A stretch of 64,000 nt of DNA from Cylindrospermum stagnale PCC 7417. GTDB lineage: Bacteria; Cyanobacteriota; Cyanobacteriia; Cyanobacteriales; Nostocaceae. A model generated the notes under the pieces. It searched no databases and had not been told where the DNA came from. It was given only the letters and a program-made list of their open reading frames with translations. The stretch's first letter is position 1; each line of letters begins with the position of its first letter. Made by a program: the position numbers and the translations under genes. Shown here one piece after another: positions 1 to 64,000 of the stretch. The stretch covers positions 6,526,501 through 6,590,500 of the forward strand of contig NC_019757.1 of NCBI RefSeq assembly GCF_000317535.1, given 5' to 3'.

Positions 1-141
1 CAGTTATTTTAATTGGCACTATATTGTCCTGACACACTTTCTTTGATTCCTTAGCTTCTTAGAAATTACTTGCAAAAAACTACCCCCAATACGCCCACAA
101 TTTGATACCCTAGCTTAAACAGATTTGAGAAAAGTTAAAGC

Positions 142-1305
142 GTGGAAATTCAACTTGGGCGGGGAAAAAAAGCTCGCAGAGCATATGGAATTGATGAAAT
201 TGCTCTAGCTCCCGGTAACAGAACACTCGATCCGAGTTTGGCAGATACTAAGTGGCGTATTGGTAATGTTGAGCGAGAAATCCCGATAATTGCTAGTGCG
301 ATGGATGGCGTAGTCGATGTTCGTATGGCTGTACGTTTGTCACAGTTAGGAGCATTAGGCGTCCTCAACTTAGAAGGTATCCAAACTCGCTATGCTGACC
401 CAGAGCCGATTTTAGATCGGATCGCCTCTGTGGGCAAAGATGAATTTGTTTCCCTAATGCAAGAACTCTATGCCGAACCAATAAAGCCGGAATTAATTGA
501 ACAACGTATTCAGGAAATTAAACAACAAGGCGGCATTGCGGCGGTGAGTTCTACACCAGCAGGTGCAAGTAAATATGGTGCGGTGGTGGCAAAAGCTGGG
601 GCAGATTTATTTTTTGTACAAGCAACGGTGGTTTCTACGGCGCATTTGTCGCCGGAGTCCTTAGTACCACTTGATTTAGCAGAATTTTGCGCGAAGATGC
701 CCATCCCTGTGGCGTTGGGGAATTGCGTGACTTATGAAGTCACTTTGAATTTGTTAAAAGCTGGTGCAGCAGCGGTGTTGGTAGGAATTGGACCTGGTGC
801 CGCATGTACCTCCCGTGGGGTGTTGGGTGTGGGAGTACCCCAAGCAACTGCGATCGCCGATTGTGCCGCAGCACGAGATGATTATTACCAGGAAACTGGG
901 ATTTATATCCCCATAATCGCTGATGGCGGTTTAATCACCGGCGGCGATATTTGCAAGTGTATCGCCTGTGGTGCTGATGGCGTGATGATTGGCTCCCCCT
1001 TCGCCAGAGCCGCAGAAGCCCCAGGACGGGGTTACCATTGGGGCATGGCGACTCCCAGCCCAATATTGCCCCGTGGCACCCGCATTCGCGTTGGTACTAC
1101 CGGTAGCTTAGAACAAATACTCATTGGTCCTGCTGGACTAGATGATGGCACTCATAACCTTGTGGGAGCCTTAAAAACTAGCATGGGCACATTGGGAGCC
1201 AAAAACATTAAAGAAATGCAGCAAGTTGAAGTAGTGATTGCGCCTTCCCTGTTAACAGAAGGTAAAGTCTACCAAAAAGCTCAACAATTAGGCATGGGTA
1301 AGTAA
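142..1305 (+). CDS. GuaB3-type IMP dehydrogenase-like protein
   Basis: A 387-residue TIM-barrel protein of the IMP dehydrogenase/GMP reductase family, in the shortened form common in cyanobacteria and actinobacteria (GuaB3). The start is GTG at 142. Seen: the phosphate-binding loop and active-site segment GIGPGAACTSR (residues 216-225, Cys222 in the position of the IMPDH nucleophile), followed by GVGVPQ, and the GGLITGGDI segment near 261. There is no pair of CBS domains; the stretch at about 85-130 is a short helical replacement. Family knowledge says it acts in guanine nucleotide metabolism in the cytoplasm; whether it makes XMP or reduces GMP cannot be read from sequence. It lies next to the yfr1 sRNA and trxA, a conserved cyanobacterial order. 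Confidence 0.9.
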   Translation: MEIQLGRGKKARRAYGIDEIALAPGNRTLDPSLADTKWRIGNVEREIPIIASAMDGVVDVRMAVRLSQLGALGVLNLEGIQTRYADPEPILDRIASVGKDEFVSLMQELYAEPIKPELIEQRIQEIKQQGGIAAVSSTPAGASKYGAVVAKAGADLFFVQATVVSTAHLSPESLVPLDLAEFCAKMPIPVALGNCVTYEVTLNLLKAGAAAVLVGIGPGAACTSRGVLGVGVPQATAIADCAAARDDYYQETGIYIPIIADGGLITGGDICKCIACGADGVMIGSPFARAAEAPGRGYHWGMATPSPILPRGTRIRVGTTGSLEQILIGPAGLDDGTHNLVGALKTSMGTLGAKNIKEMQQVEVVIAPSLLTEGKVYQKAQQLGMGK

Positions 1306-1436
1306 GGGGACTAGTCCCTGGGGACTGTCCAGGGGAAAAACTCTTACCTTTTTCCCCCTTATCTTTTTCGCCCTTACCCATTAAAGAAATTTTTCTAGAG
1401 CTTTAAACAATCTCTGGAAAAATCACATCTGTCGCC

Positions 1437-1442
1437 TACAAT
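1437..1442 (+). promoter_or_regulatory. -10 box of the yfr1 promoter
   Basis: TACAAT ends seven bases before the proposed first base of Yfr1. No clear -35 element is seen; the position is supported mainly by the well-defined RNA downstream. Confidence 0.6.
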
Positions 1443-1448
1443 AGAGAT

Positions 1449-1518
1449 AGCGGAGACGCATGTTTCCGTTCACTCCTCACACCACACTCCGCCCGGACTA
1501 CTGTTCGGGCGGTTCCTT
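1449..1518 (+). ncRNA. yfr1: Yfr1 small regulatory RNA
   Basis: Two stem-loops flank the ultraconserved single-stranded core ACTCCTCACAC. The 5' stem is 1451-1456 with 1463-1468 (CGGAGA/TTTCCG); the core lies at 1472-1482; the 3' stem is 1489-1495 with 1506-1512 (CCGCCCG/CGGGCGG), which should also terminate transcription. A -10 box TACAAT at 1437-1442 places the 5' end near 1449. Family knowledge: Yfr1 is an abundant cyanobacterial sRNA whose UCCUC core blocks translation of outer-membrane porin mRNAs, and it is often found between guaB and trxA, as here. The exact 5' end is inferred. Confidence 0.93.
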
Positions 1519-1638
1519 ATTTGTGAATAAATTCTAGAGCTTCTTTGCAAATGTACATCCTTCACTCCCAAGCAGATGTTTTTGCTATGGTAGAATTTTC
1601 ACGAAACTGAGAAATATAATAGGCAAAGGTTTTTAGGC

Positions 1639-1962
1639 ATGTCAGCAGCCACAAGTGTAACGGATTCGAGTTTTAAGCAAGAAGTACTCGACAGCGATTG
1701 TCCTGTGTTAGTTGACTTTTGGGCCCCCTGGTGCGGCCCCTGCCGGATGGTAGCTCCTGTTGTCGAGGAAATTGCAGTGCAGTATGAAGGTCAGCTAAAG
1801 GTCGTGAAAGTAAACACTGATGAAAATCCGCAGATCGCCAGCCAGTATGGTATCCGCAGTATTCCCACATTAATGATTTTTAAGAAAGGAGAGAAAGTAG
1901 ATATGGTTGTCGGTGCCGTGCCTAAAACTACACTATCTAACACTTTGGAAAAGTATCTTTGA
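1639..1962 (+). CDS. trxA: Thioredoxin
   Basis: A 107-residue classical thioredoxin, the normal length. The redox motif is WCGPC at residues 31-35, preceded by VDFWAP; the cis-proline segment SIPTLMIF follows near residue 75. It reduces protein disulfides in the cytoplasm using electrons from thioredoxin reductases. The start ATG at 1639 gives the usual N-terminal helix. Its own transcript begins downstream of the Yfr1 terminator, so it is a separate unit from the IMPDH-like gene. Confidence 0.95.
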
Positions 1963-2335
1963 AACCCAATCGGCAACAAAATCCTTTTGAGTTGCCCATT
2001 TGCTCTAGTTTTAGGTAAATATTTGTAAACAAGTTTGGGAGGCGCGAGCTTTGTGCCTCTGCAAAACTTTTTGCCAAGAAAAATTGGAAGTTTAAACGTC
2101 ACCGAGGATATATCCTGCTAAAGGAATAGATCTGTGTTTTAGACGATTGCAGAAAAATGACAGTTGTCACCAGCGCCTTGGTAAATGGTTAACCAAAGGT
2201 GCTTTTTATTGTGACGCCGCAGTTAAAAATCAACAGATATTACTTCGGATTGTTGACTCATAAGTAATGGGAGACAATTGATAAATTGCACGCCAAATTT
2301 AGGTAAAATATAATGCCATTGTTGCGGCGGTTCTC
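1963..2335. other. Intergenic region after trxA
   Basis: No gene seen. It contains one intrinsic terminator at 2172-2209 (listed separately); the last 120 bases before 2336 probably hold the promoter of the LOG-family gene, with no recognisable motif. Confidence 0.6.
2172..2209 (+). terminator. Intrinsic terminator
   Basis: Arms 2172-2182 and 2192-2203 (AGCGCCTTGGT against ACCAAAGGTGCT, one bulge) followed by a run of five T. Confidence 0.65.
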
Positions 2336-3406
2336 ATGACCTCATCTGCGTCGTTTGACACATTAGAGTCTCTCCAAGCGGATATCGCTGAATTGATTGA
2401 TCGTTTACCAACGTTAAAAAATCGGCAATTAATCCAGCAGGCACTTGCCACGATAGTACGTTTGGCTGATAGTGAAATTGAACGTCTTGATTGGAAGATA
2501 CTGTCTGCTGCTTTAGCAGATATGGAGCGGGGTTTCCAGCTCTTTTATGCTTACCGACATATCCGCAAAGTGACTATCTTTGGTTCGGCTCGTCTAGCGC
2601 CAGAGACCCCAGAGTACCACATGGCACTTCAATTTGCTCGCGCTGTTTCTCAGTTAGGATTCATGGTGATGACAGGCGGTGGTGGCGGTATCATGCAGGC
2701 AGGTCACGAAGGTGCTGGACGAGAAAATTCCTTTGGCTTAAATATTCAGCTACCCTTTGAGCAGCAGGCTAATCCCTTTATTGATGGTGATCCCAAGCTA
2801 ATTCACTTCAAGTATTTCTTTACCCGCAAGCTGTTTCTTTTGAAAGAAAGTGATGCTGTTGCCTTGTTTCCGGGCGGTTTTGGCACCCAAGATGAAGCTT
2901 TTGAATGTATGACATTGAGCCAGACGGGTAAATTTGGCCCAGTCCCTCTGGTTTTGATTGACTCTCCTGGCGGTGATTACTGGCTGTCTTGGAGCCAATA
3001 TATCGATCAGCAACTGGTGCAAAAAGGTCTTGTCAGTCCCGAAGACCCCAGCCTTTACACGGTGACAGACAACTTAGAAGTAGCTTGCAATGCCATTACT
3101 CGTTTTTACCAGGTTTATCACTCTAGCCGCTACGTAGGTGAGCAGTTGGTGATTCGTCTGAGCAAAGATTTATCAGCTGCTGAGGTTGAGCAACTCAATG
3201 CTAACTTCAACGATATTCTTGTGAAAGGACGAATTGAAAAAAGTATTGCTTTACCTCAAGAAGGGCAAGATGAAACAGTCGAGCTACCCCGTCTTGTTTT
3301 GTACTTCAATCAACGGGACTTAGGGCGCTTATATCAGATGATTGCAGCGATTAACCAGATGGTTACTCCTTCGACAGAAGAAGCTGTGCATCCAGAAAGG
3401 AAGTAG
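2336..3406 (+). CDS. LOG family protein
   Basis: A 356-residue protein with a Rossmann-like LOG (lysine-decarboxylase-like/cytokinin-activating) domain in the middle. Seen: the IFGSAR strand at 81-86, the glycine-rich segment TGGGGGIMQAGHEGA at about 113-127, and the diagnostic PGGFGTQDE at 179-187 (PGGxGTxxE). N-terminal (1-75) and C-terminal (about 260-356) helical extensions make it longer than the roughly 200-residue plant and bacterial LOG enzymes; such long forms are common in cyanobacteria. Family members release bases from nucleoside 5'-monophosphates; the true substrate here is unknown. It is a single gene with terminators on both sides. Confidence 0.85.
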   Translation: MTSSASFDTLESLQADIAELIDRLPTLKNRQLIQQALATIVRLADSEIERLDWKILSAALADMERGFQLFYAYRHIRKVTIFGSARLAPETPEYHMALQFARAVSQLGFMVMTGGGGGIMQAGHEGAGRENSFGLNIQLPFEQQANPFIDGDPKLIHFKYFFTRKLFLLKESDAVALFPGGFGTQDEAFECMTLSQTGKFGPVPLVLIDSPGGDYWLSWSQYIDQQLVQKGLVSPEDPSLYTVTDNLEVACNAITRFYQVYHSSRYVGEQLVIRLSKDLSAAEVEQLNANFNDILVKGRIEKSIALPQEGQDETVELPRLVLYFNQRDLGRLYQMIAAINQMVTPSTEEAVHPERK

Positions 3407-3412
3407 GCAATA

Positions 3413-3445
3413 GGGGTGGATTTTGCCACCCTTGATTAAATTTTC
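3413..3445 (+). terminator. Intrinsic terminator after the LOG gene
   Basis: A GGGTGG (3414-3419)/CCACCC (3426-3431) stem lies eight bases past the stop codon, followed by a T/A-rich stretch. Confidence 0.55.
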
Positions 3446-3919
3446 AACCCACGATTGCCAGGTCTAATTACCAGAATAATTTGCCAATATTTCTATTTAT
3501 AAAATTTCATATTCTTTGAATGGGTAGTGTTCACAGTGATTAATAGTACTATGCACTGCCCACTGCACAAATCATCATTTTCAATACAAATAAATCTGCA
3601 ATACCAATGATTGACTTTACAGATGTTATCAACTGAGTGAAAAACACAAAGTGAACTTCTCTCTCTAGGTAGAGACCATTGATGAATTGTCTCTACACTG
3701 TGGTAGGTTCAAATGCAAATTTTTGTTGTGCGTTCCTGCGCCTAAAATGATAAGCTTTCTGGAATTCTTTAGTGAGCAACTAAAAGCATGTGATATAGCC
3801 TACTTTTTTAATGTAAAAAACACCAGTTATGATGACTCAATGCTGATCAGCATGAAAAAGCTTGTATATTAGCACAGGAAACAATATAGGACATCCTAAC
3901 AAAGACAGAGGAATAAAAC
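3446..3919. other. Intergenic region before the carboxypeptidase
   Basis: About 470 bases with no convincing gene. A 61-codon open frame at 3687-3872 has no ribosome site, odd composition and no similarity I recognise, so I do not call it. Confidence 0.5.
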
Positions 3920-5242
3920 ATGCTGGAATTATTGGGTTCAGGTTTGGTTTCACTCTGGCTGGAAATGGCTGGGGTACAGATCAAACCTTTAGATGCGTTA
4001 GATGCATTGGCTTGGCAAAGTAGTCCTGGCTTGGTTATTGCCCCTGATCCAAATCCAGCTGGACCGACGACAGTGCAGGAATATCTCAAGGGACTGATCA
4101 CCTCGAAGCTAGTGGCGCAGAATTTAATTCAGAGTCAGGGAATTTGGATGCAGTCGGGACCGATGCTCATGGCTAATCACCAAGGTACGACGCCTCTACC
4201 TGCTGCTTCTTTGACTAAGGTTGCTACCTCATTAGTTGCCTTCAAAACTTGGGGACCAGACCACCAATTTGAGACTTTGGTCAGTGCTACAGGGCCAATA
4301 GTTAATGGGGTGTTGCAAGGCGATTTGGTCATTACTGGTGGTGGTGACCCGATGTTTGTTTGGGAGGAAGCGATCGCCTTGGGGAATAGTCTAAATAAGC
4401 TGGGAATCAAGCAGGTAAAGGGAAATTTGGTGATCACTGGCAATTTTGCCATGAACTTCCAGCGTCATCCCCAACTAGCAGGTCAAATACTCAAGCAAGC
4501 GCTGAATTCAGCCGCTTGGTCCCGTCCTGCTGTTTATATATACTCGATTATGCCCAAGGGAACACCCAAGCCCCAAGTCGTCATCGCTGGTACCGTCAAA
4601 GTAGAAGCACAGCCTAACCCTCAACAAACCTTGCTGGTACGTCATCGCTCATTACCCTTGCAGCAACTGATCAAGGAGATGAATGTTTTCAGCAACAACG
4701 ACATGGCAGAAATGTTGGCGGAGTCAGTGGGAGGATCAACTGTAGTCCAATCAATGGCTGCTAATTTGGCTAGAGTGCCGCACTCAGAAATTCAGTTAAT
4801 CAATGGTTCGGGACTGGGCCCAGAAAATCGCATTTCCCCCAGAGCAGTATGTGCTATGTTCATGGCACTGCAACAGCAAGCCGTCGCTCATCAGCTAACT
4901 TTGGCTGACTTGTTCCCCATGTCTGGCTTTGATCACCGAGGGACAATGCACGCTAGACACCTCCCCAGCGCTACTGTGATTAAAACTGGTACTCTCCGAG
5001 ATGTCAGCGCTTTAGCTGGAGTTATACCCACACGCGATCGCGGTTTGGTCTGGTTTGCTATCCTCAACCGTGGCCCAAATGTATCAGGATTTCGGACTGG
5101 ACAAGACAAATTTTTGCAAAGTCTGATTCAAAAATTGCAAATACCTGCCGTTGTTCCCACTACCCTCACTCCCCATTCGGCAATCAACTCTCTACCCAAA
5201 CTGGGTGCAGCCAGCCGGAATGAAATTTTGTTGAGAAGTTAG
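3920..5242 (+). CDS. dacB: D-alanyl-D-alanine carboxypeptidase, PBP4/DacB type (S13)
   Basis: A 440-residue class C penicillin-binding protein that trims or cleaves peptidoglycan cross-links in the periplasm. All three active-site motifs are present: SLTK (residues 97-100, SxxK with nucleophile Ser97), SNN (258-260) and KTGT (355-358). The N-terminus LLGSGLVSLWLEMAGVQ is weakly hydrophobic and may act as a poor export signal; no clean signal peptidase site is visible. A GAGG-like ribosome site stands 8 bases before the ATG. The domain inserted between the first two motifs in E. coli PBP4 is shorter here. It is transcribed alone, ending in a repeat-rich spacer. Confidence 0.88.
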   Translation: MLELLGSGLVSLWLEMAGVQIKPLDALDALAWQSSPGLVIAPDPNPAGPTTVQEYLKGLITSKLVAQNLIQSQGIWMQSGPMLMANHQGTTPLPAASLTKVATSLVAFKTWGPDHQFETLVSATGPIVNGVLQGDLVITGGGDPMFVWEEAIALGNSLNKLGIKQVKGNLVITGNFAMNFQRHPQLAGQILKQALNSAAWSRPAVYIYSIMPKGTPKPQVVIAGTVKVEAQPNPQQTLLVRHRSLPLQQLIKEMNVFSNNDMAEMLAESVGGSTVVQSMAANLARVPHSEIQLINGSGLGPENRISPRAVCAMFMALQQQAVAHQLTLADLFPMSGFDHRGTMHARHLPSATVIKTGTLRDVSALAGVIPTRDRGLVWFAILNRGPNVSGFRTGQDKFLQSLIQKLQIPAVVPTTLTPHSAINSLPKLGAASRNEILLRS

Positions 5243-5284
5243 TCAGGCAAGAGGCAAGATCCATAAGTCATTAGTCTTGACCAA

Positions 5285-5462
5285 ATTTTAGATTTTAGAT
5301 ATTAGATAATGGAATTGAAAATTCAAAATTCAAAATCTAAAAAGGTCTCAGAGCAACCAAATTTGTTTGTGGAACAATTCCATTATCCAAAATCTACAAT
5401 TCTTTATTCAAGTCCCTGCATTGATGCATGGGGGCAATCCAAAATCCAAAATCCAAAATCAT
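5285..5462. repeat. STRR-type heptamer repeats
   Basis: Degenerate tandem units such as AAAATCC and AAAATCT (clearest at 5436-5460) between two convergent genes; typical Nostoc-type short tandem repeats with no coding content. Confidence 0.7.
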
Positions 5463-5474
5463 TTGACCCTTAAC

Positions 5475-6716
5475 TCATTCTTGGGGAATAATTTCTGTCA
5501 CTACCCTGCCGCCAGAATTGCCACCTTTGACAACAATATTTTCGGTTTGCAGATTACCCTCAGCCGTTGCACCAGTAAAATTTAATGGCGGGTCAACTTG
5601 GCGATAAACTACATTTCCCTGAGCTGACAGCAACTTATTGTCCAGATACCAAGTTAGTGTATTCGATTTTAAAGACTGGCGACGTTGTCCAATCGCATTG
5701 ACATTGCCTGTTAAATAAACCGTTCTTTGTGGGATCTTCATTTCGCCTTGATTGGCAGTTACAGTCGTATTTTCGGCACGGTGGAACACGCGCACGGGTG
5801 AATTTGTAGCGACAGTTTCCGTGTTCATATTCCAGGTCATAGCGTTACTCGTTATTTGCATTCGTGGGTCTAGTAACTCTAGTTGGGAATTTTGTTTGAT
5901 TGTGGCAATTTTAGTTTTTAAGTTGACTTCGGCAGCATTTCCACTACCACGTTCGGTTATTTGATTATTTTTATAGTGGTCAATTTGTATAGGGCGATCG
6001 CCAATTAATTTATTTTCTTTGATTCGCCAGGTCAAATGCTCGGTTCGCATTTGTAATTGTGGTTCGGCAGAATTAGCTACTACCTTTCCTGAAAATTCCA
6101 TGATTTGTTCGCGGGTTTTGACTCGTGCTTCCTGGGCCACGGCCTGTAATTGTTTATGAGTTCCGTTGATCTGGTTGCGAACAATTAGCAAATCTTCTTG
6201 GGGACGCCATTCTAATTCATTGCCTTGCAACACAATGCCATTAACCGGATCGGTGGCGAGGATTTTACCCTTGAGAAACAGTTGTTTTCCATTTTGCTCG
6301 ATATCTGCCTTTTCTGCTTTAATTTGGTAAACCACTTTGCCGTCTTGATATAGTTCACCAGAGGGACTTTCAGCTTGACCAATTTGCTTTTCTTTGGTAT
6401 ATTTTGCTTGTTTAGCTTTGACTTTCCAAATCGGTCGCCCCACTTCATCAAACTGTTCAAAATCAACACCAAAGAAAGTCAAATTGCTATCCGATTTTTG
6501 GTTAGCCGCATCTGGTTTAGAGGCTGTGGGGGATTTACCCCCGCAGGCAGCTAAACCGATTACCAAGAATAAGCTCAAAGGCAGGTAACACCAATTTACT
6601 TTCGATTGTAAATAAAAAAGAAACGGGGATGTATAAAAGTGGGGGGATTGTGTTTTACTTCCCCCTTGCATCTCTGAAGTTCTTCTCCCATTATTCCTGC
6701 CTTGTTGATGCTTCAT
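5475..6716 (-). CDS. lptC: LptC-like LPS export lipoprotein, two-domain form
   Basis: A cyanobacterial LptC/OstA-like protein of up to 413 residues. After a polar leader there is a hydrophobic stretch ending in the lipobox LAAC (LFLVIGLAACGG), so it should be a lipoprotein facing the periplasm. The rest is beta-rich with repeated phrases (VKAKQAKYTKEK, LTWRIKENKLIGD, NTLTWYLDNK) that fit two successive LptC/OstA beta-jellyroll modules. Role from the family: bridge between the LptBFG pump and the outer membrane. The ATG overlaps the stop of the NYN gene (TAATG), so the two are translationally coupled. A later Met, near codon 18 (MQGGSK), is an alternative start closer to the signal. Confidence 0.8.
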   Translation of the reverse strand: MKHQQGRNNGRRTSEMQGGSKTQSPHFYTSPFLFYLQSKVNWCYLPLSLFLVIGLAACGGKSPTASKPDAANQKSDSNLTFFGVDFEQFDEVGRPIWKVKAKQAKYTKEKQIGQAESPSGELYQDGKVVYQIKAEKADIEQNGKQLFLKGKILATDPVNGIVLQGNELEWRPQEDLLIVRNQINGTHKQLQAVAQEARVKTREQIMEFSGKVVANSAEPQLQMRTEHLTWRIKENKLIGDRPIQIDHYKNNQITERGSGNAAEVNLKTKIATIKQNSQLELLDPRMQITSNAMTWNMNTETVATNSPVRVFHRAENTTVTANQGEMKIPQRTVYLTGNVNAIGQRRQSLKSNTLTWYLDNKLLSAQGNVVYRQVDPPLNFTGATAEGNLQTENIVVKGGNSGGRVVTEIIPQE

Positions 6717-7345
6717 TACTCTTGAATTTCTAGGTGTCCATCACTTAATCGTGGGTCTTCCAAAAAACTTACACCGGATAAGGGTCGATATGGATAGCTT
6801 TGACGGGGGGTTTTTTGGATATCTTCTTTGATCGCTTCTAAATCAATATAGCGATCGCTCACATTGATTAAACTATCGCTCGTCATCGAACGCAAACTTA
6901 CCACCTCTACCCGCACACCGCGATAGCTTACCGAATTCACAGCATAAGCTAAATCCCCATCACCACTGACTAAGACAGCGGTATCATATGAATCTACCAA
7001 CGCCATCATATCTACAGCTATTTCTACATCCAAGTTGGCTTTTTTGGAGCCATCTGGTAGCTGTACCAAATCCTTAGCAATAACTCGATAGCCATTGCGG
7101 CGCATCCACAGCAAAAACCCCTGTTGCTTCTCGTTTGTCCGGTCTACCCCAGTATAGAAGAAAGAACGCAACAGCCTAGAACCACCAGTTAAGCGACATA
7201 ACAACTTCGTGTAATCAATTTCGATTCCTAGTTGCAGTGCAGCATAAAATAGATTTGAGCCATCAATAAAGATGGCCACACGACCCCGATTTTCCAAAAC
7301 CTGTTCTGGCGTAAATATTGAGTCGTTTTCCAAATTATTCAACAT
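6716..7345 (-). CDS. NYN-domain protein, LabA/DUF88 family
   Basis: A 209-residue protein with a PIN-like NYN nuclease domain. Seen: the first acidic motif FIDGSN (Asp28), Asp106 and Asp112 in the LDVEIAVDMM segment, and VSGDGDLAY with Asp129 and Asp131, so the metal-binding acidic set is complete. Relatives include LabA of Synechococcus, which affects circadian output; others are ribonucleases. It directly precedes and overlaps lptC. Function beyond probable RNA binding or cleavage is inference. Confidence 0.85.
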   Translation of the reverse strand: MLNNLENDSIFTPEQVLENRGRVAIFIDGSNLFYAALQLGIEIDYTKLLCRLTGGSRLLRSFFYTGVDRTNEKQQGFLLWMRRNGYRVIAKDLVQLPDGSKKANLDVEIAVDMMALVDSYDTAVLVSGDGDLAYAVNSVSYRGVRVEVVSLRSMTSDSLINVSDRYIDLEAIKEDIQKTPRQSYPYRPLSGVSFLEDPRLSDGHLEIQE

Positions 7346-7420
7346 TGTTGTTTTACCTGTAAATTTTGATACAAATTACCAACTTTTAGATGCTTGTTAG
7401 AGCGGCTTATGATAAGCTTC

Positions 7421-7443
7421 CGGGGCTAATAAGTTAAGCCCCG
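7421..7443. terminator. Hairpin between metG and the NYN gene
   Basis: Inverted repeat CGGGGCT (7421-7427)/AGCCCCG (7437-7443). A T-run follows only on the plus strand, so its use as a terminator for minus-strand metG is uncertain. Confidence 0.4.
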
Positions 7444-7478
7444 AATAAATTTTTTGAGAAAATCAAAAATTGAAAGAA

Positions 7479-9080
7479 CTAATCGTTTTTCAGGGTTTCT
7501 ATGCGTTTAAAAACTGGTTGAGGTGTGCCCAACTGTTGTTTATGGGATAGTAAGCCCCAGGTTGCATGGGTGGCAAAAGGTGCAGCAATTGAACTTTCTG
7601 TTTGATTGTTAAAGTTTATTCCAAAGCCTAGCTGCTGATAGATATCGCTACTGATATTTGGAATAATGGGGGAGAACAGATAAGCTGCTAGTCTAACCGA
7701 TTCTAGAACTGCATACAGTACTGCTTCCACTTCCTGCTGCTTTTCTTGTTTATATAATGTCCAAGGAGCTTGTTCATCAATAAACTTATTACTGGCTTGC
7801 ACCAGCAAAAGAATGGCTTCGCAGGCTTGATTGAAAGCTAGCGCTTCATAAGCTTGTTTCACCTGTTCCCCTAGGGGTAAACCAATCCTTTTTAAAGGAT
7901 TTTCAGCCGGAATGGCTTCATTGGCGATTAACGGTACATTGCCAGCACAGTATTTCTTCACCATGTTCAAGGTGCGATTTAACAAATTACCTAAATCATT
8001 TGCCAAATCTGCATTCAGAACATTAATGAACCTAACTTCATTAAAATCTCCATCCTTGCCAAATTCAATTTCCTTAAGGAAGTAATAACGAACGGCATCA
8101 CTACCATATCGCTGGATTAGGGCTATAGGATCAAGGGTATTACCCAGAGTTTTCCCCATTTTTTGACCGTCTTTGGTCAAAAAGCCATGGCCAAATACTC
8201 GTTCTGGCAAGGGTAGATCAGCTGACATCAGCATTGCTGGCCAATAAACTGCATGGAAGCGGAGAATATCTTTACCAATCAGGTGCAGGTTGATTGGCCA
8301 CCATGTCTCTAAGGCATTTGCTAAAGTCGGTTCTGCATCTGGTTCTAGCAATGCGGTGACATAACCCAGCAGCGCGTCAAACCAGACATAAAGGGTATGT
8401 TTTGGGTTAACTGGTACGGGAAAACCCCAATCTAGATTTACCCGTGAAATCGAAAAGTCTTGCAAACCTTGACTCACAAAACTGAGGACTTCATTTCGCC
8501 GGCTTGCTGGCTGGATAAAATCTGGTCTAGATTGATAAAATTCTTCTAGTTTCGCTTGATACTTGGATAAGCGAAAGAAATAGTTTTGCTCGTCTCGCCA
8601 CTCAACTTCTTTGGTAGTATGTATGGGGCAATGTTTTCCTGGTAGCAGTTCCCGTTCATCTTTAAATTCTTCGCAAGATACGCAGTACCAGCCTTGTTGT
8701 TGCCCTTGGTAGATATCACCACTCTCCCATACTCGCTGAAAGAATTCCTTGACGATCGCTTCATGGCGATTCGCGGTAGTCCGACTAAAGCGATCGTATT
8801 CAATACCTAGCAACTCCCACAAGCTAACAAAGCTAGGCACAATTTGATCACAAAACTCTTGTGGTGCTTTCCCTAAAGTTGCTGCTGCCCGCTGAATTTT
8901 CTGTCCATGCTCATCTGTGCCGGTAATCAGCAGTACTCGATGACCCAAAAGCCGCTGAAATCGCGCCACTACATCTGCTGCCATCGTTGTATAAGCACTG
9001 CCAATGTGGGGGACATCGTTGACATAATATAGCGGTGTTGTCAGCGCAAATGTTTTTTCTGTTTTATCCACTAGATTCAT
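7479..9080 (-). CDS. metG: Methionyl-tRNA synthetase
   Basis: A 533-residue class I aminoacyl-tRNA synthetase that charges tRNA-Met. The HIGH motif reads HIGS (residues 25-28) and the KMSKS loop reads KMGKT (in GQKMGKTLGN, about residue 305). A CVSC pair followed by HCPIH near 132-155 fits the connective-peptide zinc region with one knuckle. The length matches the short bacterial form without the C-terminal tRNA-binding/dimer domain. It is the first gene of a minus-strand group and has a 370-base upstream spacer for its promoter. Confidence 0.95.
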   Translation of the reverse strand: MNLVDKTEKTFALTTPLYYVNDVPHIGSAYTTMAADVVARFQRLLGHRVLLITGTDEHGQKIQRAAATLGKAPQEFCDQIVPSFVSLWELLGIEYDRFSRTTANRHEAIVKEFFQRVWESGDIYQGQQQGWYCVSCEEFKDERELLPGKHCPIHTTKEVEWRDEQNYFFRLSKYQAKLEEFYQSRPDFIQPASRRNEVLSFVSQGLQDFSISRVNLDWGFPVPVNPKHTLYVWFDALLGYVTALLEPDAEPTLANALETWWPINLHLIGKDILRFHAVYWPAMLMSADLPLPERVFGHGFLTKDGQKMGKTLGNTLDPIALIQRYGSDAVRYYFLKEIEFGKDGDFNEVRFINVLNADLANDLGNLLNRTLNMVKKYCAGNVPLIANEAIPAENPLKRIGLPLGEQVKQAYEALAFNQACEAILLLVQASNKFIDEQAPWTLYKQEKQQEVEAVLYAVLESVRLAAYLFSPIIPNISSDIYQQLGFGINFNNQTESSIAAPFATHATWGLLSHKQQLGTPQPVFKRIETLKND

Positions 9081-9448
9081 GCAGAATAAATAACAACTTA
9101 TTAAAACCTTATCTATCGAAGTTATCTCGGCAAAACCACGTAATTATATAACATTCCTACCTTTTTTTCACACAACATCCTAATATTAGCAAATTTCCCA
9201 ATTTTATAATGTGTATAAATCTAGCTAATTTATCCCCAAAATAGAGAAATTAGCCCCTCATAATCTTAGCAAAAGGTTTTTCTTTAATTTATTGTGACGG
9301 AGAATACATAATCCTGAACTCAGAAAAATTTACCTGGCTCTGTAGTCAAGGCATTTCTACCTTAAGATGGTCATAATTGTGGTAAAGAAATGTAAAAATT
9401 AAGTCAAGATAAACTGCGATATTTTGTGAAAAAATATATTGATCAGCT
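9081..9448. other. Divergent promoter region
   Basis: AT-rich spacer between divergent metG and the acyltransferase gene. It should contain both promoters; I see no repeats, hairpins or recognisable operator. Confidence 0.5.
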
Positions 9449-10174
9449 ATGAGTCTAAATAGCCCACTGGAGATTTCTCGTTGTTTCCTGGCATCACTTT
9501 CAACACAAATGTTTCGCTATCATGAGGATCGGATTCCCCATGATGCTAGCGTTTTGGTAGTGAGCAATCACCGTAGCTTTATGGATGCACTGGTTTTAAT
9601 GGCGGCCCTGTCGAGTCCGATTCGCTTTGCTTGTCATCACTATATGGGACAAGTTCCAGTCATGCGGGAGATTGTCACCAAACAATTGGGGTGCTTTCCC
9701 TTAGAAGAAACGAAAAACCGCCAGCAAAGCTTTTTTGTGCAGTCACAGATGCTGTTGCAGTCTAGGCAAATGGTGGGGGTGTTTCCAGAAGGAACCCAAC
9801 CAATGGTGAAATTTACTCAGCCGGACATGGTGGGTGAATTTCAGCGGGGATTTGCTCATTTGGCATTGCGCGCGGCTGTACCGGATTTGGCAATTTTACC
9901 AATTGCGATCGCATCTCTAGAGGAGGTTAACACCCCTGGTTTCCCTTTGCGGCTATTGAGTTTATTTGACCCGAACGAACCTTTATTTAATCAACCTGGT
10001 TTGCATCCCTTAGTCGTCTATCGTCGGGTGGCGGTGTTAATCGGTCGTCCTTATTGGATTACACCTCAACATCAGCAAAAATATCAAGGGAAACAAGCAA
10101 AACATGTGGTTAATGAACTCACTGAACACTGTCATGGAGAAATTGCTAAATTACTGCTTCAAGGTTGTTATTAG
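9449..10174 (+). CDS. 1-acyl-glycerol-3-phosphate acyltransferase-like (PlsC family)
   Basis: A 241-residue glycerolipid acyltransferase-fold protein. The catalytic NHxxxxD motif is NHRSFMD (His41, Asp46) and the substrate motif FPEGT lies at about 112-116. There is no clear membrane helix, so it may sit on the membrane surface. It is the first of two PlsC-like genes in the window; the second (23072) sits with plsX/fabH/fabD and is the better candidate for the main phospholipid enzyme. The acyl acceptor here is not determined. Confidence 0.85.
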   Translation: MSLNSPLEISRCFLASLSTQMFRYHEDRIPHDASVLVVSNHRSFMDALVLMAALSSPIRFACHHYMGQVPVMREIVTKQLGCFPLEETKNRQQSFFVQSQMLLQSRQMVGVFPEGTQPMVKFTQPDMVGEFQRGFAHLALRAAVPDLAILPIAIASLEEVNTPGFPLRLLSLFDPNEPLFNQPGLHPLVVYRRVAVLIGRPYWITPQHQQKYQGKQAKHVVNELTEHCHGEIAKLLLQGCY

Positions 10175-10285
10175 TCTATTTTTGACCCAATTTTCCCAAA
10201 TTCTCTTTCCTTACAAGAACTGCTTTCAACTTTTTGATGAGACTAATTAATTTTTACATTAAGGTACTTAATAAACTTTTTTGCT

Positions 10286-10303
10286 ATATACTGTCCAGTA
10301 TAT
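10286..10303. promoter_or_regulatory. Perfect inverted repeat, possible operator
   Basis: ATATACTG-TC-CAGTATAT is a perfect 8-bp inverted repeat ending 24 bases before the ATG of a small gene at 10328, the usual place for an autoregulatory operator. No regulator is identified. Confidence 0.5.
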
Positions 10304-10327
10304 CAGACATTTCAGTGAAATTTAAAG

Positions 10328-10495
10328 ATGCCGAAAATTCTATTTACGCCTAACGAATCAGAAGCATATGATACCAAGCCTGTCTGTTTTAAGGTGAGAC
10401 AAGGCGTCAGGGATAAACTCAGAAATGTTCCTAAATGGCAAGAACGTTTTAGAGAATTAGCAGATACATTGATTAGAGAGTATGAAGGCGGCTAA
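10328..10495 (+). CDS. Small protein of 55 residues, unknown
   Basis: An open frame of 55 codons beginning ATG with an AAAG sequence just upstream. The protein starts MPKILFTPNE and contains the basic amphipathic stretch FKVRQGVRDKLRNVPKWQER, then a predicted helix ending REYEGG. The composition (basic, helical, short) would suit a small DNA-binding or antitoxin-like protein, but I do not recognise the family. The perfect palindrome at 10286-10303 sits where an operator would. No partner gene follows; 10496-10570 is non-coding. Confidence 0.6.
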   Translation: MPKILFTPNESEAYDTKPVCFKVRQGVRDKLRNVPKWQERFRELADTLIREYEGG

Positions 10496-10654
10496 AGCAG
10501 GCAACGCGGTGCTCTGGGGTAAGTTGTCGCAACTAACGTTCGCTGGTGTGGCTTTTCCTTCCCTGCTTAAATGACGAGCTACATCAGACTGAAAAGTATA
10601 AAATCTTTACAGGATAAATTAGATAAAACCAAAAAACTTGAAATTATATTTTAT

Positions 10655-11476
10655 ATGTCTGAAGTTCAACTGAAGCCATGTTTCCTGACTCCTCAACGAA
10701 TACAACTAGAGTATCCGCTGTTTGTGTATTTGCCAGGAATGGATGGAACTGGTCAATTATTGCGATCGCAAACTGCTGGATTAGAAGCTGGCTTTGATGT
10801 CCGTTGTTTGGCGATCCCCCGACAAGACCTCAACACCTGGGATGTCCTAACTAACAGCGTATTGGACTTGATCCACGCGGAATTAGAAAAAAGCTCCCAG
10901 CGTCCTGTTTACCTATGTGGTGAGTCCTTTGGGGGTTGTTTGGCGATGAAAGTTAGTACCCAAGCACCACACTTATTTAAGCGAATTATCCTGATTAACC
11001 CAGCTTCTAGCTTTCAACTCCGCCCTTGGTATAATTGGGCATCACAACTAACTGATTTTGTGCCAGCTTATTTTTATGATGTCGGCGCCCTGGGGCTATT
11101 ACCGTTTCTCGCCTCTTTGGTACGGATGTGTCGCAATGTTCGCCATGAACTACTAAAAACTATGCGTTCCGTGCCGCCAGAAACCATCAACTGGCGGTTA
11201 TCTTTATTGCGAGAGTTTCAGGTGGATGAAGATCAGTTACGTAGCCTGACTCAACAAGTTTTATTAATTGCCGGTGGTAGCGATCGCCTTTTACCTTCTG
11301 AGATGGAGGTGAGACGGTTAGTTGAGATTATACCCAATTCCAAAATGGTGGTATTACCTGATAGTGGACACGCTTGTTTGCTGGAGGAAGAGACTAACCT
11401 CTATGAAATTCTCAAGAGTCAAAATTTTTTAGAAAGTAATGCGCCGAAAGTTCAAGAATTAGAGGTGAGGGGATAA
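10655..11476 (+). CDS. Alpha/beta hydrolase
   Basis: A 273-residue alpha/beta-hydrolase-fold enzyme. Seen: oxyanion strand VYLPGMDGTG (24-33), nucleophile elbow CGESFGGC (Ser91), and the C-terminal catalytic histidine in LPDSGHACLLEE. An acidic member is likely in the IAGGSDRLLP loop. It could be an esterase, lipase or acyltransferase-like hydrolase; substrate unknown. An in-frame ATG at 10571 would add 28 lysine-rich residues outside the fold, so 10655 (MSEVQLK) is preferred; neither has a strong ribosome site. Confidence 0.8.
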   Translation: MSEVQLKPCFLTPQRIQLEYPLFVYLPGMDGTGQLLRSQTAGLEAGFDVRCLAIPRQDLNTWDVLTNSVLDLIHAELEKSSQRPVYLCGESFGGCLAMKVSTQAPHLFKRIILINPASSFQLRPWYNWASQLTDFVPAYFYDVGALGLLPFLASLVRMCRNVRHELLKTMRSVPPETINWRLSLLREFQVDEDQLRSLTQQVLLIAGGSDRLLPSEMEVRRLVEIIPNSKMVVLPDSGHACLLEEETNLYEILKSQNFLESNAPKVQELEVRG

Positions 11477-11494
11477 ACAAAGTAGCGTCTAACC

Positions 11495-11880
11495 TCATAT
11501 CCAGTTTTTTACTTCAGTATCAGTCAATATTTTTCCAATCTTCCGAGATTCACTTTCAGCGGCTACCTTGAGATGTTTCATCATCACAGGCTCGTCAGCA
11601 TCAGCTGCTAAAAAGGCGGCATTCAAAGCGATGTTGCGGATATTACCACCAGATACATTTAACCGCCCCAAAGTAGCGTAATTTAATTCCTGAATTGGTA
11701 CATTTTTAGGAAAGATTCGCCGCTAAATTTCTGTACGCTCTTTGACATCAGGGAAGGGGTAATTGATAACAAACTGGATACGGCGCAAAAAGGCATTATC
11801 CAGGGAGTCTTTCAAGTTTGTAGTCAAAATTGACAAACCTTGATAAGTCTCCATTCGCTGCAATAGATAGCTGACCAGGG
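11495..11880 (-). pseudogene. AAA ATPase, broken C-terminal fragment
   Basis: On the minus strand the translation reads LVSYLLQRMETYQG, LSILTTNLKDSLDNAFLRRI, then FPDVKERTEI, an in-frame TAG, RRIFPKNVPI, a lid segment LNVSGGNIRNIALNAAF and a TGA at 11495-11497. This is the second half of an AAA+ domain (sensor-1 TTN, arginine fingers, lid), like the ATPases found in cyanobacterial contractile-injection loci. The Walker A and B half is missing beyond 11880 and the TAG, probably once TGG (Trp), sits inside the remaining part. It is dead on both counts. Confidence 0.8.
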
Positions 11881-12038
11881 AACATTTCTTTTCTCCTAAA
11901 GGAAAGCAAGTTACTACTGTTGCTAACCGTAGTCGAGATCAACATCTCAAGTTACTGAGAAAGGGTGATCGGCGAATAGTGACGGAAGCAGAGTTTAACA
12001 TTTTTATGCAAATTATGAAAGATTTATGGAATTTCTAA
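11871..12038 (+). pseudogene. C-terminal fragment of an unknown gene
   Basis: An open frame without a usable start reads from a stop just before 11871 through SPKGKQVTTVANRSRDQHLK and RRIVTEAEFNIF to a TAA at 12036-12038. It looks like the tail of a longer protein whose 5' part was lost at the same junction (about 11880) that truncates the ATPase on the other strand. It overlaps the start of the next gene by 13 bases. The family is not recognised. Confidence 0.4.
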
Positions 12039-12352
12039 AGATAGAAGATAGACTTTCCAATATCTCAGCAGACCTAGTTGAGTATGAAGAAGTATTTCTC
12101 AAGCGACTTTTCCATGAACCCTCTGGTAAATGGCTAGACTTAACCTTGATATGCAGTGGTATTGCTCAAATTGAGCATCAACTTGAACAGTTAAGAGAGT
12201 CATTTACAGGAAAAATTGTAGTCACTTGGTTGGATTACCCAAGCTCTGAATCTGAGAGTTGTTACTGTCTGATTATGTTCTTTGCAGAAGACTTATTTTG
12301 GAACAATATTGCAATTTACAACAAACAACTCTTTTTGGAAAAATCTACTTAA
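12026..12352 (+). CDS. Hypothetical protein, 108 residues
   Basis: An acidic protein of 108 residues starting MEFLKIEDRLSN. It has mixed helix and strand with hydrophobic strands LDLTLICSGIA and KIVVTWLDYP; no transmembrane helix, no motif I recognise. A GAAAG sequence 6 bases before the ATG could serve as ribosome site. It is followed by another unknown gene 59 bases downstream, and the pair may be co-transcribed. Confidence 0.55.
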   Translation: MEFLKIEDRLSNISADLVEYEEVFLKRLFHEPSGKWLDLTLICSGIAQIEHQLEQLRESFTGKIVVTWLDYPSSESESCYCLIMFFAEDLFWNNIAIYNKQLFLEKST

Positions 12353-12411
12353 ACACCCAAGAAGAAATTCAGTTATAAACGAAGTTAGGTAAATCATCAG
12401 CAGAGAAACCT

Positions 12412-13269
12412 ATGCAACTTGAAAACCTCTGGAGAGAAGATGAAAGTAAATTTTGGCTACCAATTTTGTCTCTGCCGACTTTACATTGGGCAAAACCTTT
12501 TCTTTCTATTTTGGAATTACCAAATGCACTAATTGAAAATTTAGATGTCTGGATAGCTATTTATGAACGGGCGGTTATTGAATATAAGACACGCTTACAG
12601 AAACGTAACTCTACAATCAATATTCATCAAGAGGAGAGTGAAATTGTACCGTTGGTAGTTACCAATGCACTATTTGATCTCGCTCAACAACTTGGACAGG
12701 ATGTTGCTATTAAATTTGAGCAATGGGTAAGGTGGCAATTCTTCTCTGAAGAAGTTAGTTCAGCCCTTGAGATATGGGAATTAATTTTACGTTATGTGTG
12801 TCGCCGGGCAAATTTTCATAGTAATCGAATATCTCCCCCTGCTGCACTAGTTCCAATTCTCCCAGATATTGCCAATCTGGTGAGTTCGGAGCGGCGTCAT
12901 GAAATTGAGTCTGTATTAGAGCATACTGTCTCACCTTCAAACTACGAGAACCTTCAAGATGCTGAGATGCTAGAGTTTGATGAGGTAACATTGTTTTCTA
13001 GAGCGATTGATCAAGCATGGACGCTGAGAGCTTTGCAAATTATTGCCGAAAAACTTAATGATCAAGAACGCTCAGAAGTAGTTACTTGGGCGCTCTCTCA
13101 AGCTGTAGCGATGAAACTTAAGAACGCACAGGACAAAATATGTGGCGATAAATATTTAAAAGTTGAACCACTTTGTTTTAATGTTCCCTCAGTCTTTGAC
13201 TTTCCTCAACCAAACAATCCAGCCTCATCAGGTAATTGCACAAGTTACCCAAACCACTTTTGCACTTAA
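12412..13269 (+). CDS. Hypothetical protein, 285 residues
   Basis: A mostly helical protein of 285 residues beginning MQLENLWRED. It is rich in Trp and acidic residues in its first half; the last 40 residues are Pro/Asn/Ser-rich and look disordered. No signal peptide, membrane segment or catalytic motif is evident. It lies between an unknown 108-residue gene and an orphan ParD-like antitoxin, within a patch bounded by gene debris, which suggests accessory DNA. No function assigned. Confidence 0.6.
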   Translation: MQLENLWREDESKFWLPILSLPTLHWAKPFLSILELPNALIENLDVWIAIYERAVIEYKTRLQKRNSTINIHQEESEIVPLVVTNALFDLAQQLGQDVAIKFEQWVRWQFFSEEVSSALEIWELILRYVCRRANFHSNRISPPAALVPILPDIANLVSSERRHEIESVLEHTVSPSNYENLQDAEMLEFDEVTLFSRAIDQAWTLRALQIIAEKLNDQERSEVVTWALSQAVAMKLKNAQDKICGDKYLKVEPLCFNVPSVFDFPQPNNPASSGNCTSYPNHFCT

Positions 13270-13307
13270 AATATTATCTATATAGACTCACTTAATCGAA
13301 GTTTCTT

Positions 13308-13562
13308 ATGAGCATCAGTCTCACACCTAACCAAGAACGCTTTATTCAAACAAAGCTCGAAGCTGGGAAATACCAATCTGTAGAGGAAGTTCTAGAAATC
13401 GCCCTACGATTGCTGGATGAGTATGATCGTGCTGAAACTGAATGGGTCAGGGATGTACGGGAAAAAATTGATGCGGCGATAGTAGTTTCAGAACAGACAG
13501 CACCGATTGACGGTGAGATTTTTGTCAATCAAATTTTAGCTCGATTTAGTCCGAGGGAATAA
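13308..13562 (+). CDS. ParD-like antitoxin, apparently without toxin
   Basis: An 84-residue ribbon-helix-helix antitoxin of the ParD/CopG type. The N-terminus MSISLTPNQERFIQTKLEAG gives the beta-strand and first helix, followed by YQSVEEVLEIALRLLDE, the classic ParD second helix. The C-terminal part (45-84) would be the toxin-binding tail. Normally a ParE gene follows within a few bases; the 85 bases to the next gene contain no such start, so this is an orphan antitoxin or a remnant that kept only its regulator. Confidence 0.75.
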   Translation: MSISLTPNQERFIQTKLEAGKYQSVEEVLEIALRLLDEYDRAETEWVRDVREKIDAAIVVSEQTAPIDGEIFVNQILARFSPRE

Positions 13563-13647
13563 AACATTTATCCTCTCTGGCAGATGTCTTGCCCCTGACT
13601 TTTTCGCTACAACCAAAAGACAGAGGCTTTGAGGTCAGTTTTGAACA

Positions 13648-14784
13648 ATGGCAGACAAACCCCAAGCAGAAAACGGAGTGAATACATCAGATAATTCACC
13701 CCAAAAGCATACTCCATCACATTTAGAGACTTTTACCAATACAGTAGCCACAGTGGGAGAAGCAATTACCCAAACGGGTAAATTTATTGTTGATGCAGCT
13801 GTTGGGGTGGGGGTTGAGGCGGCTAGACAAACACATAGATTAATTGAGCAAACAACTCATACCACGGGAGAGGTTGTCAACAACCTCGGCGAAAATTGGC
13901 TAATTCGCAAATTATCTGGTGTATTAAATCTAAATTGGCTGATTCACCCTGCTGAGAATGTTGATTTAGAAAAAGCGGCGGCGTCGGTGAAAACTCTTAA
14001 GCAACAGTATCCCCAGGAGTCACCCAGCCAAATTGCTCACCGGATTATGGTGGAGAAAGCAACCAAAGCAGGGGGAATTGGGTTCGCAACGAGTATTTTA
14101 CCGGGAGCAGCGGTGGCGTTGTTGGCGATTGATTTAGTAGCAACGACAGAATTACAGTCAGAAATGCTTTATCAGATTGCTGCTGACTATGGACTAGATT
14201 TAAAAGATCCTAGCCGTAAGGGGGAGATTTTAGCAATTTTTGGTTTAGGCTTAGGCGGTGGTCGTTTGCTGAAAGCGGCAGGATTGGGTTTGTTGAGAAA
14301 TATGCCTTTTGCTGGTGCAGCGATCGCAGCGAGTTCCAATGCAACGATGATCTATTCATTGGGATATGCTGCTTGTCGATTTTATGAAGCCAAGCTAGAT
14401 ACAGCAACTTCGTTGACGGATGAAGAGACACTGGCAACTTTAAAAGCAGAGAGTGAAAAATATCTAGAAATAGCGATCGCGCAACAAGCAATCATGGATC
14501 AAATCTTAGTTCACATGATCCTTGCCAGTCATCCAGAAAAGTCCTGGGAAGACATTTTGCCACAGTTGCAGGCTATCAACCTTAGTTCTAACTCATTGGC
14601 GGCGATCGCCCAAAACATCAAGTCACCTCAGCCTTTAGATACACTACTCAATCAGCTAAATCGTGATTTTGCTATACCTTTGTTAGCTCAGTGTGAAAAA
14701 ATTGCCCAATCAGATGGAGAAACTACACCAGTTGAGCAAGAAATCATCACCAAAATAGCTAGCAAATTAGTCATTAGTCATTAG
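13648..14784 (+). CDS. EcsC-like membrane-associated protein
   Basis: A 378-residue protein. Residues 1-110 are low-complexity and helical; residues about 140-240 carry hydrophobic glycine/alanine-rich segments including LPGAAVALLAIDLVATTELQ and IFGLGLGGGRLLKAAG, matching the EcsC/DUF697-like pattern of a hydrophobic hairpin followed by an Asp. The C-terminal 100 residues are soluble helices, perhaps TerB-like. Function is unknown in the family. The last codons (KLVISH) and the stop are supplied by a heptamer repeat (14767-14799), so the native C-terminus has probably been replaced. Confidence 0.6.
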   Translation: MADKPQAENGVNTSDNSPQKHTPSHLETFTNTVATVGEAITQTGKFIVDAAVGVGVEAARQTHRLIEQTTHTTGEVVNNLGENWLIRKLSGVLNLNWLIHPAENVDLEKAAASVKTLKQQYPQESPSQIAHRIMVEKATKAGGIGFATSILPGAAVALLAIDLVATTELQSEMLYQIAADYGLDLKDPSRKGEILAIFGLGLGGGRLLKAAGLGLLRNMPFAGAAIAASSNATMIYSLGYAACRFYEAKLDTATSLTDEETLATLKAESEKYLEIAIAQQAIMDQILVHMILASHPEKSWEDILPQLQAINLSSNSLAAIAQNIKSPQPLDTLLNQLNRDFAIPLLAQCEKIAQSDGETTPVEQEIITKIASKLVISH

Positions 14785-14799
14785 TCATTGGTCATTGGG
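14767..14799. repeat. STRR heptamer array at a gene end
   Basis: Four units of GTCATTA/GTCATTG. The array begins inside the last codons of the EcsC-like gene and provides its stop codon. Confidence 0.8.
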
Positions 14800-14917
14800 A
14801 AGAGATTAGGAAAAATTGCCCCCTTATCTTGTCCCCCGCCCCAGTTGCTTACTCCCCATGAAAAAAGATTTTTAAGCAATACTGGTACAAGAAGGTTGGT
14901 TTACAGAAGATACAAAA

Positions 14918-16390
14918 ATGACGATTCGACTTAGTGATACGCCTTTATTAGAGTGGGCGGGTGATACTTTAGCAGTTGGCTTATTTGAAGATGCAGTAGA
15001 GTTAACAGGCGATTTAGCGGCTTTGGATCAGAAGTTCGCCGGAATTTTCAAAGAACTGATTGCTGAAGAGGAATTTACAGCTAAAGCCAATAGCACCATT
15101 TTTACGCGGGTGGGTGCGGTCAACCAAGTTAAGAAAGTGATTTTGGTTGGTTTAGGAAAACCAGAAGCGCTGAAACTAGATACCTTGCGCCGCGTCGCTG
15201 CTGCGGTGGCGAAGGTTGCCAAAAAGCAAAAAACTAAAACCTTAGGAATTAGTTTACCACTATGGAATAACGATCCCGCAGCTACGGCTCAAGCGATCGC
15301 TGAAGGTGCACAACTGGCACTTTATCAAGATAATCGCTTTAAGTCAGAACCTGAAGATAAAGGGCCACAAATCGAAACCATAGATTTACTGGGATTAAGT
15401 GGACAAGAAGCAGCCGTCACCCGTGCCAATCAGATTGTTTCTGGGGTAAATTTGGCCCGGCAGTTGGTAGCCGCCCCAGCAAACGCGGTAACACCGATTA
15501 CCTTGGCAGAAACAGCCCAAGCGATCGCCACTGAACACGGTTTGCAAGTAGAAATTCTGGAACGGGAAGACTGTGAAAAGCTAGGCATGGGTGCGTTTTT
15601 GGGAGTCGCCCAGGCATCTGATTTGCCACCAAAATTTATTCACCTGACTTATAAGCCAGAAACAACAGCCAAACGGAAATTAGCAATTATCGGTAAAGGT
15701 CTCACCTTTGACTCTGGTGGACTGAACATTAAAGGTGCTGGTAGCGGCATCGAAACCATGAAAATAGACATGGGTGGGGCTGCTGCTACCTTGGGTGCGG
15801 CTAAAGCGATCGCCCAAATCAAGCCAGATGTCGAAGTACACTTTATTTCAGCAGCGACCGAGAACATGATTAGCGGTCATGCCATGCACCCTGGCGATGT
15901 TCTCACAGCCTCTAATGGCAAAACAATTGAAGTGAATAACACCGACGCTGAAGGACGTTTAACCCTGGCAGATGCCTTGGTGTATGCCGACAAATTGGGA
16001 TTAGATGCGATCGTTGATTTAGCCACCCTGACTGGTGCTTGCGTCGTTGCCTTGGGTAACGATATTGCTGGTTTATTTACACCCGACGATGCTGTAGCTT
16101 CGCAGTTAGAAAAAGCAGCTGAAAGTGCCGGGGAAAAAATTTGGCGTCTACCAATGGAAGACAAATATTTTGAAGGGCTAAAGTCTGGCATCGCCGACAT
16201 GAAAAACACAGGTCCCCGTCCTGGTGGCTCGATTACAGCTGCCCTTTTCCTCAAGCAGTTCGTCAAAGAAACCCCATGGGCACACTTAGACATTGCTGGC
16301 CCAGTTTGGGAAGATAAAGAAAATGGCTACAACGGGCCAGGTGCGACAGGCTTCGGGGTACGAACATTGGTCAACTGGGTGCTGAGTTAA
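14918..16390 (+). CDS. pepA: Leucyl aminopeptidase (M17)
   Basis: A 490-residue cytosol aminopeptidase that removes N-terminal amino acids and may bind DNA as in other PepA. Seen: the M17 signature [17 protein letters not shown], the lysine/aspartate metal site segment [14 protein letters not shown], and the second metal site region MKIDMGGAA. Length and domain order (N-terminal macro-like domain, C-terminal catalytic domain from about 185) are standard. It ends 43 bases before a strong terminator, so it is a single-gene unit. Confidence 0.95.
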
Positions 16391-16432
16391 TTGGCTCTCG
16401 GCGTTATCCAGCCGAAAAATCAACTTCAACAG

Positions 16433-16455
16433 ACCGCCCTACAGGGCGGTTTGAC
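16433..16455 (+). terminator. Intrinsic terminator after pepA
   Basis: ACCGCCCT (16433-16440)/AGGGCGGT (16443-16450), almost perfect, closed by a very short loop and followed by TT. Confidence 0.7.
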
Positions 16456-16682
16456 TGTACAAAAATTATCTTTCATCACAATAACCCACAAGATTCGCCT
16501 GTCTTATTTGACACTAACACAGATGCAATTTCTAGGATTATTGGGGGATACTTATGCTATCTTGGACTAGTAGCCAAAACCTGTACTTAATAAAAGACAG
16601 GCAAAATTTGGGATTGAGAAAGTTAAGCTTTTTCGGCAAAGCCATCTGGTAAAATTTGTAAGGTTTCTTTGAGCTAGGAGCA

Positions 16683-17708
16683 ATGGGATCTACTGGCGTA
16701 CGGATCGCAATTGACGCAATGGGAGGGGATCACGCACCCGGTGAAATCGTAGCTGGCGCACTGCGGGCACGGGAAGAATTGGGTGTGAAAGTCTTGTTGG
16801 TAGGTGATTCCCAACAAATTGAAGCTGCCCTGCCGCCAAAAATTAACCTGGCGCAGGTGGAGATAGTTTCGGCTGAGGAAGCGATCGCGATGGATGAAGA
16901 GCCTTTAAGCGCCGTTAGACGCAAACCCAAGGCTTCTATCAACGTAGCGATGGATTTGGTGAAGAAACAGCAGGCAGATGCTGTATTTTCCGCCGGTCAC
17001 TCTGGGGCAGCTATGGCAGCGGCTTTACTTCGCTTAGGACGCTTGCCGGGAATTGACCGCCCAGCAATTGGGACAGTTTTTCCGACAATTTTAGCTGGCA
17101 AGCCTGTGCTGATACTTGATGTCGGCGCAAATGTAGACTGCCGTCCTAAGTTTTTAGAGCAATTTGCCGTCATGGGATCGGCTTACAGTCAGTGTGTCTT
17201 GGGTACAAACGAACCCAAGGTAGGTTTATTGAATATTGGGGAAGAAGACTCGAAAGGCAACGATGCCGCTGTTCGTGCCCACCAATTGCTACGCGAAAAT
17301 TCCCAAATTAATTTTATTGGCAATGCCGAAGGGCGTGACGTGCTTTCCGGTAACTTTGATGTGATAGTCTGTGATGGTTTTACAGGTAATGTGTTATTGA
17401 AATTTGCCGAAGCAGTCGGAGGAGTGATTCTGCAAATTTTGCGGGAAGAATTACCCCAAGGCTTGCACGGTCAAATTGGCACAGCACTGTTAAAACCAAA
17501 CCTCAAGCGGGTTAAGCAACGGATGGATCATGCAGAACATGGCGGTGCCCTGCTTTTAGGTGTTGCCGGAGTTTGTTTTATTGGTCACGGTAGTTCGCAA
17601 GCACCTTCAGTTTTTAATGCCATTCGGATGGCAAAAGAAGCTGTTGACAACAAGGTGCTACAACGAATTCAGTCTCAATATCAAATCCTACAAAGTGAGA
17701 GTGGTTAG
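16683..17708 (+). CDS. plsX: Phosphate acyltransferase PlsX
   Basis: A 341-residue PlsX that converts acyl-ACP to acyl-phosphate for phospholipid synthesis. The N-terminus IAIDAMGGDHAP is the family signature; further conserved segments are SAGHSGAAMAAALLRLGR and VCDGFTGNVLLK. The ATG at 16683 follows GAGCTAGGAGCA, which contains a good ribosome site. It is the first gene of a plsX-fabH-(IscB element)-fabD block devoted to fatty acid and phosphatidate synthesis. Confidence 0.95.
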   Translation: MGSTGVRIAIDAMGGDHAPGEIVAGALRAREELGVKVLLVGDSQQIEAALPPKINLAQVEIVSAEEAIAMDEEPLSAVRRKPKASINVAMDLVKKQQADAVFSAGHSGAAMAAALLRLGRLPGIDRPAIGTVFPTILAGKPVLILDVGANVDCRPKFLEQFAVMGSAYSQCVLGTNEPKVGLLNIGEEDSKGNDAAVRAHQLLRENSQINFIGNAEGRDVLSGNFDVIVCDGFTGNVLLKFAEAVGGVILQILREELPQGLHGQIGTALLKPNLKRVKQRMDHAEHGGALLLGVAGVCFIGHGSSQAPSVFNAIRMAKEAVDNKVLQRIQSQYQILQSESG

Positions 17709-17739
17709 CATTCATCTAGAAGACGAGCAATCAACAGCT

Positions 17740-17815
17740 AAATTATAGTCATTGGTCAGCGGTCAATGACCAACGACTAATGACAAATAACCAACGACCA
17801 AAAGCTGATAACTGA
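17740..17815. repeat. Degenerate STRR-type repeats
   Basis: Imperfect units around GGTCAATGACC and ACGACTAATGAC between plsX and fabH; no gene content. Confidence 0.5.
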
Positions 17816-17821
17816 TAGCGA

Positions 17822-18826
17822 GTGAGATTAGGAGTGCAAAATTTAGGCGTAGCAATTATCGGAAGTGGCTCGGCCCTACCTGCGACTTCCGTGGACAACC
17901 AGGCACTGAGCGAAGTAGTTGAAACCTCAGATGAGTGGATCATCACGAGAACAGGAATTAGTCAAAGACAGTTAGCACTACCAACAGAATCCTTAAGCGG
18001 GCTTGCAACCATTGCCGGCAATCAAGCGCTCGCCGCAGCAGGACTTGAAGCATCAGACATCGATCTGATTCTACTGGCAACATCCACCCCTGATGATCTG
18101 TTTGGCAGTGCTTGTCAAGTTCAGGCTAAATTGGGAGCGACCAAAGCAGTAGCCTTTGACTTAACAGCTGCCTGCTCTGGTTTTCTGTTTGGACTGGTAA
18201 CGGCAGCCCAATACATTAGAACAGGTGTTTATCAAAATGTACTTTTGATCGGGGCAGATATCCTCTCTCGTTGGGTAGATTGGGAAGATAGGCGGACTTG
18301 TGTACTATTTGGCGATGGTGCCGGGGCAGTAGTGTTGCAGGCGAATAAGAGCGATCGCTTACTAGGTTTTTCACTTAAAAGCGATGGCACTCAAAACCAC
18401 TATCTCAACCTAGCCTACAATCCTTCTGCCCAAGAACTGATTCCCGGCGTCAGTGTTGCCAAAGGTACATATATGCCCATTACGATGAACGGCAAAGAAG
18501 TCTACCGGTTCGCCGTCCAACGAGTGCCAGAAGTCATCGACAAAGCCCTATTTCAAGCTAACCTCAGTGTTGACCAAATAGATTGGCTACTATTACATCA
18601 AGCCAATCAGCGGATTCTCAATGCTGTGGCCCAACGCCTAAATATTCCAGAGCATAAAGTTATCAGCAACGTCGCCCATTACGGCAACACCTCTGCCGCC
18701 TCCATCCCTTTAGCTTTAGATGAAGTAGTGCGGCAAGGCAAAATTAAACCCAATGACATCATTGCTACATCCGGTTTTGGTGCTGGTCTGACTTGGGGCG
18801 CAGCAATTTTTCAATGGGGAAGATAG
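17822..18826 (+). CDS. fabH: 3-oxoacyl-ACP synthase III
   Basis: A 334-residue ketoacyl-ACP synthase III that condenses acetyl-CoA with malonyl-ACP to begin fatty acid synthesis. The catalytic triad is visible: Cys118 in TAACSGF, His in LLHQANQRI and Asn in GNTSAASIP. The start is GTG at 17822; a second GTG at 17837 (MQNLGVAIIG) begins nearer the conserved fold and cannot be excluded. It is followed by tandem repeats and an IscB transposon that separate it from fabD. Confidence 0.95.
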   Translation: MRLGVQNLGVAIIGSGSALPATSVDNQALSEVVETSDEWIITRTGISQRQLALPTESLSGLATIAGNQALAAAGLEASDIDLILLATSTPDDLFGSACQVQAKLGATKAVAFDLTAACSGFLFGLVTAAQYIRTGVYQNVLLIGADILSRWVDWEDRRTCVLFGDGAGAVVLQANKSDRLLGFSLKSDGTQNHYLNLAYNPSAQELIPGVSVAKGTYMPITMNGKEVYRFAVQRVPEVIDKALFQANLSVDQIDWLLLHQANQRILNAVAQRLNIPEHKVISNVAHYGNTSAASIPLALDEVVRQGKIKPNDIIATSGFGAGLTWGAAIFQWGR

Positions 18827-18827
18827 G

Positions 18828-18915
18828 AATTGGGTAATGGGTAATGGGTAATGGGTAATAGAAATAGACCAATCACCAATCGCCAATTACCAATTAGCAA
18901 TTACCAATTAGCAGT
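18828..18915. repeat. STRR heptamer array
   Basis: Four GGGTAAT units at 18832-18860, then the complementary family CCAATTA/CCAATCA/GCAATTA at 18868-18915. The two halves are roughly inverted and could fold back on each other. Confidence 0.8.
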
Positions 18916-18926
18916 CAACCACCCAT

Positions 18927-18951
18927 CACTAATCGGAGTACCGATATAGTG
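18927..18951. repeat. 25-bp hairpin repeat, upstream copy
   Basis: Imperfect palindrome with 5+5 bp arms and a one-base bulge, identical to 20587-20611. It is either the left-end transposase-binding palindrome or the host-derived guide region of the omega-RNA. Confidence 0.85.
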
Positions 18952-19200
18952 AAGGCTTGAAAGAGCCTAGTTGACCAGCTTAAGTACTTCGAGTACTACG
19001 TTTTGAGCTAGAGTTAAAGACCTACCAGGGGATACGTAGCCAGTTTCCTGCACTAGAACCGAACTATTAAACATCTTTACAAGGGTTAAGGAAGTGTAGT
19101 TTGGATAGTTACCGACTCAAAACATTAGCGTTCGCGCAGCGTGCCGGAGGCTTTGGCTAACATTACCCGTTCGCGGAGTATGGCACCAGCCATAAACAGG
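18951..19200 (+). ncRNA. Omega-RNA (HEARO RNA) of IscB
   Basis: The 250 bases directly upstream of iscB are non-coding and structured: a 5' stem AGGCT (18953-18957)/AGCCT (18964-18968), an AGTACT-TCG-AGTACT hairpin (18983-18997) enclosed by an AGCT/AGCT pair (18977-18980 with 19006-19009), and more pairing beyond. Family knowledge: IscB uses an RNA transcribed from this position, with the guide at its 5' end taken from the sequence next to the left end of the element. The guide here would therefore end with ACCGATATAGTGA. The 3' part (19128-19180) carries a common palindromic Nostoc repeat (GCGTGCCGGAGGC type). Exact ends are inferred. Confidence 0.75.
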
Positions 19201-19206
19201 GACAAG

Positions 19207-20499
19207 ATGTCCAAAATTTTTGTAATTGATACAGACAGGCAACCATTAAATCCAATCCACCCAGCACAAGCAAGGCAGTTATTACGAAACAAAAAAGCAG
19301 CAATTTTTAGACGGTTTCCATTCACTTTAATCCTGAAAGAATCTCGGACTAATTCGCCTTCATCCCCGCTGAGATTAAAAATTGACCCCGGAGCCAAACA
19401 TACAGGAATTGCATTAGTTAACGATTCTACTGGCGAGGTGGTTTTTGCAGCCGACCTTGAGCATAGAGGTTTTGCCATCAGAGACTCTTTAACCACTAGA
19501 AGGCAGTTAAGACGGAGTAGAAGAAACCGGAAAACTAGATACCGTCAACCAAGATTTATGAATAGAAATCGTCCACAAGGATGGTTAGCACCAAGCTTAC
19601 AAAGTCGAGTTGAAAATATTAAAACCTGGGTAAATAAGTTAGTCAAATTTGCACCAATAGAAGCGATTAGTCAAGAATTAGTCCGCTTTGATATGCAGTT
19701 AATAAGTAACCCAGATATCCAGGGTAAAGAGTATCAACAAGGTACTCTTGCGGGTTATGAAACTAGGGAATTTCTATTAGAAAAGTGGAATAGGCAATGT
19801 GCATACTGCGGAGTGAAAGACGTTCCTCTTCAAATAGAACATATTCATCCCAGAGCAAGAGGAGGTTCTAATTCAATCACTAATCTCACCTTGAGTTGTG
19901 AGAAATGCAATAGAAAAAAAGGGACTAAAGATATTAAAGAATTTCTCCAGAAAGACCCATCTAGATTGGAAAAACCCATCAAACAAGTAAAACGACCATT
20001 GTCTGATGCCGCAGCAGTAAACACAACTAGATTGGCATTACTATTCGTCTTAAAATCAACTGGATTACCAGTAGAAATAGGTTCAGGAGGTTTAACAAAA
20101 TTCAATCGGAGCCAGCTAAAACTAGAAAAAAGCCATTGGTTAGATGCGGCTTGTGTTGGCAAATCAACACCTGTTCTCAAGGTTAAAGGTATCAAAGATT
20201 TGTTAATTAAAGCTAATGGTCACGGGACACGCCAATCATGCCGGACAGACAAATTTGGCTTTCCATCTCGCTATGTACCGAGATTCAAGTATGTTTTAGG
20301 TTTTCAAACTGGAGATATTGTTAAAGCCATTGTCACTAGGGGCAAAAAAATCGGTGAATACATTGGACGAATAGCAGTCAGGACTAGTGGCAGTTTCAAT
20401 ATCTCAACCCAGAGTTGTCTAGTTCAAGGAATTAGTTACAAGGCTTGTAAACACATTCACAAAAAAGATGGCTACGAATATGGAAAATCAAGGATTTAG
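19207..20499 (+). CDS. iscB: IscB RNA-guided HNH/RuvC nuclease
   Basis: A 430-residue IscB, the transposon-encoded relative of Cas9. In order: N-terminal PLMP-type domain (RQPLNPIHPAQARQLL, 11-26), RuvC-I IDPGAKHTGIALV (Asp60), arginine-rich bridge helix (98-113), RuvC-II ISQELVRFD (Glu157), HNH domain with zinc pairs C198/C201 and C231/C234 and catalytic IEHIHP (His212) plus GGSNSITNL, then RuvC-III SHWLDAACV (His310, Asp313). Every catalytic residue is present, so it looks active. ATG 19207 is chosen because the fold begins there; an upstream in-frame GTG at 19141 would translate repeat DNA. It would cut DNA chosen by the omega-RNA and so help the element persist. Confidence 0.95.
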   Translation: MSKIFVIDTDRQPLNPIHPAQARQLLRNKKAAIFRRFPFTLILKESRTNSPSSPLRLKIDPGAKHTGIALVNDSTGEVVFAADLEHRGFAIRDSLTTRRQLRRSRRNRKTRYRQPRFMNRNRPQGWLAPSLQSRVENIKTWVNKLVKFAPIEAISQELVRFDMQLISNPDIQGKEYQQGTLAGYETREFLLEKWNRQCAYCGVKDVPLQIEHIHPRARGGSNSITNLTLSCEKCNRKKGTKDIKEFLQKDPSRLEKPIKQVKRPLSDAAAVNTTRLALLFVLKSTGLPVEIGSGGLTKFNRSQLKLEKSHWLDAACVGKSTPVLKVKGIKDLLIKANGHGTRQSCRTDKFGFPSRYVPRFKYVLGFQTGDIVKAIVTRGKKIGEYIGRIAVRTSGSFNISTQSCLVQGISYKACKHIHKKDGYEYGKSRI

Positions 20500-20569
20500 A
20501 AATTACTCAACTGTTTCTCTCACGGTTTCTGCTATGCAGAAAAATTGTCAGGAAACGTTGAGTAATTTC
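20499..20569. repeat. Long imperfect hairpin after iscB
   Basis: Outer arms 20499-20517 and 20552-20569 pair with one bulge (GAAATTACTCAAC/GTTGAGTAATTTC core), and an inner TTTCTGC-TAT-GCAGAAA hairpin sits between them. It may be the right-end palindrome or a terminator for iscB. Confidence 0.7.
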
Positions 20570-20586
20570 TCTCCCATTTCTCCCGA

Positions 20587-20611
20587 CACTAATCGGAGTA
20601 CCGATATAGTG
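20587..20611. repeat. 25-bp hairpin repeat, downstream copy
   Basis: Identical to 18927-18951. Its stem can be lengthened by flanking CCC/GGG, and it ends 21 bases before the fabD start codon, so it may also influence fabD transcription or translation. Confidence 0.85.
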
Positions 20612-20632
20612 TGGGTTTCCTGGGAGGTTTAG

Positions 20633-21514
20633 ATGACTAAAACTGCATGGGTGTTTCCCGGACAAGGTTCGCAAACACTGTTCATGGGAATGGACTTATT
20701 GGATATACCATCTGCTAAAGAAAAATTTGCCCAAGCTGAGGCAATTTTGGGCTGGTCTGTAACAGAAATCTGTCAAAGCGATGCCGAAAACTTATCACGT
20801 ACCCTCTATACTCAGCCAATTCTTTATGTGGTAGAAAGCATTCTCGCTGATTTAGTTCGGGAACGAGGAAACCAACCAGATTTAGTTGCTGGTCACAGTT
20901 TGGGTGAATACATCGCCCTTTACGTCGCGGGTGTCTTTGAATGGTCTACTGGGTTGCACTTGGTCAAGCGTCGGGCTGAACTCATGGATAATGCCGCAGG
21001 TGGGATGATGGCGGCTTTAATGAACTTTGACCGCGAACAGTTGTTCATGGCCATTGCCCAAACCCCTGATGTTGTGCTTGCAAATGACAACAGTCCCGCT
21101 CAAGTGGTAATTTCTGGCACTCCTGACGGTGTACACGCGGTAATGACCCAAGTTAAGACCAAGCGGGCAATTGTCTTAAAAACTTCGGGAGCATTTCACT
21201 CACCCTTAATGGCAGCTGCGGCGACAGAATTCCAAGAAGTGCTTGAATCTGTGGTATTTCAGCCAGCTACTGTACCAGTTTTATCTAATGTTGAGCCAGT
21301 TTCCTCAGTTGATGCCGAAATTTTAAAACAGCGCCTCAGTAATCAAATGACGGGTTCAGTACGTTGGCGAGAAATTTGTCTACAATTACCAGCAAATGGC
21401 ATTGAGCGAGTAGTGGAAATTGGCCCTGGTAACGTGCTAACTGGGTTGATTAAGCGCACTAGCCCCGGCTTAATATTAGAAAATGTTCGCAATGCTGCTG
21501 AGTTGCCTGCTTAG
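20633..21514 (+). CDS. fabD: Malonyl-CoA-ACP transacylase
   Basis: A 293-residue FabD that moves malonyl groups from CoA to ACP. Seen: N-terminal FPGQGSQ, the nucleophile motif GHSLGEY (Ser89), and the catalytic His in SGAFHSPLM. A strong ribosome site GGGAGG stands 6 bases before the ATG. It belongs functionally with plsX and fabH upstream; the IscB element now lies between them and may have uncoupled its transcription. Confidence 0.95.
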   Translation: MTKTAWVFPGQGSQTLFMGMDLLDIPSAKEKFAQAEAILGWSVTEICQSDAENLSRTLYTQPILYVVESILADLVRERGNQPDLVAGHSLGEYIALYVAGVFEWSTGLHLVKRRAELMDNAAGGMMAALMNFDREQLFMAIAQTPDVVLANDNSPAQVVISGTPDGVHAVMTQVKTKRAIVLKTSGAFHSPLMAAAATEFQEVLESVVFQPATVPVLSNVEPVSSVDAEILKQRLSNQMTGSVRWREICLQLPANGIERVVEIGPGNVLTGLIKRTSPGLILENVRNAAELPA

Positions 21515-21548
21515 TCCAAATTAATTTAAAGGAATTAACATTTGAAAG

Positions 21549-21584
21549 CGTGGCTATCAGGAAAGATCTGCCACGTTGTTTTTT
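21549..21584 (+). terminator. Intrinsic terminator after fabD
   Basis: CGTGGC (21549-21554)/GCCACG (21570-21575) stem followed by TTGTTTTTT. Confidence 0.65.
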
Positions 21585-21599
21585 GAGATTTTGTTGGCG

Positions 21600-21775
21600 C
21601 TGGAAAACTATATGAGCGCAGGACGAATATTTATTCGGTCGTAATTTTGGTGTGGATTTTGCAAGCGTATTGGTATAAGTTGCGATCGCACTAATTGTAT
21701 TCTGCGGTAAAAACCCAGAAATCAGCAGCGAAGAAATTGCCCAATACGGCAAAGATATTGATAACAATCATTAAT
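21600..21775 (+). pseudogene. Possible short gene remnant
   Basis: One frame reads NFGVDFASVLV, a stop, then VAIALIVFCGKNPEISSEEI and a tail ending DIDNNH before a TAA. It looks like the end of a degraded coding region with an internal stop; the family is not recognised and it may be chance. Confidence 0.25.
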
Positions 21776-21824
21776 TTGAACGGAAATAATCAGCTTTAAT
21801 GCTGATTATGAGCTTGGCGGTACA

Positions 21825-22058
21825 TTGCTTAACTCGACTTTATCCAAAATTAAGAAATCGATTTTCCTTACCCGGCAAAAACCCTGGCTTTTTGGCAAGG
21901 TTGAACGCCGGAATTTACGCACAGAGGCTTTAGCAGAATTGTCGGAAAATCCAGCGGAAAAACTACAGGCGGAAATCGAAAATATGACATTAGACGATGA
22001 AGTTGCCCATCGTTTGCAGCGGTTAGAAGATTCCAGCCCTAAACAACTACTAGAATAA
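21825..22058 (+). CDS. Hypothetical protein, 77 residues
   Basis: A small basic/acidic protein with a TTG start, beginning MLNSTLSKIKKSIFLT and ending in a charged helix (AEKLQAEIENMTLDDEVAHR). It ends 11 bases before the PstS-like gene and may be co-transcribed with it. It could also be the C-terminal remnant of a longer gene, because the start lacks a ribosome site and the preceding DNA looks degenerate. No function assigned. Confidence 0.45.
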   Translation: MLNSTLSKIKKSIFLTRQKPWLFGKVERRNLRTEALAELSENPAEKLQAEIENMTLDDEVAHRLQRLEDSSPKQLLE

Positions 22059-22069
22059 AGTACGTAAAT

Positions 22070-22966
22070 ATGAGTCAGAAAAGCGGCCCGCCCCCTATTG
22101 TTTTTATCCTTTTGTTTCTGGCGCTTTTGGGTGGTGGTTATTGGTGGTTTTTTATGCGTCCAGCACCTCCAGTATCCAGTACAGCAAACTCCCCAAGCAA
22201 CGCCAACTCTGTGATTAATCCGGCTTTCCCATTGCCAGCTTCAGTAGCCAGCGGTACTAGAGTGAAAATTGATGGTTCTACTAGCATGGTGACAATTAAC
22301 CAAAATCTCAAAATAGGTTTTGAGGGAAAGTTTCCCGGTACAACGGTGCAAGCAATTGGAAATGGAACTAACCAGGGGATTGAGAATCTCTTGGCAGGTA
22401 AAGTTAATATTGCCGCAATATCTCGTCCTTTGACTGCACAAGAGCAAGGTCAGGGATTGACAGCGGTTTCTGTGAGTACAGATGCGATCGCTCTCATCAT
22501 TGGTAAAGCCAATCCTTTCAGCCAAGGATTAACTAGCAGTCAGGTAGCAGATATCTTTCAGGGAAAAATTAATAATTGGTCAGCGGTAGGTGGTTCACCG
22601 AAAACTATCCGCGTGATTAATCGACCCGTAATTAGTGGCACTCATCAAACTTTTAAGGAATTGGTGCTGAAGGGGGCTAATTTTGGGACTCAGCCCAACA
22701 TTACCACTCTGCCACGGGATGCCACAACTCCCTTAATTCAAGCTTTGGCAACCGATGGCATCGGCTATGCTACCTTTGCTCAGGCTGCCAATCAGCAAAC
22801 AGTGCGAGTTGTGCCCATCGATGGATTAACCCCAGAAGCAGGTAGTTATCCCTATCAACGGCCACTGTATTACGTTTATAAAAACCCTGCTAGCCCTGAG
22901 GTTCAAGCATTTCTAGGTTATGCAACTTCGCCTCAAGGACAGCAAGCGATCGCATTGGGAAATTAA
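22070..22966 (+). CDS. PstS-like phosphate-binding domain protein
   Basis: A 298-residue protein with one N-terminal membrane anchor (VFILLFLALLGGGYWWFF, about 10-27), a Ser/Pro/Asn linker, and a periplasmic-binding domain of the PstS type from about residue 60 (IDGSTSMVTINQNLK, then NGTNQGIENLLAGKVNIAAISR and VINRPVISGTHQTFKE). The anchor is a signal-anchor rather than a cleavable signal. No pstCAB genes are nearby, so it may sense or bind phosphate (or another anion) at the membrane rather than feed a transporter. Confidence 0.8.
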   Translation: MSQKSGPPPIVFILLFLALLGGGYWWFFMRPAPPVSSTANSPSNANSVINPAFPLPASVASGTRVKIDGSTSMVTINQNLKIGFEGKFPGTTVQAIGNGTNQGIENLLAGKVNIAAISRPLTAQEQGQGLTAVSVSTDAIALIIGKANPFSQGLTSSQVADIFQGKINNWSAVGGSPKTIRVINRPVISGTHQTFKELVLKGANFGTQPNITTLPRDATTPLIQALATDGIGYATFAQAANQQTVRVVPIDGLTPEAGSYPYQRPLYYVYKNPASPEVQAFLGYATSPQGQQAIALGN

Positions 22967-23071
22967 GGCTGATCGGTCGTAAAACTCGGCGTTTCCTCAA
23001 GCTTTTTGTCCTTTGCCGAAAAATGGTGGCGATCGCTTATGCTAAATTCAGCCTGATTTAAATTATCTTTT

Positions 23072-23710
23072 GTGGACAGGAGTCGCGAACCGTTTATTAG
23101 TCTGGCACTTTACCACGCTTTCAAGTGGTCAATAGTCAGCCCAGTGTTACACGCTTACTTTCGAGTTCAAATCAATGGTGCCCAAAATGTCCCTCACACT
23201 GGGCCCTTGGTGGTAGTCAGCAATCATGCTAGTTACTTTGACCCGCTGATTATTTCCAATTGTGTACGTCGTCCGGTAGCGTATATGGCTAAAGAAGAGT
23301 TATTTCGTGTCCCGGTTTTAGCACAAGCGATTAAATTGTATGGTGCTTATCCGGTGAGTCGGGGAACTGCCGATCGCGCCGCTATCCGTTCTGCCCTAGA
23401 ATGTCTCAATAATGGCTGGGCGGTTGGTGTTTTCTTGGAAGGAACGCGCACCCCAGACGGTCGAATTACCGATCCCAAAAAAGGCGCCGCATTGCTAGCA
23501 GCAAAAGCAAAAGTCCCTCTATTGCCTGTGTGTTTGTGGGGTACTGAGAATATTTTACAATCAAGTTCGGCAATTCCCCGTGCAGTTCCCATCACTGTCA
23601 GGATTGGCAATTTGATTGATGCTCCTAGTTCCACTAATAAGCAAGAATTGGAGGCATTGACACAAAAGTGTGCAGCAGTGATTAATGAAATGCATGATTT
23701 GGCGCGCTGA
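23072..23710 (+). CDS. plsC: 1-acyl-sn-glycerol-3-phosphate acyltransferase
   Basis: A 212-residue PlsC that makes phosphatidic acid. Seen: the catalytic SNHASYFDPL (NHxxxxD), the acceptor motif FLEGTRTPDGR and the downstream LLPVCLWGT segment. The start is GTG at 23072. Together with plsX, fabH and fabD it completes a fatty-acid-to-phosphatidate gene block, interrupted here by the IscB element and the PstS-like gene. Confidence 0.9.
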   Translation: MDRSREPFISLALYHAFKWSIVSPVLHAYFRVQINGAQNVPHTGPLVVVSNHASYFDPLIISNCVRRPVAYMAKEELFRVPVLAQAIKLYGAYPVSRGTADRAAIRSALECLNNGWAVGVFLEGTRTPDGRITDPKKGAALLAAKAKVPLLPVCLWGTENILQSSSAIPRAVPITVRIGNLIDAPSSTNKQELEALTQKCAAVINEMHDLAR

Positions 23711-23860
23711 GAGAGGCTTTGCTAGGAAATATGCTTTAGGGAAGTGGCGATCGCATATCAATACTCTGTATTCTGTAAATCTCAGATCAACGCCCTATGC
23801 TACCCAATAGCAATCCGTCTTACTGTTTAAAATCAATAAAACATCCTCACCACCACTATG

Positions 23861-23896
23861 ACCAATCCAAAATCTAAAATCCAAAATCTAAAATTG
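23861..23896. repeat. STRR heptamer array
   Basis: Alternating units CCAAAAT/CTAAAAT directly before the start codon of the AI-2E-type permease. Confidence 0.75.
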
Positions 23897-23898
23897 GT

Positions 23899-24948
23899 AT
23901 GAGTGGCTCTGAAGCCAATAATTTCTGGCGACGCTTAAATAATTTAGCGTTAGTTCGCTTTTTGCTTTTAGTTGCTTCCGGTTGGGCGGTTGTTCAGCTT
24001 TTGGCTTATTTTGAAGCAGTCATAGTTATTTTTACATTCGCCGCAATTTTGGCTTTTTTACTCAGCTACCCAGTAAAGTGGCTACGGCGCTTTTTGCCCC
24101 ACGGTGCAGCAGTCATTGTAGTTTTCTTACTCAGCATTGTGATTCTTGGGGGGCTGATTATTACCGTGGGTTTAACAGTTTTATCCCAAGGACAACAATT
24201 AATTGATAGTATTAGTGGATTTTTAAACTCTTTAGTACCTTTAACAGAGCGACTAGAAGCACTTCTGAAAAGCCGTAATCTTCAGATAGATTTAAGTCTG
24301 ATTGAAACACAATTACGGGAGCAAGCTGTATCAACTATTGTGACTAGCTTGGCTATTTTACAAGGATTTTTAACTAATTTTGTCACTTTTATATTAATTG
24401 CAGTTGTCGCTTTCTTCATGTTACTAGATGGAGAAAAGCTATGGAATTTTATCATTAAAATAGTGCCAGAGTCACGACGTAGTAGATTTACTAATGTCAT
24501 CAGACGTAGCTTTTTAGGCTTTTTGCGAGGTCAGTTGTTATTAACTTTGTTTTTGTCATCTTCCACTTTTATAGTTTTCTTGTTATTAAAAGTACCATTT
24601 GCTTTATTGCTGTCAGTGCTAATCGGAATAATAGATATAATTCCCGGTATTGGAGCCACCTTAGGAGTTAGCACAGTTACTTTAATTGTTTTATCTCAAA
24701 ATGTTTGGTTAGCATTAAGAGTTCTCATAGCTTGTATTATCCTGCAACAAATTCAAGACAACTTGATTGCGCCGCGAATTATGCAAGGTGCCCTAAATCT
24801 AAATCCTGTAGTGGTATTTTTTGCTTTGTTAATAGGGGCTAGAGTCGCCGGGTTATTAGGTATTTTCATCTCAATTCCTGTGGCTGGAGTTATTGTGTCT
24901 TTATTTGAAATTGATGAAATGAAATCAGAGGTAATTGGTAATGGGTAA
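23899..24948 (+). CDS. AI-2E/PerM family membrane protein
   Basis: A 349-residue integral membrane protein with about eight predicted helices (clusters at 18-55, 65-95, 150-175, 205-310). The PerM/TqsA-type pattern is seen in the long middle loop, the conserved GIIDIIPGIGATLG region at about 246-260 and the LNLNPVVVFFALLIGARVAGLLGIF segment split across the last helices. Members export AI-2 or move Na+/H+; the substrate here is unknown. Its last residues VIGNG and stop come from a heptamer array, so the C-terminus has been altered by repeat DNA. Confidence 0.85.
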   Translation: MSGSEANNFWRRLNNLALVRFLLLVASGWAVVQLLAYFEAVIVIFTFAAILAFLLSYPVKWLRRFLPHGAAVIVVFLLSIVILGGLIITVGLTVLSQGQQLIDSISGFLNSLVPLTERLEALLKSRNLQIDLSLIETQLREQAVSTIVTSLAILQGFLTNFVTFILIAVVAFFMLLDGEKLWNFIIKIVPESRRSRFTNVIRRSFLGFLRGQLLLTLFLSSSTFIVFLLLKVPFALLLSVLIGIIDIIPGIGATLGVSTVTLIVLSQNVWLALRVLIACIILQQIQDNLIAPRIMQGALNLNPVVVFFALLIGARVAGLLGIFISIPVAGVIVSLFEIDEMKSEVIGNG

Positions 24949-25043
24949 TGGGTAATAGGTAATAGGTAATTGGGAAAAAGGTAATTGGGAAAAAGGTAAT
25001 GGGTAATTGGGAAAAAGGTAATTGGGAAAAAGGTAATTGGAGG
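24931..25043. repeat. Long STRR array
   Basis: Units GGTAATT/GGTAATG/GGTAATA mixed with the 14-base form GGTAATTGGGAAAAA, which also occurs at 42434-42480. The array starts inside the coding end of the preceding gene. Confidence 0.85.
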
Positions 25044-25175
25044 AGGCCAGAAAGAGACTTATTCAATAATTCACAATTGCATGAGTGCCACTTGCAGCCT
25101 TTTCGGTGATTTGTTATGAGCTAGAGAGTGGAGGATCAGGTAAAATCAGGCGTACAAGCTTAAAAATGAGGAATT

Positions 25176-25472
25176 ATGGCGGATTTAAGAGCAGAATTAA
25201 CAGAAATTCTAGATGAGGCAGAGTGGGAGTGGTTAATTCCCCATGTACAGCGAGATGCGGTGATTGTGGTGGCATTAGAGCTAGACTTGCTGGATGTGGG
25301 GGTGGCGATCGCTAGCGATAACATTCCTTCGGTGCAACAGTGGATTGAACAGCAATTGATTAGCAAACCCACAGTAGATCAGGTGGGAAAATGGAATGGC
25401 GATCGCACCAAGCGGTTTACTACCCTGATTGTCCAACCCTACGTTTTGGTAAAAGAACTAATTACCACCTAA
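25176..25472 (+). CDS. DUF2288 family protein
   Basis: A 98-residue acidic cytoplasmic protein matching the DUF2288 pattern: MADLRAELTEILDEAEWEWL at the start, then ALELDLLDVGVAIASDN and LIVQPYVLVKEL. Function unknown in the family, which is widespread in cyanobacteria and gamma-proteobacteria. It precedes mutS2 by 69 bases on the same strand and may share its transcript. Confidence 0.8.
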   Translation: MADLRAELTEILDEAEWEWLIPHVQRDAVIVVALELDLLDVGVAIASDNIPSVQQWIEQQLISKPTVDQVGKWNGDRTKRFTTLIVQPYVLVKELITT

Positions 25473-25541
25473 GTTAGAGTTGAGTATGTTTCATAGCACA
25501 GCGAGAATTGCTACTATAATTTCAGATTCGACGTTGAAGCC

Positions 25542-27986
25542 TTGATCCAATCTGAAACCTTAGAACTACTAGAATGGCCTCGCCTCTGCCAGCACCTTTC
25601 CACATTTGCGGCCACTAAATTGGGGGCGATAGCCGCACGTCAATTAAAAATACCTGAGTCTCAGGCAGAAAGCGAACAGTTGTTAGCACAAACAAAAGAA
25701 GTCTACCAACTGGAATCTCGCCTCACTCCAGGACTTTCCTTTGAGGGAATTCAAGATATCGGTGATTCCCTAGAACGGGCAGAACGCAGCGGAATTTTGA
25801 CAGGGGATGAACTGTTAGCGATCGCCACTACCCTCGCGGGTGCGAGAAATTTGCGGCGTGTGATTGACAATCAGGAAGATTTACCAATCCTGAATGAGTT
25901 AGTTGCCGATTTGCGGACTTATCCAGAACTAGAGCAAGAAATTCACCGCTGTATCGATGAACGCGCCCAAGTAACGGATCGCGCTAGCCAAAAACTCGGA
26001 GAAATTCGCCTTGATTTACGGCGATTACGCAGCCAAATTACCCAAAAGCTGCAAAATATTATCCAGGCAAAATCTGGGGCGGTTCAGGAACAACTGATTA
26101 CGCAACGAGGCGATCGCTTTGTGATCCCCGTCAAAGCACCCCAAAAAGACGCGATTCCCGGCATTGTCCACGATACCTCTACCAGTGGAGCGACGCTGTA
26201 TGTGGAACCTCACAGCGTTGTGCCCATAGGGAACCAACTGCGGCAGGTAATTAGAAAAGAACAAACCGAAGAAGAAGCAATTCGCCGCGCTTTAACAGAA
26301 CAAGTAGCAGCAGTTAAACCTGATTTAGAAAGGTTGTTAGCGATCGCTACCAGCTTGGATTTGGCAACGGCTAAATCACGTTACAGCTTCTGGATTGGCG
26401 CCAATCCCCCCCGATTTATTCAGCGCCAAGATCAGGAAATCATTAACTTGCGGCATCTGCGTCACCCTTTATTAGTGTGGCAGCAACAACACGAACAAGG
26501 ACAGCCAGTGGTGCCGGTAGACTTGTTCATCAGTCCCCAAATTCGGGTAGTGACGATTACCGGGCCCAATACTGGGGGGAAAACTGTAACTCTCAAAACC
26601 TTGGGGTTAGCTGCCTTAATGGCTAAGGTAGGTTTATTTGTCCCCGCCCGTGAACCAGTAGAAATCCCTTGGTTTGACAAGGTACTAGCAGATATTGGCG
26701 ATGAACAATCCCTACAGCAGAGTTTATCGACATTTTCTGGTCACATTCGCCGCATTAGTCGAATTTTAGAAGCATTGGGGGATAATTCATCGGTCACAGG
26801 TAATGAGGAAGACTCTGAACAATTACCCATTACCCATTACCCATTACCCATTACCAAATCCCTCGTTTTACTTGATGAAGTCGGCGCAGGCACAGATCCG
26901 GTAGAGGGTAGTGCATTAGCGATCGCCTTATTGCAATATCTCGCTAATCATGCCCAGCTAACAATCGCTACTACCCACTTCGGCGAACTGAAAGCGCTGA
27001 AATATGAAAATGAGCGGTTTGAAAACGCTTCTGTAGAATTTGATGAAAGTACTTTATCACCCACTTATCGCCTGCTGTGGGGCATTCCAGGACGTTCTAA
27101 CGCCTTGACAATTGCCCTGCGCTTGGGGTTAAAACCAGAAGTGATAGAACAGGCAAAAACCCAAGTGGGAGAAGCAACTGATGAAGTTAATTTGGTGATA
27201 GCGGGGTTAGAAGCACAACGCCGCCGCCAAGAAACTAAAGCTGCTGAAGCCCAAGATTTGTTACGACAAGCGGAAATCTTATATAAAGAAGTATCCGCCA
27301 AAGCCGCAGACTTGCAGGAACGGGAAAAAGCGCTACGGGTTTCTCAAGAAGTAGCAGTACAACAAGCGATCGCCAGTGCCAAAAGTGAAATCGCCCAAGT
27401 GATTCGCCGTTTGCAGCAAGGAACACCCACAGCCCAAGAAGCCCAGCAAGCAACCAACGCTTTAAATCAAATTGCCCAAAAGTCTCAACCTGCACCGCCA
27501 CCCAAAGCAAAAATTGCGTTTATGCCCAAAGTAGGCGATCGCATCCGCATTCCTAAATTAGGACAAACAGCAGAAGTGTTAACCGCCCCCGATGAAGATG
27601 GGGAATTAACCGTCCGCTTTGGAATCATGAAAATGATGGTGCAATTGGCAGACGTAGAGTCTCTAGATGGTCAAAAAGCCGAACCAGTCGTCAAACCCAA
27701 ACCAGCCCCAGCAGCAGTAATTGCACCACCGCCACCAGCCCCAGCCATTCGCACCTCCCAAAATACCATCGATTTGCGCGGAAAACGGGTAGCTGATGCC
27801 GAATATATGTTAGACAAAGCCATTTCGGAAGCTGCCGGCCCCGTATGGATTATTCATGGGTATGGTACTGGTAAACTGCGGCAAGGTGTTCACGCCTTTT
27901 TGCAACAGCACCCCAGAGTTAATCATTACGAAGCAGCAGAACGAACAGATGGCGGCAGTGGAGTTACTATCGCCTATGTTCAATAA
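25542..27986 (+). CDS. mutS2: Endonuclease MutS2
   Basis: An 814-residue MutS2, which acts on branched DNA or collided ribosomes. Order: lever and clamp helices (1-300), Walker A GPNTGGKT (about 340), Walker B LVLLDEVGAGTDP (about 441), long coiled coil (about 525-640), KOW-like region and C-terminal Smr nuclease domain from about 740 (IDLRGKRVADAEYML, then WIIHGYGTGKLRQGV). The start is TTG. Between the Walker motifs there is an extra stretch of about 28 residues, including PITHYPLPIT, encoded by an in-frame heptamer repeat (26820-26857). The frame is kept, so the protein is probably still made. Confidence 0.95.
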   Translation: MIQSETLELLEWPRLCQHLSTFAATKLGAIAARQLKIPESQAESEQLLAQTKEVYQLESRLTPGLSFEGIQDIGDSLERAERSGILTGDELLAIATTLAGARNLRRVIDNQEDLPILNELVADLRTYPELEQEIHRCIDERAQVTDRASQKLGEIRLDLRRLRSQITQKLQNIIQAKSGAVQEQLITQRGDRFVIPVKAPQKDAIPGIVHDTSTSGATLYVEPHSVVPIGNQLRQVIRKEQTEEEAIRRALTEQVAAVKPDLERLLAIATSLDLATAKSRYSFWIGANPPRFIQRQDQEIINLRHLRHPLLVWQQQHEQGQPVVPVDLFISPQIRVVTITGPNTGGKTVTLKTLGLAALMAKVGLFVPAREPVEIPWFDKVLADIGDEQSLQQSLSTFSGHIRRISRILEALGDNSSVTGNEEDSEQLPITHYPLPITKSLVLLDEVGAGTDPVEGSALAIALLQYLANHAQLTIATTHFGELKALKYENERFENASVEFDESTLSPTYRLLWGIPGRSNALTIALRLGLKPEVIEQAKTQVGEATDEVNLVIAGLEAQRRRQETKAAEAQDLLRQAEILYKEVSAKAADLQEREKALRVSQEVAVQQAIASAKSEIAQVIRRLQQGTPTAQEAQQATNALNQIAQKSQPAPPPKAKIAFMPKVGDRIRIPKLGQTAEVLTAPDEDGELTVRFGIMKMMVQLADVESLDGQKAEPVVKPKPAPAAVIAPPPPAPAIRTSQNTIDLRGKRVADAEYMLDKAISEAAGPVWIIHGYGTGKLRQGVHAFLQQHPRVNHYEAAERTDGGSGVTIAYVQ
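26820..26857. repeat. STRR array inside mutS2
   Basis: Five units of ATTACCC in tandem within the ATPase domain coding region, read in frame as alternating Pro-Ile-Thr and His-Tyr-Pro-Leu. Confidence 0.9.
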
Positions 27987-28450
27987 AGCGGAAATAAATG
28001 TAACAAATGAAGGCTGTTGATTGTTAATTACTAATTACTAATTGCCTGATCATAATTAGCAATTAGTAATTACAGGACTTACGCAAATGCTTTCTTGTCA
28101 TCCTCAGTGAAATGCAGTGTAGCTTAGAAAACACGGTTCTTATGCCTGGGATAAAGCTACATTTAAAATGACAAAATTACGTTGAGATGCGATTTCTAAA
28201 TGAGCAATTAGCAATCTGATTTATGTTTATTTATACGACTGTACTTAGCTGGTAACTAACACTAGCTATAACTCTGATGCAGTGATGAAATTTCTGCTTT
28301 GTGGAAGATAATTTTTCATTTAGAGTAAAACAAAGACAACTGCTGTTAATCAAATTGATTCCCCACAAAATCCGAGGAAACTAACCTATCTGCTGGAGAG
28401 TCTGGTTTCAAAATGGGTAACAGCAACAGCCTCTATCAGCCTGATCACCT
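27987..28450. other. Repeat-bearing intergenic region
   Basis: 464 bases without a gene. It holds an inverted heptamer array (28023-28073, TAATTAC units against AATTAGTAATTA) and then AGGACTTACGC at 28074-28084, the same sequence that forms the terminal repeats of the element at 60533-60747; only one end is present here. The rest probably contains the promoter of the next gene. Confidence 0.6.
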
Positions 28451-29062
28451 ATGCTAAAAGTTATGCACTCGGCCGCCAATTCAGCCACGCCAAATTCCCA
28501 GTGGGAGGACTTAAACAAGCTTCCAGACCCAAACTCAGTTCATTGGGACAACATCAAAACCCAGTTAGACTTGGTGCTATTGGCGCTAGAAACTTTAACT
28601 GGCATTGGTTCTGAGGCGATGCTCACAGCGGCAACTAATCTGAATTTAGAGTCGAAAGTGCCAGATCGCGTAGCTTTATGGCGACTGCGTCAGTCAAATC
28701 CCCTACGCAAAGGTCAAGGAGGGCGAAAAAAGCTCGATGTAGAAGAAGCGCGATCGCTAGTTCTCATCACCTGCTACCTCGCCAAACAGCACCAGGAATT
28801 GATTCGCCGTGCTGTTGGTCTATTAGAACAAACGGCCCAGAACAACCGGGAACCTCATCAGACCGCTTTACTTGGAGACTATATGGATGCATTCTGCAAC
28901 ACCTACCAAGAGCGGATGGAAGAGGACGAGAAAATCTCGACTGATTTACTCGGTCACCTGGCACTAAAACTGCTGGTAGATTTACTCTTTTATAGTGCTT
29001 CTGGTGGACACCGCCGTCTGTGGCTAGCACTAATAGACCGTTCCACAAAATTTGAGATTTGA
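28451..29062 (+). CDS. DUF3038 domain protein
   Basis: A 203-residue helical protein of the cyanobacterial DUF3038 family, recognised from LDLVLLALETLTGIGSEAML and the basic motif RLRQSNPLRKGQGGRKKLD. An in-frame ATG at 28463 (MHSAANS) is an alternative start. It is followed closely by a DUF4335 gene, a conserved cyanobacterial pair of unknown role. Confidence 0.8.
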   Translation: MLKVMHSAANSATPNSQWEDLNKLPDPNSVHWDNIKTQLDLVLLALETLTGIGSEAMLTAATNLNLESKVPDRVALWRLRQSNPLRKGQGGRKKLDVEEARSLVLITCYLAKQHQELIRRAVGLLEQTAQNNREPHQTALLGDYMDAFCNTYQERMEEDEKISTDLLGHLALKLLVDLLFYSASGGHRRLWLALIDRSTKFEI

Positions 29063-29123
29063 GATTTGAGATTTAAGATTTCTCATCCAAAATCCACAAT
29101 CCAAAATCCACAATTCCAAATCG
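29053..29123. repeat. STRR heptamer array
   Basis: GAGATTT units then CCAAAAT/CCACAAT units between the DUF3038 and DUF4335 genes; it produces a false in-frame extension of the second gene. Confidence 0.8.
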
Positions 29124-29143
29124 TCTCCATCGCTATTCCTGTC

Positions 29144-30757
29144 ATGCCACGATCAAATTCTGTTATACGTCGCTACACGCCCCCCACTTGCACGCTAGAA
29201 GTATCAGCCCAAAGCTCACCTTTGTCCCGTTGGATGGGGAAAACTGTCCTCAAACAGCTAAGTTTTGAACTACGCTTTGATGATCCGCGACTACCAGAAG
29301 AACAGAGGGTTACAATTCGGGGCGATCGCGACCAACTTGAAGCTTTGTGTGATGCGGTAACAAGTTACGTACAGGAATTACTCCAACAGTCCCCCGAAAA
29401 CTTTTGGGTCAGCTTCTCAGGAATCCAAGAGTCAAGCCAAGTATCTGATCAGCCAGAGTCACCAGAAGATTCTTCCCCGACTTTACTGTCGGCTAAGAGA
29501 TTAGATCCTCTTTCCTCACAAAAAACCGGGGCATATATTTATTTAGAACCGAGCAGTTATTTCACACATAACCTATTTTTTGCTTCCCTCGCTTCGAGAC
29601 GCCTGGCGATCGCTAACCAGACATCTGTCCCTCTAATTGAACTTACTCTGCTGCAACTTTTTGATTTGGCTACCGCCTTAGATGAATACTCAACTGACGT
29701 CATGGCCCTACCAAATCTCAATACCCGTAGTTACAGTCAAAGCTTACCTACTTGGGCACCTGTTGCCGCAGTGCTGGTATTATCTGTGGGTTTAACACCA
29801 TTAACCTGGCAATATGCTAATCAGATCCGGCAAAATCAGCAGCAGACAGCCAAAACAGCAGAACCAGAAGCGGCAAAAATTGCTTCCCAACCAACAAATG
29901 CAAACAGCTTCCCCACACCTCAACCAGGAATCACCCCCACAGATAATTTGCGATCGCTGCCACTTTTAGGTTCCACTCCGCCACCTCCCACTACCAGTTT
30001 GCCGGCAGCACCCCTAACATTTCCAAATTCCACCTTCCCCGCTAAAGTATCTCCTCAAGATTCACTGACTATCCCTCAGGCTGAAAATCCCACCAATCCA
30101 AAGTTGGCAGCACCCGCCACAAAATCAAATTCGCCAATCGCCTTTCAACAAAATTCCCAGCAGAACCGCACAGCATTAAACCCCCAAACAGAAATTGCTC
30201 TCTCTGCACCTCCAAATTTGCGGAATAGCAAAGGCAACAGCGCGCCCCCAATACCCACAATCCCTGCTTCTATTGCCACCATACCTAATGCTCCTCGTGG
30301 TAATATCCCCAGCACAAACTACTCCCCACTAGACCCACAACAGCAAGAGGGAGGAATCAATTCCCCCACAACTGCCTCTTCAGTGGCAGGTGATGATAAT
30401 TTATTAGCCCAAAGATTGAGAACAGTCAGCAAAAAGCCGATATCAACAGAAGTTGCCACTGATAGCACATTGTTTGACACCCCTCAGCTGGTAGAAGCTA
30501 GAGAATACTTGAAAAAGCGTTGGCAGCCACCAGCTGGATTATCGCAAACACTAGAGTATAGTTTGATGCTGGATATTGATGGCTCAGTTGAACGAATTTT
30601 GCCTTTGAATCAGGCAGCAAGACAATATGTAGACAGCGCCGGCATACCTGATATTGGTCAACCCTTCGTTTCCACCAATAAATACGGGCAAAATGTCAGA
30701 ATTCGAGTTGTTCTCAGTCCCGATGGCAAGGTACAGATTTTTTCAGAGTCCCAATAG
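29144..30757 (+). CDS. DUF4335 domain protein
   Basis: A 537-residue protein of the cyanobacterial DUF4335 family. The N-terminal domain (1-185) begins MPRSNSVIRRYTPPTCTLEV; a single membrane segment lies at about 205-222 (WAPVAAVLVLSVGLTPLTW); then comes a long Pro/Asn/Gln/Ser-rich disordered region (230-450) and a C-terminal globular TonB-like part (EYLKKRWQPPAGLSQTLEYS, ending VLSPDGKVQIFSES). The upstream in-frame extension from 29066 only translates repeat DNA, so 29144 is chosen. Role unknown; the pairing with DUF3038 suggests a shared envelope function. Confidence 0.8.
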   Translation: MPRSNSVIRRYTPPTCTLEVSAQSSPLSRWMGKTVLKQLSFELRFDDPRLPEEQRVTIRGDRDQLEALCDAVTSYVQELLQQSPENFWVSFSGIQESSQVSDQPESPEDSSPTLLSAKRLDPLSSQKTGAYIYLEPSSYFTHNLFFASLASRRLAIANQTSVPLIELTLLQLFDLATALDEYSTDVMALPNLNTRSYSQSLPTWAPVAAVLVLSVGLTPLTWQYANQIRQNQQQTAKTAEPEAAKIASQPTNANSFPTPQPGITPTDNLRSLPLLGSTPPPPTTSLPAAPLTFPNSTFPAKVSPQDSLTIPQAENPTNPKLAAPATKSNSPIAFQQNSQQNRTALNPQTEIALSAPPNLRNSKGNSAPPIPTIPASIATIPNAPRGNIPSTNYSPLDPQQQEGGINSPTTASSVAGDDNLLAQRLRTVSKKPISTEVATDSTLFDTPQLVEAREYLKKRWQPPAGLSQTLEYSLMLDIDGSVERILPLNQAARQYVDSAGIPDIGQPFVSTNKYGQNVRIRVVLSPDGKVQIFSESQ

Positions 30758-30943
30758 TTAAAAACATCCCTTTGAGACCACTTGCAAAACTGGTACAGAG
30801 TGTGTACCAGTAGTTGCTTGATCTAATTGCTTTTGAGCCGGTCTTTTTGAGTCCAGTTGCCGAAGTGGAAATATTACCGTTTCCATGCAGTGTATTTATC
30901 AATACAATTAGATTTAAATCGAGGAAGCGTCAAGGTCGGTAAT

Positions 30944-31228
30944 ATGCAAACGATTGGGACTCAAAAAGATAGCCCGGCTTGGATTATTCAAACATGGGCA
31001 GCTTTTATCTTGTCTATTTCAATGACTACCTTCGGCATTGTTAACTTGCCTGTAGATAACTGGATAAAAGGCTTTATGGGTATGGGTTTGGCTTTTTCTA
31101 CTGGCTCAACCTTTACTTTGGCAAAAGCGACTAGAGACTTGCATGAAACTAGAAGATTAACGAATAGAATCGACGAGGCAAAAGTAGAGAAGTTACTTTC
31201 ACAGCAAGATCCTTTAAATTTAAAATAA
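30944..31228 (+). CDS. YiaA/YiaB-like inner membrane protein
   Basis: A 94-residue protein with two membrane helices (about 13-33 and 42-62) matching the YiaA/B pattern TWAAFILSISMTTFGIVNLP and KGFMGMGLAFSTGSTFTLAK. The ATG at 30944 is preferred over an in-frame ATG at 30857, which would add a non-conserved basic leader. Function unknown in the family. Confidence 0.75.
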   Translation: MQTIGTQKDSPAWIIQTWAAFILSISMTTFGIVNLPVDNWIKGFMGMGLAFSTGSTFTLAKATRDLHETRRLTNRIDEAKVEKLLSQQDPLNLK

Positions 31229-31339
31229 AGGCATTTATTGCCATCCTAGCTGAGTTGTGGAAATTAATTTTTTGAACTAACCGCAAACAGAGAAAAGAAA
31301 AAATTTCAAGAATGAGTCAGCAGCCAGGATACTTGCCAA

Positions 31340-31379
31340 TTTTGCATTTAAAACAAAAGCGCTGGTTCTTCCAGCGCTT
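31340..31379 (-). terminator. Terminator of the ferredoxin operon
   Basis: AAGCGCTGG (31357-31365)/CCAGCGCTT (31371-31379) perfect stem; on the minus strand it is followed by TTGTTTTAAA. It lies 28 bases past the ferredoxin stop and also faces the convergent YiaA-like gene. Confidence 0.8.
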
Positions 31380-31406
31380 GATTATCTAAATTGAAATTTT
31401 TGTTAT

Positions 31407-31868
31407 TTAATAACGAGATTTTTTGGTTTTTAACTTTTGTTTTTTACGTCGTCGTTCGCTAGCAGCTACCGCGTGTTCCACGGGATAACCCACCACAGGA
31501 ATTACCTGATATTCTCGCTCTTCTTCTAAGTTTTTCAGTTCGGTGTAATCCAGCCAGTGGATGCAATCAACTGGACAAGTGTCAATTGCTTCTTGAATTA
31601 TCTCTTCGGAATCCCCATCTTGGCGAACCACACGCGATCGCCCATAATCTGGTTCAATGTAAAAGGTGTTACGAGCAACATGGGCGCAGTGTTTACAGCC
31701 AATACAGGTGATTTCATCAACATAAACACCTTTTTGCCGTTGCACACCGCCCAATTCCGGCTCAAAACCCGAACGTTCTGGCGCATCTCTTAAAAAACCG
31801 CCTAACTCTGGTTCTAAACCGGAACGATTGTCTTCTTGTTCTTCCGATGACGGCAGAAAATCGGACAT
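31407..31868 (-). CDS. Ferredoxin-like [4Fe-4S] protein
   Basis: A 153-residue single-cluster ferredoxin. The ligands are CIGCKHC and TCPVDC: three cysteines of the first motif plus the Cys-Pro of the second give one [4Fe-4S] cluster, with the usual fourth position of the first motif replaced. A Glu/Gly-rich leader contains the repeated phrase PELGG, and the tail is Lys/Arg-rich. The ATG at 31868 overlaps the stop of the DUF1257 gene (TAATG); an in-frame ATG at 31880 would begin inside that gene. The DUF2997-DUF1257-ferredoxin order is conserved in cyanobacteria, suggesting a shared redox or folding task. Confidence 0.85.
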   Translation of the reverse strand: MSDFLPSSEEQEDNRSGLEPELGGFLRDAPERSGFEPELGGVQRQKGVYVDEITCIGCKHCAHVARNTFYIEPDYGRSRVVRQDGDSEEIIQEAIDTCPVDCIHWLDYTELKNLEEEREYQVIPVVGYPVEHAVAASERRRKKQKLKTKKSRY

Positions 31869-32254
31869 TAAGCACTCCAACGTTGTACTACTAGGCGAAT
31901 TGAACCATCTTCCTGTTGCTTCTGTTCAGCGACTTGAAAGCCCACACGAGCAGTTTCTTTCACAACTGTTTGGTAAGCATAGCGCTGAGTTACCTGGCGC
32001 AAAAATCCATCTACAGATAGGTTTTGCTGCCAATATTGTAAATCAGCCACTAGTTCATATTCCTTTCCATTCCATCTAAAGCCGATGTCGTAGCCATTTT
32101 CCTGCTCAATGGTAACTTCAGCAGGATGGGTTTGGCCACGATAGCCGCGTACTTCGCGTGTTCCCGGTTTCCAGTCTACGCCCAATTCGGTGAGCGCATC
32201 TTTTAAGGAGTCAAGGTTACGGATTTGAGTTTTGATTTGGCTAAAGTGTGACAT
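31868..32254 (-). CDS. DUF1257 (Ycf35-like) protein
   Basis: A 128-residue protein of the DUF1257/Ycf35 family, also encoded in red algal plastids. Characteristic segments are MSHFSQIKTQIRNLDSLKDA, the DIGFRWNGKEYELVADLQYW core and VTQRYAY. Function is not established. It is the middle gene of a three-gene minus-strand operon and is coupled to the ferredoxin by a one-base overlap. Confidence 0.85.
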   Translation of the reverse strand: MSHFSQIKTQIRNLDSLKDALTELGVDWKPGTREVRGYRGQTHPAEVTIEQENGYDIGFRWNGKEYELVADLQYWQQNLSVDGFLRQVTQRYAYQTVVKETARVGFQVAEQKQQEDGSIRLVVQRWSA

Positions 32255-32293
32255 GGTGGTTTTGGATCAATGACGATAAAGTATTTTGAAAAC

Positions 32294-32503
32294 TTACCAA
32301 TCGCTGTAAGTGCTTTGCGTATTCGCCAAGCCAGATTGCTGCACCTCGGTGGCAAAGAATTCTGATGTTGGTTCATGATTCAGTACAACTCCTAGCTGTG
32401 CCTCAATTGCTGCTGTAACTTCAGCGCAAGAATTGCCCACAATGCCAGTAACTGTTTCTTGTACCCGACCATCTGGATAAATTATGAATTCTAATGTCTC
32501 CAT
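32294..32503 (-). CDS. DUF2997 family protein
   Basis: A 69-residue protein that fits DUF2997: a beta strand LEFIIYPDGRVQETVTGI, then GNSCAEVTAAIEAQLG. First gene of the operon with DUF1257 and ferredoxin, 39 bases upstream of DUF1257. Function unknown. Confidence 0.8.
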   Translation of the reverse strand: METLEFIIYPDGRVQETVTGIVGNSCAEVTAAIEAQLGVVLNHEPTSEFFATEVQQSGLANTQSTYSDW

Positions 32504-32917
32504 GCTCTTCGCCCACCCCGATAGTACGTCTGAACTGCACTGTCCTAGCAGAAGGCTAAAAATATAGCCGTCGGAACATTTTTACTTAGATACAAACTTG
32601 CCATTTGTTAACTAATGTTCCATCTCTCAAAATATATATTTCAGAATCTTTACAAAGCTTATTAATTTTATTAGCTGGCACTTCTATCTTTAGTTAGTTT
32701 CTCTTAACCTAATCGATTAGTCAAGCTGAAACTGGTTTAGGGCACTCAGTTGTAAAAACTCTTAAAAATTAGGCTTGCTGGCAGCGGAGTGAGGGATAAA
32801 AGATTAAAAAATCCTAAAGTTTATTGAAAATATTTATCATTATGATTGGTTTCACCCGATGGTTGCAAGGGTTCCCCACAGAGAAAAGGCTTTAGGTTCC
32901 GGGGCTAAAATATAGAC
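32504..32917. other. Intergenic region
   Basis: About 410 bases with no gene, between the operon promoter side and the end of the M28 peptidase gene, which is read toward it. I see no repeats or strong hairpin; the left 100 bases should hold the operon promoter. Confidence 0.45.
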
Positions 32918-33958
32918 TTACTCAGCTAAATCAGAGATCACCTTTGCCAAACCAGTCACGACTCGTGCCAACTTCTGGAAATCAATTTTATCAAGAGTAT
33001 CTTGTTCGGTGTGGTAATACGGAAAGCGAAAAGGGGCTGTATCTGTAACCATAATTGCTTTGTAGCCCTGTTGCCAAAAAGACCATTGATCTGACCAACC
33101 GACGCCAGGAATCCAGCTAGGTAAAGATGATCCTTCAGAAGGAAACTGGACATGACGCCGAAAAGAAGCGATCGCATTTCGCACCAAGTCGCCAGAGTTA
33201 ATATTCCCCACAAAACCGATGAAATTACCCTGATTAGGATAAAATAATCCGACAGGAAAAGGATATTTTTGACTATCTACCCCATCAGAAAAATATCCCA
33301 TCGTTTCCAGACTCAACATTGCCACAACCTTCTCATTGCGCTGGTGCAACTGTTTGGCATATACCAAACTGCCCATTTCGTCTGTCCAGAAGAAAGGCGG
33401 CTCTTCATTGGTAAACTCAACAAAGCGAATCGTGCGAGTAGTTTTCTTATTTGCAAACATCCGTGCAAGTTCCAGCGTCGCCACTGCACCTGTAGCATTA
33501 TCGTTGGCACCGGGGCTGAAAAATGCCGAATCATAATGACCACCAACCACAACTATTTCGTCGGGTTTGCCGATTCCCCTGTGTTCAGCTTCTATGTTGT
33601 AGTAAAGCTTGTCATCTATTTTGTAATCTTGCTGTTTCACTTCATAACCTGCTTGAGTCAAGGCAGTTGCCAAAAAGTTTTTTGCACTATTCAGTTGTTC
33701 ATATTGACTATAGTTGCGGATACCAATATCAACCGCCAGCTTTTTCACATCTAGTTGTAGCGATTTCTGACGCGCAATTTCTTCTGGTTGCAGCGGTGGA
33801 AGTTGCCCTTTGTAACTTTGTTCAGGCATCCAAAACATCATCAACCACGCCCAGATACCCAAAACCAGCAAAATAGCAAAAAGCCCAGCCAAGCGAGTCA
33901 AGGCAGATTTATTGATGATTTGGATTTTGGATCTACTCTTGCTAGAAGATTTCCGCAT
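32918..33958 (-). CDS. M28 family zinc aminopeptidase, membrane anchored
   Basis: A 346-residue peptidase with a basic leader and one membrane helix (about 24-44), leaving the catalytic domain outside the cytoplasm. The M28 zinc ligands and catalytic acids are visible: GGHYDSAF (His141, Asp143), GANDNATG (Asp153), FTNEEPP (Glu185, Glu186), a later Asp in VTDTAPFRFP and a final His in YYHTEQD. The set is complete, so it should be active. Substrate unknown; relatives remove N-terminal residues from peptides. Confidence 0.88.
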   Translation of the reverse strand: MRKSSSKSRSKIQIINKSALTRLAGLFAILLVLGIWAWLMMFWMPEQSYKGQLPPLQPEEIARQKSLQLDVKKLAVDIGIRNYSQYEQLNSAKNFLATALTQAGYEVKQQDYKIDDKLYYNIEAEHRGIGKPDEIVVVGGHYDSAFFSPGANDNATGAVATLELARMFANKKTTRTIRFVEFTNEEPPFFWTDEMGSLVYAKQLHQRNEKVVAMLSLETMGYFSDGVDSQKYPFPVGLFYPNQGNFIGFVGNINSGDLVRNAIASFRRHVQFPSEGSSLPSWIPGVGWSDQWSFWQQGYKAIMVTDTAPFRFPYYHTEQDTLDKIDFQKLARVVTGLAKVISDLAE

Positions 33959-34150
33959 TAACTATTACCTCTCCTGCTGATAGTCTTAAAGTATGCCAAC
34001 AATTTTAAGCCCGCCTCAGATAAATTCTGAGTCTAATAGCGAAAGTCGTCTTTAGACAACTAAAATAAATTTCTAGTTCGTTAAAACGGAATGAAAGTTA
34101 TTAGCCCTAAACTATGGCTAACGCCACGCTTCGCTATCAGTTCTGGGCGG

Positions 34151-34193
34151 GTTATCAAAAGCAGGTATCCTTTATCGTAACCAATCTGATCGC
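34151..34193. repeat. Direct repeat, copy 1
   Basis: A 43-base sequence (core GCAGGTATCCTTTATCGTAA) that recurs at 35281-35324 with one substitution and one indel. The two copies bracket the DUF433/DUF5615 and VapBC modules. Confidence 0.75.
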
Positions 34194-34247
34194 ACTTACT
34201 CCCACTTATAGCTAAACTATGAATATAACCTGAAAATATCAAACGCT

Positions 34248-34466
34248 ATGTCTAGCTATTCCTCAGTTATAAGTGTGTCTCCTGAAATCATGAGTGGTAC
34301 TCCTATTTTTACTGGAACAAGAGTTCCTGCACAAACACTTTTAGATTATTTGAAAGCGGGAGATTCAATAGATGATTTTTTAGATGGTTTTCCCACTGTC
34401 AGTAGAGAGCAAGTAATTACATTTCTAGAGGAAGCGGGAAAACAGCTAATTAGTCAGGTAGCCTAG
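34248..34466 (+). CDS. DUF433 antitoxin
   Basis: A 72-residue DUF433 protein, the usual antitoxin partner of DUF5615 PIN-like toxins. Seen: the motif SGTPIFTGTRVPAQTLLDYL and the C-terminal REQVITFLEEA helix. Its stop is one base before the start of the toxin gene, as in intact modules. The toxin is split by a MITE, so this antitoxin is now effectively alone. Confidence 0.9.
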   Translation: MSSYSSVISVSPEIMSGTPIFTGTRVPAQTLLDYLKAGDSIDDFLDGFPTVSREQVITFLEEAGKQLISQVA

Positions 34467-34467
34467 C

Positions 34468-34925
34468 ATGAAGCTGCTTCTATAGCGATCCTAAATAAGA
34501 TGTGAACATCTCTTTTTTATCTTCCTCTGCGCTCTCTGCGTCTCTGCGGTTCGTTAAAAACAATACCGTGATGCCTACGGCTCCCGTCAGGGATACACAA
34601 CTCAAATAGGATTGCTATAGATGAGTGTATTGACCGCAAGTTAGCTAGAGAATTTACTGACTACGAAATCAAAACTGTTCCTCAGATGGGATGGGCTGGA
34701 ACTAAAAATGGTCAGTTACTGGCTTTAGTAGAAAAAGAATTTGATGTTTTTATTAGGGTTGACCGGAATTTATCTTTTCAGCAAAATTTGTCTCAGTTCA
34801 ATATTGCTGTAGTTGTTTTGCGAGCACCCTCTAATAGATTAATGGATCTTAAACCTTTAGTTCCCAAGATTTTAGACATATTATCTACAGTAGTGAAAGG
34901 TCAAGCTGTAGTTGTTAGTTTTTAA
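34468..34925 (+). pseudogene. DUF5615 PIN-like toxin split by a MITE
   Basis: Codons 1-5 (ATG AAG CTG CTT CTA, 34468-34482) are separated from the rest (from G at 34620) by 135 inserted bases plus a duplicated TA. Removing the insert rebuilds MKLLLDECIDRKLAREF, then TVPQMGWAGTKNGQLLAL and FIRVDRNLSFQQNL, a complete DUF5615 toxin of about 106 residues with its acidic PIN-like residues. The insert brings in-frame stops, so full-length toxin cannot be made. A 79-residue distal frame from 34686 lacks the first catalytic part. Confidence 0.9.
34483..34617. mobile_element. 135-bp MITE (IS630/Tc1-like, TA target)
   Basis: Terminal inverted repeats TAGCGATCCTA and, on the other strand, TAGCAATCCTA; flanked on both sides by TA (34481-34482 and 34618-34619), the target duplication of the IS630/Tc1-mariner group. 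No coding capacity. It contains a CTCTGCG-type repeat in its middle. Confidence 0.85.
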
Positions 34926-34964
34926 TGGGCATTAGAAGAACAAGAGCCAGAACGACAGCTTTTT

Positions 34965-35030
34965 CTATAGAAAATCAGAAGGGTTACAGAAACGCAAAAC
35001 AACATTAATATCCAGTAAATATCTCGTCAT
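34965..35030 (-). pseudogene. VapC PIN toxin stub, 21 codons
   Basis: The ATG overlaps the stop of the VapB-like gene (ATGA). The frame reads MTRYLLDINVVLRFCNPSDF and one Leu before TAG. This is the first beta strand and first catalytic Asp region of a PIN-domain VapC; the remaining 110 or so residues are missing. Deleting the TA of the CTATAG at the break would open the frame for 20 more codons, so a transposon excision scar is possible. Confidence 0.7.
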
Positions 35031-35272
35031 TCTTCATAAATGCTATCCCGGCTAAAAGCTTCATCAGGTAAAGTCAAACCACTTTCAGGAAGTTGAAAAA
35101 CCCAGTTGCGGAACTCCTTAGCTCTTTCCTCTGGTGTCGCTTTTTGCCAAAATGGAGTAGAAGATGAAACCTGTTTAGCCTGAAACTCAATAAAGGCAAT
35201 AAAATCAGCTATTTTTTCGAGTTGTTCCTCGTTTAGCTTATCTAGTTCTTGCTTGAGCTTTTCTCGCAACAT
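35027..35272 (-). CDS. VapB-type antitoxin
   Basis: An 81-residue acidic helical protein: MLREKLKQELDKLNEEQLEK at the start and the toxin-neutralising tail LPDEAFSRDSIYEE, a common ending of cyanobacterial antitoxins partnered with PIN toxins. The adjoining vapC is only a 21-codon stub, so the antitoxin outlived its toxin. Confidence 0.7.
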   Translation of the reverse strand: MLREKLKQELDKLNEEQLEKIADFIAFIEFQAKQVSSSTPFWQKATPEERAKEFRNWVFQLPESGLTLPDEAFSRDSIYEE

Positions 35273-35280
35273 AATTTAAG

Positions 35281-35324
35281 GTTATACAAAAGCAGGTATT
35301 CTTTATCGTAACCAATCTGATCGC
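35281..35324. repeat. Direct repeat, copy 2
   Basis: Second copy of the 43-base repeat at 34151-34193. Confidence 0.75.
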
Positions 35325-35400
35325 TCTCAGGATTATGATAGGCGATCGCATTGGTTCAAAATTGGTTTAATATTGATAGTTAGAAGTATACCGAATCATT

Positions 35401-35577
35401 ATGGATGCTTTAATTGAAGAACTCAGCGAAAAGTTAAACTACTGGCAGCCTGCGATCGCAGATCAAGTCCGCCATTGTATTCTAGAAATAATCGAAATGG
35501 CAGATCAGGATGTTTTAGACATTCTCAGAACCCGTACAGTAGAGCAGGAAGTTTTGGATTTGTTGGATGAACCCTAA
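35401..35577 (+). CDS. Small antitoxin partner of MazF-like toxin
   Basis: A 58-residue acidic helical protein from ATG at 35401: MDALIEELSEKLNYWQPAIA, then EIIEMADQDVLD and a tail LDLLDEP. It overlaps the start of the MazF/PemK-like gene by 11 bases, the arrangement of a translationally coupled toxin-antitoxin pair. It does not show the AbrB/MazE fold, so it belongs to a less usual antitoxin type; role inferred from position. Confidence 0.7.
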   Translation: MDALIEELSEKLNYWQPAIADQVRHCILEIIEMADQDVLDILRTRTVEQEVLDLLDEP

Positions 35578-35899
35578 GCTTGGTGAAGTTTGGCTTGCGG
35601 ATTTGGGTGTAGCTGCAAAAACACGCCCAATTGTCATTGTATCCCGTGATGACCCAGACCCACCACGAGCCTTAGTAATTTATGTACCACTAACTACCCA
35701 AAATCGGGGAAGTCTTTATGAGGTTTCACTACCTCGACTGCAATTTCTTGAGCGAGATTCTACAGCTAATGTTCAAGGTATTGCATCTATTCCAACGGTA
35801 AGACTAGAGCGAAAACTGGGAAAGTTACCAGAAGAAGTTATGCTGGAAATTAAGCAAGCGATTAAATTCGCACTTGATTTACAAGATGATCCTGAATAA
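35567..35899 (+). CDS. MazF/PemK-type mRNA interferase toxin
   Basis: A 110-residue protein of the PemK/MazF family. Seen: the N-terminal GEVWLADLG, the TRPIVIVSRD strand with the substrate-binding Arg, and VPLTTQ. The SIPTVRLERKLGKL segment carries the conserved C-terminal strand and helix. It should cleave mRNA at short motifs when the coupled 58-residue antitoxin is lost. The module is intact, unlike its neighbours. Confidence 0.88.
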   Translation: MNPKLGEVWLADLGVAAKTRPIVIVSRDDPDPPRALVIYVPLTTQNRGSLYEVSLPRLQFLERDSTANVQGIASIPTVRLERKLGKLPEEVMLEIKQAIKFALDLQDDPE

Positions 35900-35906
35900 T
35901 CGCTCT

Positions 35907-36719
35907 CTACTCTATATCAATAATGCGATCAGAGTCTTGAACAATATAAAAGTTGCAATCAAACAATATCTTAGATAAAAAAGCAACTTGTAGCAAGGAA
36001 TTAGGAAAACGCTCTTGTAATTGCTCAATACTTGGTATATTCATTAACAAGTTTCTTCTATAAGAAGAGTACATCTCAACTAATGGAGGTACTAGTCTTT
36101 GGACAGAACTAATCAAAGTCAGATCATTTGAGAAAGAAAGCCTAGTTAACAATCTATCAGAAAAAATCTCAAAACTTAAAGGTGAGGGTATTTCTTGAGG
36201 TTCTGAAAGGCGGAAAGCTTTACCCGGAACTTGAAAGGCAACATGGTGTTCTTTATCATCAGGTAATGAGCCAATATCGCTGGGAGGAATATAAATTGAT
36301 CTTTGTAATATTTGGTGATTCAGATAGGCTTTATTGAAATCATCCAATTCATGAAACACAGGCGCGACATAATAAACTTCATTACCTTTAGATTCCCAAT
36401 CCATAAGAAGTTGATGCTGATCTGATCCGTGTCGTCCTCCTGAGCTTTTTTTTGGTCGAAGATGCATTCTATAGAATGCTCCCGTGAACAAGCTTTTCTG
36501 AATTTCAGTGGTATTGCTTCGTCCTCTCATATAATCAGAAAGCTTAAATTGCAGAAATAAAGGTTGACCAGGACGATCTAGACGTAAATCATAACCCTTC
36601 TTTCCTTCGTCAATTAAAGAGGGAAAAAAGGGTGCTGCTGTAAGGGATGTTCTGTTATCATAAATCAGAGCTTCCGTAACAGCATAACCATAAGAGAATT
36701 CGGAGATACCGGAGCGCAT
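35907..36719 (-). CDS. Hypothetical protein, possible PD-(D/E)xK-like nuclease
   Basis: A 270-residue protein I do not recognise. The N-terminal third contains TEALI (Glu17), GYDLRL (Asp44) and FLQFKLS (Gln57, Lys59), spaced like the E...D...QxK core of Mrr-type restriction-nuclease folds. The remaining two thirds are mostly helical with a hydrophobic end (LQVAFLSKILFDCNFYIVQD). It sits among toxin-antitoxin genes and ends 7 bases from the convergent MazF-like stop. A defence or toxin role is a guess from fold-like motif and context. Confidence 0.5.
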   Translation of the reverse strand: MRSGISEFSYGYAVTEALIYDNRTSLTAAPFFPSLIDEGKKGYDLRLDRPGQPLFLQFKLSDYMRGRSNTTEIQKSLFTGAFYRMHLRPKKSSGGRHGSDQHQLLMDWESKGNEVYYVAPVFHELDDFNKAYLNHQILQRSIYIPPSDIGSLPDDKEHHVAFQVPGKAFRLSEPQEIPSPLSFEIFSDRLLTRLSFSNDLTLISSVQRLVPPLVEMYSSYRRNLLMNIPSIEQLQERFPNSLLQVAFLSKILFDCNFYIVQDSDRIIDIE

Positions 36720-36863
36720 AAATTATTTAATTTATCTATATTACACTAATGATACATGAAAGCTTTGGGTTATGCCTCCGGCACACTACGAGAACGCGTT
36801 GCTCAACCCAACCTACACAAATAGATTTTATTATAAGTATTCATGCGAACACGAGATTATGCC

Positions 36864-37133
36864 TTATAAGTCATTATCATAAGCTTTAGCTAAATCAGCA
36901 TCAATGCTTTCATTATCTGTACCTGTAGCGTAACCTAGACTAATTGCACCAGCATAACCAAGCAGACGCTGACGTGCTTCTTCAGTAGAGGATTTAGGGC
37001 TAACTGACAAGCTATATTGACGATTTAGGGACGCACCAACTAATTCTGCTACTGAAAGTCCAACAGCATTAGCTTGTTGGTGCAAAGCTGTATAAACTTC
37101 ATCGCTCAGTTCCAATGTTAATACTTTGATCAC
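36864..37133 (-). CDS. Ribbon-helix-helix type antitoxin-like protein
   Basis: An 89-residue protein: beta strand VLTLELSDEVYTALHQQA followed by a helix VGLSVAELVGASLNRQ, the pattern of CopG/RHH-like antitoxins; the acidic C-terminus (TDNESIDADLAKAYDNDL) would bind a toxin. No toxin gene follows within the next 140 bases, so it is an orphan. Confidence 0.6.
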   Translation of the reverse strand: MIKVLTLELSDEVYTALHQQANAVGLSVAELVGASLNRQYSLSVSPKSSTEEARQRLLGYAGAISLGYATGTDNESIDADLAKAYDNDL

Positions 37134-37202
37134 AGAAGTAAGTTACCTTAAATAACATTAAAGCAATTATAGCTTTTTTCTAATTTTGAACCTTTCAAAA
37201 CC

Positions 37203-37580
37203 TTAACCAATCACAGAAAATCTTTGAAAATATTTGTATTGCTCATTTTCTATCAACTTCCGTAACTGTTGCAATATATTCAGTCTATAAATGGCATCTT
37301 GATAATCATTTTTAGATGAATTACCGCTTAATTTATTTAGCATTTCATCGCTTTCTTGCACAATTGCATCACGGAAGAAATTACTAAACTTTCTGCGGTT
37401 GTTTCCCTCCAACTGAACTACAGGCACTCTTTCCGGTTCACCATCTATCTTCATTTCTTGTAATTCAGATTTACCAATCTTAGAAAATTCTGATTGAGTT
37501 AACCATTCGTACAATTCTTGGGAAACTTCAATAATTTCAGATTCTTCTTTATCTTGTGAGTAGAATTTAATATCTAACAT
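37203..37580 (-). CDS. Hypothetical protein, 125 residues
   Basis: A charged, helical protein starting MLDIKFYSQDKEESEII with a C-terminal coiled-coil-like region (LNILQQLRKLIENEQYK). It directly abuts the 68-residue gene upstream (stop and start adjacent), so the two are co-translated. No motif recognised. Confidence 0.55.
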   Translation of the reverse strand: MLDIKFYSQDKEESEIIEVSQELYEWLTQSEFSKIGKSELQEMKIDGEPERVPVVQLEGNNRRKFSNFFRDAIVQESDEMLNKLSGNSSKNDYQDAIYRLNILQQLRKLIENEQYKYFQRFSVIG

Positions 37581-37787
37581 TTAACCCTCCTCATTATCTA
37601 CCAGTTCCATAAATTCTGTTTCTGGGACATTTTCTGCATAAGCTATATCATACTGTTCAAAGAGCTTTTTGGCTGGATTTGTAATTACTCCAGTAGTTAA
37701 AACAGCAGATACAGTTCCCTTAGCAACAATTTTTCTAGCTACAGTTGAACCTGTTTTGTGTCCAGTTTTTATTTCAATATATGGCAT
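37581..37787 (-). CDS. Small protein with nuclease-tail-like sequence
   Basis: A 68-residue protein: MPYIEIKTGHKTGSTVARK, then SAVLTTGVITNPAKKLFEQ and DIAYAENVPE. The middle resembles the last strand-helix-strand of Mrr-like nucleases (a strand ending TTG, then a helix, then a strand), but the catalytic half is absent. It may be a split or degraded domain, or an unrelated small protein. First base pairs directly to the next gene. Confidence 0.45.
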   Translation of the reverse strand: MPYIEIKTGHKTGSTVARKIVAKGTVSAVLTTGVITNPAKKLFEQYDIAYAENVPETEFMELVDNEEG

Positions 37788-37810
37788 TCTTATAAACCTA
37801 ATATTAGCTA

Positions 37811-38038
37811 TTATAATTGATTGTACTTAGCATTGATATCTCTAACTATTTGCTTTACCCTTGCTTCATCCTCTGCTCGGTAGTAAATAATATCACCATT
37901 AGCATCACGTCCTTTAGTTCTATCACAGGTAATTTTCTCTGCTCTTAGTTTGTCAATTACCCAGCCTATAAAATTTCTATGTGATTCTAAATGATGAATC
38001 ATTTCATCTTCATCAGTTTCCCATTTCCTTTCTGTCAT
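37811..38038 (-). CDS. Hypothetical protein, 75 residues
   Basis: A charged protein starting MTERKWETDEDEMIHHLESH with a central ITCDRTKGRDANGDIIYYR hairpin-like segment and a C-terminal helix. It lies 23 bases upstream of the 68-residue gene in the same direction and probably belongs to the same transcript. Function unknown. Confidence 0.5.
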   Translation of the reverse strand: MTERKWETDEDEMIHHLESHRNFIGWVIDKLRAEKITCDRTKGRDANGDIIYYRAEDEARVKQIVRDINAKYNQL

Positions 38039-38065
38039 TTATCTCCTCATCCCGTAATAAGATTT

Positions 38066-38296
38066 TCATTGCAAAGATGCACGCAGTTTCTTAAAAACTT
38101 CTTCGGCTGAAACGCCAATAATTTTACTATTACTTATATCTTCATCCCGTAATTCTGCCTCTTGTAACCATTCATCTGCAATTTGTTGGTCAATTTCACC
38201 AACTTGTCCTAAATGTTCAAGCAGACGCGCGACCAATGATGCTAGAGAATTATTTGGTAAGGCAAGGACTTGAGCTTCAAGTTGTTCAAGTGTCAT
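38066..38296 (-). CDS. Addiction-module antitoxin-like protein
   Basis: A 76-residue protein of the putative addiction module component type: an N-terminal helix LEQLEAQVLALPNNSLASLV and the conserved DEWLQEAELRDEDI region followed by VSAEEVFKKLRASL. In intact modules a RelE/ParE toxin follows; here a 75-residue unknown gene follows instead. Confidence 0.7.
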   Translation of the reverse strand: MTLEQLEAQVLALPNNSLASLVARLLEHLGQVGEIDQQIADEWLQEAELRDEDISNSKIIGVSAEEVFKKLRASLQ

Positions 38297-38388
38297 AAAT
38301 TGTCCAATTTTCCTACATTACACTAATTATAATATCTTACCAAAGCATATTTACACTAACCTTATGCGCTTCTGAATCTTGACCAAAT

Positions 38389-38727
38389 TTAAGAAACAGC
38401 AAATTCTGTATATTGCCGAATTTCAGGAGATTTAAAAGCTAAAATGATATGTGCTTTTGGTATTCCCGCAGCGACCAACTCATTTGCAATTCCCTCTTCT
38501 GTGCCATCATGTTGAATCCAAAGTTTATGGTCAATTAAATCAATATGTAATAAAGTTCCATAGATACGATAACCATTTTGCCAGCCTGACTCAACTAATA
38601 AATAACGATCATTTTTTTCATCTAACACCAGTTCAATTTTAACTTGTTCATCATTGCCAAGAAAATCAGCGTATTCTTCGAGAATATTTTTAATGATTTG
38701 ACGATATTGATTAGTTAAGGAATCCAT
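38389..38727 (-). CDS. xisI: XisI family protein
   Basis: A 112-residue XisI protein, recognised from QYRQIIKNILEEYADF, the WQNGYRIYGTLLHIDLIDHK core and GIPKAHIILAFKSPEIRQY. It overlaps the xisH gene upstream by 13 bases. Family knowledge: XisH and XisI were named as factors required with XisF for fdxN element excision in Anabaena heterocysts; most copies, as here, are not near such an element. Its action is inferred to depend on XisH. Confidence 0.92.
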   Translation of the reverse strand: MDSLTNQYRQIIKNILEEYADFLGNDEQVKIELVLDEKNDRYLLVESGWQNGYRIYGTLLHIDLIDHKLWIQHDGTEEGIANELVAAGIPKAHIILAFKSPEIRQYTEFAVS

Positions 38728-39134
38728 CTCACAATTACCTCCTGTTCAATATCAAAGCTAAATAAACGAATAACGCCATCTTCAATTAAGGTTTGACCAG
38801 CTTCTTCTTCAAAAACTGTTTTGCAAGTGCTTTCACTCACAGCCAGAAATAATTTATATTCAGGATAATAACGCGCTAATAAATGAGCATACAAAACAAA
38901 TTGACCAACAGCTTCTTCCAGGTCTTTCATATCCGAGGGACGTGTAAAACTTTTCACCTCAACAGCTATTTTTTCTGTTTCTCGCTCTGCTGCTAGTAAT
39001 CTTTCTGCTCCTAAATCAACAAATAGGTTTTTACCTCTCGCTAAACGAATCCGCAAAGGGTCATGGAGAATTTTCCAGCCATCTTTGATGAGTGCGTTTT
39101 TTACGGTACTGTGATAGATGTCTCTAGCTGGCAT
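38715..39134 (-). CDS. xisH: XisH family protein
   Basis: A 139-residue XisH protein: MPARDIYHSTVKNALIKDGW, then FVDLGAERLLAAER and IAVEVKSF. Asp40 with Glu59-x-Lys61 forms a D...ExK pattern like the PD-(D/E)xK nuclease fold, so a nuclease origin is plausible. The tail (IRLFSFDIEQEVIVRWIP) is typical of the family. First gene of the xisHI pair; no xisF recombinase or fdxN sequence is present in the window. Confidence 0.92.
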   Translation of the reverse strand: MPARDIYHSTVKNALIKDGWKILHDPLRIRLARGKNLFVDLGAERLLAAERETEKIAVEVKSFTRPSDMKDLEEAVGQFVLYAHLLARYYPEYKLFLAVSESTCKTVFEEEAGQTLIEDGVIRLFSFDIEQEVIVRWIP

Positions 39135-39357
39135 ACTGCAAAATCAGGTTTGAACGCCTGAGCCTTATACCCATATTTAGTATTTTCTGTCAAGGCGTAA
39201 GTTCCATAATAATTGTAATCGAAACATTACCGTCTTTGCAGTTAAGCCCAAATCAGCAAAACATTCTGGTAAAAAAACCCATCCTTCAGCCAACGAACCC
39301 AGGATAATGGAGCATAATTAACCTTTATAGCTGTTAACACAACTCTAGAAATTCACT

Positions 39358-40359
39358 ATGAATACACAACCAACAAATCAACCTATTCGCGTCGGTGTCC
39401 TCGGTTTTGGTGGACTGGGACAAGCAGCCGCTAAAGTCTTGGCTGGAAAACGGGAAATGATTTTAGTCGCAGTCGCAGACCAAAAAGGCTACGCATACTC
39501 TGCTGAAGGTTTAAAAATTGAAGAATGCATTAAAACCTACCAAAGTCAAGGTTCTGTAGGTTATTTAGAACCAGTTGGGACATTATCAAATCAGAGTATT
39601 GAAGATTTAATCGCCAGTACCCAAGTAGATGGGTATTTCCTGGCTTTACCCAACTTACCAAATGACTTTATCCCCACTGTCGCTAAAGCGTTTATCAAAG
39701 CCGGTTGGCGGGGTGTGCTGGTGGATGCGATTAAACGCACCAGTGCAGTAGAACAACTCTTGGCGATGAAAGAAGAACTAGCAGCAGCGGGAATTACTTA
39801 CATGACAGGCTGTGGTGCAACGCCTGGATTGTTAACCGCTGCTGCTGCTTTAGCCGCCCAAAGTTACGCCGAAATTCACAAGGTAGAAATTACCTTTGGG
39901 GTGGGAATTGCTAATTGGGAAGCTTACCGCGCCACTGTCCGCGAAGATATTGGACATATGCCTGGTTATACTGTAGAAGTTGCTAGGGCGATGACTGACG
40001 CCGAAGTTGAAGCCCTATTAGATAAAACTAATGGTGTGCTGACCTTAGAGAATATGGAACACGCCGATGATGTGATGTTAGAAGTGGCGGGAATATGCGA
40101 TCGCGATCGCGTTACAGTCGGCGGCGTAGTCGATACCCGCAATCCCAAAAAGCCCCTCAGCACCAACGTTAAAGTCATAGGGCGCACCTTTGAAGGTAGA
40201 ATTTCCACCCATACCTTTACCCTCGGAGATGAAACCAGCATGGCAGCTAATGTCTGCGGCCCCGCCTTTGGTTATCTCAAAGCTGGTAAGCAATTGCACC
40301 AGCGGGGTATTTATGGCATATTCACCGCTGCCGAAATCATGCCCCAGTTTGTTAAATAA
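39358..40359 (+). CDS. bioU: BioU-type (S)-8-amino-7-oxononanoate synthase, saccharopine-dehydrogenase-like
   Basis: A 333-residue NAD(P)-dependent oxidoreductase with an N-terminal Rossmann motif GVLGFGGLG (13-21). Family knowledge: cyanobacterial BioU (Synechocystis slr0355) is a saccharopine-dehydrogenase-like suicide enzyme that uses its own lysine side-chain amine (Lys124) in biotin synthesis, replacing BioA. Here VDAIKRTSA places Lys126 in the matching position, followed by [14 protein letters not shown]. Assignment rests on overall resemblance and this lysine; an ordinary amino-acid dehydrogenase-like role is the alternative. It is a single gene. Confidence 0.75.
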
Positions 40360-40447
40360 TCCCAAGTCTGTTTAAAACAGTACTTCTCCCATGTGTCTGG
40401 AGTCTGTCACCCTTTTGCCTTACAGCAGTTTTTGATTGATTAGATCA

Positions 40448-40475
40448 GTAGAGACGTTGCATGCAACGTCTCTAC
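40448..40475. repeat. 28-bp perfect palindrome
   Basis: GTAGAGACGTTGCA followed by its exact complement. A recurrent Nostoc-type palindromic repeat; between convergent genes it can also serve as a bidirectional terminator. Confidence 0.8.
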
Positions 40476-40520
40476 AAAATTATGTATTCCATTCACATGA
40501 AAACAGCCTTCAGTATCAAA

Positions 40521-41066
40521 TTAGGCGTTGTAAGACTTTATCGTCTCCTCTTCAATTAAAGATGAGGGTGTTTGCATGATAAATGGGAGATTAGCACCCA
40601 CAAGACCCCGTTGGATACGTTCTGATGTTTCACTGAAAACCACAAACAGAGGATAGATAGTATCAGCCCCCTCACTCAAAATATGGCTGTGGCGGGGGTG
40701 CATCAACCACTCATAGTCCTTATCTAGCCAAACCTGGGTTTGTCGCCAGCGTCCCAACAACTCAGAAAAATCTTCATGGGGACGATGAATAAATAGCAAA
40801 ATTTCGACGCCGGTTTTGATTTTCCACTCCGGATCGCACATCAAAATGGCGACATCACAAGGTAGACAGAGGGTTTGTGAGGTTTTTGTCAGATTGTCGC
40901 GAACTCGGACAATCGGTAAAGGAATAGTGATCACACTTTCATCTGGACGGCGGAGACTGGGAATCATCTCCCAGTATGGGCGATGCTGCTTTAATAATGC
41001 GATCGCCGCCAGATGATGGCTATACTCAGCCAAGCTATCTTCGTATAGGGATTTTTGCACAGGCAT
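40521..41066 (-). CDS. Hypothetical cyanobacterial protein, 181 residues
   Basis: A soluble mixed alpha/beta protein beginning MPVQKSLYEDSLAEYSHHLA. It contains strands such as LCLPCDVAILMCDPEW and GVEILLFIHRPH. No known motif or membrane segment. It lies downstream of the pil cluster on the same strand, separated by 130 bases from pilC, but is probably independent. Confidence 0.6.
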   Translation of the reverse strand: MPVQKSLYEDSLAEYSHHLAAIALLKQHRPYWEMIPSLRRPDESVITIPLPIVRVRDNLTKTSQTLCLPCDVAILMCDPEWKIKTGVEILLFIHRPHEDFSELLGRWRQTQVWLDKDYEWLMHPRHSHILSEGADTIYPLFVVFSETSERIQRGLVGANLPFIMQTPSSLIEEETIKSYNA

Positions 41067-41193
41067 AATTCTGTGAAGTATGAATTAACCAAAATAATCA
41101 ATCTAGGGGATGGAAATAAGGATGAAATACTAACTGTTGGCTGAATATATACAGTTAGGAAAATAGAATTTTCATCCTTTGAAAGATTATTAT

Positions 41194-42417
41194 CTAGCCC
41201 AGGGTTTCAAATACCTTGAACATAGGCAGATACATCGCCAGCAAAATTGTCCCCACCATACCCCCCAAAACTACGATCATAATTGGCTCCAAAATGCTGG
41301 TGAGTGCCTTGACAGCCTGTTCGACTTCATCTTCATAGAAATCGGCGACTTTCATCAACATTGCATCTAATTCCCCAGTTTCCTCACCAATACTAATCAT
41401 CTGAATTGCCATCACCGGGAAAACTTCTGCTTTTTGTAAAGCGATGCTAATCATACCCCCTTGCTGAATTTCTAAACGTGCTGCATCTATGGCATTAGCT
41501 ACCACCTGGTTTCCTGATGTATCTCGCACAATTTCCAAAGAAGTCAAAATTGGCACACCAGAACGAGTTAAAGCACCAAAGGTGCGGCTAAAACGGGCAA
41601 TTGAAGATTTTTGAATCAAGTCACCAAACAAAGGCATCTTTAAGGAAAGACGGTCGATGGTTTCGCGACCAACACGGGTTTTGTAATACTGCGTATAGGC
41701 AATTCTGAATGCTACAACAATACCGATAACAAGCGCTAACCGCCAACTTCTCAGTATCTCACTACAAGTCATCAAAAATTGGGTGAGAGGAGGCAATTCT
41801 ACTTTCAAATCTTGGAAAATTTTGGCGAAAATGGGAATTAAGAAAATTGTCATGGCGAGAAAAATAGCAGTTGCCAAAAAACCTACAACCGTTGGATAAG
41901 CCAGGGCAGATTTAATTTGGTTTTGTAATCGGGCAACATCTTCTAATAATTTCGCTAAACGATTGAGTACTTCATCGAGAACACCACCAACTTCGCCAGC
42001 CTGAATCATACTGACATACAAACCATCAAAACATTCAGGATGCTTACGCATTGAATCTGAAAGATTACCTCCACTTTGAACCTCGGTGCTAATGTTAATC
42101 AGCGCTCGTTTCAATTTAGGATTAGTACACTGATCAGACAGCACTCCCAGACTTCTAACTATTGCTACGCCCGCATTCACCAAAGCAGCAAGTTGACGGG
42201 AAAAAACAGCTTTATCTCTAATAGAAACCTTGACAAAGGAAGTCTGGAATTTTTTAAAGTCAAAGCTTGTCTGAAAGCCTTGAGATTGTTTAATATCTTG
42301 GACTAAAAAACCCTGATCTCTGAGATTAGTACGAGCTTGTATTAAAGATGCGGCAACAACTTTTTCAGTTCTGGATTTTCCTTGGGAGTCCCGAAAACGG
42401 GCAAGATAGGTTGGCAT
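41194..42417 (-). CDS. pilC: Type IV pilus inner membrane platform protein PilC
   Basis: A 407-residue GspF/PilC-family protein. Two T2SSF repeats are seen (VFSRQLAALVNAGVAIVRSL and RTFGALTRSGVPILTSLEIV cores), each followed by membrane helices (about 175-195, 225-245, 380-400). The N-terminal cytoplasmic part begins MPTYLARFRDSQGK. It anchors the assembly ATPases PilB and PilT to the pilus base. It is the last gene of the pilB-pilT-pilC set. Confidence 0.95.
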   Translation of the reverse strand: MPTYLARFRDSQGKSRTEKVVAASLIQARTNLRDQGFLVQDIKQSQGFQTSFDFKKFQTSFVKVSIRDKAVFSRQLAALVNAGVAIVRSLGVLSDQCTNPKLKRALINISTEVQSGGNLSDSMRKHPECFDGLYVSMIQAGEVGGVLDEVLNRLAKLLEDVARLQNQIKSALAYPTVVGFLATAIFLAMTIFLIPIFAKIFQDLKVELPPLTQFLMTCSEILRSWRLALVIGIVVAFRIAYTQYYKTRVGRETIDRLSLKMPLFGDLIQKSSIARFSRTFGALTRSGVPILTSLEIVRDTSGNQVVANAIDAARLEIQQGGMISIALQKAEVFPVMAIQMISIGEETGELDAMLMKVADFYEDEVEQAVKALTSILEPIMIVVLGGMVGTILLAMYLPMFKVFETLG

Positions 42418-42433
42418 AGATTAAGTAATTCAA

Positions 42434-42480
42434 TAATTGGGAAAAAGGTAATTGGGAAAAAGGTAATTGGGAAAAAGGAG
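42434..42480. repeat. STRR array between pilT and pilC
   Basis: Three units of AATTGGGAAAAAGGT, the same 14-15-base form seen at 24931-25043. Confidence 0.85.
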
Positions 42481-42516
42481 AAACTACTACCTATTACCCA
42501 TTCCCCATTTAAAAGT

Positions 42517-43644
42517 TTAATGTGCTCTAGCATTTCCTGCGCCGGGTCTTGCCCCTGCTGGTGGCGGTGCAGCAGCACCGATGAGCCGCTGAATTTCATC
42601 TGGCTTGGAAGTCTTAGACATTGCTGCTTCAAAGGAGATTGTTCCGGCTTTATATAAATCGGCTAAAACCCTTTCTAGAGTTTGCATCCCCAATTTGCCA
42701 CCAGTCTGGATAGCTGAGTAAATTTGAGATGTTTTACCTTCTCGAATCAAGTTAGAAATAGCGGGAGTAACGATCAAAATTTCTTGCGCCATTATCCGAC
42801 CATATTCGCCTTGTTTGGGATTTTTCTTGGGCACTAAGGTTTGGCTAAACACTGCGACTAGGGAGTTAGACAACTGTACCCGCACTTGAGTTTGTCTTTC
42901 ATGTGGAAAAACGTCAATGATCCGGTCAACAGTCTGGGCGGCTGAACTAGTGTGCAGCGTGCCAAATACCAAGTGTCCTGTTTCCGCGGCCGAAATCGCC
43001 AAAGAAATCGTTTCCAAATCGCGCATTTCCCCCACGAGAATAATATCTGGATCTTCCCGTAGGGCTGCTTTCAAAGCATTAGCAAAAGATTTGGTATCTT
43101 CGTTGAGTTGTCGTTGGTGAACCAAGCTTTTAATTGGTTCGTAGACAAATTCAATCGGGTCTTCCACAGTCAAGATATGCTCTGCCCTAGTGCGGTTAAT
43201 CAAGTCAATCATTGCTGCTAGGGTAGTTGTCTTACCAGAACCTGTAGGGCCTGTTACTAGAATTAGTCCTCTGGGCTTTTCGGACATTTCTCGCACTACA
43301 TCTGGCAGTCCTAATTTTTCAAAGTTAGGAATCTTAGAACTTAATGCCCGCAAGCAAGCGGCATAAGCACCACGCTCTTTATAGACATTCACCCGAAAGC
43401 GTGCTAAACCTTTAACTCCATAGGAACAATCCAACTCCCATGTTTGCTCTAAGGTTTTACGTTGGGTGTTATTGAGCATGCTAAAAATCAGCCTTTGGCA
43501 TTGGTCGGCGGTTAGTGCTTGGTCGCCAATGGGGGTGAGTTTGCCACTCAGACGAAAGTAGGGAGGTAAACCTGCGGATAAATGCAGATCCGAGCCACCC
43601 ATTTCAATCAACTGCTCCATCAGGTCTTCAATCATCATTTCCAT
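42517..43644 (-). CDS. pilT: Twitching motility ATPase PilT
   Basis: A 375-residue retraction ATPase that disassembles type IV pili. Seen: N-terminal PAS-like domain (MGGSDLHLSAGLPPYFR), Walker A GPTGSGKTT, Asp box EDPIEFVYE, Walker B GEMRDLETI and HLVFGTLHT. The AIRNLIRE-type motif near the end reads AISNLIREGK, typical of PilT. It drives phototactic twitching and DNA uptake in cyanobacteria. Confidence 0.95.
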   Translation of the reverse strand: MEMMIEDLMEQLIEMGGSDLHLSAGLPPYFRLSGKLTPIGDQALTADQCQRLIFSMLNNTQRKTLEQTWELDCSYGVKGLARFRVNVYKERGAYAACLRALSSKIPNFEKLGLPDVVREMSEKPRGLILVTGPTGSGKTTTLAAMIDLINRTRAEHILTVEDPIEFVYEPIKSLVHQRQLNEDTKSFANALKAALREDPDIILVGEMRDLETISLAISAAETGHLVFGTLHTSSAAQTVDRIIDVFPHERQTQVRVQLSNSLVAVFSQTLVPKKNPKQGEYGRIMAQEILIVTPAISNLIREGKTSQIYSAIQTGGKLGMQTLERVLADLYKAGTISFEAAMSKTSKPDEIQRLIGAAAPPPAGARPGAGNARAH

Positions 43645-43718
43645 AGTTCTGCTTCCTTTTTGTGAGTTGTAAGTTGTTTTTTCTTTGCTACTGAACTAAT
43701 GATTAATGACAACTGAAT

Positions 43719-45737
43719 CTAATCTACAAACCGAGGTGTCATACAGTAGGGACAATCTAGCCATTCTGGTTGTAATTCAGCACTACAAGTCAGACAGGTA
43801 AGACCACTTTTACGTTTAGCTTTCAACTCAGCTTCCACACCAGTATCAGTAAATGTCACCCGATCCACCTCTTCCAGAGTGGTAGCACCTTGACGCACTA
43901 AGTCCAGACTGTAAGCGAGCAATGTTTTCATGCCCTCTTCTACCGCCACTTCCTTAATTCGGTCTGTGGATGCTTCTTTGTTGATCAGGGTTTGTAGGTT
44001 TTCGGTGACGCGCATAACTTCATAAACGCCACAACGTCCTTTGTAACCAATGCCATTACACCTTTGGCAAACCTGATTTTTATCTTTAGCTTCTGTAAGG
44101 GTTTCTGGTGGGATGACATTAGCTTTGTAGAAAGTTATTCCCACATCTGCGGCAGCTGTTAGACCATAGCGAGCTAGTTCCGCTGTTGTAGGATTATAGG
44201 CAATCCGACAATCGCTACAGACGCGGCGCACCAAACGCTGGGCCAACACACCGATTAGAGAACTGGAAACCATGAAAGGCTCAATACCCATTTCTCCCAA
44301 ACGAGCGATCGCACCAGGGGCATCATTGGTGTGTAAAGTTGTTAATACCAAGTGACCTGTCAAGGCAGCTTCAATCGCTGTTTTCGCCGTTTCCTTGTCC
44401 CGTGTTTCACCCACCAGCAACACGTCTGGATCTTGGCGCAAGAAAGCCCGCAAAGCGGTAGAAAAATCTAGCCCTTTCTCTCGAATCACCTGTACTTGAG
44501 TAATCCCTGGAAGACTGTACTCAATTGGGTCTTCTACAGTACTGATGTTAATTCCTGGATCATTCTTTTCTGCTAATGCCGAATACAGCGAGGTTGTTTT
44601 CCCCGAACCAGTTGGCCCTGTCACCAAAATCAAGCCGAAGGGGCGGCTGACCATCTCCTGGACAATATGCAAAGTCTCAGGATCGGTAATTAACTTATCC
44701 AATCCCAATTGGGTCGAGGAGTTATCTAAAATCCGTAGTACCACCTTTTCGCCGTAGCGACTGGGTAAGGTATTTACCCGGAAGTCTACTTTCCGTCCTT
44801 CAAACATCCGGCGGATGCGTCCATCTTGGGGTAAACGCCGCTCGGCAATATCTAGATTAGAGATAATTTTAAACCGGGCTGTGACTGCGGGGATGATTTT
44901 TTTCGGCATCAGCGGGAAAGCCTCACGCAGCACTCCATCTTTCCGAAAGCGAATGCGTAAGTTTTCTTCTTGTGGTTCGACGTGAATATCGGAAACACCC
45001 TCATGCAAGGCTTTGGCCAGGATTCTGTTAACGAGGTTGATGACTGGTGCATCTTCCGCGTCTTTCATCGCTGCCCCCAAATCAGCCTCCATATCATCGG
45101 GGGCATCGTCGATGTCTAGGCTATCGAGATTTTCTAAATCCTTACTAATATCTGTTGAGCTTTCTTGTTCCAGGTGCTTTTGCCGCACAGCTAAGTCATC
45201 CAAGTATTGGTTGATTAGCTGTTGGTAGTCTTCCTGAGTAATGACCATGCGCTGCAATGCCAAGCCTTGGGGGCGCAAGATGCGGTTCAGGTCATCGGAA
45301 GCTTCTAGATTATCCGGATCGACCATTGCCACTAGGACACTGGGCGGGGTTTGGTCTTCGTGTTTCGACAGTGGTATTAAACGATGGCGACGACAGATAT
45401 CCACTGTGATCAGGCTTTCGATCAAGCTGCCCACCATCGTGTTGCCAACTTGGTTGATTTCCAGATCGAGGGATTCAACACCGTATAGTATTTTTAGTTC
45501 AAATAATTGCTGTTTCTTGTATTGCCGGAGTAATTCAGGTGACAGTTGTTGCCCAGTGATTGACTCTAGTACGTCTGTCAATGGTCTGCCAGACTTGCGA
45601 CTTTCAATCAGCGCCTGTCTCATCTGTTCGCTATTGACATAGCCAGATTGCACCAGCTTGTTGCCGAAGGGCGAAAACTCGGTTCTTGTAGTTAGAGCGG
45701 TACTGCGCCGTTGTGGTGACGAGTAAGTCATAAGCAA
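43719..45737 (-). CDS. pilB: Type IV pilus assembly ATPase PilB
   Basis: A 672-residue extension ATPase. It has an MshEN/GspE N-terminal domain (QMRQALIESRKSGRPLTDVL), Walker A GPTGSGKTTS, Asp box EDPIEYSLPG, Walker B GETRDKETA and the tetracysteine zinc site CSDC...CQRCNG. In addition a C-terminal zinc ribbon, CLTCSAEL...DCPYC, extends it by about 50 residues beyond the E. coli and Neisseria proteins; this tail is common in cyanobacteria. First gene of the pil operon; its promoter lies in 45738-45900. Confidence 0.95.
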   Translation of the reverse strand: MLMTYSSPQRRSTALTTRTEFSPFGNKLVQSGYVNSEQMRQALIESRKSGRPLTDVLESITGQQLSPELLRQYKKQQLFELKILYGVESLDLEINQVGNTMVGSLIESLITVDICRRHRLIPLSKHEDQTPPSVLVAMVDPDNLEASDDLNRILRPQGLALQRMVITQEDYQQLINQYLDDLAVRQKHLEQESSTDISKDLENLDSLDIDDAPDDMEADLGAAMKDAEDAPVINLVNRILAKALHEGVSDIHVEPQEENLRIRFRKDGVLREAFPLMPKKIIPAVTARFKIISNLDIAERRLPQDGRIRRMFEGRKVDFRVNTLPSRYGEKVVLRILDNSSTQLGLDKLITDPETLHIVQEMVSRPFGLILVTGPTGSGKTTSLYSALAEKNDPGINISTVEDPIEYSLPGITQVQVIREKGLDFSTALRAFLRQDPDVLLVGETRDKETAKTAIEAALTGHLVLTTLHTNDAPGAIARLGEMGIEPFMVSSSLIGVLAQRLVRRVCSDCRIAYNPTTAELARYGLTAAADVGITFYKANVIPPETLTEAKDKNQVCQRCNGIGYKGRCGVYEVMRVTENLQTLINKEASTDRIKEVAVEEGMKTLLAYSLDLVRQGATTLEEVDRVTFTDTGVEAELKAKRKSGLTCLTCSAELQPEWLDCPYCMTPRFVD

Positions 45738-46187
45738 TGAGTAGGGAAACCTCTTGTTAAATTATTCCCAGACTGTGGTGCAGAATGCTCATTTATACTG
45801 AATTAAATTTGAATCCAAATTTTTTCGGCTCAAAGACTTTTTCAGTCAGTCCATGACTCACGCTGATCATTGATGGAATATGACTCATGGTCTAATGATG
45901 AGATTTTAAGTAGTAATTAGTTAAAAAACTGACTTATGATGGGGGCGACGGGAATTGAGCGCCCCCTCGTCCTCAAGACGTACTATTGGCCCTACCCTAC
46001 CCGTTCGGGTTACCGCCCTTGGGGCGTCTACGCTAATGGGTTCACCATTTGTCACAATAAGATGATAGTGCCATCACTTCCAGAAAAATGTTGGCAATAA
46101 GATCAGCCTCATCTGCCAACCATCAATGGTAACGGTAACAAGATGTGGCTACGCAATGCCATCAACAGCATCTGGAATAAGTAGACA
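45738..46187. other. Divergent spacer between pilB and grpE
   Basis: 450 bases without a gene. It includes a GC-rich patch at 45945-46035 that carries a tRNA-like 3' end on the minus strand (CAATTCCCGTCGCCCCCA) but no complete tRNA, plus palindromic repeat pieces (CCCGTTCGGGT). Promoters for both flanking genes should lie here. Confidence 0.5.
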
Positions 46188-46934
46188 ATGATGGACGAAA
46201 ATAAACAGGTAAACAATACAAGCCAGCAATTGGGTGAACCAACAGAGGTAAAGCAAGTAATGATGAGCGACTCCCCAGCCCAAATTAACTCTAACGAATC
46301 TGGCAGCGAGGTTACTGAGCAAGTGGCAGCCCAAACCAATATACCGGGAGATACGGCACTTACACTAGAAGATGGCGTCGCTGCGGCACAGAAGACTGAA
46401 GTGGATACGGCAGCAATGGCCGAATTGACTCAACAAATTGAGTCCCTCAAGACACAACTAGAAGAGCGTAGTACTCAATATATGCGGATTGCCGCAGATT
46501 TTGAGAACTACCGCAAACGCACCCAAAAAGAAAAAGATGACCTAGAGGTGCTCTCAAAGCGGAACACGATTACGGACTTGCTGCCTGTAGTCGATAACTT
46601 TGAGCGGGCGCGAGCGCATCTCAAACCGCAAACCGAAGGCGAGATGACTATTCACAAAAGTTATCAAGGGGTTTACAAACAATTAGTAGATAGCCTCAAG
46701 CGCCTCGGTGTATCACCAATGCGCCCTGAAGGTCTAGAATTTGATCCCAACCTCCATGAAGCGGTAATGCGGGAACCTACGGATGAACAACCAGAAGGAA
46801 CAGTGTTAGAAGAGTTAGTACGCGGATACTTCTTGGGCGATCGCGTGCTACGCCATGCAATGGTGAAAGTGGCTGCTCCCAAGGAAGATGCACCACCTGC
46901 ACAGGAAAATCAGTCGAATCAAGCTAACAGTTAA
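46188..46934 (+). CDS. grpE: Nucleotide exchange factor GrpE
   Basis: A 248-residue GrpE, longer than E. coli's because of an 80-residue acidic, disordered N-terminus. The coiled coil is at about 80-125 ([20 protein letters not shown]) and the beta domain follows ([20 protein letters not shown], then [17 protein letters not shown]). It releases ADP from DnaK. Two successive ATGs begin the frame. First gene of the grpE-dnaK-dnaJ chaperone group. Confidence 0.95.
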
Positions 46935-47326
46935 GCTGTAGTCGTTGCTTCACTGACTAAAAGTGCCTAGGTTCTAGCGTGAGCATCTGACACCGCCAGC
47001 AGAATTGATGCTGTTGACTGCCGGTTTGCCGCATTGTAGCCCGCCCTTTGATTGTTATCTCACACGGGGCGCGGCTCTTTGAGTGAAAACCGCTTTTTGT
47101 TGGTCAGACTTGGTGTTGCCAAACGTCAGAGTTGAATTATGCATCTGTGGTATCTGCGGGACACCGGTCAGCAATCAAATATCAAATAACCCTTTGGGCG
47201 GAAACTTCTTGCAAGACCCCAGCTATCAGAGTGACAAAGATATTTACGTTAACTCGCGTTGGTAGCAAAATAAGGATAGTCCACAAATATTACTTACAGT
47301 TAACAACTTAGTAGAAATACTTAGAT
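46935..47326. other. Spacer between grpE and dnaK
   Basis: About 390 bases without a gene. No CIRCE element (TTAGCACTC-N9-GAGTGCTAA) is present, so HrcA control is not indicated here. A GC-rich potential hairpin around 47035-47080 is the only structure seen. Confidence 0.5.
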
Positions 47327-49303
47327 ATGGGAAAAGTTATTGGGATCGACTTAGGCACTACTAACAGTTGCGTCGCAGTTTTGGAAGGTGGTCAACCGAT
47401 TGTAATTGCCAATTCCGAAGGTGGGCGAACTACTCCTAGTATTGTGGGTTTTGGCAAGGGTGGCGATCGCTTGGTTGGTCAGTTGGCGAAGCGTCAAGCC
47501 GTAACTAATGCAGAAAACACAATCTACAGTATCAAGCGATTTATCGGTCGGCGTTGGGAAGATACCGAAACAGAACGCGATCGCGTACCCTATAGCTGTG
47601 TCAAAGGTCGAGACGAGACTGTGGATGTCCAAATTCGCGGACGTAACTACACCCCACAAGAACTATCCGCCATGATCCTTCAGAAGCTAAAACAGGATGC
47701 GGAAAATTTCTTGGGTGAAACAGTCACTCAAGCAGTAATTACCGTACCTGCATATTTCACAGATGCCCAACGACAAGCAACTAAAGATGCTGGCACTATT
47801 GCTGGACTAGAAGTTCTGCGGATTATCAACGAACCTACCGCTGCTGCTTTAGCCTTCGGTTTGGAAAAGCAAGACCAAGAGCAGCTGATATTAGTATTCG
47901 ACTTGGGAGGCGGCACCTTCGACGTATCCATTCTGCAACTAGGGGATGGAGTTTTTGAAGTCAAGGCGACTTGTGGTAACAACCACTTGGGTGGAGACGA
48001 CTTTGATAACTGTGTCGTGCGCTGGATGATGCAGCGCTTTAAGGAAATAGAGAAAGTAGACATCTCCCCAGACAAAATGGCAATACAACGCCTGCGAGAA
48101 GCTGCGGAAAAGGCAAAAATTGAACTTTCTAGTATGGTGAATACCTCAATTAACTTGCCGTTTATCACCGCCGACGAAACAGGCCCTAAACATTTGGAGA
48201 TCGAAATGGGGCGCTCCAAATTTGAAGAACTCACAGGGCATTTAATTGAAGGCGTCATTGAACCAATGAGCCAAGCACTCAAAGACGCAGACCTCAAACC
48301 ACAAGACATCGATCGGATTATTTTAGTAGGTGGTTCTACTCGCATTCCCGCCGTCCAGAACGCCCTAATCAAGTTTTTCAATGGCAAAGCGCCTGATCGT
48401 TCTATCAACCCTGACGAAGCAGTAGCGCTAGGAGCCGCTATCCAAGCTGGAGTTTTGGGGGGAGAAGTCGATAATCTTCTACTTTTGGATGTCACCCCCC
48501 TATCTTTGGGAATTGAAACTTTAGGAGAAGTATTCACCAAAATCATTGAACGCAACACCACAATTCCTACCAGCAAATCGCAGGTTTTTTCCACAGCAGT
48601 TGATGGGCAAACCTCTGTGGAAATTCACGTCCTCCAAGGTGAACGGGCCATGGCGCGGGATAACAAAAGTCTCGGTAAATTTCTCCTAGCCGGAATCCCC
48701 CCATCTCCCCGTGGTGTACCGCAAATTGAAGTATCTTTTGAAATAGATGTCAACGGCATCCTCAAGGTTAGTGCCCAAGATAAAGGCACAGGTAGAGAGC
48801 AGAGTATCCGGATCACAAATACGGGTGGTTTGAGTAACAGCGAAGTTGAACGGATGCGGCAAGAAGCCGAATTATTTGCCGAAGAAGACAGAAAACGTAA
48901 AGAACTTGTTGAACTCAAAAATCAAGCAGATAATTTGTTGTTTAGTTACGAAACTACCTTAAAGGATAATAGTGACTTTATTGGCGAGCAAATCAAAGAC
49001 TTGGCGAATGAAAAAGTTTTACAACTCCGAGCCGCAATGATTGATCAGAGCAAGTCCATAGCAGAGTTGCAGCAACTCCTTGAAGAATTCCAACAAACTC
49101 TATTTTCCATTGGTGCAGAAGTATATAACCGAGCTAACGGCCAAACTGACGAAGACAATGATGAGGTTAAAGATTCAACAGATAGTTCTATTTCCTTTAC
49201 CCCAGACTCAGACGCTCCGATGAGTGGGACGCTAATACCACAATTCAACTTTGATTTTGACGAAGAAAGTACCGCTCAGGCTGATTATGAGGCGATAGAT
49301 TAG
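47327..49303 (+). CDS. dnaK: Chaperone DnaK
   Basis: A 658-residue Hsp70. Seen: phosphate loop [13 protein letters not shown] at the N-terminus, connect and adenosine motifs ([22 protein letters not shown]), the linker region [14 protein letters not shown] and the substrate-binding domain. The C-terminus is not the EEVK type but a long acidic tail rich in Asp/Ser (ending QADYEAID). By its neighbours grpE and dnaJ it resembles cyanobacterial DnaK1 rather than the essential DnaK2; that subtype is inferred. Confidence 0.95.
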
Positions 49304-49836
49304 ATAATGGGTAATCTGAGGAGACAAGAAACAGACGAATTCAAAAATTTCTCCTTGTCCTCCTTGCCCCTCAGTCAAGAGTCCCCACAATTTCGACGAC
49401 CTGCCAAACCTGGTTTTATCCCCCAAAGGTTTGCTAGATTGTAGAAGCGAATTGCCGTAGGCTAGATGATTTATTAGTACAGATGTGATCAAATGTATAT
49501 AGGGAGTTTTCCACACCTGATAGTGCGGATAGCCCCTCTGGTTGAAGAGGGAGATTTACCCACCTAGGTAGCACAATTGTAAAAGAGACAGCTTCAGCCA
49601 GCAAGAAGTTCGTAGGTGCGGAGCGACTGCCCGCAAGGTGAGTCTGATTCCTTTGTTTATGACTTCTGTATTTTTTGTCGTCTCCCAAGCGAAAAAGACT
49701 TGTTGCTCAGGACTTGCTGGTGATTTTTGTAAAAGGTAACAAGGTAAAATGAATGATTAACAAAAAATAAGTATTGCCTTTTGCCTTCTGCTAATTGTCC
49801 TTCTGCTTTCTTCCTTCTAACTTTTACCTTTGCTAT
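49304..49836. other. Spacer between dnaK and dnaJ
   Basis: 533 bases without a convincing gene. It contains short heptamer-like units (CTTTTGC, CTTCTGC) at 49775-49825 and a weak CCCTCT/AGAGGG hairpin near 49533-49550; otherwise nothing recognised. Confidence 0.5.
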
Positions 49837-50973
49837 ATGGCCCGCGACTATTATGAAATTCTGGGTGTCTCTCGTGACGCCGACAAAGAAGAAATTAAAC
49901 AAGCCTATCGCCGCTTGGCCCGGAAGCTTCACCCAGATGTGAACAAAGAACCGGGAGCGGAGGAGCGCTTTAAAGAAATTAACCGCGCTTATGAAGTGCT
50001 TTCTGAACCAGAAATCCGAGAGCGCTACAACCGTTTTGGTGAAGCTGGTGTTTCCAGTGGCGCTGGCGCTGGCGCTGGCTTCCAAGATATGGGCGATATG
50101 GGCGGTTTTGCCGATATCTTTGAAAGCATTTTCAGTGGCTTTGCTGGTGGAATGGGTGGCCCAACGCAACAAAGACGGCGTAGCGGGCCTGTGCGGGGCG
50201 ATGACCTACGGCTAGACCTGAAGTTAGATTTTCGGGAAGCGGTATTTGGTGGTGAAAAAGAAATTCGCATTTCCCATCTAGAAACCTGTGAAGTTTGTAG
50301 CGGTTCCGGTGCTAAACCAGGAACGCGCCCCCGGACTTGTGCGACTTGTACTGGATCAGGTCAAGTCCGCCGTGTCACGAGAACGCCTTTTGGCAGCTTC
50401 ACTCAAGTTTCTACTTGTCCCACCTGTAATGGCACTGGGATGGTCGTTGAAGACAAATGTGATGCTTGTGACGGTAAGGGCGCAAATCAAATCACGAAGA
50501 AACTGAAAATTACTATCCCCGCTGGGGTGGATAATGGCACTCGCTTGCGGATTTCCCAAGAAGGGGATGCCGGTCAACGCGGTGGACCACCTGGAGATTT
50601 GTACGTCTACTTGCTAGTAAATGAGGATGAAGAATTCCAACGGGATGGAATTAACGTTATCTCAGAAATCAAAGTCAGTTACCTGCAAGCGATTTTAGGC
50701 TGCCGTTTGGAGGTAGAGACGGTTGATGGCCCAGTGGAACTGATAATTCCGGCGGGAACTCAGCCTAATACGGTGATGAAGCTAGAAAATCGTGGTGTAC
50801 CCCGGTTGGGTAATCCCGTCAGTCGGGGCGATCATATGCTGACGGTGTTGATTGATATTCCTACTAAGGTGACTCCAGATGAGCGGGAACTCCTAGAGAA
50901 GCTGGCTAAAATTAAGGGAGACCGCACTGGTAAAGGTGGTCTAGAAGGATTCTTGGGAAATTTGTTTAAGTAA
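49837..50973 (+). CDS. dnaJ: Chaperone DnaJ
   Basis: A 378-residue type I Hsp40. The J domain carries LHPDV; a Gly/Phe-rich linker with short GAG repeats follows; four zinc motifs are seen ([32 protein letters not shown]) and then the C-terminal substrate domains. The ATG at 49837 ([10 protein letters not shown]) is the correct start; an upstream in-frame ATG only adds a spacer-derived leader. Its stop overlaps the tusA start (TAATG). Confidence 0.95.
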
Positions 50974-51230
50974 TGAAGCCCTATCCCCTTTTAACTCCCG
51001 ATGCTCAACTCGATTTACGCGGCACTCCTTGCCCGATGAATTTCGTACGGACAAAACTTCGTCTGGAGAAAATGTCACCTTCCGCTTTGCTGGAAGTCTG
51101 GCTAGATGCCGGGGAACCAATTGAGCAGGTTCCCGACAGCCTGACAATGGCAGGCTATCATGTGGAAAAAATTACAGATTGTACGGGCTATTTTTCCTTG
51201 TTAGTCCGCTGTCCCTCGACTGCCCAATGA
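50973..51230 (+). CDS. TusA-family sulfurtransferase
   Basis: An 85-residue SirA/TusA-like protein with the CPxx motif LDLRGTPCPMN (Cys20, Pro21), the persulfide-carrying cysteine. It is coupled on both sides: its ATG overlaps the dnaJ stop and its stop overlaps the rsgA start. Family members carry sulfur for tRNA modification or other sulfur transfers; the acceptor here is unknown, and the link to DnaJ and RsgA may be only operon convenience. Confidence 0.88.
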   Translation: MKPYPLLTPDAQLDLRGTPCPMNFVRTKLRLEKMSPSALLEVWLDAGEPIEQVPDSLTMAGYHVEKITDCTGYFSLLVRCPSTAQ

Positions 51231-52303
51231 AAGGCGAAGCTATTTCTACTACTGGACAGTTACTGGGTACAGTGCTGGCTGTACAGGCCAATTTCTATCG
51301 AGTACATGTGGATGTAGAAGTGGGTATACAGGATAATTCTCGCCTAATACTTCTGTGTACCCGCAGAACGCGCCTGAAAAAAATCGGGCAACAGGTGATG
51401 GTAGGCGATCGCGTAATTATCGAAGAACCAGATTGGGCTGGAGGACGGGGCGCTGTTGCTGATGTTCTCCCCCGTCACAGCGAGTTAGATCGTCCGGCGA
51501 TCGCGAATGTGAATCAAATTCTCCTGGTATTTGCAGTAGCTGACCCGCCTTTAGAACCTTACCAGTTAAGCCGATTCCTCGTTAAGGCGGAAACTACAGG
51601 CGTAGATGTGCTCTTATGCCTAAATAAAAGTGATTTAATTACCCCAGAGGCGCAGCAGCAAATTAGCGATCGCCTTTCTGCTTGGGGTTACCAACCGTTA
51701 TTTATCAGCGTCCAAAATCAACTGAATCTTGATCAAGTATCCCAGCATCTGAGCAATAAAATTACTGTAGTTGCTGGCCCTTCCGGTGTGGGCAAATCGA
51801 GCCTGATTAATCAATTGATTCCCGATACTAACCTGCGAGTGGGAGAAGTATCTGGCAAATTAGCCCGTGGGCGTCACACTACCCGCCATATCGAATTATT
51901 TGACTTACCAAACGGGGGCTTACTGGCGGATACACCGGGCTTTAATCAACCTGATTTGGATTGTACCCCAGAAGAATTATTATATTATTTCCCAGAAGCC
52001 AGAGCGCGGTTAGCGGTTGCTAGCTGTCGGTTTAGTGATTGTTCCCATCGAGATGAGCCTGATTGTGTGGTGCGGGGGGAATGGGAACGTTATCCTCATT
52101 ATCTGCAATTTTTAGAAGAAGCGATCGCACAACAAACTCACCTCCACCACCAAGCTGATCCCGAATCTAGCATGAAGCTAAAAAGCAAAGGTAAGGGACA
52201 GAGTCAATACGAACCTAAGCTAGAAAGTAAAAAATATCGCCGCATTGCCCGTAAGACTCAATTGCAAGCGTTGCAAGATATGTATAAGGAAAGCGACGAA
52301 TAG
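51227..52303 (+). CDS. rsgA: Ribosome small-subunit GTPase RsgA
   Basis: A 358-residue circularly permuted GTPase that checks late 30S ribosome maturation. Order: OB fold, then NKSD (G4), SVQ (G5 region), P-loop GPSGVGKSS, DTPG (G3), and a C-terminal zinc domain CRFSDCSHRDEPDC. ATG 51227 gives ATGA overlap with tusA; an upstream in-frame start would lie inside tusA. It is followed by a large hairpin terminator. Confidence 0.95.
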   Translation: MKGEAISTTGQLLGTVLAVQANFYRVHVDVEVGIQDNSRLILLCTRRTRLKKIGQQVMVGDRVIIEEPDWAGGRGAVADVLPRHSELDRPAIANVNQILLVFAVADPPLEPYQLSRFLVKAETTGVDVLLCLNKSDLITPEAQQQISDRLSAWGYQPLFISVQNQLNLDQVSQHLSNKITVVAGPSGVGKSSLINQLIPDTNLRVGEVSGKLARGRHTTRHIELFDLPNGGLLADTPGFNQPDLDCTPEELLYYFPEARARLAVASCRFSDCSHRDEPDCVVRGEWERYPHYLQFLEEAIAQQTHLHHQADPESSMKLKSKGKGQSQYEPKLESKKYRRIARKTQLQALQDMYKESDE

Positions 52304-52310
52304 CGGCAGA

Positions 52311-52395
52311 AACCTCACCCTGGTTTTGCGTAGCAAAACCTGTCCCTCTCCAACGCATAGAGAGGGATGTCCGTCAGGACAGGGTGAGGTTTTTC
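52311..52395 (+). terminator. Large hairpin, terminator after rsgA
   Basis: Outer arms AACCTCACCCT (52311-52321) and AGGGTGAGGTT (52381-52391), with inner pairs TCCCTCTC/GAGAGGGA; TTTT follows. It is also a dispersed repeat type of Nostoc genomes. Confidence 0.75.
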
Positions 52396-52562
52396 GAGAT
52401 TTTTGGGTCTGCGCGTAGTTTATTAATTTAACCTTGACGGTGTTTCTTACGTTACAGAAATATTTTTCTTCCTGTGAAGAAAATAATTTCGGCGAATAGT
52501 ATTGCTAGCGTTTAAGTATTGCCAGGGTGTTATCTGCCGCTATTATTACATTGAGAAAATGA

Positions 52563-52829
52563 ATGCGCGATGATCGCCCACCTGGTAAAAAAGGTAAGTT
52601 TGCTCTCAACTCGGCTGCCAAAATAGTTCTGTTTACGACTTTTTCAGGAATGTTCCTAACTTCTAGTTTCTATCTTGCGTCTTTAATAATCTCTGGTGTG
52701 AATACAAGTTTAAGCAATATTCACCCTACGTTTATTCCCTGGATTAGCGATGAAGATAGATGTGAGAGTAGTGGTAGAAGTTGGCGTGATAACAAGTGTT
52801 GGGATTATGAGCATAGTCCTTCTTTTTGA
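52563..52829 (+). CDS. Small membrane protein, 88 residues
   Basis: A protein with a basic N-terminus, one membrane helix (about 20-43: IVLFTTFSGMFLTSSFYLAS) and a Cys/Trp-containing tail with CESSGRSWRDNKCWDYEH, where two cysteines could form a disulfide outside the membrane. No family recognised. No strong ribosome site; expression uncertain. Confidence 0.5.
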   Translation: MRDDRPPGKKGKFALNSAAKIVLFTTFSGMFLTSSFYLASLIISGVNTSLSNIHPTFIPWISDEDRCESSGRSWRDNKCWDYEHSPSF

Positions 52830-53312
52830 TGCGTTTTTCCTGTTTGAAAGAGATTTTTGGAAATTATGAGGAACGTAGACCGAAGGGCGTGCCGCAGGCT
52901 ACCGCAAAGGACGCGAAGGACGCGAAGGAAGAAGGGTTTGAGAGGGTTTTTGCGTAATCGCTGACACGGTAGGGGCAGCCAGGGCGAATAGAATTCGCAG
53001 CTACACAAACAAAGTCCACCTGCGTGGACTAAGGGAAAATTGAGGGTTTGAAACCCACAGAGGTGGGTTTTGCCTGTGTAGACGCGGTTTCTAACCGCCC
53101 TTTTTGGTAAGCCAGGGCGAATGGAATTCGCGGCTATACAAACAAAGTCCACCTCCGTGGACTAAGGGAAAATTGAGGGTTTGAAACCCACGGAGGTGGG
53201 TTTTGCCTGTGTAGACGCGGTTTCTAACCGCCCTTTTAACGGTGAGATGGCGTTTTAAATCGCTGGCAAATTATGGGTTTGATGACAATTTGATATTAAT
53301 AAAAATGTCTAA
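52830..53312. other. Repeat-filled intergenic region
   Basis: 483 bases without a gene: a palindromic Nostoc repeat (CGTAGACCGAAGGGCGTGCC, from 52874) with GGACGCGAA tandem units, then the 127-bp tandem duplication listed separately. Confidence 0.7.
52978..53237. repeat. 127-bp tandem duplication
   Basis: Units 52978-53104 and 53111-53237, a few substitutions apart. Each carries hairpins AGTCCACC/GGTGGACT-like and AAACCCAC/GTGGGTTT and a GGGCG...CGCCC pair between its ends. Confidence 0.9.
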
Positions 53313-54446
53313 TTACTCAGATTTAGTCCAATGTTTTGGTCTAGTAATATCATCAGGCAGAATAGTATTTTCATCGCCTTCTGCGGATTCAATCTGCTGT
53401 GATGTTAGATTTTTAGCAGATGTAAATTTTGCTCCTTGCAGTTTAGCTTGATAGAGATTTGCCCCTTGCAGGTTAGCTTCAGAAAGGACTGCCTCTTGCA
53501 GGTTAGCTTGATAGAGGAATGCCCTTTGCAGGTTAGCTTGATAGAGGAATGCCCTTTGCAGGTTAGCTTTAGAGAGGGATGCCCTTTGCAGGTTAGCTTG
53601 ACAGAGATTTGCCCCTTGCAGGTTAGCTTCAGAGAGGACTGCCTCTTGCAGGTTAGCTTGATAGAGGGATGCCTCTTGCAGGTTAGCTTCAGAGAGGACT
53701 GCCTCTTGCAGGTTAGCTTGATAGAGGGATGCCTTTTCTAGGTGGGCTTTATCAAGATTTGCATCCCTAATATCAATATTACTTAAATCAATCCTCTGAT
53801 TTTCCTTCTCTTTTTCATAATTGCGTCGTCCAATTACGGTAAGGGCTGCTTGAATATCCGTGCGAAGTTTTGGTCTTTTACCCTCATCTTCTTCCGCATT
53901 GCGTCGTCCAATTACGGTAAGGGCTGCTTGAATATCCGTGCGAAGTTTTGGTATTTCACCCTCATCTTCTTCCGCTACCTTTTTCACAGGTGCATTTTCT
54001 CGCACAAAAGCTGTGAGGACTTCCATGATTGTCCAATGGTATTTTTCTGGGGAATCTTTAGCAATTTGTTCTAAAGCATAAATTCCGCCTAATTTTACTT
54101 CAAGCCGTTCATTACCAATCAGTTCGATTGCTTTGGCAAAGCGTTCTGTAATTTGCTTGTCTCGTGCAATTTCAGCATTTTCATTGGCAGCTTTAGCATT
54201 ATCATTGGCAGCTTTGGCCGTTCTTGATGCATAGTAAGCATTAGTTAATAACGCAATTCCACCGAAACTTGCTCCAATGGTTGTTAAGGCTTTAATTCCC
54301 GAATCTATCCTTTTTTCTGGTTCCAAAAAATGCACAAATGCAAAATCTGAAAATAAAAATACCCAAATAACAAAGCCTGAGACAATAAAAAATACAACGG
54401 CTAAAAGGGTTAATATAATCCCAAAATTATCTTTATTATCAGACAT
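53313..54446 (-). CDS. Membrane-anchored pentapeptide-repeat protein 1
   Basis: A 377-residue protein. Two membrane helices lie near the N-terminus (about 8-30 and 50-75), followed by an Ala/Asn-rich helical stretch (KAANDNAKAANENAE), a conserved soluble domain (GGIYALEQIAKDSPE, WTIMEVLTAFVRENAP), a 26-residue tandem duplication around LRTDIQAALTVIGRRN, and about 30 pentapeptide repeats A(N/D)LxX forming a beta helix. The ATG at 54446 follows GAGGAAT; an in-frame start at 54533 adds a further hydrophobic leader. First of three paralogues in a row. Role unknown. Confidence 0.8.
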   Translation of the reverse strand: MSDNKDNFGIILTLLAVVFFIVSGFVIWVFLFSDFAFVHFLEPEKRIDSGIKALTTIGASFGGIALLTNAYYASRTAKAANDNAKAANENAEIARDKQITERFAKAIELIGNERLEVKLGGIYALEQIAKDSPEKYHWTIMEVLTAFVRENAPVKKVAEEDEGEIPKLRTDIQAALTVIGRRNAEEDEGKRPKLRTDIQAALTVIGRRNYEKEKENQRIDLSNIDIRDANLDKAHLEKASLYQANLQEAVLSEANLQEASLYQANLQEAVLSEANLQGANLCQANLQRASLSKANLQRAFLYQANLQRAFLYQANLQEAVLSEANLQGANLYQAKLQGAKFTSAKNLTSQQIESAEGDENTILPDDITRPKHWTKSE

Positions 54447-54557
54447 AAAATTAATATTCCTCATCTCCCAAGATATTACGGAGATTAAGGTAATAAATAT
54501 AGCATATAAATAAAAAAAGCCAGATGCACCCAATTACCCCATCGAAGCTATGGTAAA

Positions 54558-56057
54558 TTACCCTGATTGCCGCCAATGGGTGGGGGCTTCGATATAATCA
54601 GGGAGGCGAGTAGTGCGATCGCCAAATGCCATTCTAATTTGTTGGTAGTCTAAGTTTTTCACCCCTGTGAGAATAGTCCCTGTAAGTTTGACATCACTGA
54701 GAATTGCCCCACAAAGGTTAGCTCCCATCAAGTTAGCTCCCTCAAGGTTAGCTTCTTGGAGAATTGCCCGATGCAGGTTAGCCCCCATCAAGTTAGCCCC
54801 TTGCAGGTTAGCTTCCGTCAAACTAGCTTCGCTGAGGTCGGCAAAATAGATATCTGTTTGCTGTAGTTTGGCAGCATTTAAGTTTGCTCCTTGCAAGTTA
54901 GCACCATTCAAGTTTGCCCCTTGCAAGTTAGCACCAATCAAACCCGCTAAATGCAAGTTAGCTTTACCTAGTTTTGCACCTTGCAAGTTAGCCAAAAACA
55001 GCTTCGCCCCAGCCAGGCTAGCAGCTTTGAGGGTGGCTTGTTGCAAGTTAGCTTTATAGAGGTTTGCACCTTGTAAGCTGGCTGAACGCAAACTTGCGCC
55101 AAAGAAATTGGCAGCACGCAGATTGGCACCGCACAGGTTAGCGCGATTCAGGTTAGCCCAACTCAGATTTGCGCCCCGCAAGCTGGCTTTAAATAAGTTA
55201 GCTTCAAAGAGAATCGAGCCAGTGAGTTTAGCGCCATCAAGATCAGCTTCCCGCAGGTCAGATTCCCGCAAGTCGACCCCACACAAATCAGATCCCCGGA
55301 GGTCTACCCGTTGGAGGTTAGCGCCACGGAGGTTTGCCTGTCTGATGTCGGTATTACGTAAATCAAGTTTCTGATCTTTCCGGTCTTTCTCAAAATTCCG
55401 CCGACCGATAACAGTCAGGGCTATTTGAATATCGGTGCGAAGCTTTGGCAATTCTGGTTGCAGATTTAAATCCGACTGCTGTTGACGACTTACTCTTTGC
55501 CGATGTTTGTCCAAGTCAATCGCCGCTAAATCTTTCTGTTTTTGGTGTGGTTTTCCTTCTCTGCTAACCGGCGCATTTTCTCGGACAAAAGCCGTGAGGA
55601 TTTCCATAATTGTCCAATGTTCTTGCGGAAAATCCTGGGCGACTCTTTCTAAGGCATAAATTGCACCCGTGCGGGTTTCAACTTTTTCATGGCCGATTTG
55701 GGCAATTGCACCAATAAAGCGTTCAGCAATTAGTCTGTCTTGAGAGAGTTTGGTATTTTGCAAGCCAATTTCCAGGTTTCTCTCAGAAGCGATCGCATTT
55801 TTCTGCATAGCTTGGACTCGCTTCGCTGCGTAGTAAGCATTAGCCATCACTCCTAAACCTAGAAAAATTATCGCAGTAGTGGTTAATGCTTGATTCCGAT
55901 ATTGTAGTTGTTGCTGAATTGGCAACTTCTCAATATTGGACACCGAGAAAACGATTAAAGTCAAAGCGATAGAAAGTATAACTGTTATAGTTATCAACCA
56001 ACTCAAGGGTGCGTATGTCTTACCAAGAGACATAGCAGAGATATTCTTCACAATCAT
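54558..56057 (-). CDS. Membrane-anchored pentapeptide-repeat protein 2
   Basis: A 499-residue paralogue of its neighbours: two N-terminal membrane helices (about 18-38 and 60-80), helical region, domain with AIYALERVAQDFPQ and WTIMEILTAFVRENAP, the LRTDIQIALTVIGRRN segment, then roughly 45 pentapeptide repeats (ANLxG/xA type) up to a C-terminal cap DYIEAPTHWRQSG. The repeat part would make a long right-handed beta helix. Faces the cytoplasm if both helices form a hairpin. Confidence 0.85.
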   Translation of the reverse strand: MIVKNISAMSLGKTYAPLSWLITITVILSIALTLIVFSVSNIEKLPIQQQLQYRNQALTTTAIIFLGLGVMANAYYAAKRVQAMQKNAIASERNLEIGLQNTKLSQDRLIAERFIGAIAQIGHEKVETRTGAIYALERVAQDFPQEHWTIMEILTAFVRENAPVSREGKPHQKQKDLAAIDLDKHRQRVSRQQQSDLNLQPELPKLRTDIQIALTVIGRRNFEKDRKDQKLDLRNTDIRQANLRGANLQRVDLRGSDLCGVDLRESDLREADLDGAKLTGSILFEANLFKASLRGANLSWANLNRANLCGANLRAANFFGASLRSASLQGANLYKANLQQATLKAASLAGAKLFLANLQGAKLGKANLHLAGLIGANLQGANLNGANLQGANLNAAKLQQTDIYFADLSEASLTEANLQGANLMGANLHRAILQEANLEGANLMGANLCGAILSDVKLTGTILTGVKNLDYQQIRMAFGDRTTRLPDYIEAPTHWRQSG

Positions 56058-56214
56058 GAATTATTACTTAGATGATTGGGAAGTTCAGTATAGCATTTAG
56101 CTTTTGATTTGGATATGTGCCGCCAGAACTAATTAATTAAGGAATTTACTATGGGTTATGTATTATTTGTTATGCAGCTAGGCGAACATCGCCCAGCTAG
56201 TCATCTGTTGTATC

Positions 56215-57054
56215 TTAGCTAGAAAATTTGGCTTCTCTGAGGTTTGCTTCATTGAGTATGCTGTCATTGAGGATGGCCCCATGCAGCCTAGCTAAATATA
56301 AATTTGCCCGATGCAAGTTAGCACCAGAGAGATTAGCACCAGAGAGATTGGCTGCACTGAGAATTGCCCCAGAGAAGTTAACTAAATTGAGGTTAGCACC
56401 AGAGAGATTAGCTGCACTGAGAATTGCCCCTTCTAAATTGGCACCAGCAAGATTTGCCCCTGAGAGATTAGCTTGATAAAGATTTATCTGCTTGAGGTTA
56501 GCCCCGTTCAGATTTAGACCCTGCATATTTGTGTGACTTAAATCAATTTGCTCATTTTTCGGATCTTTATTTGTGTCTCTCCTAGCAATTACAGTAACGG
56601 CTGCTTGAATCTCAGCACGGTTTTTTGCCGATGGCTCACTTGATACTTGTTCTTGGGATGGTAATAAGGCATTATTTCGCACAAAGCTAGTCAGAACCTC
56701 CATGATTACCCAGTGGTATTCTGGATGATCAACGGCAATTTGTTCTAGATCGTTAATTGCCATCAAAATGGTTTCTATGCTGTTATTTTCCAGCAGGGCA
56801 ATGGCTATTTTTAAGCGCTGTTTGGCTAACTTATTTTGTGGAGTGGATGTTAATTTATCTGGAAAAGTTAGTATCTTACGGATAATTTTTAATACCATAA
56901 TCTTCCGCTTTGATATACTACTTTTGGTGACATAATAGGCATTAAATATAACTGTAATCATACACAAAAGTAGTACAGTAGTTTTGATCAATTCGGTAGA
57001 GGTTAATACTAATTCATACATTAATAAACCGAAAATCTGAGTAAATACAACCAT
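56215..57054 (-). CDS. Membrane-anchored pentapeptide-repeat protein 3
   Basis: A 279-residue shorter paralogue. Two N-terminal hydrophobic helices (about 4-24 and 27-45), basic helix KRKIMVLKIIRKIL, domain with AINDLEQIAVDHPE and WVIMEVLTSFVRNNA, AEIQAAVTVIARRD, then about 18 pentapeptide repeats. It ends soon after the repeats without the cap seen in its neighbours, so it may be trimmed. Separated from paralogue 2 by 157 bases. Confidence 0.8.
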   Translation of the reverse strand: MVVFTQIFGLLMYELVLTSTELIKTTVLLLCMITVIFNAYYVTKSSISKRKIMVLKIIRKILTFPDKLTSTPQNKLAKQRLKIAIALLENNSIETILMAINDLEQIAVDHPEYHWVIMEVLTSFVRNNALLPSQEQVSSEPSAKNRAEIQAAVTVIARRDTNKDPKNEQIDLSHTNMQGLNLNGANLKQINLYQANLSGANLAGANLEGAILSAANLSGANLNLVNFSGAILSAANLSGANLSGANLHRANLYLARLHGAILNDSILNEANLREAKFSS

Positions 57055-57563
57055 TGTTGCCGTTCAAAAAATATACAATATAACTATTGACTAGATAAAT
57101 ATAAATAAGCATGTATTCTCCTTATGAGCATCATTCCTTAGTTGTATTCATCGCTCTTTATTATTCAGAGGTAATTGGTACCGATCATGATTAATTTTTT
57201 TTATCTCTGATAATTAAATATATCCACCAATTACCTAGTCTGCTTGCCTTCTAATCAGGCTCTAGACAAGTATTTTAAATAAAATAAGTTATTGGACTAT
57301 CTGAAGTTAGACATAATATTTTTTAATGTATCTTTGAATATTATGAGATTAGCTAACTTTTAGACCGATATAGTCGTCTCAATACAGTTCAGATAAGTTC
57401 CCCTACATCTTTTGACCCCTGTTTAAAAGGGTAAAGAGAGAAACTAGGTTTTTGAAAAAAGGGGGGTGGGGATGATCACCAGAAGATTGAATATCGCCAA
57501 TTGAAATAGATTGTGATTTGTCCTGGTAGCTGACTCAGTAAAACTATTTGCTTTAGTCTTAAA
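57055..57563. other. Divergent intergenic region
   Basis: About 510 AT-rich bases between divergent genes with no coding region, no array and no strong hairpin recognised. Promoters for both sides should be here. Confidence 0.5.
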
Positions 57564-58784
57564 ATGCAGCAGAATTTACACCCAAAAATCCAAAACCTGG
57601 TACTGATTGGTGGCGGTCACAGCCATGCCATTGTCCTGAAAATGTTTGGTGCAAAAGCATTATCTGGAGTACGTTTGACGTTAATTACCGCAGATGCACA
57701 TACACCCTACTCTGGGATGCTACCAGGACACATTGCCGGATTTTATAGCTACGATGAATGCCATATTGACTTGCAAAACTTAGCTAAATTTGCTCAAGCA
57801 CAGTTACATATTGACCAAGTGGTTGGTCTTGACTTGGAAAATAATCAAGTGCTTTGTGCTAACGGACTGGCGGTAGATTTTGATCTTCTGTCCATTGATA
57901 TTGGCAGCATACCCGCCAAAATTTCTGTATCAGGTGCAGCAGAATATGCGATCGCTGCTAAACCAATTTCACAACTACTACAACACTGGTATCAATTAGT
58001 AGAGGATGTGACGAAAAATCCCCAAGAATCAATTAGCATTGCAATTGTGGGTGGAGGTGCTGGCGGTGTAGAGTTGTCTTTAGCAATGATGGCTAAATTG
58101 CAGCAAATTTTACATCAACATCAACAACCAAGCACAAATCTAGAAATTCATTTATGCCAGCGGACTGGGGAGTTGATGCCTAGTTATGATCAATCGGTAC
58201 GGCGTCTAATGCAGCAAGTTTTAACTCGCAAAGGCATCAAGCTGCATTTGGGGGAAGCTGTTTGTCAAATTGCACCAAAGATAGCCAGAGGCCCTAGAGA
58301 ATTATTTGCGCTTAAATGTGAATCTGGGTTGACGGTAGATTGTCATCAAATTTTTTGGGTAACGCAAGCTTCAGCACCGGAGTGGTTAAAAGCAGCGGGA
58401 CTAGGAACTGATGCCCAAGGCTTTATTTTGGTAGATGACAGATTGCGATCGCTAACTCACCCCAATATCTTTGCTGCCGGCGACATTGCGACAATGGTTA
58501 ATCATCCCCTGCCAAAAGCTGGAGTGTTTGCTGTCAGGCAAGGTAAGCCATTGTTTGAGAACTTGCAGCGGTATTTATTGGGTAAGTCGCTAAAACCCTA
58601 TAAACCGCAGAAAGAATACCTGAGTTTAATCGGTACAGGAGATAAAAAAGCGATCTGCGCTTCGCAGCAGCGCTTCGCTATCGCCACCAGAGGTGCTTTG
58701 ACAATACCACCCCACAAACTATTGTGGCACTGGAAAGATTGGATCGACCGCTCCTTCATGGAACGCTTCCAGAAAATCTTGTGA
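57564..58784 (+). CDS. FAD/NAD(P) oxidoreductase of the SelD-associated type
   Basis: A 406-residue pyridine-nucleotide-disulfide-type flavoprotein. FAD motif LVLIGGGHSHAIVL (12-25), NAD(P) motif IAIVGGGAGGVELS (about 164-177), and HPNIFAAGDIATM binding the flavin tail. The sequence matches the NDH-2-like half that in many cyanobacteria is fused to selenide-water dikinase (SelD); here it stops at RFQKIL with no SelD domain. Codons at 58648-58688 (KKAICASQQRFAIATRG) are made of a palindromic Nostoc repeat, an in-frame insertion near the C-terminus. Substrate unknown. Confidence 0.8.
   Translation: MQQNLHPKIQNLVLIGGGHSHAIVLKMFGAKALSGVRLTLITADAHTPYSGMLPGHIAGFYSYDECHIDLQNLAKFAQAQLHIDQVVGLDLENNQVLCANGLAVDFDLLSIDIGSIPAKISVSGAAEYAIAAKPISQLLQHWYQLVEDVTKNPQESISIAIVGGGAGGVELSLAMMAKLQQILHQHQQPSTNLEIHLCQRTGELMPSYDQSVRRLMQQVLTRKGIKLHLGEAVCQIAPKIARGPRELFALKCESGLTVDCHQIFWVTQASAPEWLKAAGLGTDAQGFILVDDRLRSLTHPNIFAAGDIATMVNHPLPKAGVFAVRQGKPLFENLQRYLLGKSLKPYKPQKEYLSLIGTGDKKAICASQQRFAIATRGALTIPPHKLLWHWKDWIDRSFMERFQKIL
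58648..58688. repeat. Palindromic repeat inside a coding region
   Basis: GCGATCTGCGCTTCGCAG...CGCTTCGCTATCGC, two nested inverted repeats of the CGCTTCGC type, read in frame by the FAD oxidoreductase gene. Confidence 0.75.
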
Positions 58785-58794
58785 CACTATTAGT

Positions 58795-59138
58795 CCCCTC
58801 TCCTTAAAGACGAGGGGTGAACTACTCTGCCGTAAGACGGACAGAGCTTCCCAATTCATCGGGAATAGCCTCAAGGACTCCGTAGTTCTATTGGTCTAAC
58901 ATTCCCTCCAAGGGCAGAAGTCCTGGTTCCCAAGACCCAAACCTTTTACTTGCGACACTTACCTATCAGCTTGGTTTTCGCTTACGGCATTGGTGGTCAA
59001 GACATGAATATCTTACCAGAAAACCTGGGGATTCGTCATCCATCTGATATTTGTTTTTGCTGTGCAAAAAATCAATTCCAGATGCAATCCTCATCAAGAG
59101 CTCACAATCCCCACCTTATGAGTACATTGAAGGTGGGG
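58795..59138. mobile_element. Possible gutted IS200/IS605-like element
   Basis: A GC-shifted, structured stretch beginning with a CCCCTC/GAGGGG hairpin (58795-58817) and ending with CCCCACCTT/AAGGTGGGG (59109-59138) followed by GACTTCCGCG. It has several internal stems but no transposase, tnpB or iscB; a 68-codon frame at 58950-59156 is not recognisable. The two terminal hairpins suggest a deletion derivative of an IS200/IS605 or HEARO-like element. Interpretation uncertain. Confidence 0.4.
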
Positions 59139-59373
59139 ACTTCCGCGTTCCATTAATTAACTGTAGGCAGTACGAAACCATATCTAGTTTAGGAAATTTT
59201 CATCCACTAATAGATAGATGAAATAACTAATGGGACTTAGACAAAATAGAAAAGGAAAAAAGTATAATGCTTTCTCAGCATAGCTTTCACGTGAAAGTGA
59301 CCTCTCATGAAAGAGACAACTCCCGCCGCCATGCCTCCAAAATGAGAAAAAATGGTGTAAAAGGTTTGATGAT

Positions 59374-60267
59374 GTGTTTACTCATAAAGCCCAAAAAAGA
59401 GAGTTTAGACATTTCAGAGATAAAAAGAGTCTACTCAGGCATTTTATTTTGGTGTTCTGTGCCTATAGTTTTATTTTTTGGCATCAACTGGCCGGGGGAT
59501 CAGCAAGTCAAAAAATCGACGCATACATAGCTGTTTGGAAGGCTTCTAAAGCTTCAAGAAAACTGTTCAAAGGTTTGTTTGCCCATCTTCGTCTTAACCT
59601 TTGGCAAAATATATGGGTACTTGGTACAGTTACCATAGCGATCGCTAGTAGTGCTACTAAATCTGTTGCTAGTTCCACAGCGAACTGGCAAGTAGAGGAA
59701 GAACCCAACTCTGTATTAACTCAAATTCCCTCCCCAGTTAGGCCGACAGTTCCCGAACCGCCGATAAAACCAACCACGCCACCATCTGACGAAGATTTAC
59801 TGCAAACGCCGCCCCCCAGTCCGCCTACAGCGCCACAAACCCCCGAAATTCCCCAGACAATCATCATTAATCAGTTTGAATTTATCGGCAATACTGCCTT
59901 TAGTAATGACGAATTGGCGAAAGCAACTCAGGAATTTATCGGCAAGTCGATTACCTTTACAGAACTACTGCAAGTAGAGGCAATTATCAGCCGATTGTAT
60001 ACCGACGCTGGTTATATTAATTCTGGTGCAGTGATTCCAGCCCAGCAAAGTTTTCCTAAAGTTCAGGCTGTTGTCAAAGTTCAAATTGTGGAAGGCGGCT
60101 TAGAAGATATTCAGGTGACAGGCACAAGTCGCTTGAGTCCAGAATATATCAAAAGTCGATTAGCGATCGCCACCCGCAGACCTTTAAATCGCGATCGCTT
60201 GCTGCAAGCCATACAACTATTACAGGAATATCCGGTAAGCGTAAAGCTCAGTGGCTGTCTTCCCTGA
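59374..60267 (+). pseudogene. TpsB (FhaC/ShlB-type) outer membrane transporter, N-terminal part
   Basis: A frame of 297 codons from GTG at 59374: a long hydrophobic leader, an Ala/Ser-rich export region (VTIAIASSATKSVASSTA), a Pro-rich linker (TPPPSPPTAPQTPEIPQT region) and a POTRA domain (IIINQFEFIGNTAFSNDELA, then AIISRLYTDAGYINSGAVIP). It breaks at about 60231, where a 45-bp transposon end hybrid gives SVKLSGCLP and a stop. The beta barrel that would pass TpsA through the outer membrane is missing, so the transporter cannot work. Confidence 0.85.
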
Positions 60268-60276
60268 GAGTGTCAA
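60232..60276. mobile_element. 45-bp LE/RE hybrid of the TnpB element
   Basis: Its left part CCGGTAAGCGTAAAG plus CTCAGTGGCT equals the left end of the TnpB element (reverse strand of 62161-62196); its right part CCTGAGAGTGTCAA equals the right end (reverse strand of 60834-60848). The interior of 1.3 kb is absent. It still folds as CTCAG...CTGAG. Confidence 0.85.
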
Positions 60277-60500
60277 ATCTGACTCCCTTTGTTGATTTTG
60301 GTGTTGGCTGGAACAGTTCCGCAAACTCTAAACTAAATTCTAATACTTTGCTGTCAACGGGTTTAGGCTTGCAGTGGCAAATGTCAGACTGGTTAAATAT
60401 GCGCGTTGATTGGGGAGTACCATTGATTGGTGTTGATGGCGGTAACAATTCATTGCAAGAAAATGGACTGTCATTTTCTGTTAATGTTAAGTCGTTTTAA
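60270..60500 (+). pseudogene. TpsB barrel, C-terminal fragment
   Basis: Reads LTPFVDFGVGWNSSANSK, then WQMSDWLNMRVDWGVPLIGV and ends FSVNVKSF, the final strands of a TpsB/FhaC barrel. About 200-250 residues of barrel between the POTRA fragment and this piece are lost, and the frame differs from the upstream part. Confidence 0.8.
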
Positions 60501-60532
60501 TCAAGTTTTTTCTTTATTACCAAAGTACAGAC

Positions 60533-60747
60533 AGGACTTACGCTTTTATCATGAAAAAACGTAGACCGGAGGGCGTGCCGCAGGCTACCACAGAGGTGAG
60601 CCAGCGCGGTCTTGGGGGTTTCCACGCCACATGCTTCAAGTCGGCGGAGCCGCCCAACGCAGTGGCTCCCCATGAGCGACTGGTGAACCCGAAGGGCGCA
60701 GAGGACACAGAGAAATGAGAGTTTGAGAGATATTTTGCGTAAGTCCT
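60533..60747. mobile_element. 215-bp MITE-like element
   Basis: Perfect 11-bp terminal inverted repeats AGGACTTACGC and GCGTAAGTCCT enclose non-coding DNA made of palindromic Nostoc repeats (CGTAGACCGGAGGGCGTGCC). A single matching end lies at 28074. No clear target duplication. Confidence 0.65.
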
Positions 60748-60779
60748 AACAGAAAAAAAAGATTTAAAGCAAGATGAGA

Positions 60780-60960
60780 CTAAAGAATGATGGAGGAGAT
60801 ATGCACATTAATTACTCTACATATGTACGATGCTTGACACTCTCAGGTCTAAAGACACTGAGATTCTTTAATCAAAGACATGACTTGCTCATGCAGGATT
60901 ACTCCAGCATGAGTAGAGGACTCATCTCCTAAAGCGTTGCTTGCATCAAGTGCAAAGGTT
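60780..60960 (-). ncRNA. Predicted TnpB guide RNA (omega/reRNA)
   Basis: In the family this RNA covers the 3' end of tnpB, the right-end hairpin and about 16-20 bases of flanking DNA. Here the guide would begin GCATCGTACATATGTAG on the minus strand just outside 60834. Position is inferred from known TnpB systems; the 5' end is approximate. Confidence 0.5.
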
Positions 60961-62063
60961 CCGATATGCCCTACCGTACCCAATCCCCGACTAAGGATAT
61001 TTCTAGCTGCGTTTTCGTCCCTATCCATCACGCAACCACACTTACAAGAGTGTGTTCTGGTAGATAGAGTTTTTTTAACAACTTCACCACAGCTAGAGCA
61101 TTCTTGGGTTGTGTATTGCGGATTAACCGCAACCGTGACACGTTTAAATACGAGTCCAAAATATTCAATCCAGACACGAAACTGATACCAAGATGCATCG
61201 TTAATAGACTTGGCTAAACAGTGATTTTTCACCAGATTTTTCATCCTCAAATCTTCATAGGCTATCAAGTCGTTAGACTGAACTACGCACCGTGCTAATT
61301 TCACAGCATGATCTTTACGTTGCCTACTTATTTTGAGGTGGCGTTTACCTAAATAAAGCCGTGCCTTACCCCGATTTTTTGAACCTTTTACCCTTCTCGA
61401 AACTCGACGTTGTGAACGCTTAAGAACCTTTTCTCCACTACGCAAAAACTTAGGGTTCTCAACCATCAAGCCGTCAGAGTCAGTGTAGTATTCCTTTAGC
61501 CCAACATCTAACCCGACAGTCTTGCCAGTTGGTTTAATATTTTCAGACCGATTAACATCAACACAAAATTGGACATACACCCCATCAGCACGCTTAACCA
61601 ACCGAACCCGCTTAATTTGATTCATTTGGTAAAAGTGCAAATCACGAGTGCCTTTTAATTTAAGTCGTCCAATGCCTTTTTTGTCAGTAAAAGTTATAGA
61701 CTTTCGGTCATCTGCAAGCTTCCATCCTGAAGTCTTGTACTCGACCGAGCGACAATCTTTTTGGAATTGAGGATACCCCTTTAAACCCGGAATACCCTTC
61801 TTGCAGTTGTCATAAAACCTAGAGATAGAAGACCATGCTCGTTCAGCAGAAGCTTGTCTAGCCATTGAATTAAGTTCGTTTGCAAAAGGAAAGTTAGACG
61901 CAAGTACAGCACAATATTTCTGCAAATCATTTTTACCCGTATCTTTAACATCCATCCATAGCCGAATACAGCTATTGCGAATGAACTTAGCAGTCCGAAT
62001 TGCATCATCTATTGCGACTAGTTGCGCTGATTTCCCATAAGCTTTGAACTCAAAAACAAGCAT
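60849..62063 (-). CDS. tnpB: TnpB RNA-guided nuclease
   Basis: A 404-residue TnpB, relative of Cas12. Helical N-terminal domain, RuvC-I GLDVGLKEYY (Asp186), RuvC-II AYEDLRMKN (Glu270), zinc finger CSSC (322-325) with CKC (340-342), and RuvC-III MDRDENAARNI (346-356). All catalytic residues are present. A strong AGGAGGT ribosome site lies 8 bases before the ATG. The guide RNA should come from the 3' end of the gene plus the right end, with the guide copied from flanking DNA below 60834. The gene's stop lies within the right-end hairpin. Confidence 0.93.
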   Translation of the reverse strand: MLVFEFKAYGKSAQLVAIDDAIRTAKFIRNSCIRLWMDVKDTGKNDLQKYCAVLASNFPFANELNSMARQASAERAWSSISRFYDNCKKGIPGLKGYPQFQKDCRSVEYKTSGWKLADDRKSITFTDKKGIGRLKLKGTRDLHFYQMNQIKRVRLVKRADGVYVQFCVDVNRSENIKPTGKTVGLDVGLKEYYTDSDGLMVENPKFLRSGEKVLKRSQRRVSRRVKGSKNRGKARLYLGKRHLKISRQRKDHAVKLARCVVQSNDLIAYEDLRMKNLVKNHCLAKSINDASWYQFRVWIEYFGLVFKRVTVAVNPQYTTQECSSCGEVVKKTLSTRTHSCKCGCVMDRDENAARNILSRGLGTVGHIGTFALDASNALGDESSTHAGVILHEQVMSLIKESQCL

Positions 62064-62130
62064 TAGTTATACCTCCTAATCTTATACTACCATAGTTGGT
62101 ATAAAAATTTGGCATTTCAGACAGATTGAA

Positions 62131-62146
62131 TGCGGTTAAAACCGCA
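62131..62146. repeat. Hairpin inside the TnpB element left end
   Basis: TGCGGTT-AA-AACCGCA, a perfect 7-bp stem between the left-end palindrome and the tnpB ribosome site; it may limit read-through transcription into tnpB. Confidence 0.6.
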
Positions 62147-62386
62147 CGAGTCGCTTATATCTCAGGGCTGAAGCCACTGAGCTTTACGCTTACCGGCTAA
62201 TTTGTAAGTTCTCAATCTTTTGATTTGAGTTGGGGGAGAAAAAATTCTCTTTGGCAGTAAATATCTAACTTGGCTATAGGTTTTTGCCAGATAACTCAAC
62301 TTTCAATCTCAGTATTAATCAACCTTCTGTGAAATAGTTGAAATTTACCATCGCCCTTCTAACTAATATTCTAGAGGTTGGAGAGT

Positions 62387-63638
62387 ATGCAAGGATTGAG
62401 GCGATCGCTCTTTTTTATCACCTTACCCATAGTCACACTGGGGTGTCTTGCATCTATAGACACCGCCGAAGGGCAGATAACTCCTGATAATAGTCTCGGT
62501 GCTGAAAAGTCAGTAGTCAACTCAAATACCAACATTGACCGAATTAATGGCGGTGCGCGTCGGGGGGCGAACCTATTTCATAGTTTTCAGGAATTCAATG
62601 TACGTGAAGGACGAGCAGCATTATTTTCCAATCCGGCGGGAATAGAAAATGCTCAAAATCTAGATATCTTAGGAAAGAGTGCTGTCTGTGCGGGAATTGG
62701 AGCAACCAAAACTTGTGGTAAACGAACATCAAATTTCGGATCTGTTGAGAGCAAAGCAGGTGACGTTACGCTCAATGCTCTGGGAATATTAACTATACAG
62801 GGTAGCCAAGTTGAAAATAATGTCAATCCTGATGCGATCGGCCAGGGTGGTGATATTAACATTCAAGCTGGCTCTATCTTTTTAACCAATGGCGCTCAAC
62901 TATCCACCAATACTTATGGAAAGGGAAATGCTGGCAATATAGTGATTAAAGCTTCTGACAGTGTAACAGCAGCTACTAATAGTTTGATATTGAGCAATAT
63001 AGGAAACTCTCAGAGACGACCAGCAGAAGGCAAGGTTGGTAGTATTGTGATTGAAGCGGGAACAGTTTCTTTAACCGATAATGCCCAATTGCAAGCTGGG
63101 ATATGGTCTGGCGGTCGAGGAAAACCTGGAATTGTCTCTGTGAAGGCGGTAAAATCCATCTCGTTTACTGGCATAGATACTGGCATATTCAGCGATGTAG
63201 AATTTGGGGCAGTAGGTGATGGTAGTCCGATTCATCTTTCCGCAGATTCAGTTTCTTTCACTGATGGTGCTGTTCTCAAGGCTATTAATGCTGGTCAAGG
63301 AAATGCTGGCAGTATAGTAGTCAAAGCAACTGATAGTTTTTCCGCAGCTAAGAGTTTGATCTGGACGCGGTGGCTTACCACCTAGCCCAAATGAAGCTAC
63401 TAGCGGTGATGCTGTGCGAGTTGATTTAGTCGAGCCTGCACCTGGGGAAAGTAGGGGAGCAGGGGAGCAGAGGGGCCGGGGGGCAGAGGAGAAAACTAAA
63501 TCTTCAGTTTCTAAACCAATTGTGCCTGCCCAAGGATGGATATTTGACAAAAATGGTGAAGTGATGCTCACAGCTTACAACCCCACAGGCACAGGTTCGC
63601 AACGTCCCCTCAATTCAGAGGCCTGTCCAGTACCTTGA
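62387..63638 (+). pseudogene. TpsA (filamentous hemagglutinin-type) exoprotein, degraded
   Basis: The first frame (62387-63385) has a signal peptide (SLFFITLPIVTLGCLAS) and the TPS-domain start (NTNIDRINGGARRGANLFHS, then FNVREGRAALFSNPAG), but the core of the TPS domain is missing after GIENAQN. Filamentous repeats follow (GQGGDINIQAGSIFLTNGAQ type). The frame is lost at about 63360; the other frame continues GRGGLPPSPNEATSGDAV and ends with the usual tail PIVPAQGWIFDKNGEV...NSEACPVP. So it has at least two internal deletions and one frameshift. A GGGGAGCAG repeat invades the tail. The ATG 62387 is preferred to an upstream TTG. Confidence 0.85.
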
Positions 63639-63763
63639 AGGGGAGCAGGGGAGAGTGACAGAAAAATCAGCTTTTTAAGCATCTCTGTTGGAGGAAGAGG
63701 TTTGAAGAGGTATCAAGATAATATAAGTATTCTTATAGAAAATATTGACAAGGAAGACAGAGT

Positions 63764-64000
63764 ATGTATGTCAAACTGTCTAACTTAGTTCAGAGATTGC
63801 AGAATTTAGTTAAAAAACTATACACCAAGCGATCGCCTAAATTAGGCAAATGGCGATCGCTCTTTCTATTAATACTTTTATTTGTCCTCTCCTTAAGCAT
63901 TCCCCTGGTTGCTCAACAAGTCTGGGCATCAACCCCCATCATTCAAACTCAACAAAATCCCTTACAGCTGGTAGAACAAGGTAAAAAACTTTACGCCGCT
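63764..64000 (+). CDS. Secreted TPR/CHAT-like protein, partial
   Basis: The first 79 codons of a gene cut by the window edge. Start ATG 63764 follows AAGGAAG. A basic leader and a membrane/signal segment (LFLLILLFVLSLSIPLVAQQ) are followed by a helix LQLVEQGKKLYAA, the usual first TPR-like helix of the CHAT-domain proteins encoded beside TpsA/TpsB in filamentous cyanobacteria. The CHAT part is not visible; the call rests on leader and context. Confidence 0.55.
   Translation, partial: MYVKLSNLVQRLQNLVKKLYTKRSPKLGKWRSLFLLILLFVLSLSIPLVAQQVWASTPIIQTQQNPLQLVEQGKKLYAA

Follow-up and report, generated by a model that had tools for sequence, protein, structure and literature searches.

Cas9 descends from nucleases of the IscB type, and described IscBs use a guide of 16 nt. 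HEARO elements have been reported as integrating before ATGA or GTGA, and imperfect hairpins with a bulged base are typical of IS200/IS605 ends. To our knowledge, the means by which IscB elements lacking a transposase move have not been settled. Excerpts of published reports state that few HEARO nucleases lie near TnpA (PMC9755519), that NTGA is the TAM of DtIsrB, an IsrB relative of IscB (PMC9581776), and that IStrons combine an intron with an insertion sequence (PMC4227781). The locus described here lies in a stretch of 64,000 nt of contig NC_019757.1 of Cylindrospermum stagnale PCC 7417 (the window, to which coordinates refer unless a locus is named). It resembled the IscB/omega-RNA (OMEGA) systems (NF040563 plus RF02033) in its domain order, its catalytic motifs, an upstream scaffold with a host-derived guide, an ATGA-type right flank and the lack of tnpA in the element, and the protein was not distinct from those systems in anything. 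Since IscB was found at an E value of at most 1e-130 in 54 of the 118 genomes of the family and is thus common there, the element itself is already of a known type; Nostocales plasmid records already name such proteins iscB. Two features looked new, namely, the position at a gene start and an end shared with TnpA/TnpB transposons. We consider it highly probable that the locus is a complete, nonautonomous IscB/omega-RNA transposon of the IS200/IS605 superfamily, inserted before the ATGA at the start of fabD and operating with guide targeting, copy retention, mobilization in trans and read-through into fabD.

The element comprised 1,719 bp (18914-20632), with ends fixed by two empty sites and by other copies in the genome. 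An uninterrupted fabH-fabD junction was found in both of the other genomes of the genus available to search (G001 and G002), where heptad-like repeats were followed directly by the ATGA of fabD. A sequence-only reading of this DNA had placed a complete IscB/omega-RNA element between fabH and fabD and had named an empty site in related strains as a check; protein and RNA family matches agreed with that placement, and exactly this segment was absent between the two genes in G001 and G002. The span that it gave, 18927 to 20611, was slightly too short, as both coordinates mark the outermost positions of a terminal hairpin. This hairpin occurs as identical 25-bp sequences on the plus strand at the guide-side end (18927..18951) and at the TAM-side end (20587..20611), and it folded as DNA at -8.7 kcal/mol (z = -5.75), forming 11 pairs with a single bulged base. 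Comparison of the element junctions with the two empty sites revealed no target-site duplication. The flanking open frames, both on the plus strand, were that of what is presumably fabH (17822..18826; named from the earlier reading and from general knowledge) and fabD (20633..21514), in which a Pfam acyl transferase domain covered residues 6 to 277. The right flank, ATGA (20633..20636, plus strand), is the fabD start codon and appears TAM-like in light of the empty sites and of DtIsrB, whose NTGA TAM it fits. Because the empty sites put both element ends between the guide and ATGA, the guide lies outside the element and the TAM lies at the opposite end. Heptad-like repeats (AATTACC and AATTAGC) occupied positions 18835 to 18913; they reached the fabD start codon in both relatives and also occurred before another gene (L106).

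The iscB gene (19207..20499, plus strand) was an open frame of 430 codons whose product matched the guided IscB model of NCBIfam (NF040563) at 451.2 bits (cutoff, 175), the Pfam domains RRXRR and HNH and, by sequence, the IscB chains of the PDB. Cas9 models stayed below their cutoffs (TIGR01865, 25.4 bits against 100; Cas9d, 53.4 bits against 375). A split RuvC (D60, E157, H310 and D313) with an inserted HNH (H212 and N226) was present and, together with C198, C201, C231 and C234, gave 10 catalytic or zinc-binding positions, all of them intact, in keeping with the earlier description of a 430-residue IscB with every RuvC and HNH catalytic residue. Roles were assigned to these residues by alignment to OgeuIscB-type chains and from known motifs. 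In an alignment of 51 sequences, the protein itself among them, each position was conserved in 50 or in all 51; the alignment omitted 8 loci whose aligned stretch showed an apparent stop. Moreover, dN/dS was 0.104 to 0.110 in three between-species pairs, indicating purifying selection. This iscB was the only full copy in the genome; weak IscB matches elsewhere in it (L005 to L013) were short and partial and lay mostly over the HNH region.

Directly upstream of iscB, an omega-RNA (HEARO) scaffold (18914..19166, plus strand) was matched by the RF02033 covariance model over its complete length (model positions 1 to 211; cmscan) at 117.7 bits (gathering threshold, 83; E = 1.2e-23), its first base being the guide-side end of the element. 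The structured noncoding DNA proposed earlier at the omega-RNA position, for which a covariance search had been suggested as a check, was thereby identified. HEARO was the sole Rfam match up to an E value of 0.01 between positions 18800 and 20700, and the scaffold folded as RNA with a z score of -3.13. Of 78 related loci, 60 were scanned, and HEARO lay at the same place in 58 of these. From the intact motifs, the purifying selection and the complete omega-RNA we infer a putatively active nuclease.

A 16-nt guide of host DNA (18898..18913, plus strand) is predicted immediately before the first position of the HEARO model. Compared by eye, the 16 bases before ATGA in the empty relatives differed from it at two positions in G001 and at one in G002. 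In the genome itself, an exact match to guide plus ATGA was absent, and two ATGA sites had one mismatch; one of these (L106) opens a frame of 390 codons and is possibly a landing site and possibly a self-target at once. The predicted guide falls within heptad repeats that are common in the genome, and at up to three mismatches guide-plus-TAM matches in this genome numbered 187 forward and 191 reverse, compared to 2 and 3 for the control. A repeat-borne guide could render an active nuclease harmful or dull its specificity.

In the mechanism that we propose, the omega-RNA would be read starting at the guide-side end, some 16 nt of host DNA serving as its guide. Since that guide is host derived and sits at the guide-side end of the element, the IscB-omega-RNA complex would be aimed at guide plus ATGA, which is the empty fabH-fabD allele. 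This allele would be cut once the element has been excised by a transposase, or else in a sister copy, and recombination of the cut allele with an occupied copy would restore the element. Movement would need a TnpA in trans that acts on ends common to TnpA and TnpB elements, and fabD would be read through from the element and would use a Shine-Dalgarno sequence in the element end. The protein and RNA families, the ends, the empty sites, the shared terminal structure and the docking counts are direct observations; we infer cutting, copy retention, trans-mobilization and fabD expression.

The element terminus before the fabD ATG reads GGGAGGTTTAG and contains the Shine-Dalgarno-like motif GGGAGG (20622..20627, plus strand), supplied by the element 5 nt before the ATG. 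The last 20 nt of the element paired with the anti-Shine-Dalgarno sequence at -11.4 kcal/mol, compared to +1.3 kcal/mol for both empty relatives, and 7% of the predicted gene starts in the window reached -9 kcal/mol. Judged by this pairing, the element-borne motif probably serves fabD. The location before a fatty-acid gene, with the omega-RNA and the terminal structure R1 (see below) inside a region read towards fabD, would also suit a domesticated element that regulates fabD or the fatty-acid block through an omega-RNA or ribonucleoprotein acting on 5' regions. However, the catalytic sites are intact, the element is missing at this site in two congeners, and related elements dock before unrelated genes, and we regard such domestication as very improbable.

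Docking at gene starts was counted in related elements. In the first set, the right end could be defined in 52 of the 58 HEARO-bearing related loci, and in 26 of these 52 the flank was the start of an open frame that ran for 80 codons or more and that, with the empty site rejoined, was preceded by fewer than 60 open codons. The corresponding background was 194 of 2,569 RTGA sites in the same flanks, a value slightly raised because the insertion sites under study were still counted in it. Since the end search demanded ATGA or GTGA, the RTGA flanks of this set do not prove the TAM independently. The second set was drawn from 120 IscB places found in the search of family genomes, from which 47 were skipped (end absent or unclear, several belonging to other clades with other ends) and 50 elements were left after removal of duplicates; 21 of these 50 lay at starts of frames of at least 80 codons. 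When the sets were combined (102 elements) and only frames of 80 codons or more were counted, starts accounted for 44 of the 75 ATGA-flanked and 4 of the 27 GTGA-flanked elements; the background under this looser rule was 459 of 2,569 RTGA sites. By end type, starts made up 22/31 for A and D, 17/27 for C and others, 5/19 for B and 4/25 for E, the types having been drawn after the data were seen; the element at 18914-20632 is of type A. One second-set locus (L224) is a misplaced copy of first-set locus L081 that was counted as a GTGA-flanked, type B nonstart, and without it the counts are 4/26 for GTGA and 5/18 for type B. All docking counts include related elements and so are not independent of each other, and a few ends were set by hand, some being uncertain by a few bases. 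In a third set, selected by the right-end pattern at unused loci with no requirement for iscB, 18 of 33 were at starts, including a second element of this genome and two orthologous sites. Relaxing the right-end pattern yielded 7 further matches without an RTGA flank, some of them by chance.

The genes behind these flanks were examined as well. Eight of 10 downstream proteins (that of fabD and 9 chosen ones) matched Pfam, and in 6 the domain began within 15 residues of the start. Among 7 annotated plasmid records, the CDS began exactly at the flank in three and probably in a fourth, and not in the other three; one of the three exact cases was parB, located after parA. Titles and abstract openings among the literature matches listed, a scope outside which the main primary papers lay, mentioned neither start-codon docking nor R1, and the excerpt of PMC13180657 contained nothing on docking.

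A tentative reading, to which we give somewhat less than an even chance, is that ATGA-flanked IscB elements dock at gene starts, including those within operons, with the TAM doubling as the start codon and a Shine-Dalgarno sequence in the element end reinitiating translation of the displaced gene, and that the subtype found here shares R1 with TnpB/TnpA elements, so that one kind of TnpA mobilizes two unrelated RNA-guided nucleases. Insertion would then be nearly harmless, because the element end would reinitiate the displaced gene, and it is the common R1 end that would allow one kind of TnpA to mobilize both nucleases. If true, start-codon docking with an element-borne ribosome-binding site would account for the tolerance of a 1.7-kb insertion between fatty-acid genes, and it would provide a natural family of insertions that separate the 5' region of a gene from its start. 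As far as the excerpt on IStrons goes, both would be mobile elements built for low-harm insertion, but the means in IStrons is RNA splicing, whereas here it is suggested to be a translation start supplied by the element.

It is also quite conceivable, though we stop short of calling it probable, that the position at gene starts reflects survivorship, with elements inserting at random before ATGA and being lost elsewhere. Insertions within genes are harmful, GTGA-flanked elements are seldom at starts (the 4 of 27 above), and the strength of the end-borne Shine-Dalgarno sequence did not predict docking in the new elements, all of which agree with such a process. In the first set, strong pairing accompanied 19 starts and 7 nonstarts and weak pairing accompanied 8 starts and 18 nonstarts (P = 0.005); in the second set, the corresponding counts were 11 and 11 for strong pairing and 10 and 18 for weak pairing (P = 0.39). 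For ATGA-flanked elements only, P was 0.10 overall and 0.72 for the new elements. Shine-Dalgarno strength was therefore no longer taken as a demonstrated cause of docking, as the first result was not replicated. On the other hand, of the 162 ATGA sites in the window that were either starts or noncoding, only 27 were starts under a loose definition, compared to 44 of 75 ATGA-flanked elements; insertions in noncoding DNA should be tolerated under survivorship and hence be commoner than was observed.

Between iscB and the right hairpin lies R1 (20496..20573, plus strand), a terminal structure on the TAM side that is conserved, shows covariation and spans 79 model positions; Rfam returned no match for it. 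In 25 aligned copies, 95.7% of the pair cells were standard pairs, and changes on both sides of a pair occurred in 54 cells, compared to 23.3 +- 3.5 in shuffled alignments (reached by 0 of 500) and at most 16 with slid partners. Two weaker measures were reached more often by shuffles, namely, 8 pairs with changes on both sides (33 of 500) and 17 further pair types (186 of 500). The outer arms belonged to the selection rule but the middle helix did not, and the middle helix had 3 pairs with double changes.

Matches to the R1 model were found in 47 of the 118 family genomes. Fifty loci were inspected, 30 of them returned by the search and 20 picked by hand, mostly away from IscB, for which reason the class proportions are not representative; removal of duplicates by place left 44 distinct places. 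R1 followed an IscB match on the same strand in 14 of the 44, started 5 to 14 nt after the end of a TnpA match on the same strand in 7 and had TnpB on the opposite strand in 18, six of which were closely similar copies in one genome. The remaining 5 lacked an IscB, TnpA or TnpB match and included omega-RNA-only elements of this and other genomes. Both R1-adjacent TnpAs tested matched NF033573 (IS200/IS605 transposase), and all six R1-linked TnpBs tested matched NF040570. The element thus resembles Nostocales IS200/IS605 TnpB and TnpA elements in its TAM-side R1, which in the TnpA elements lies just after tnpA. It differs from the TnpB elements in carrying iscB, which is read in the direction of the TAM side, whereas TnpB is on the other strand, and in the TnpB copies of G008 divergence sets in after ATAAA rather than before ATGA. 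Since R1 was not found up to an E value of 1 in nine loci with other end types (L024, L028, L029, L031, L045, L052, L074, L084 and L338), among IscB elements it marks subtype A and not the D ends grouped with it. The simplest reading is that R1 is a common TAM-side end on which one kind of TnpA serves both these IscB elements and TnpB elements. Because R1 also ends TnpB elements and tnpA-bearing elements, TnpA acting in trans is suggested, and the shared end provides a testable candidate for the mobilizing transposase. In this genome, R1 occurred at five places, namely, this element, an omega-RNA-only element, two TnpB loci (L382 and L383) and one weak match. An R1-like match at window positions 59025 to 59095 was weak (23.5 bits; E = 0.009). 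Near the R1-type TnpB of L383 (G000:C2:1101500-1107000), positions 1003 to 1434 held a frame with a repeated peptide, of the kind expected from direct repeats, CRISPR-like or otherwise.

The Y1 transposase TnpA was absent from the element, in agreement with the earlier statement that there was no tnpA; all Y1_Tnp matches of the genome fell outside it, and none of its further long frames resembled tnpA. Without a TnpA of its own, the element is nonautonomous and is assigned to the IS200/IS605 superfamily by its ends only, which have subterminal imperfect hairpins on both sides and the R1 end in common with TnpA-bearing elements. Two divergent TnpA queries found no TnpA beside IscB in the loci fetched before the R1 search, and TnpAs came to light only through R1. 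The six Y1_Tnp matches of this genome included the best one, with two in-frame stops, another with one stop and three that were partial or weak, and the scanned end motifs were absent from all six loci, the intact L019 included. L019 was rejected as the mobilizer for this reason. Since the search of the genome revealed no intact tnpA whose ends match, this copy may be stranded without a mobilizer. One might go further and suppose an element that is still encoded, immobile for want of a compatible TnpA and tolerated because it supplies the translation start of fabD. The missing transposase, the single full iscB copy and a fabD Shine-Dalgarno sequence that is strong here and missing in both empty relatives are consistent with this. 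Nevertheless, the catalytic residues show no decay, dN/dS is about 0.11 between species, the omega-RNA is complete and the element, being absent from fabH-fabD in both congeners, is no old fixed feature of the genus; we consider this explanation rather unlikely.

Remnants of related copies show past mobility and decay in the genome. The GTCAACC that starts the left end recurred in L004, L016 and L017. L017 (G000:C2:5682229) is a solo remnant consisting of the left end, one hairpin and the right end, followed by ATGA; L016 (G000:C2:5496785) retains the left end and a hairpin, with a right end cut short so that its last part is missing. Such single-hairpin joins would be expected if the identical terminal hairpins recombined. 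L004 (G000:C2:2128356-2128670, minus strand) is an internally deleted copy with 89% identity to IscB residues 69 to 173. A second HEARO of this genome, at L002/L292 (G000:C2:3538951-3539232, minus strand; 112.8 bits), is part of an approximately 543-bp element that has an omega-RNA and R1 but lacks iscB; this element ends in the same way before ATGA and abuts a 384-codon gene, taken to be sqdB, to which it supplies GGAGGG.

In the genome G026, 12 right ends of this type were found alongside one IscB match at an E value of at most 1e-130, and 4 of 9 loci scanned (L314, L316, L318 and L322) contained a full HEARO 499 to 531 bp from the right end. These omega-RNA-only elements with the same ends are suggestive of a MITE-like expansion of guide-RNA elements. 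G102 carried 14 very similar copies (L164 to L177) of a different IscB clade, in which the shared sequence ends in AAAGAC and lacks an ATGA flank; this clade has apparently been recently active. Elsewhere in the window, the cyanobacterial small RNA Yfr1 was matched at positions 1450 to 1514 (61.8 bits).
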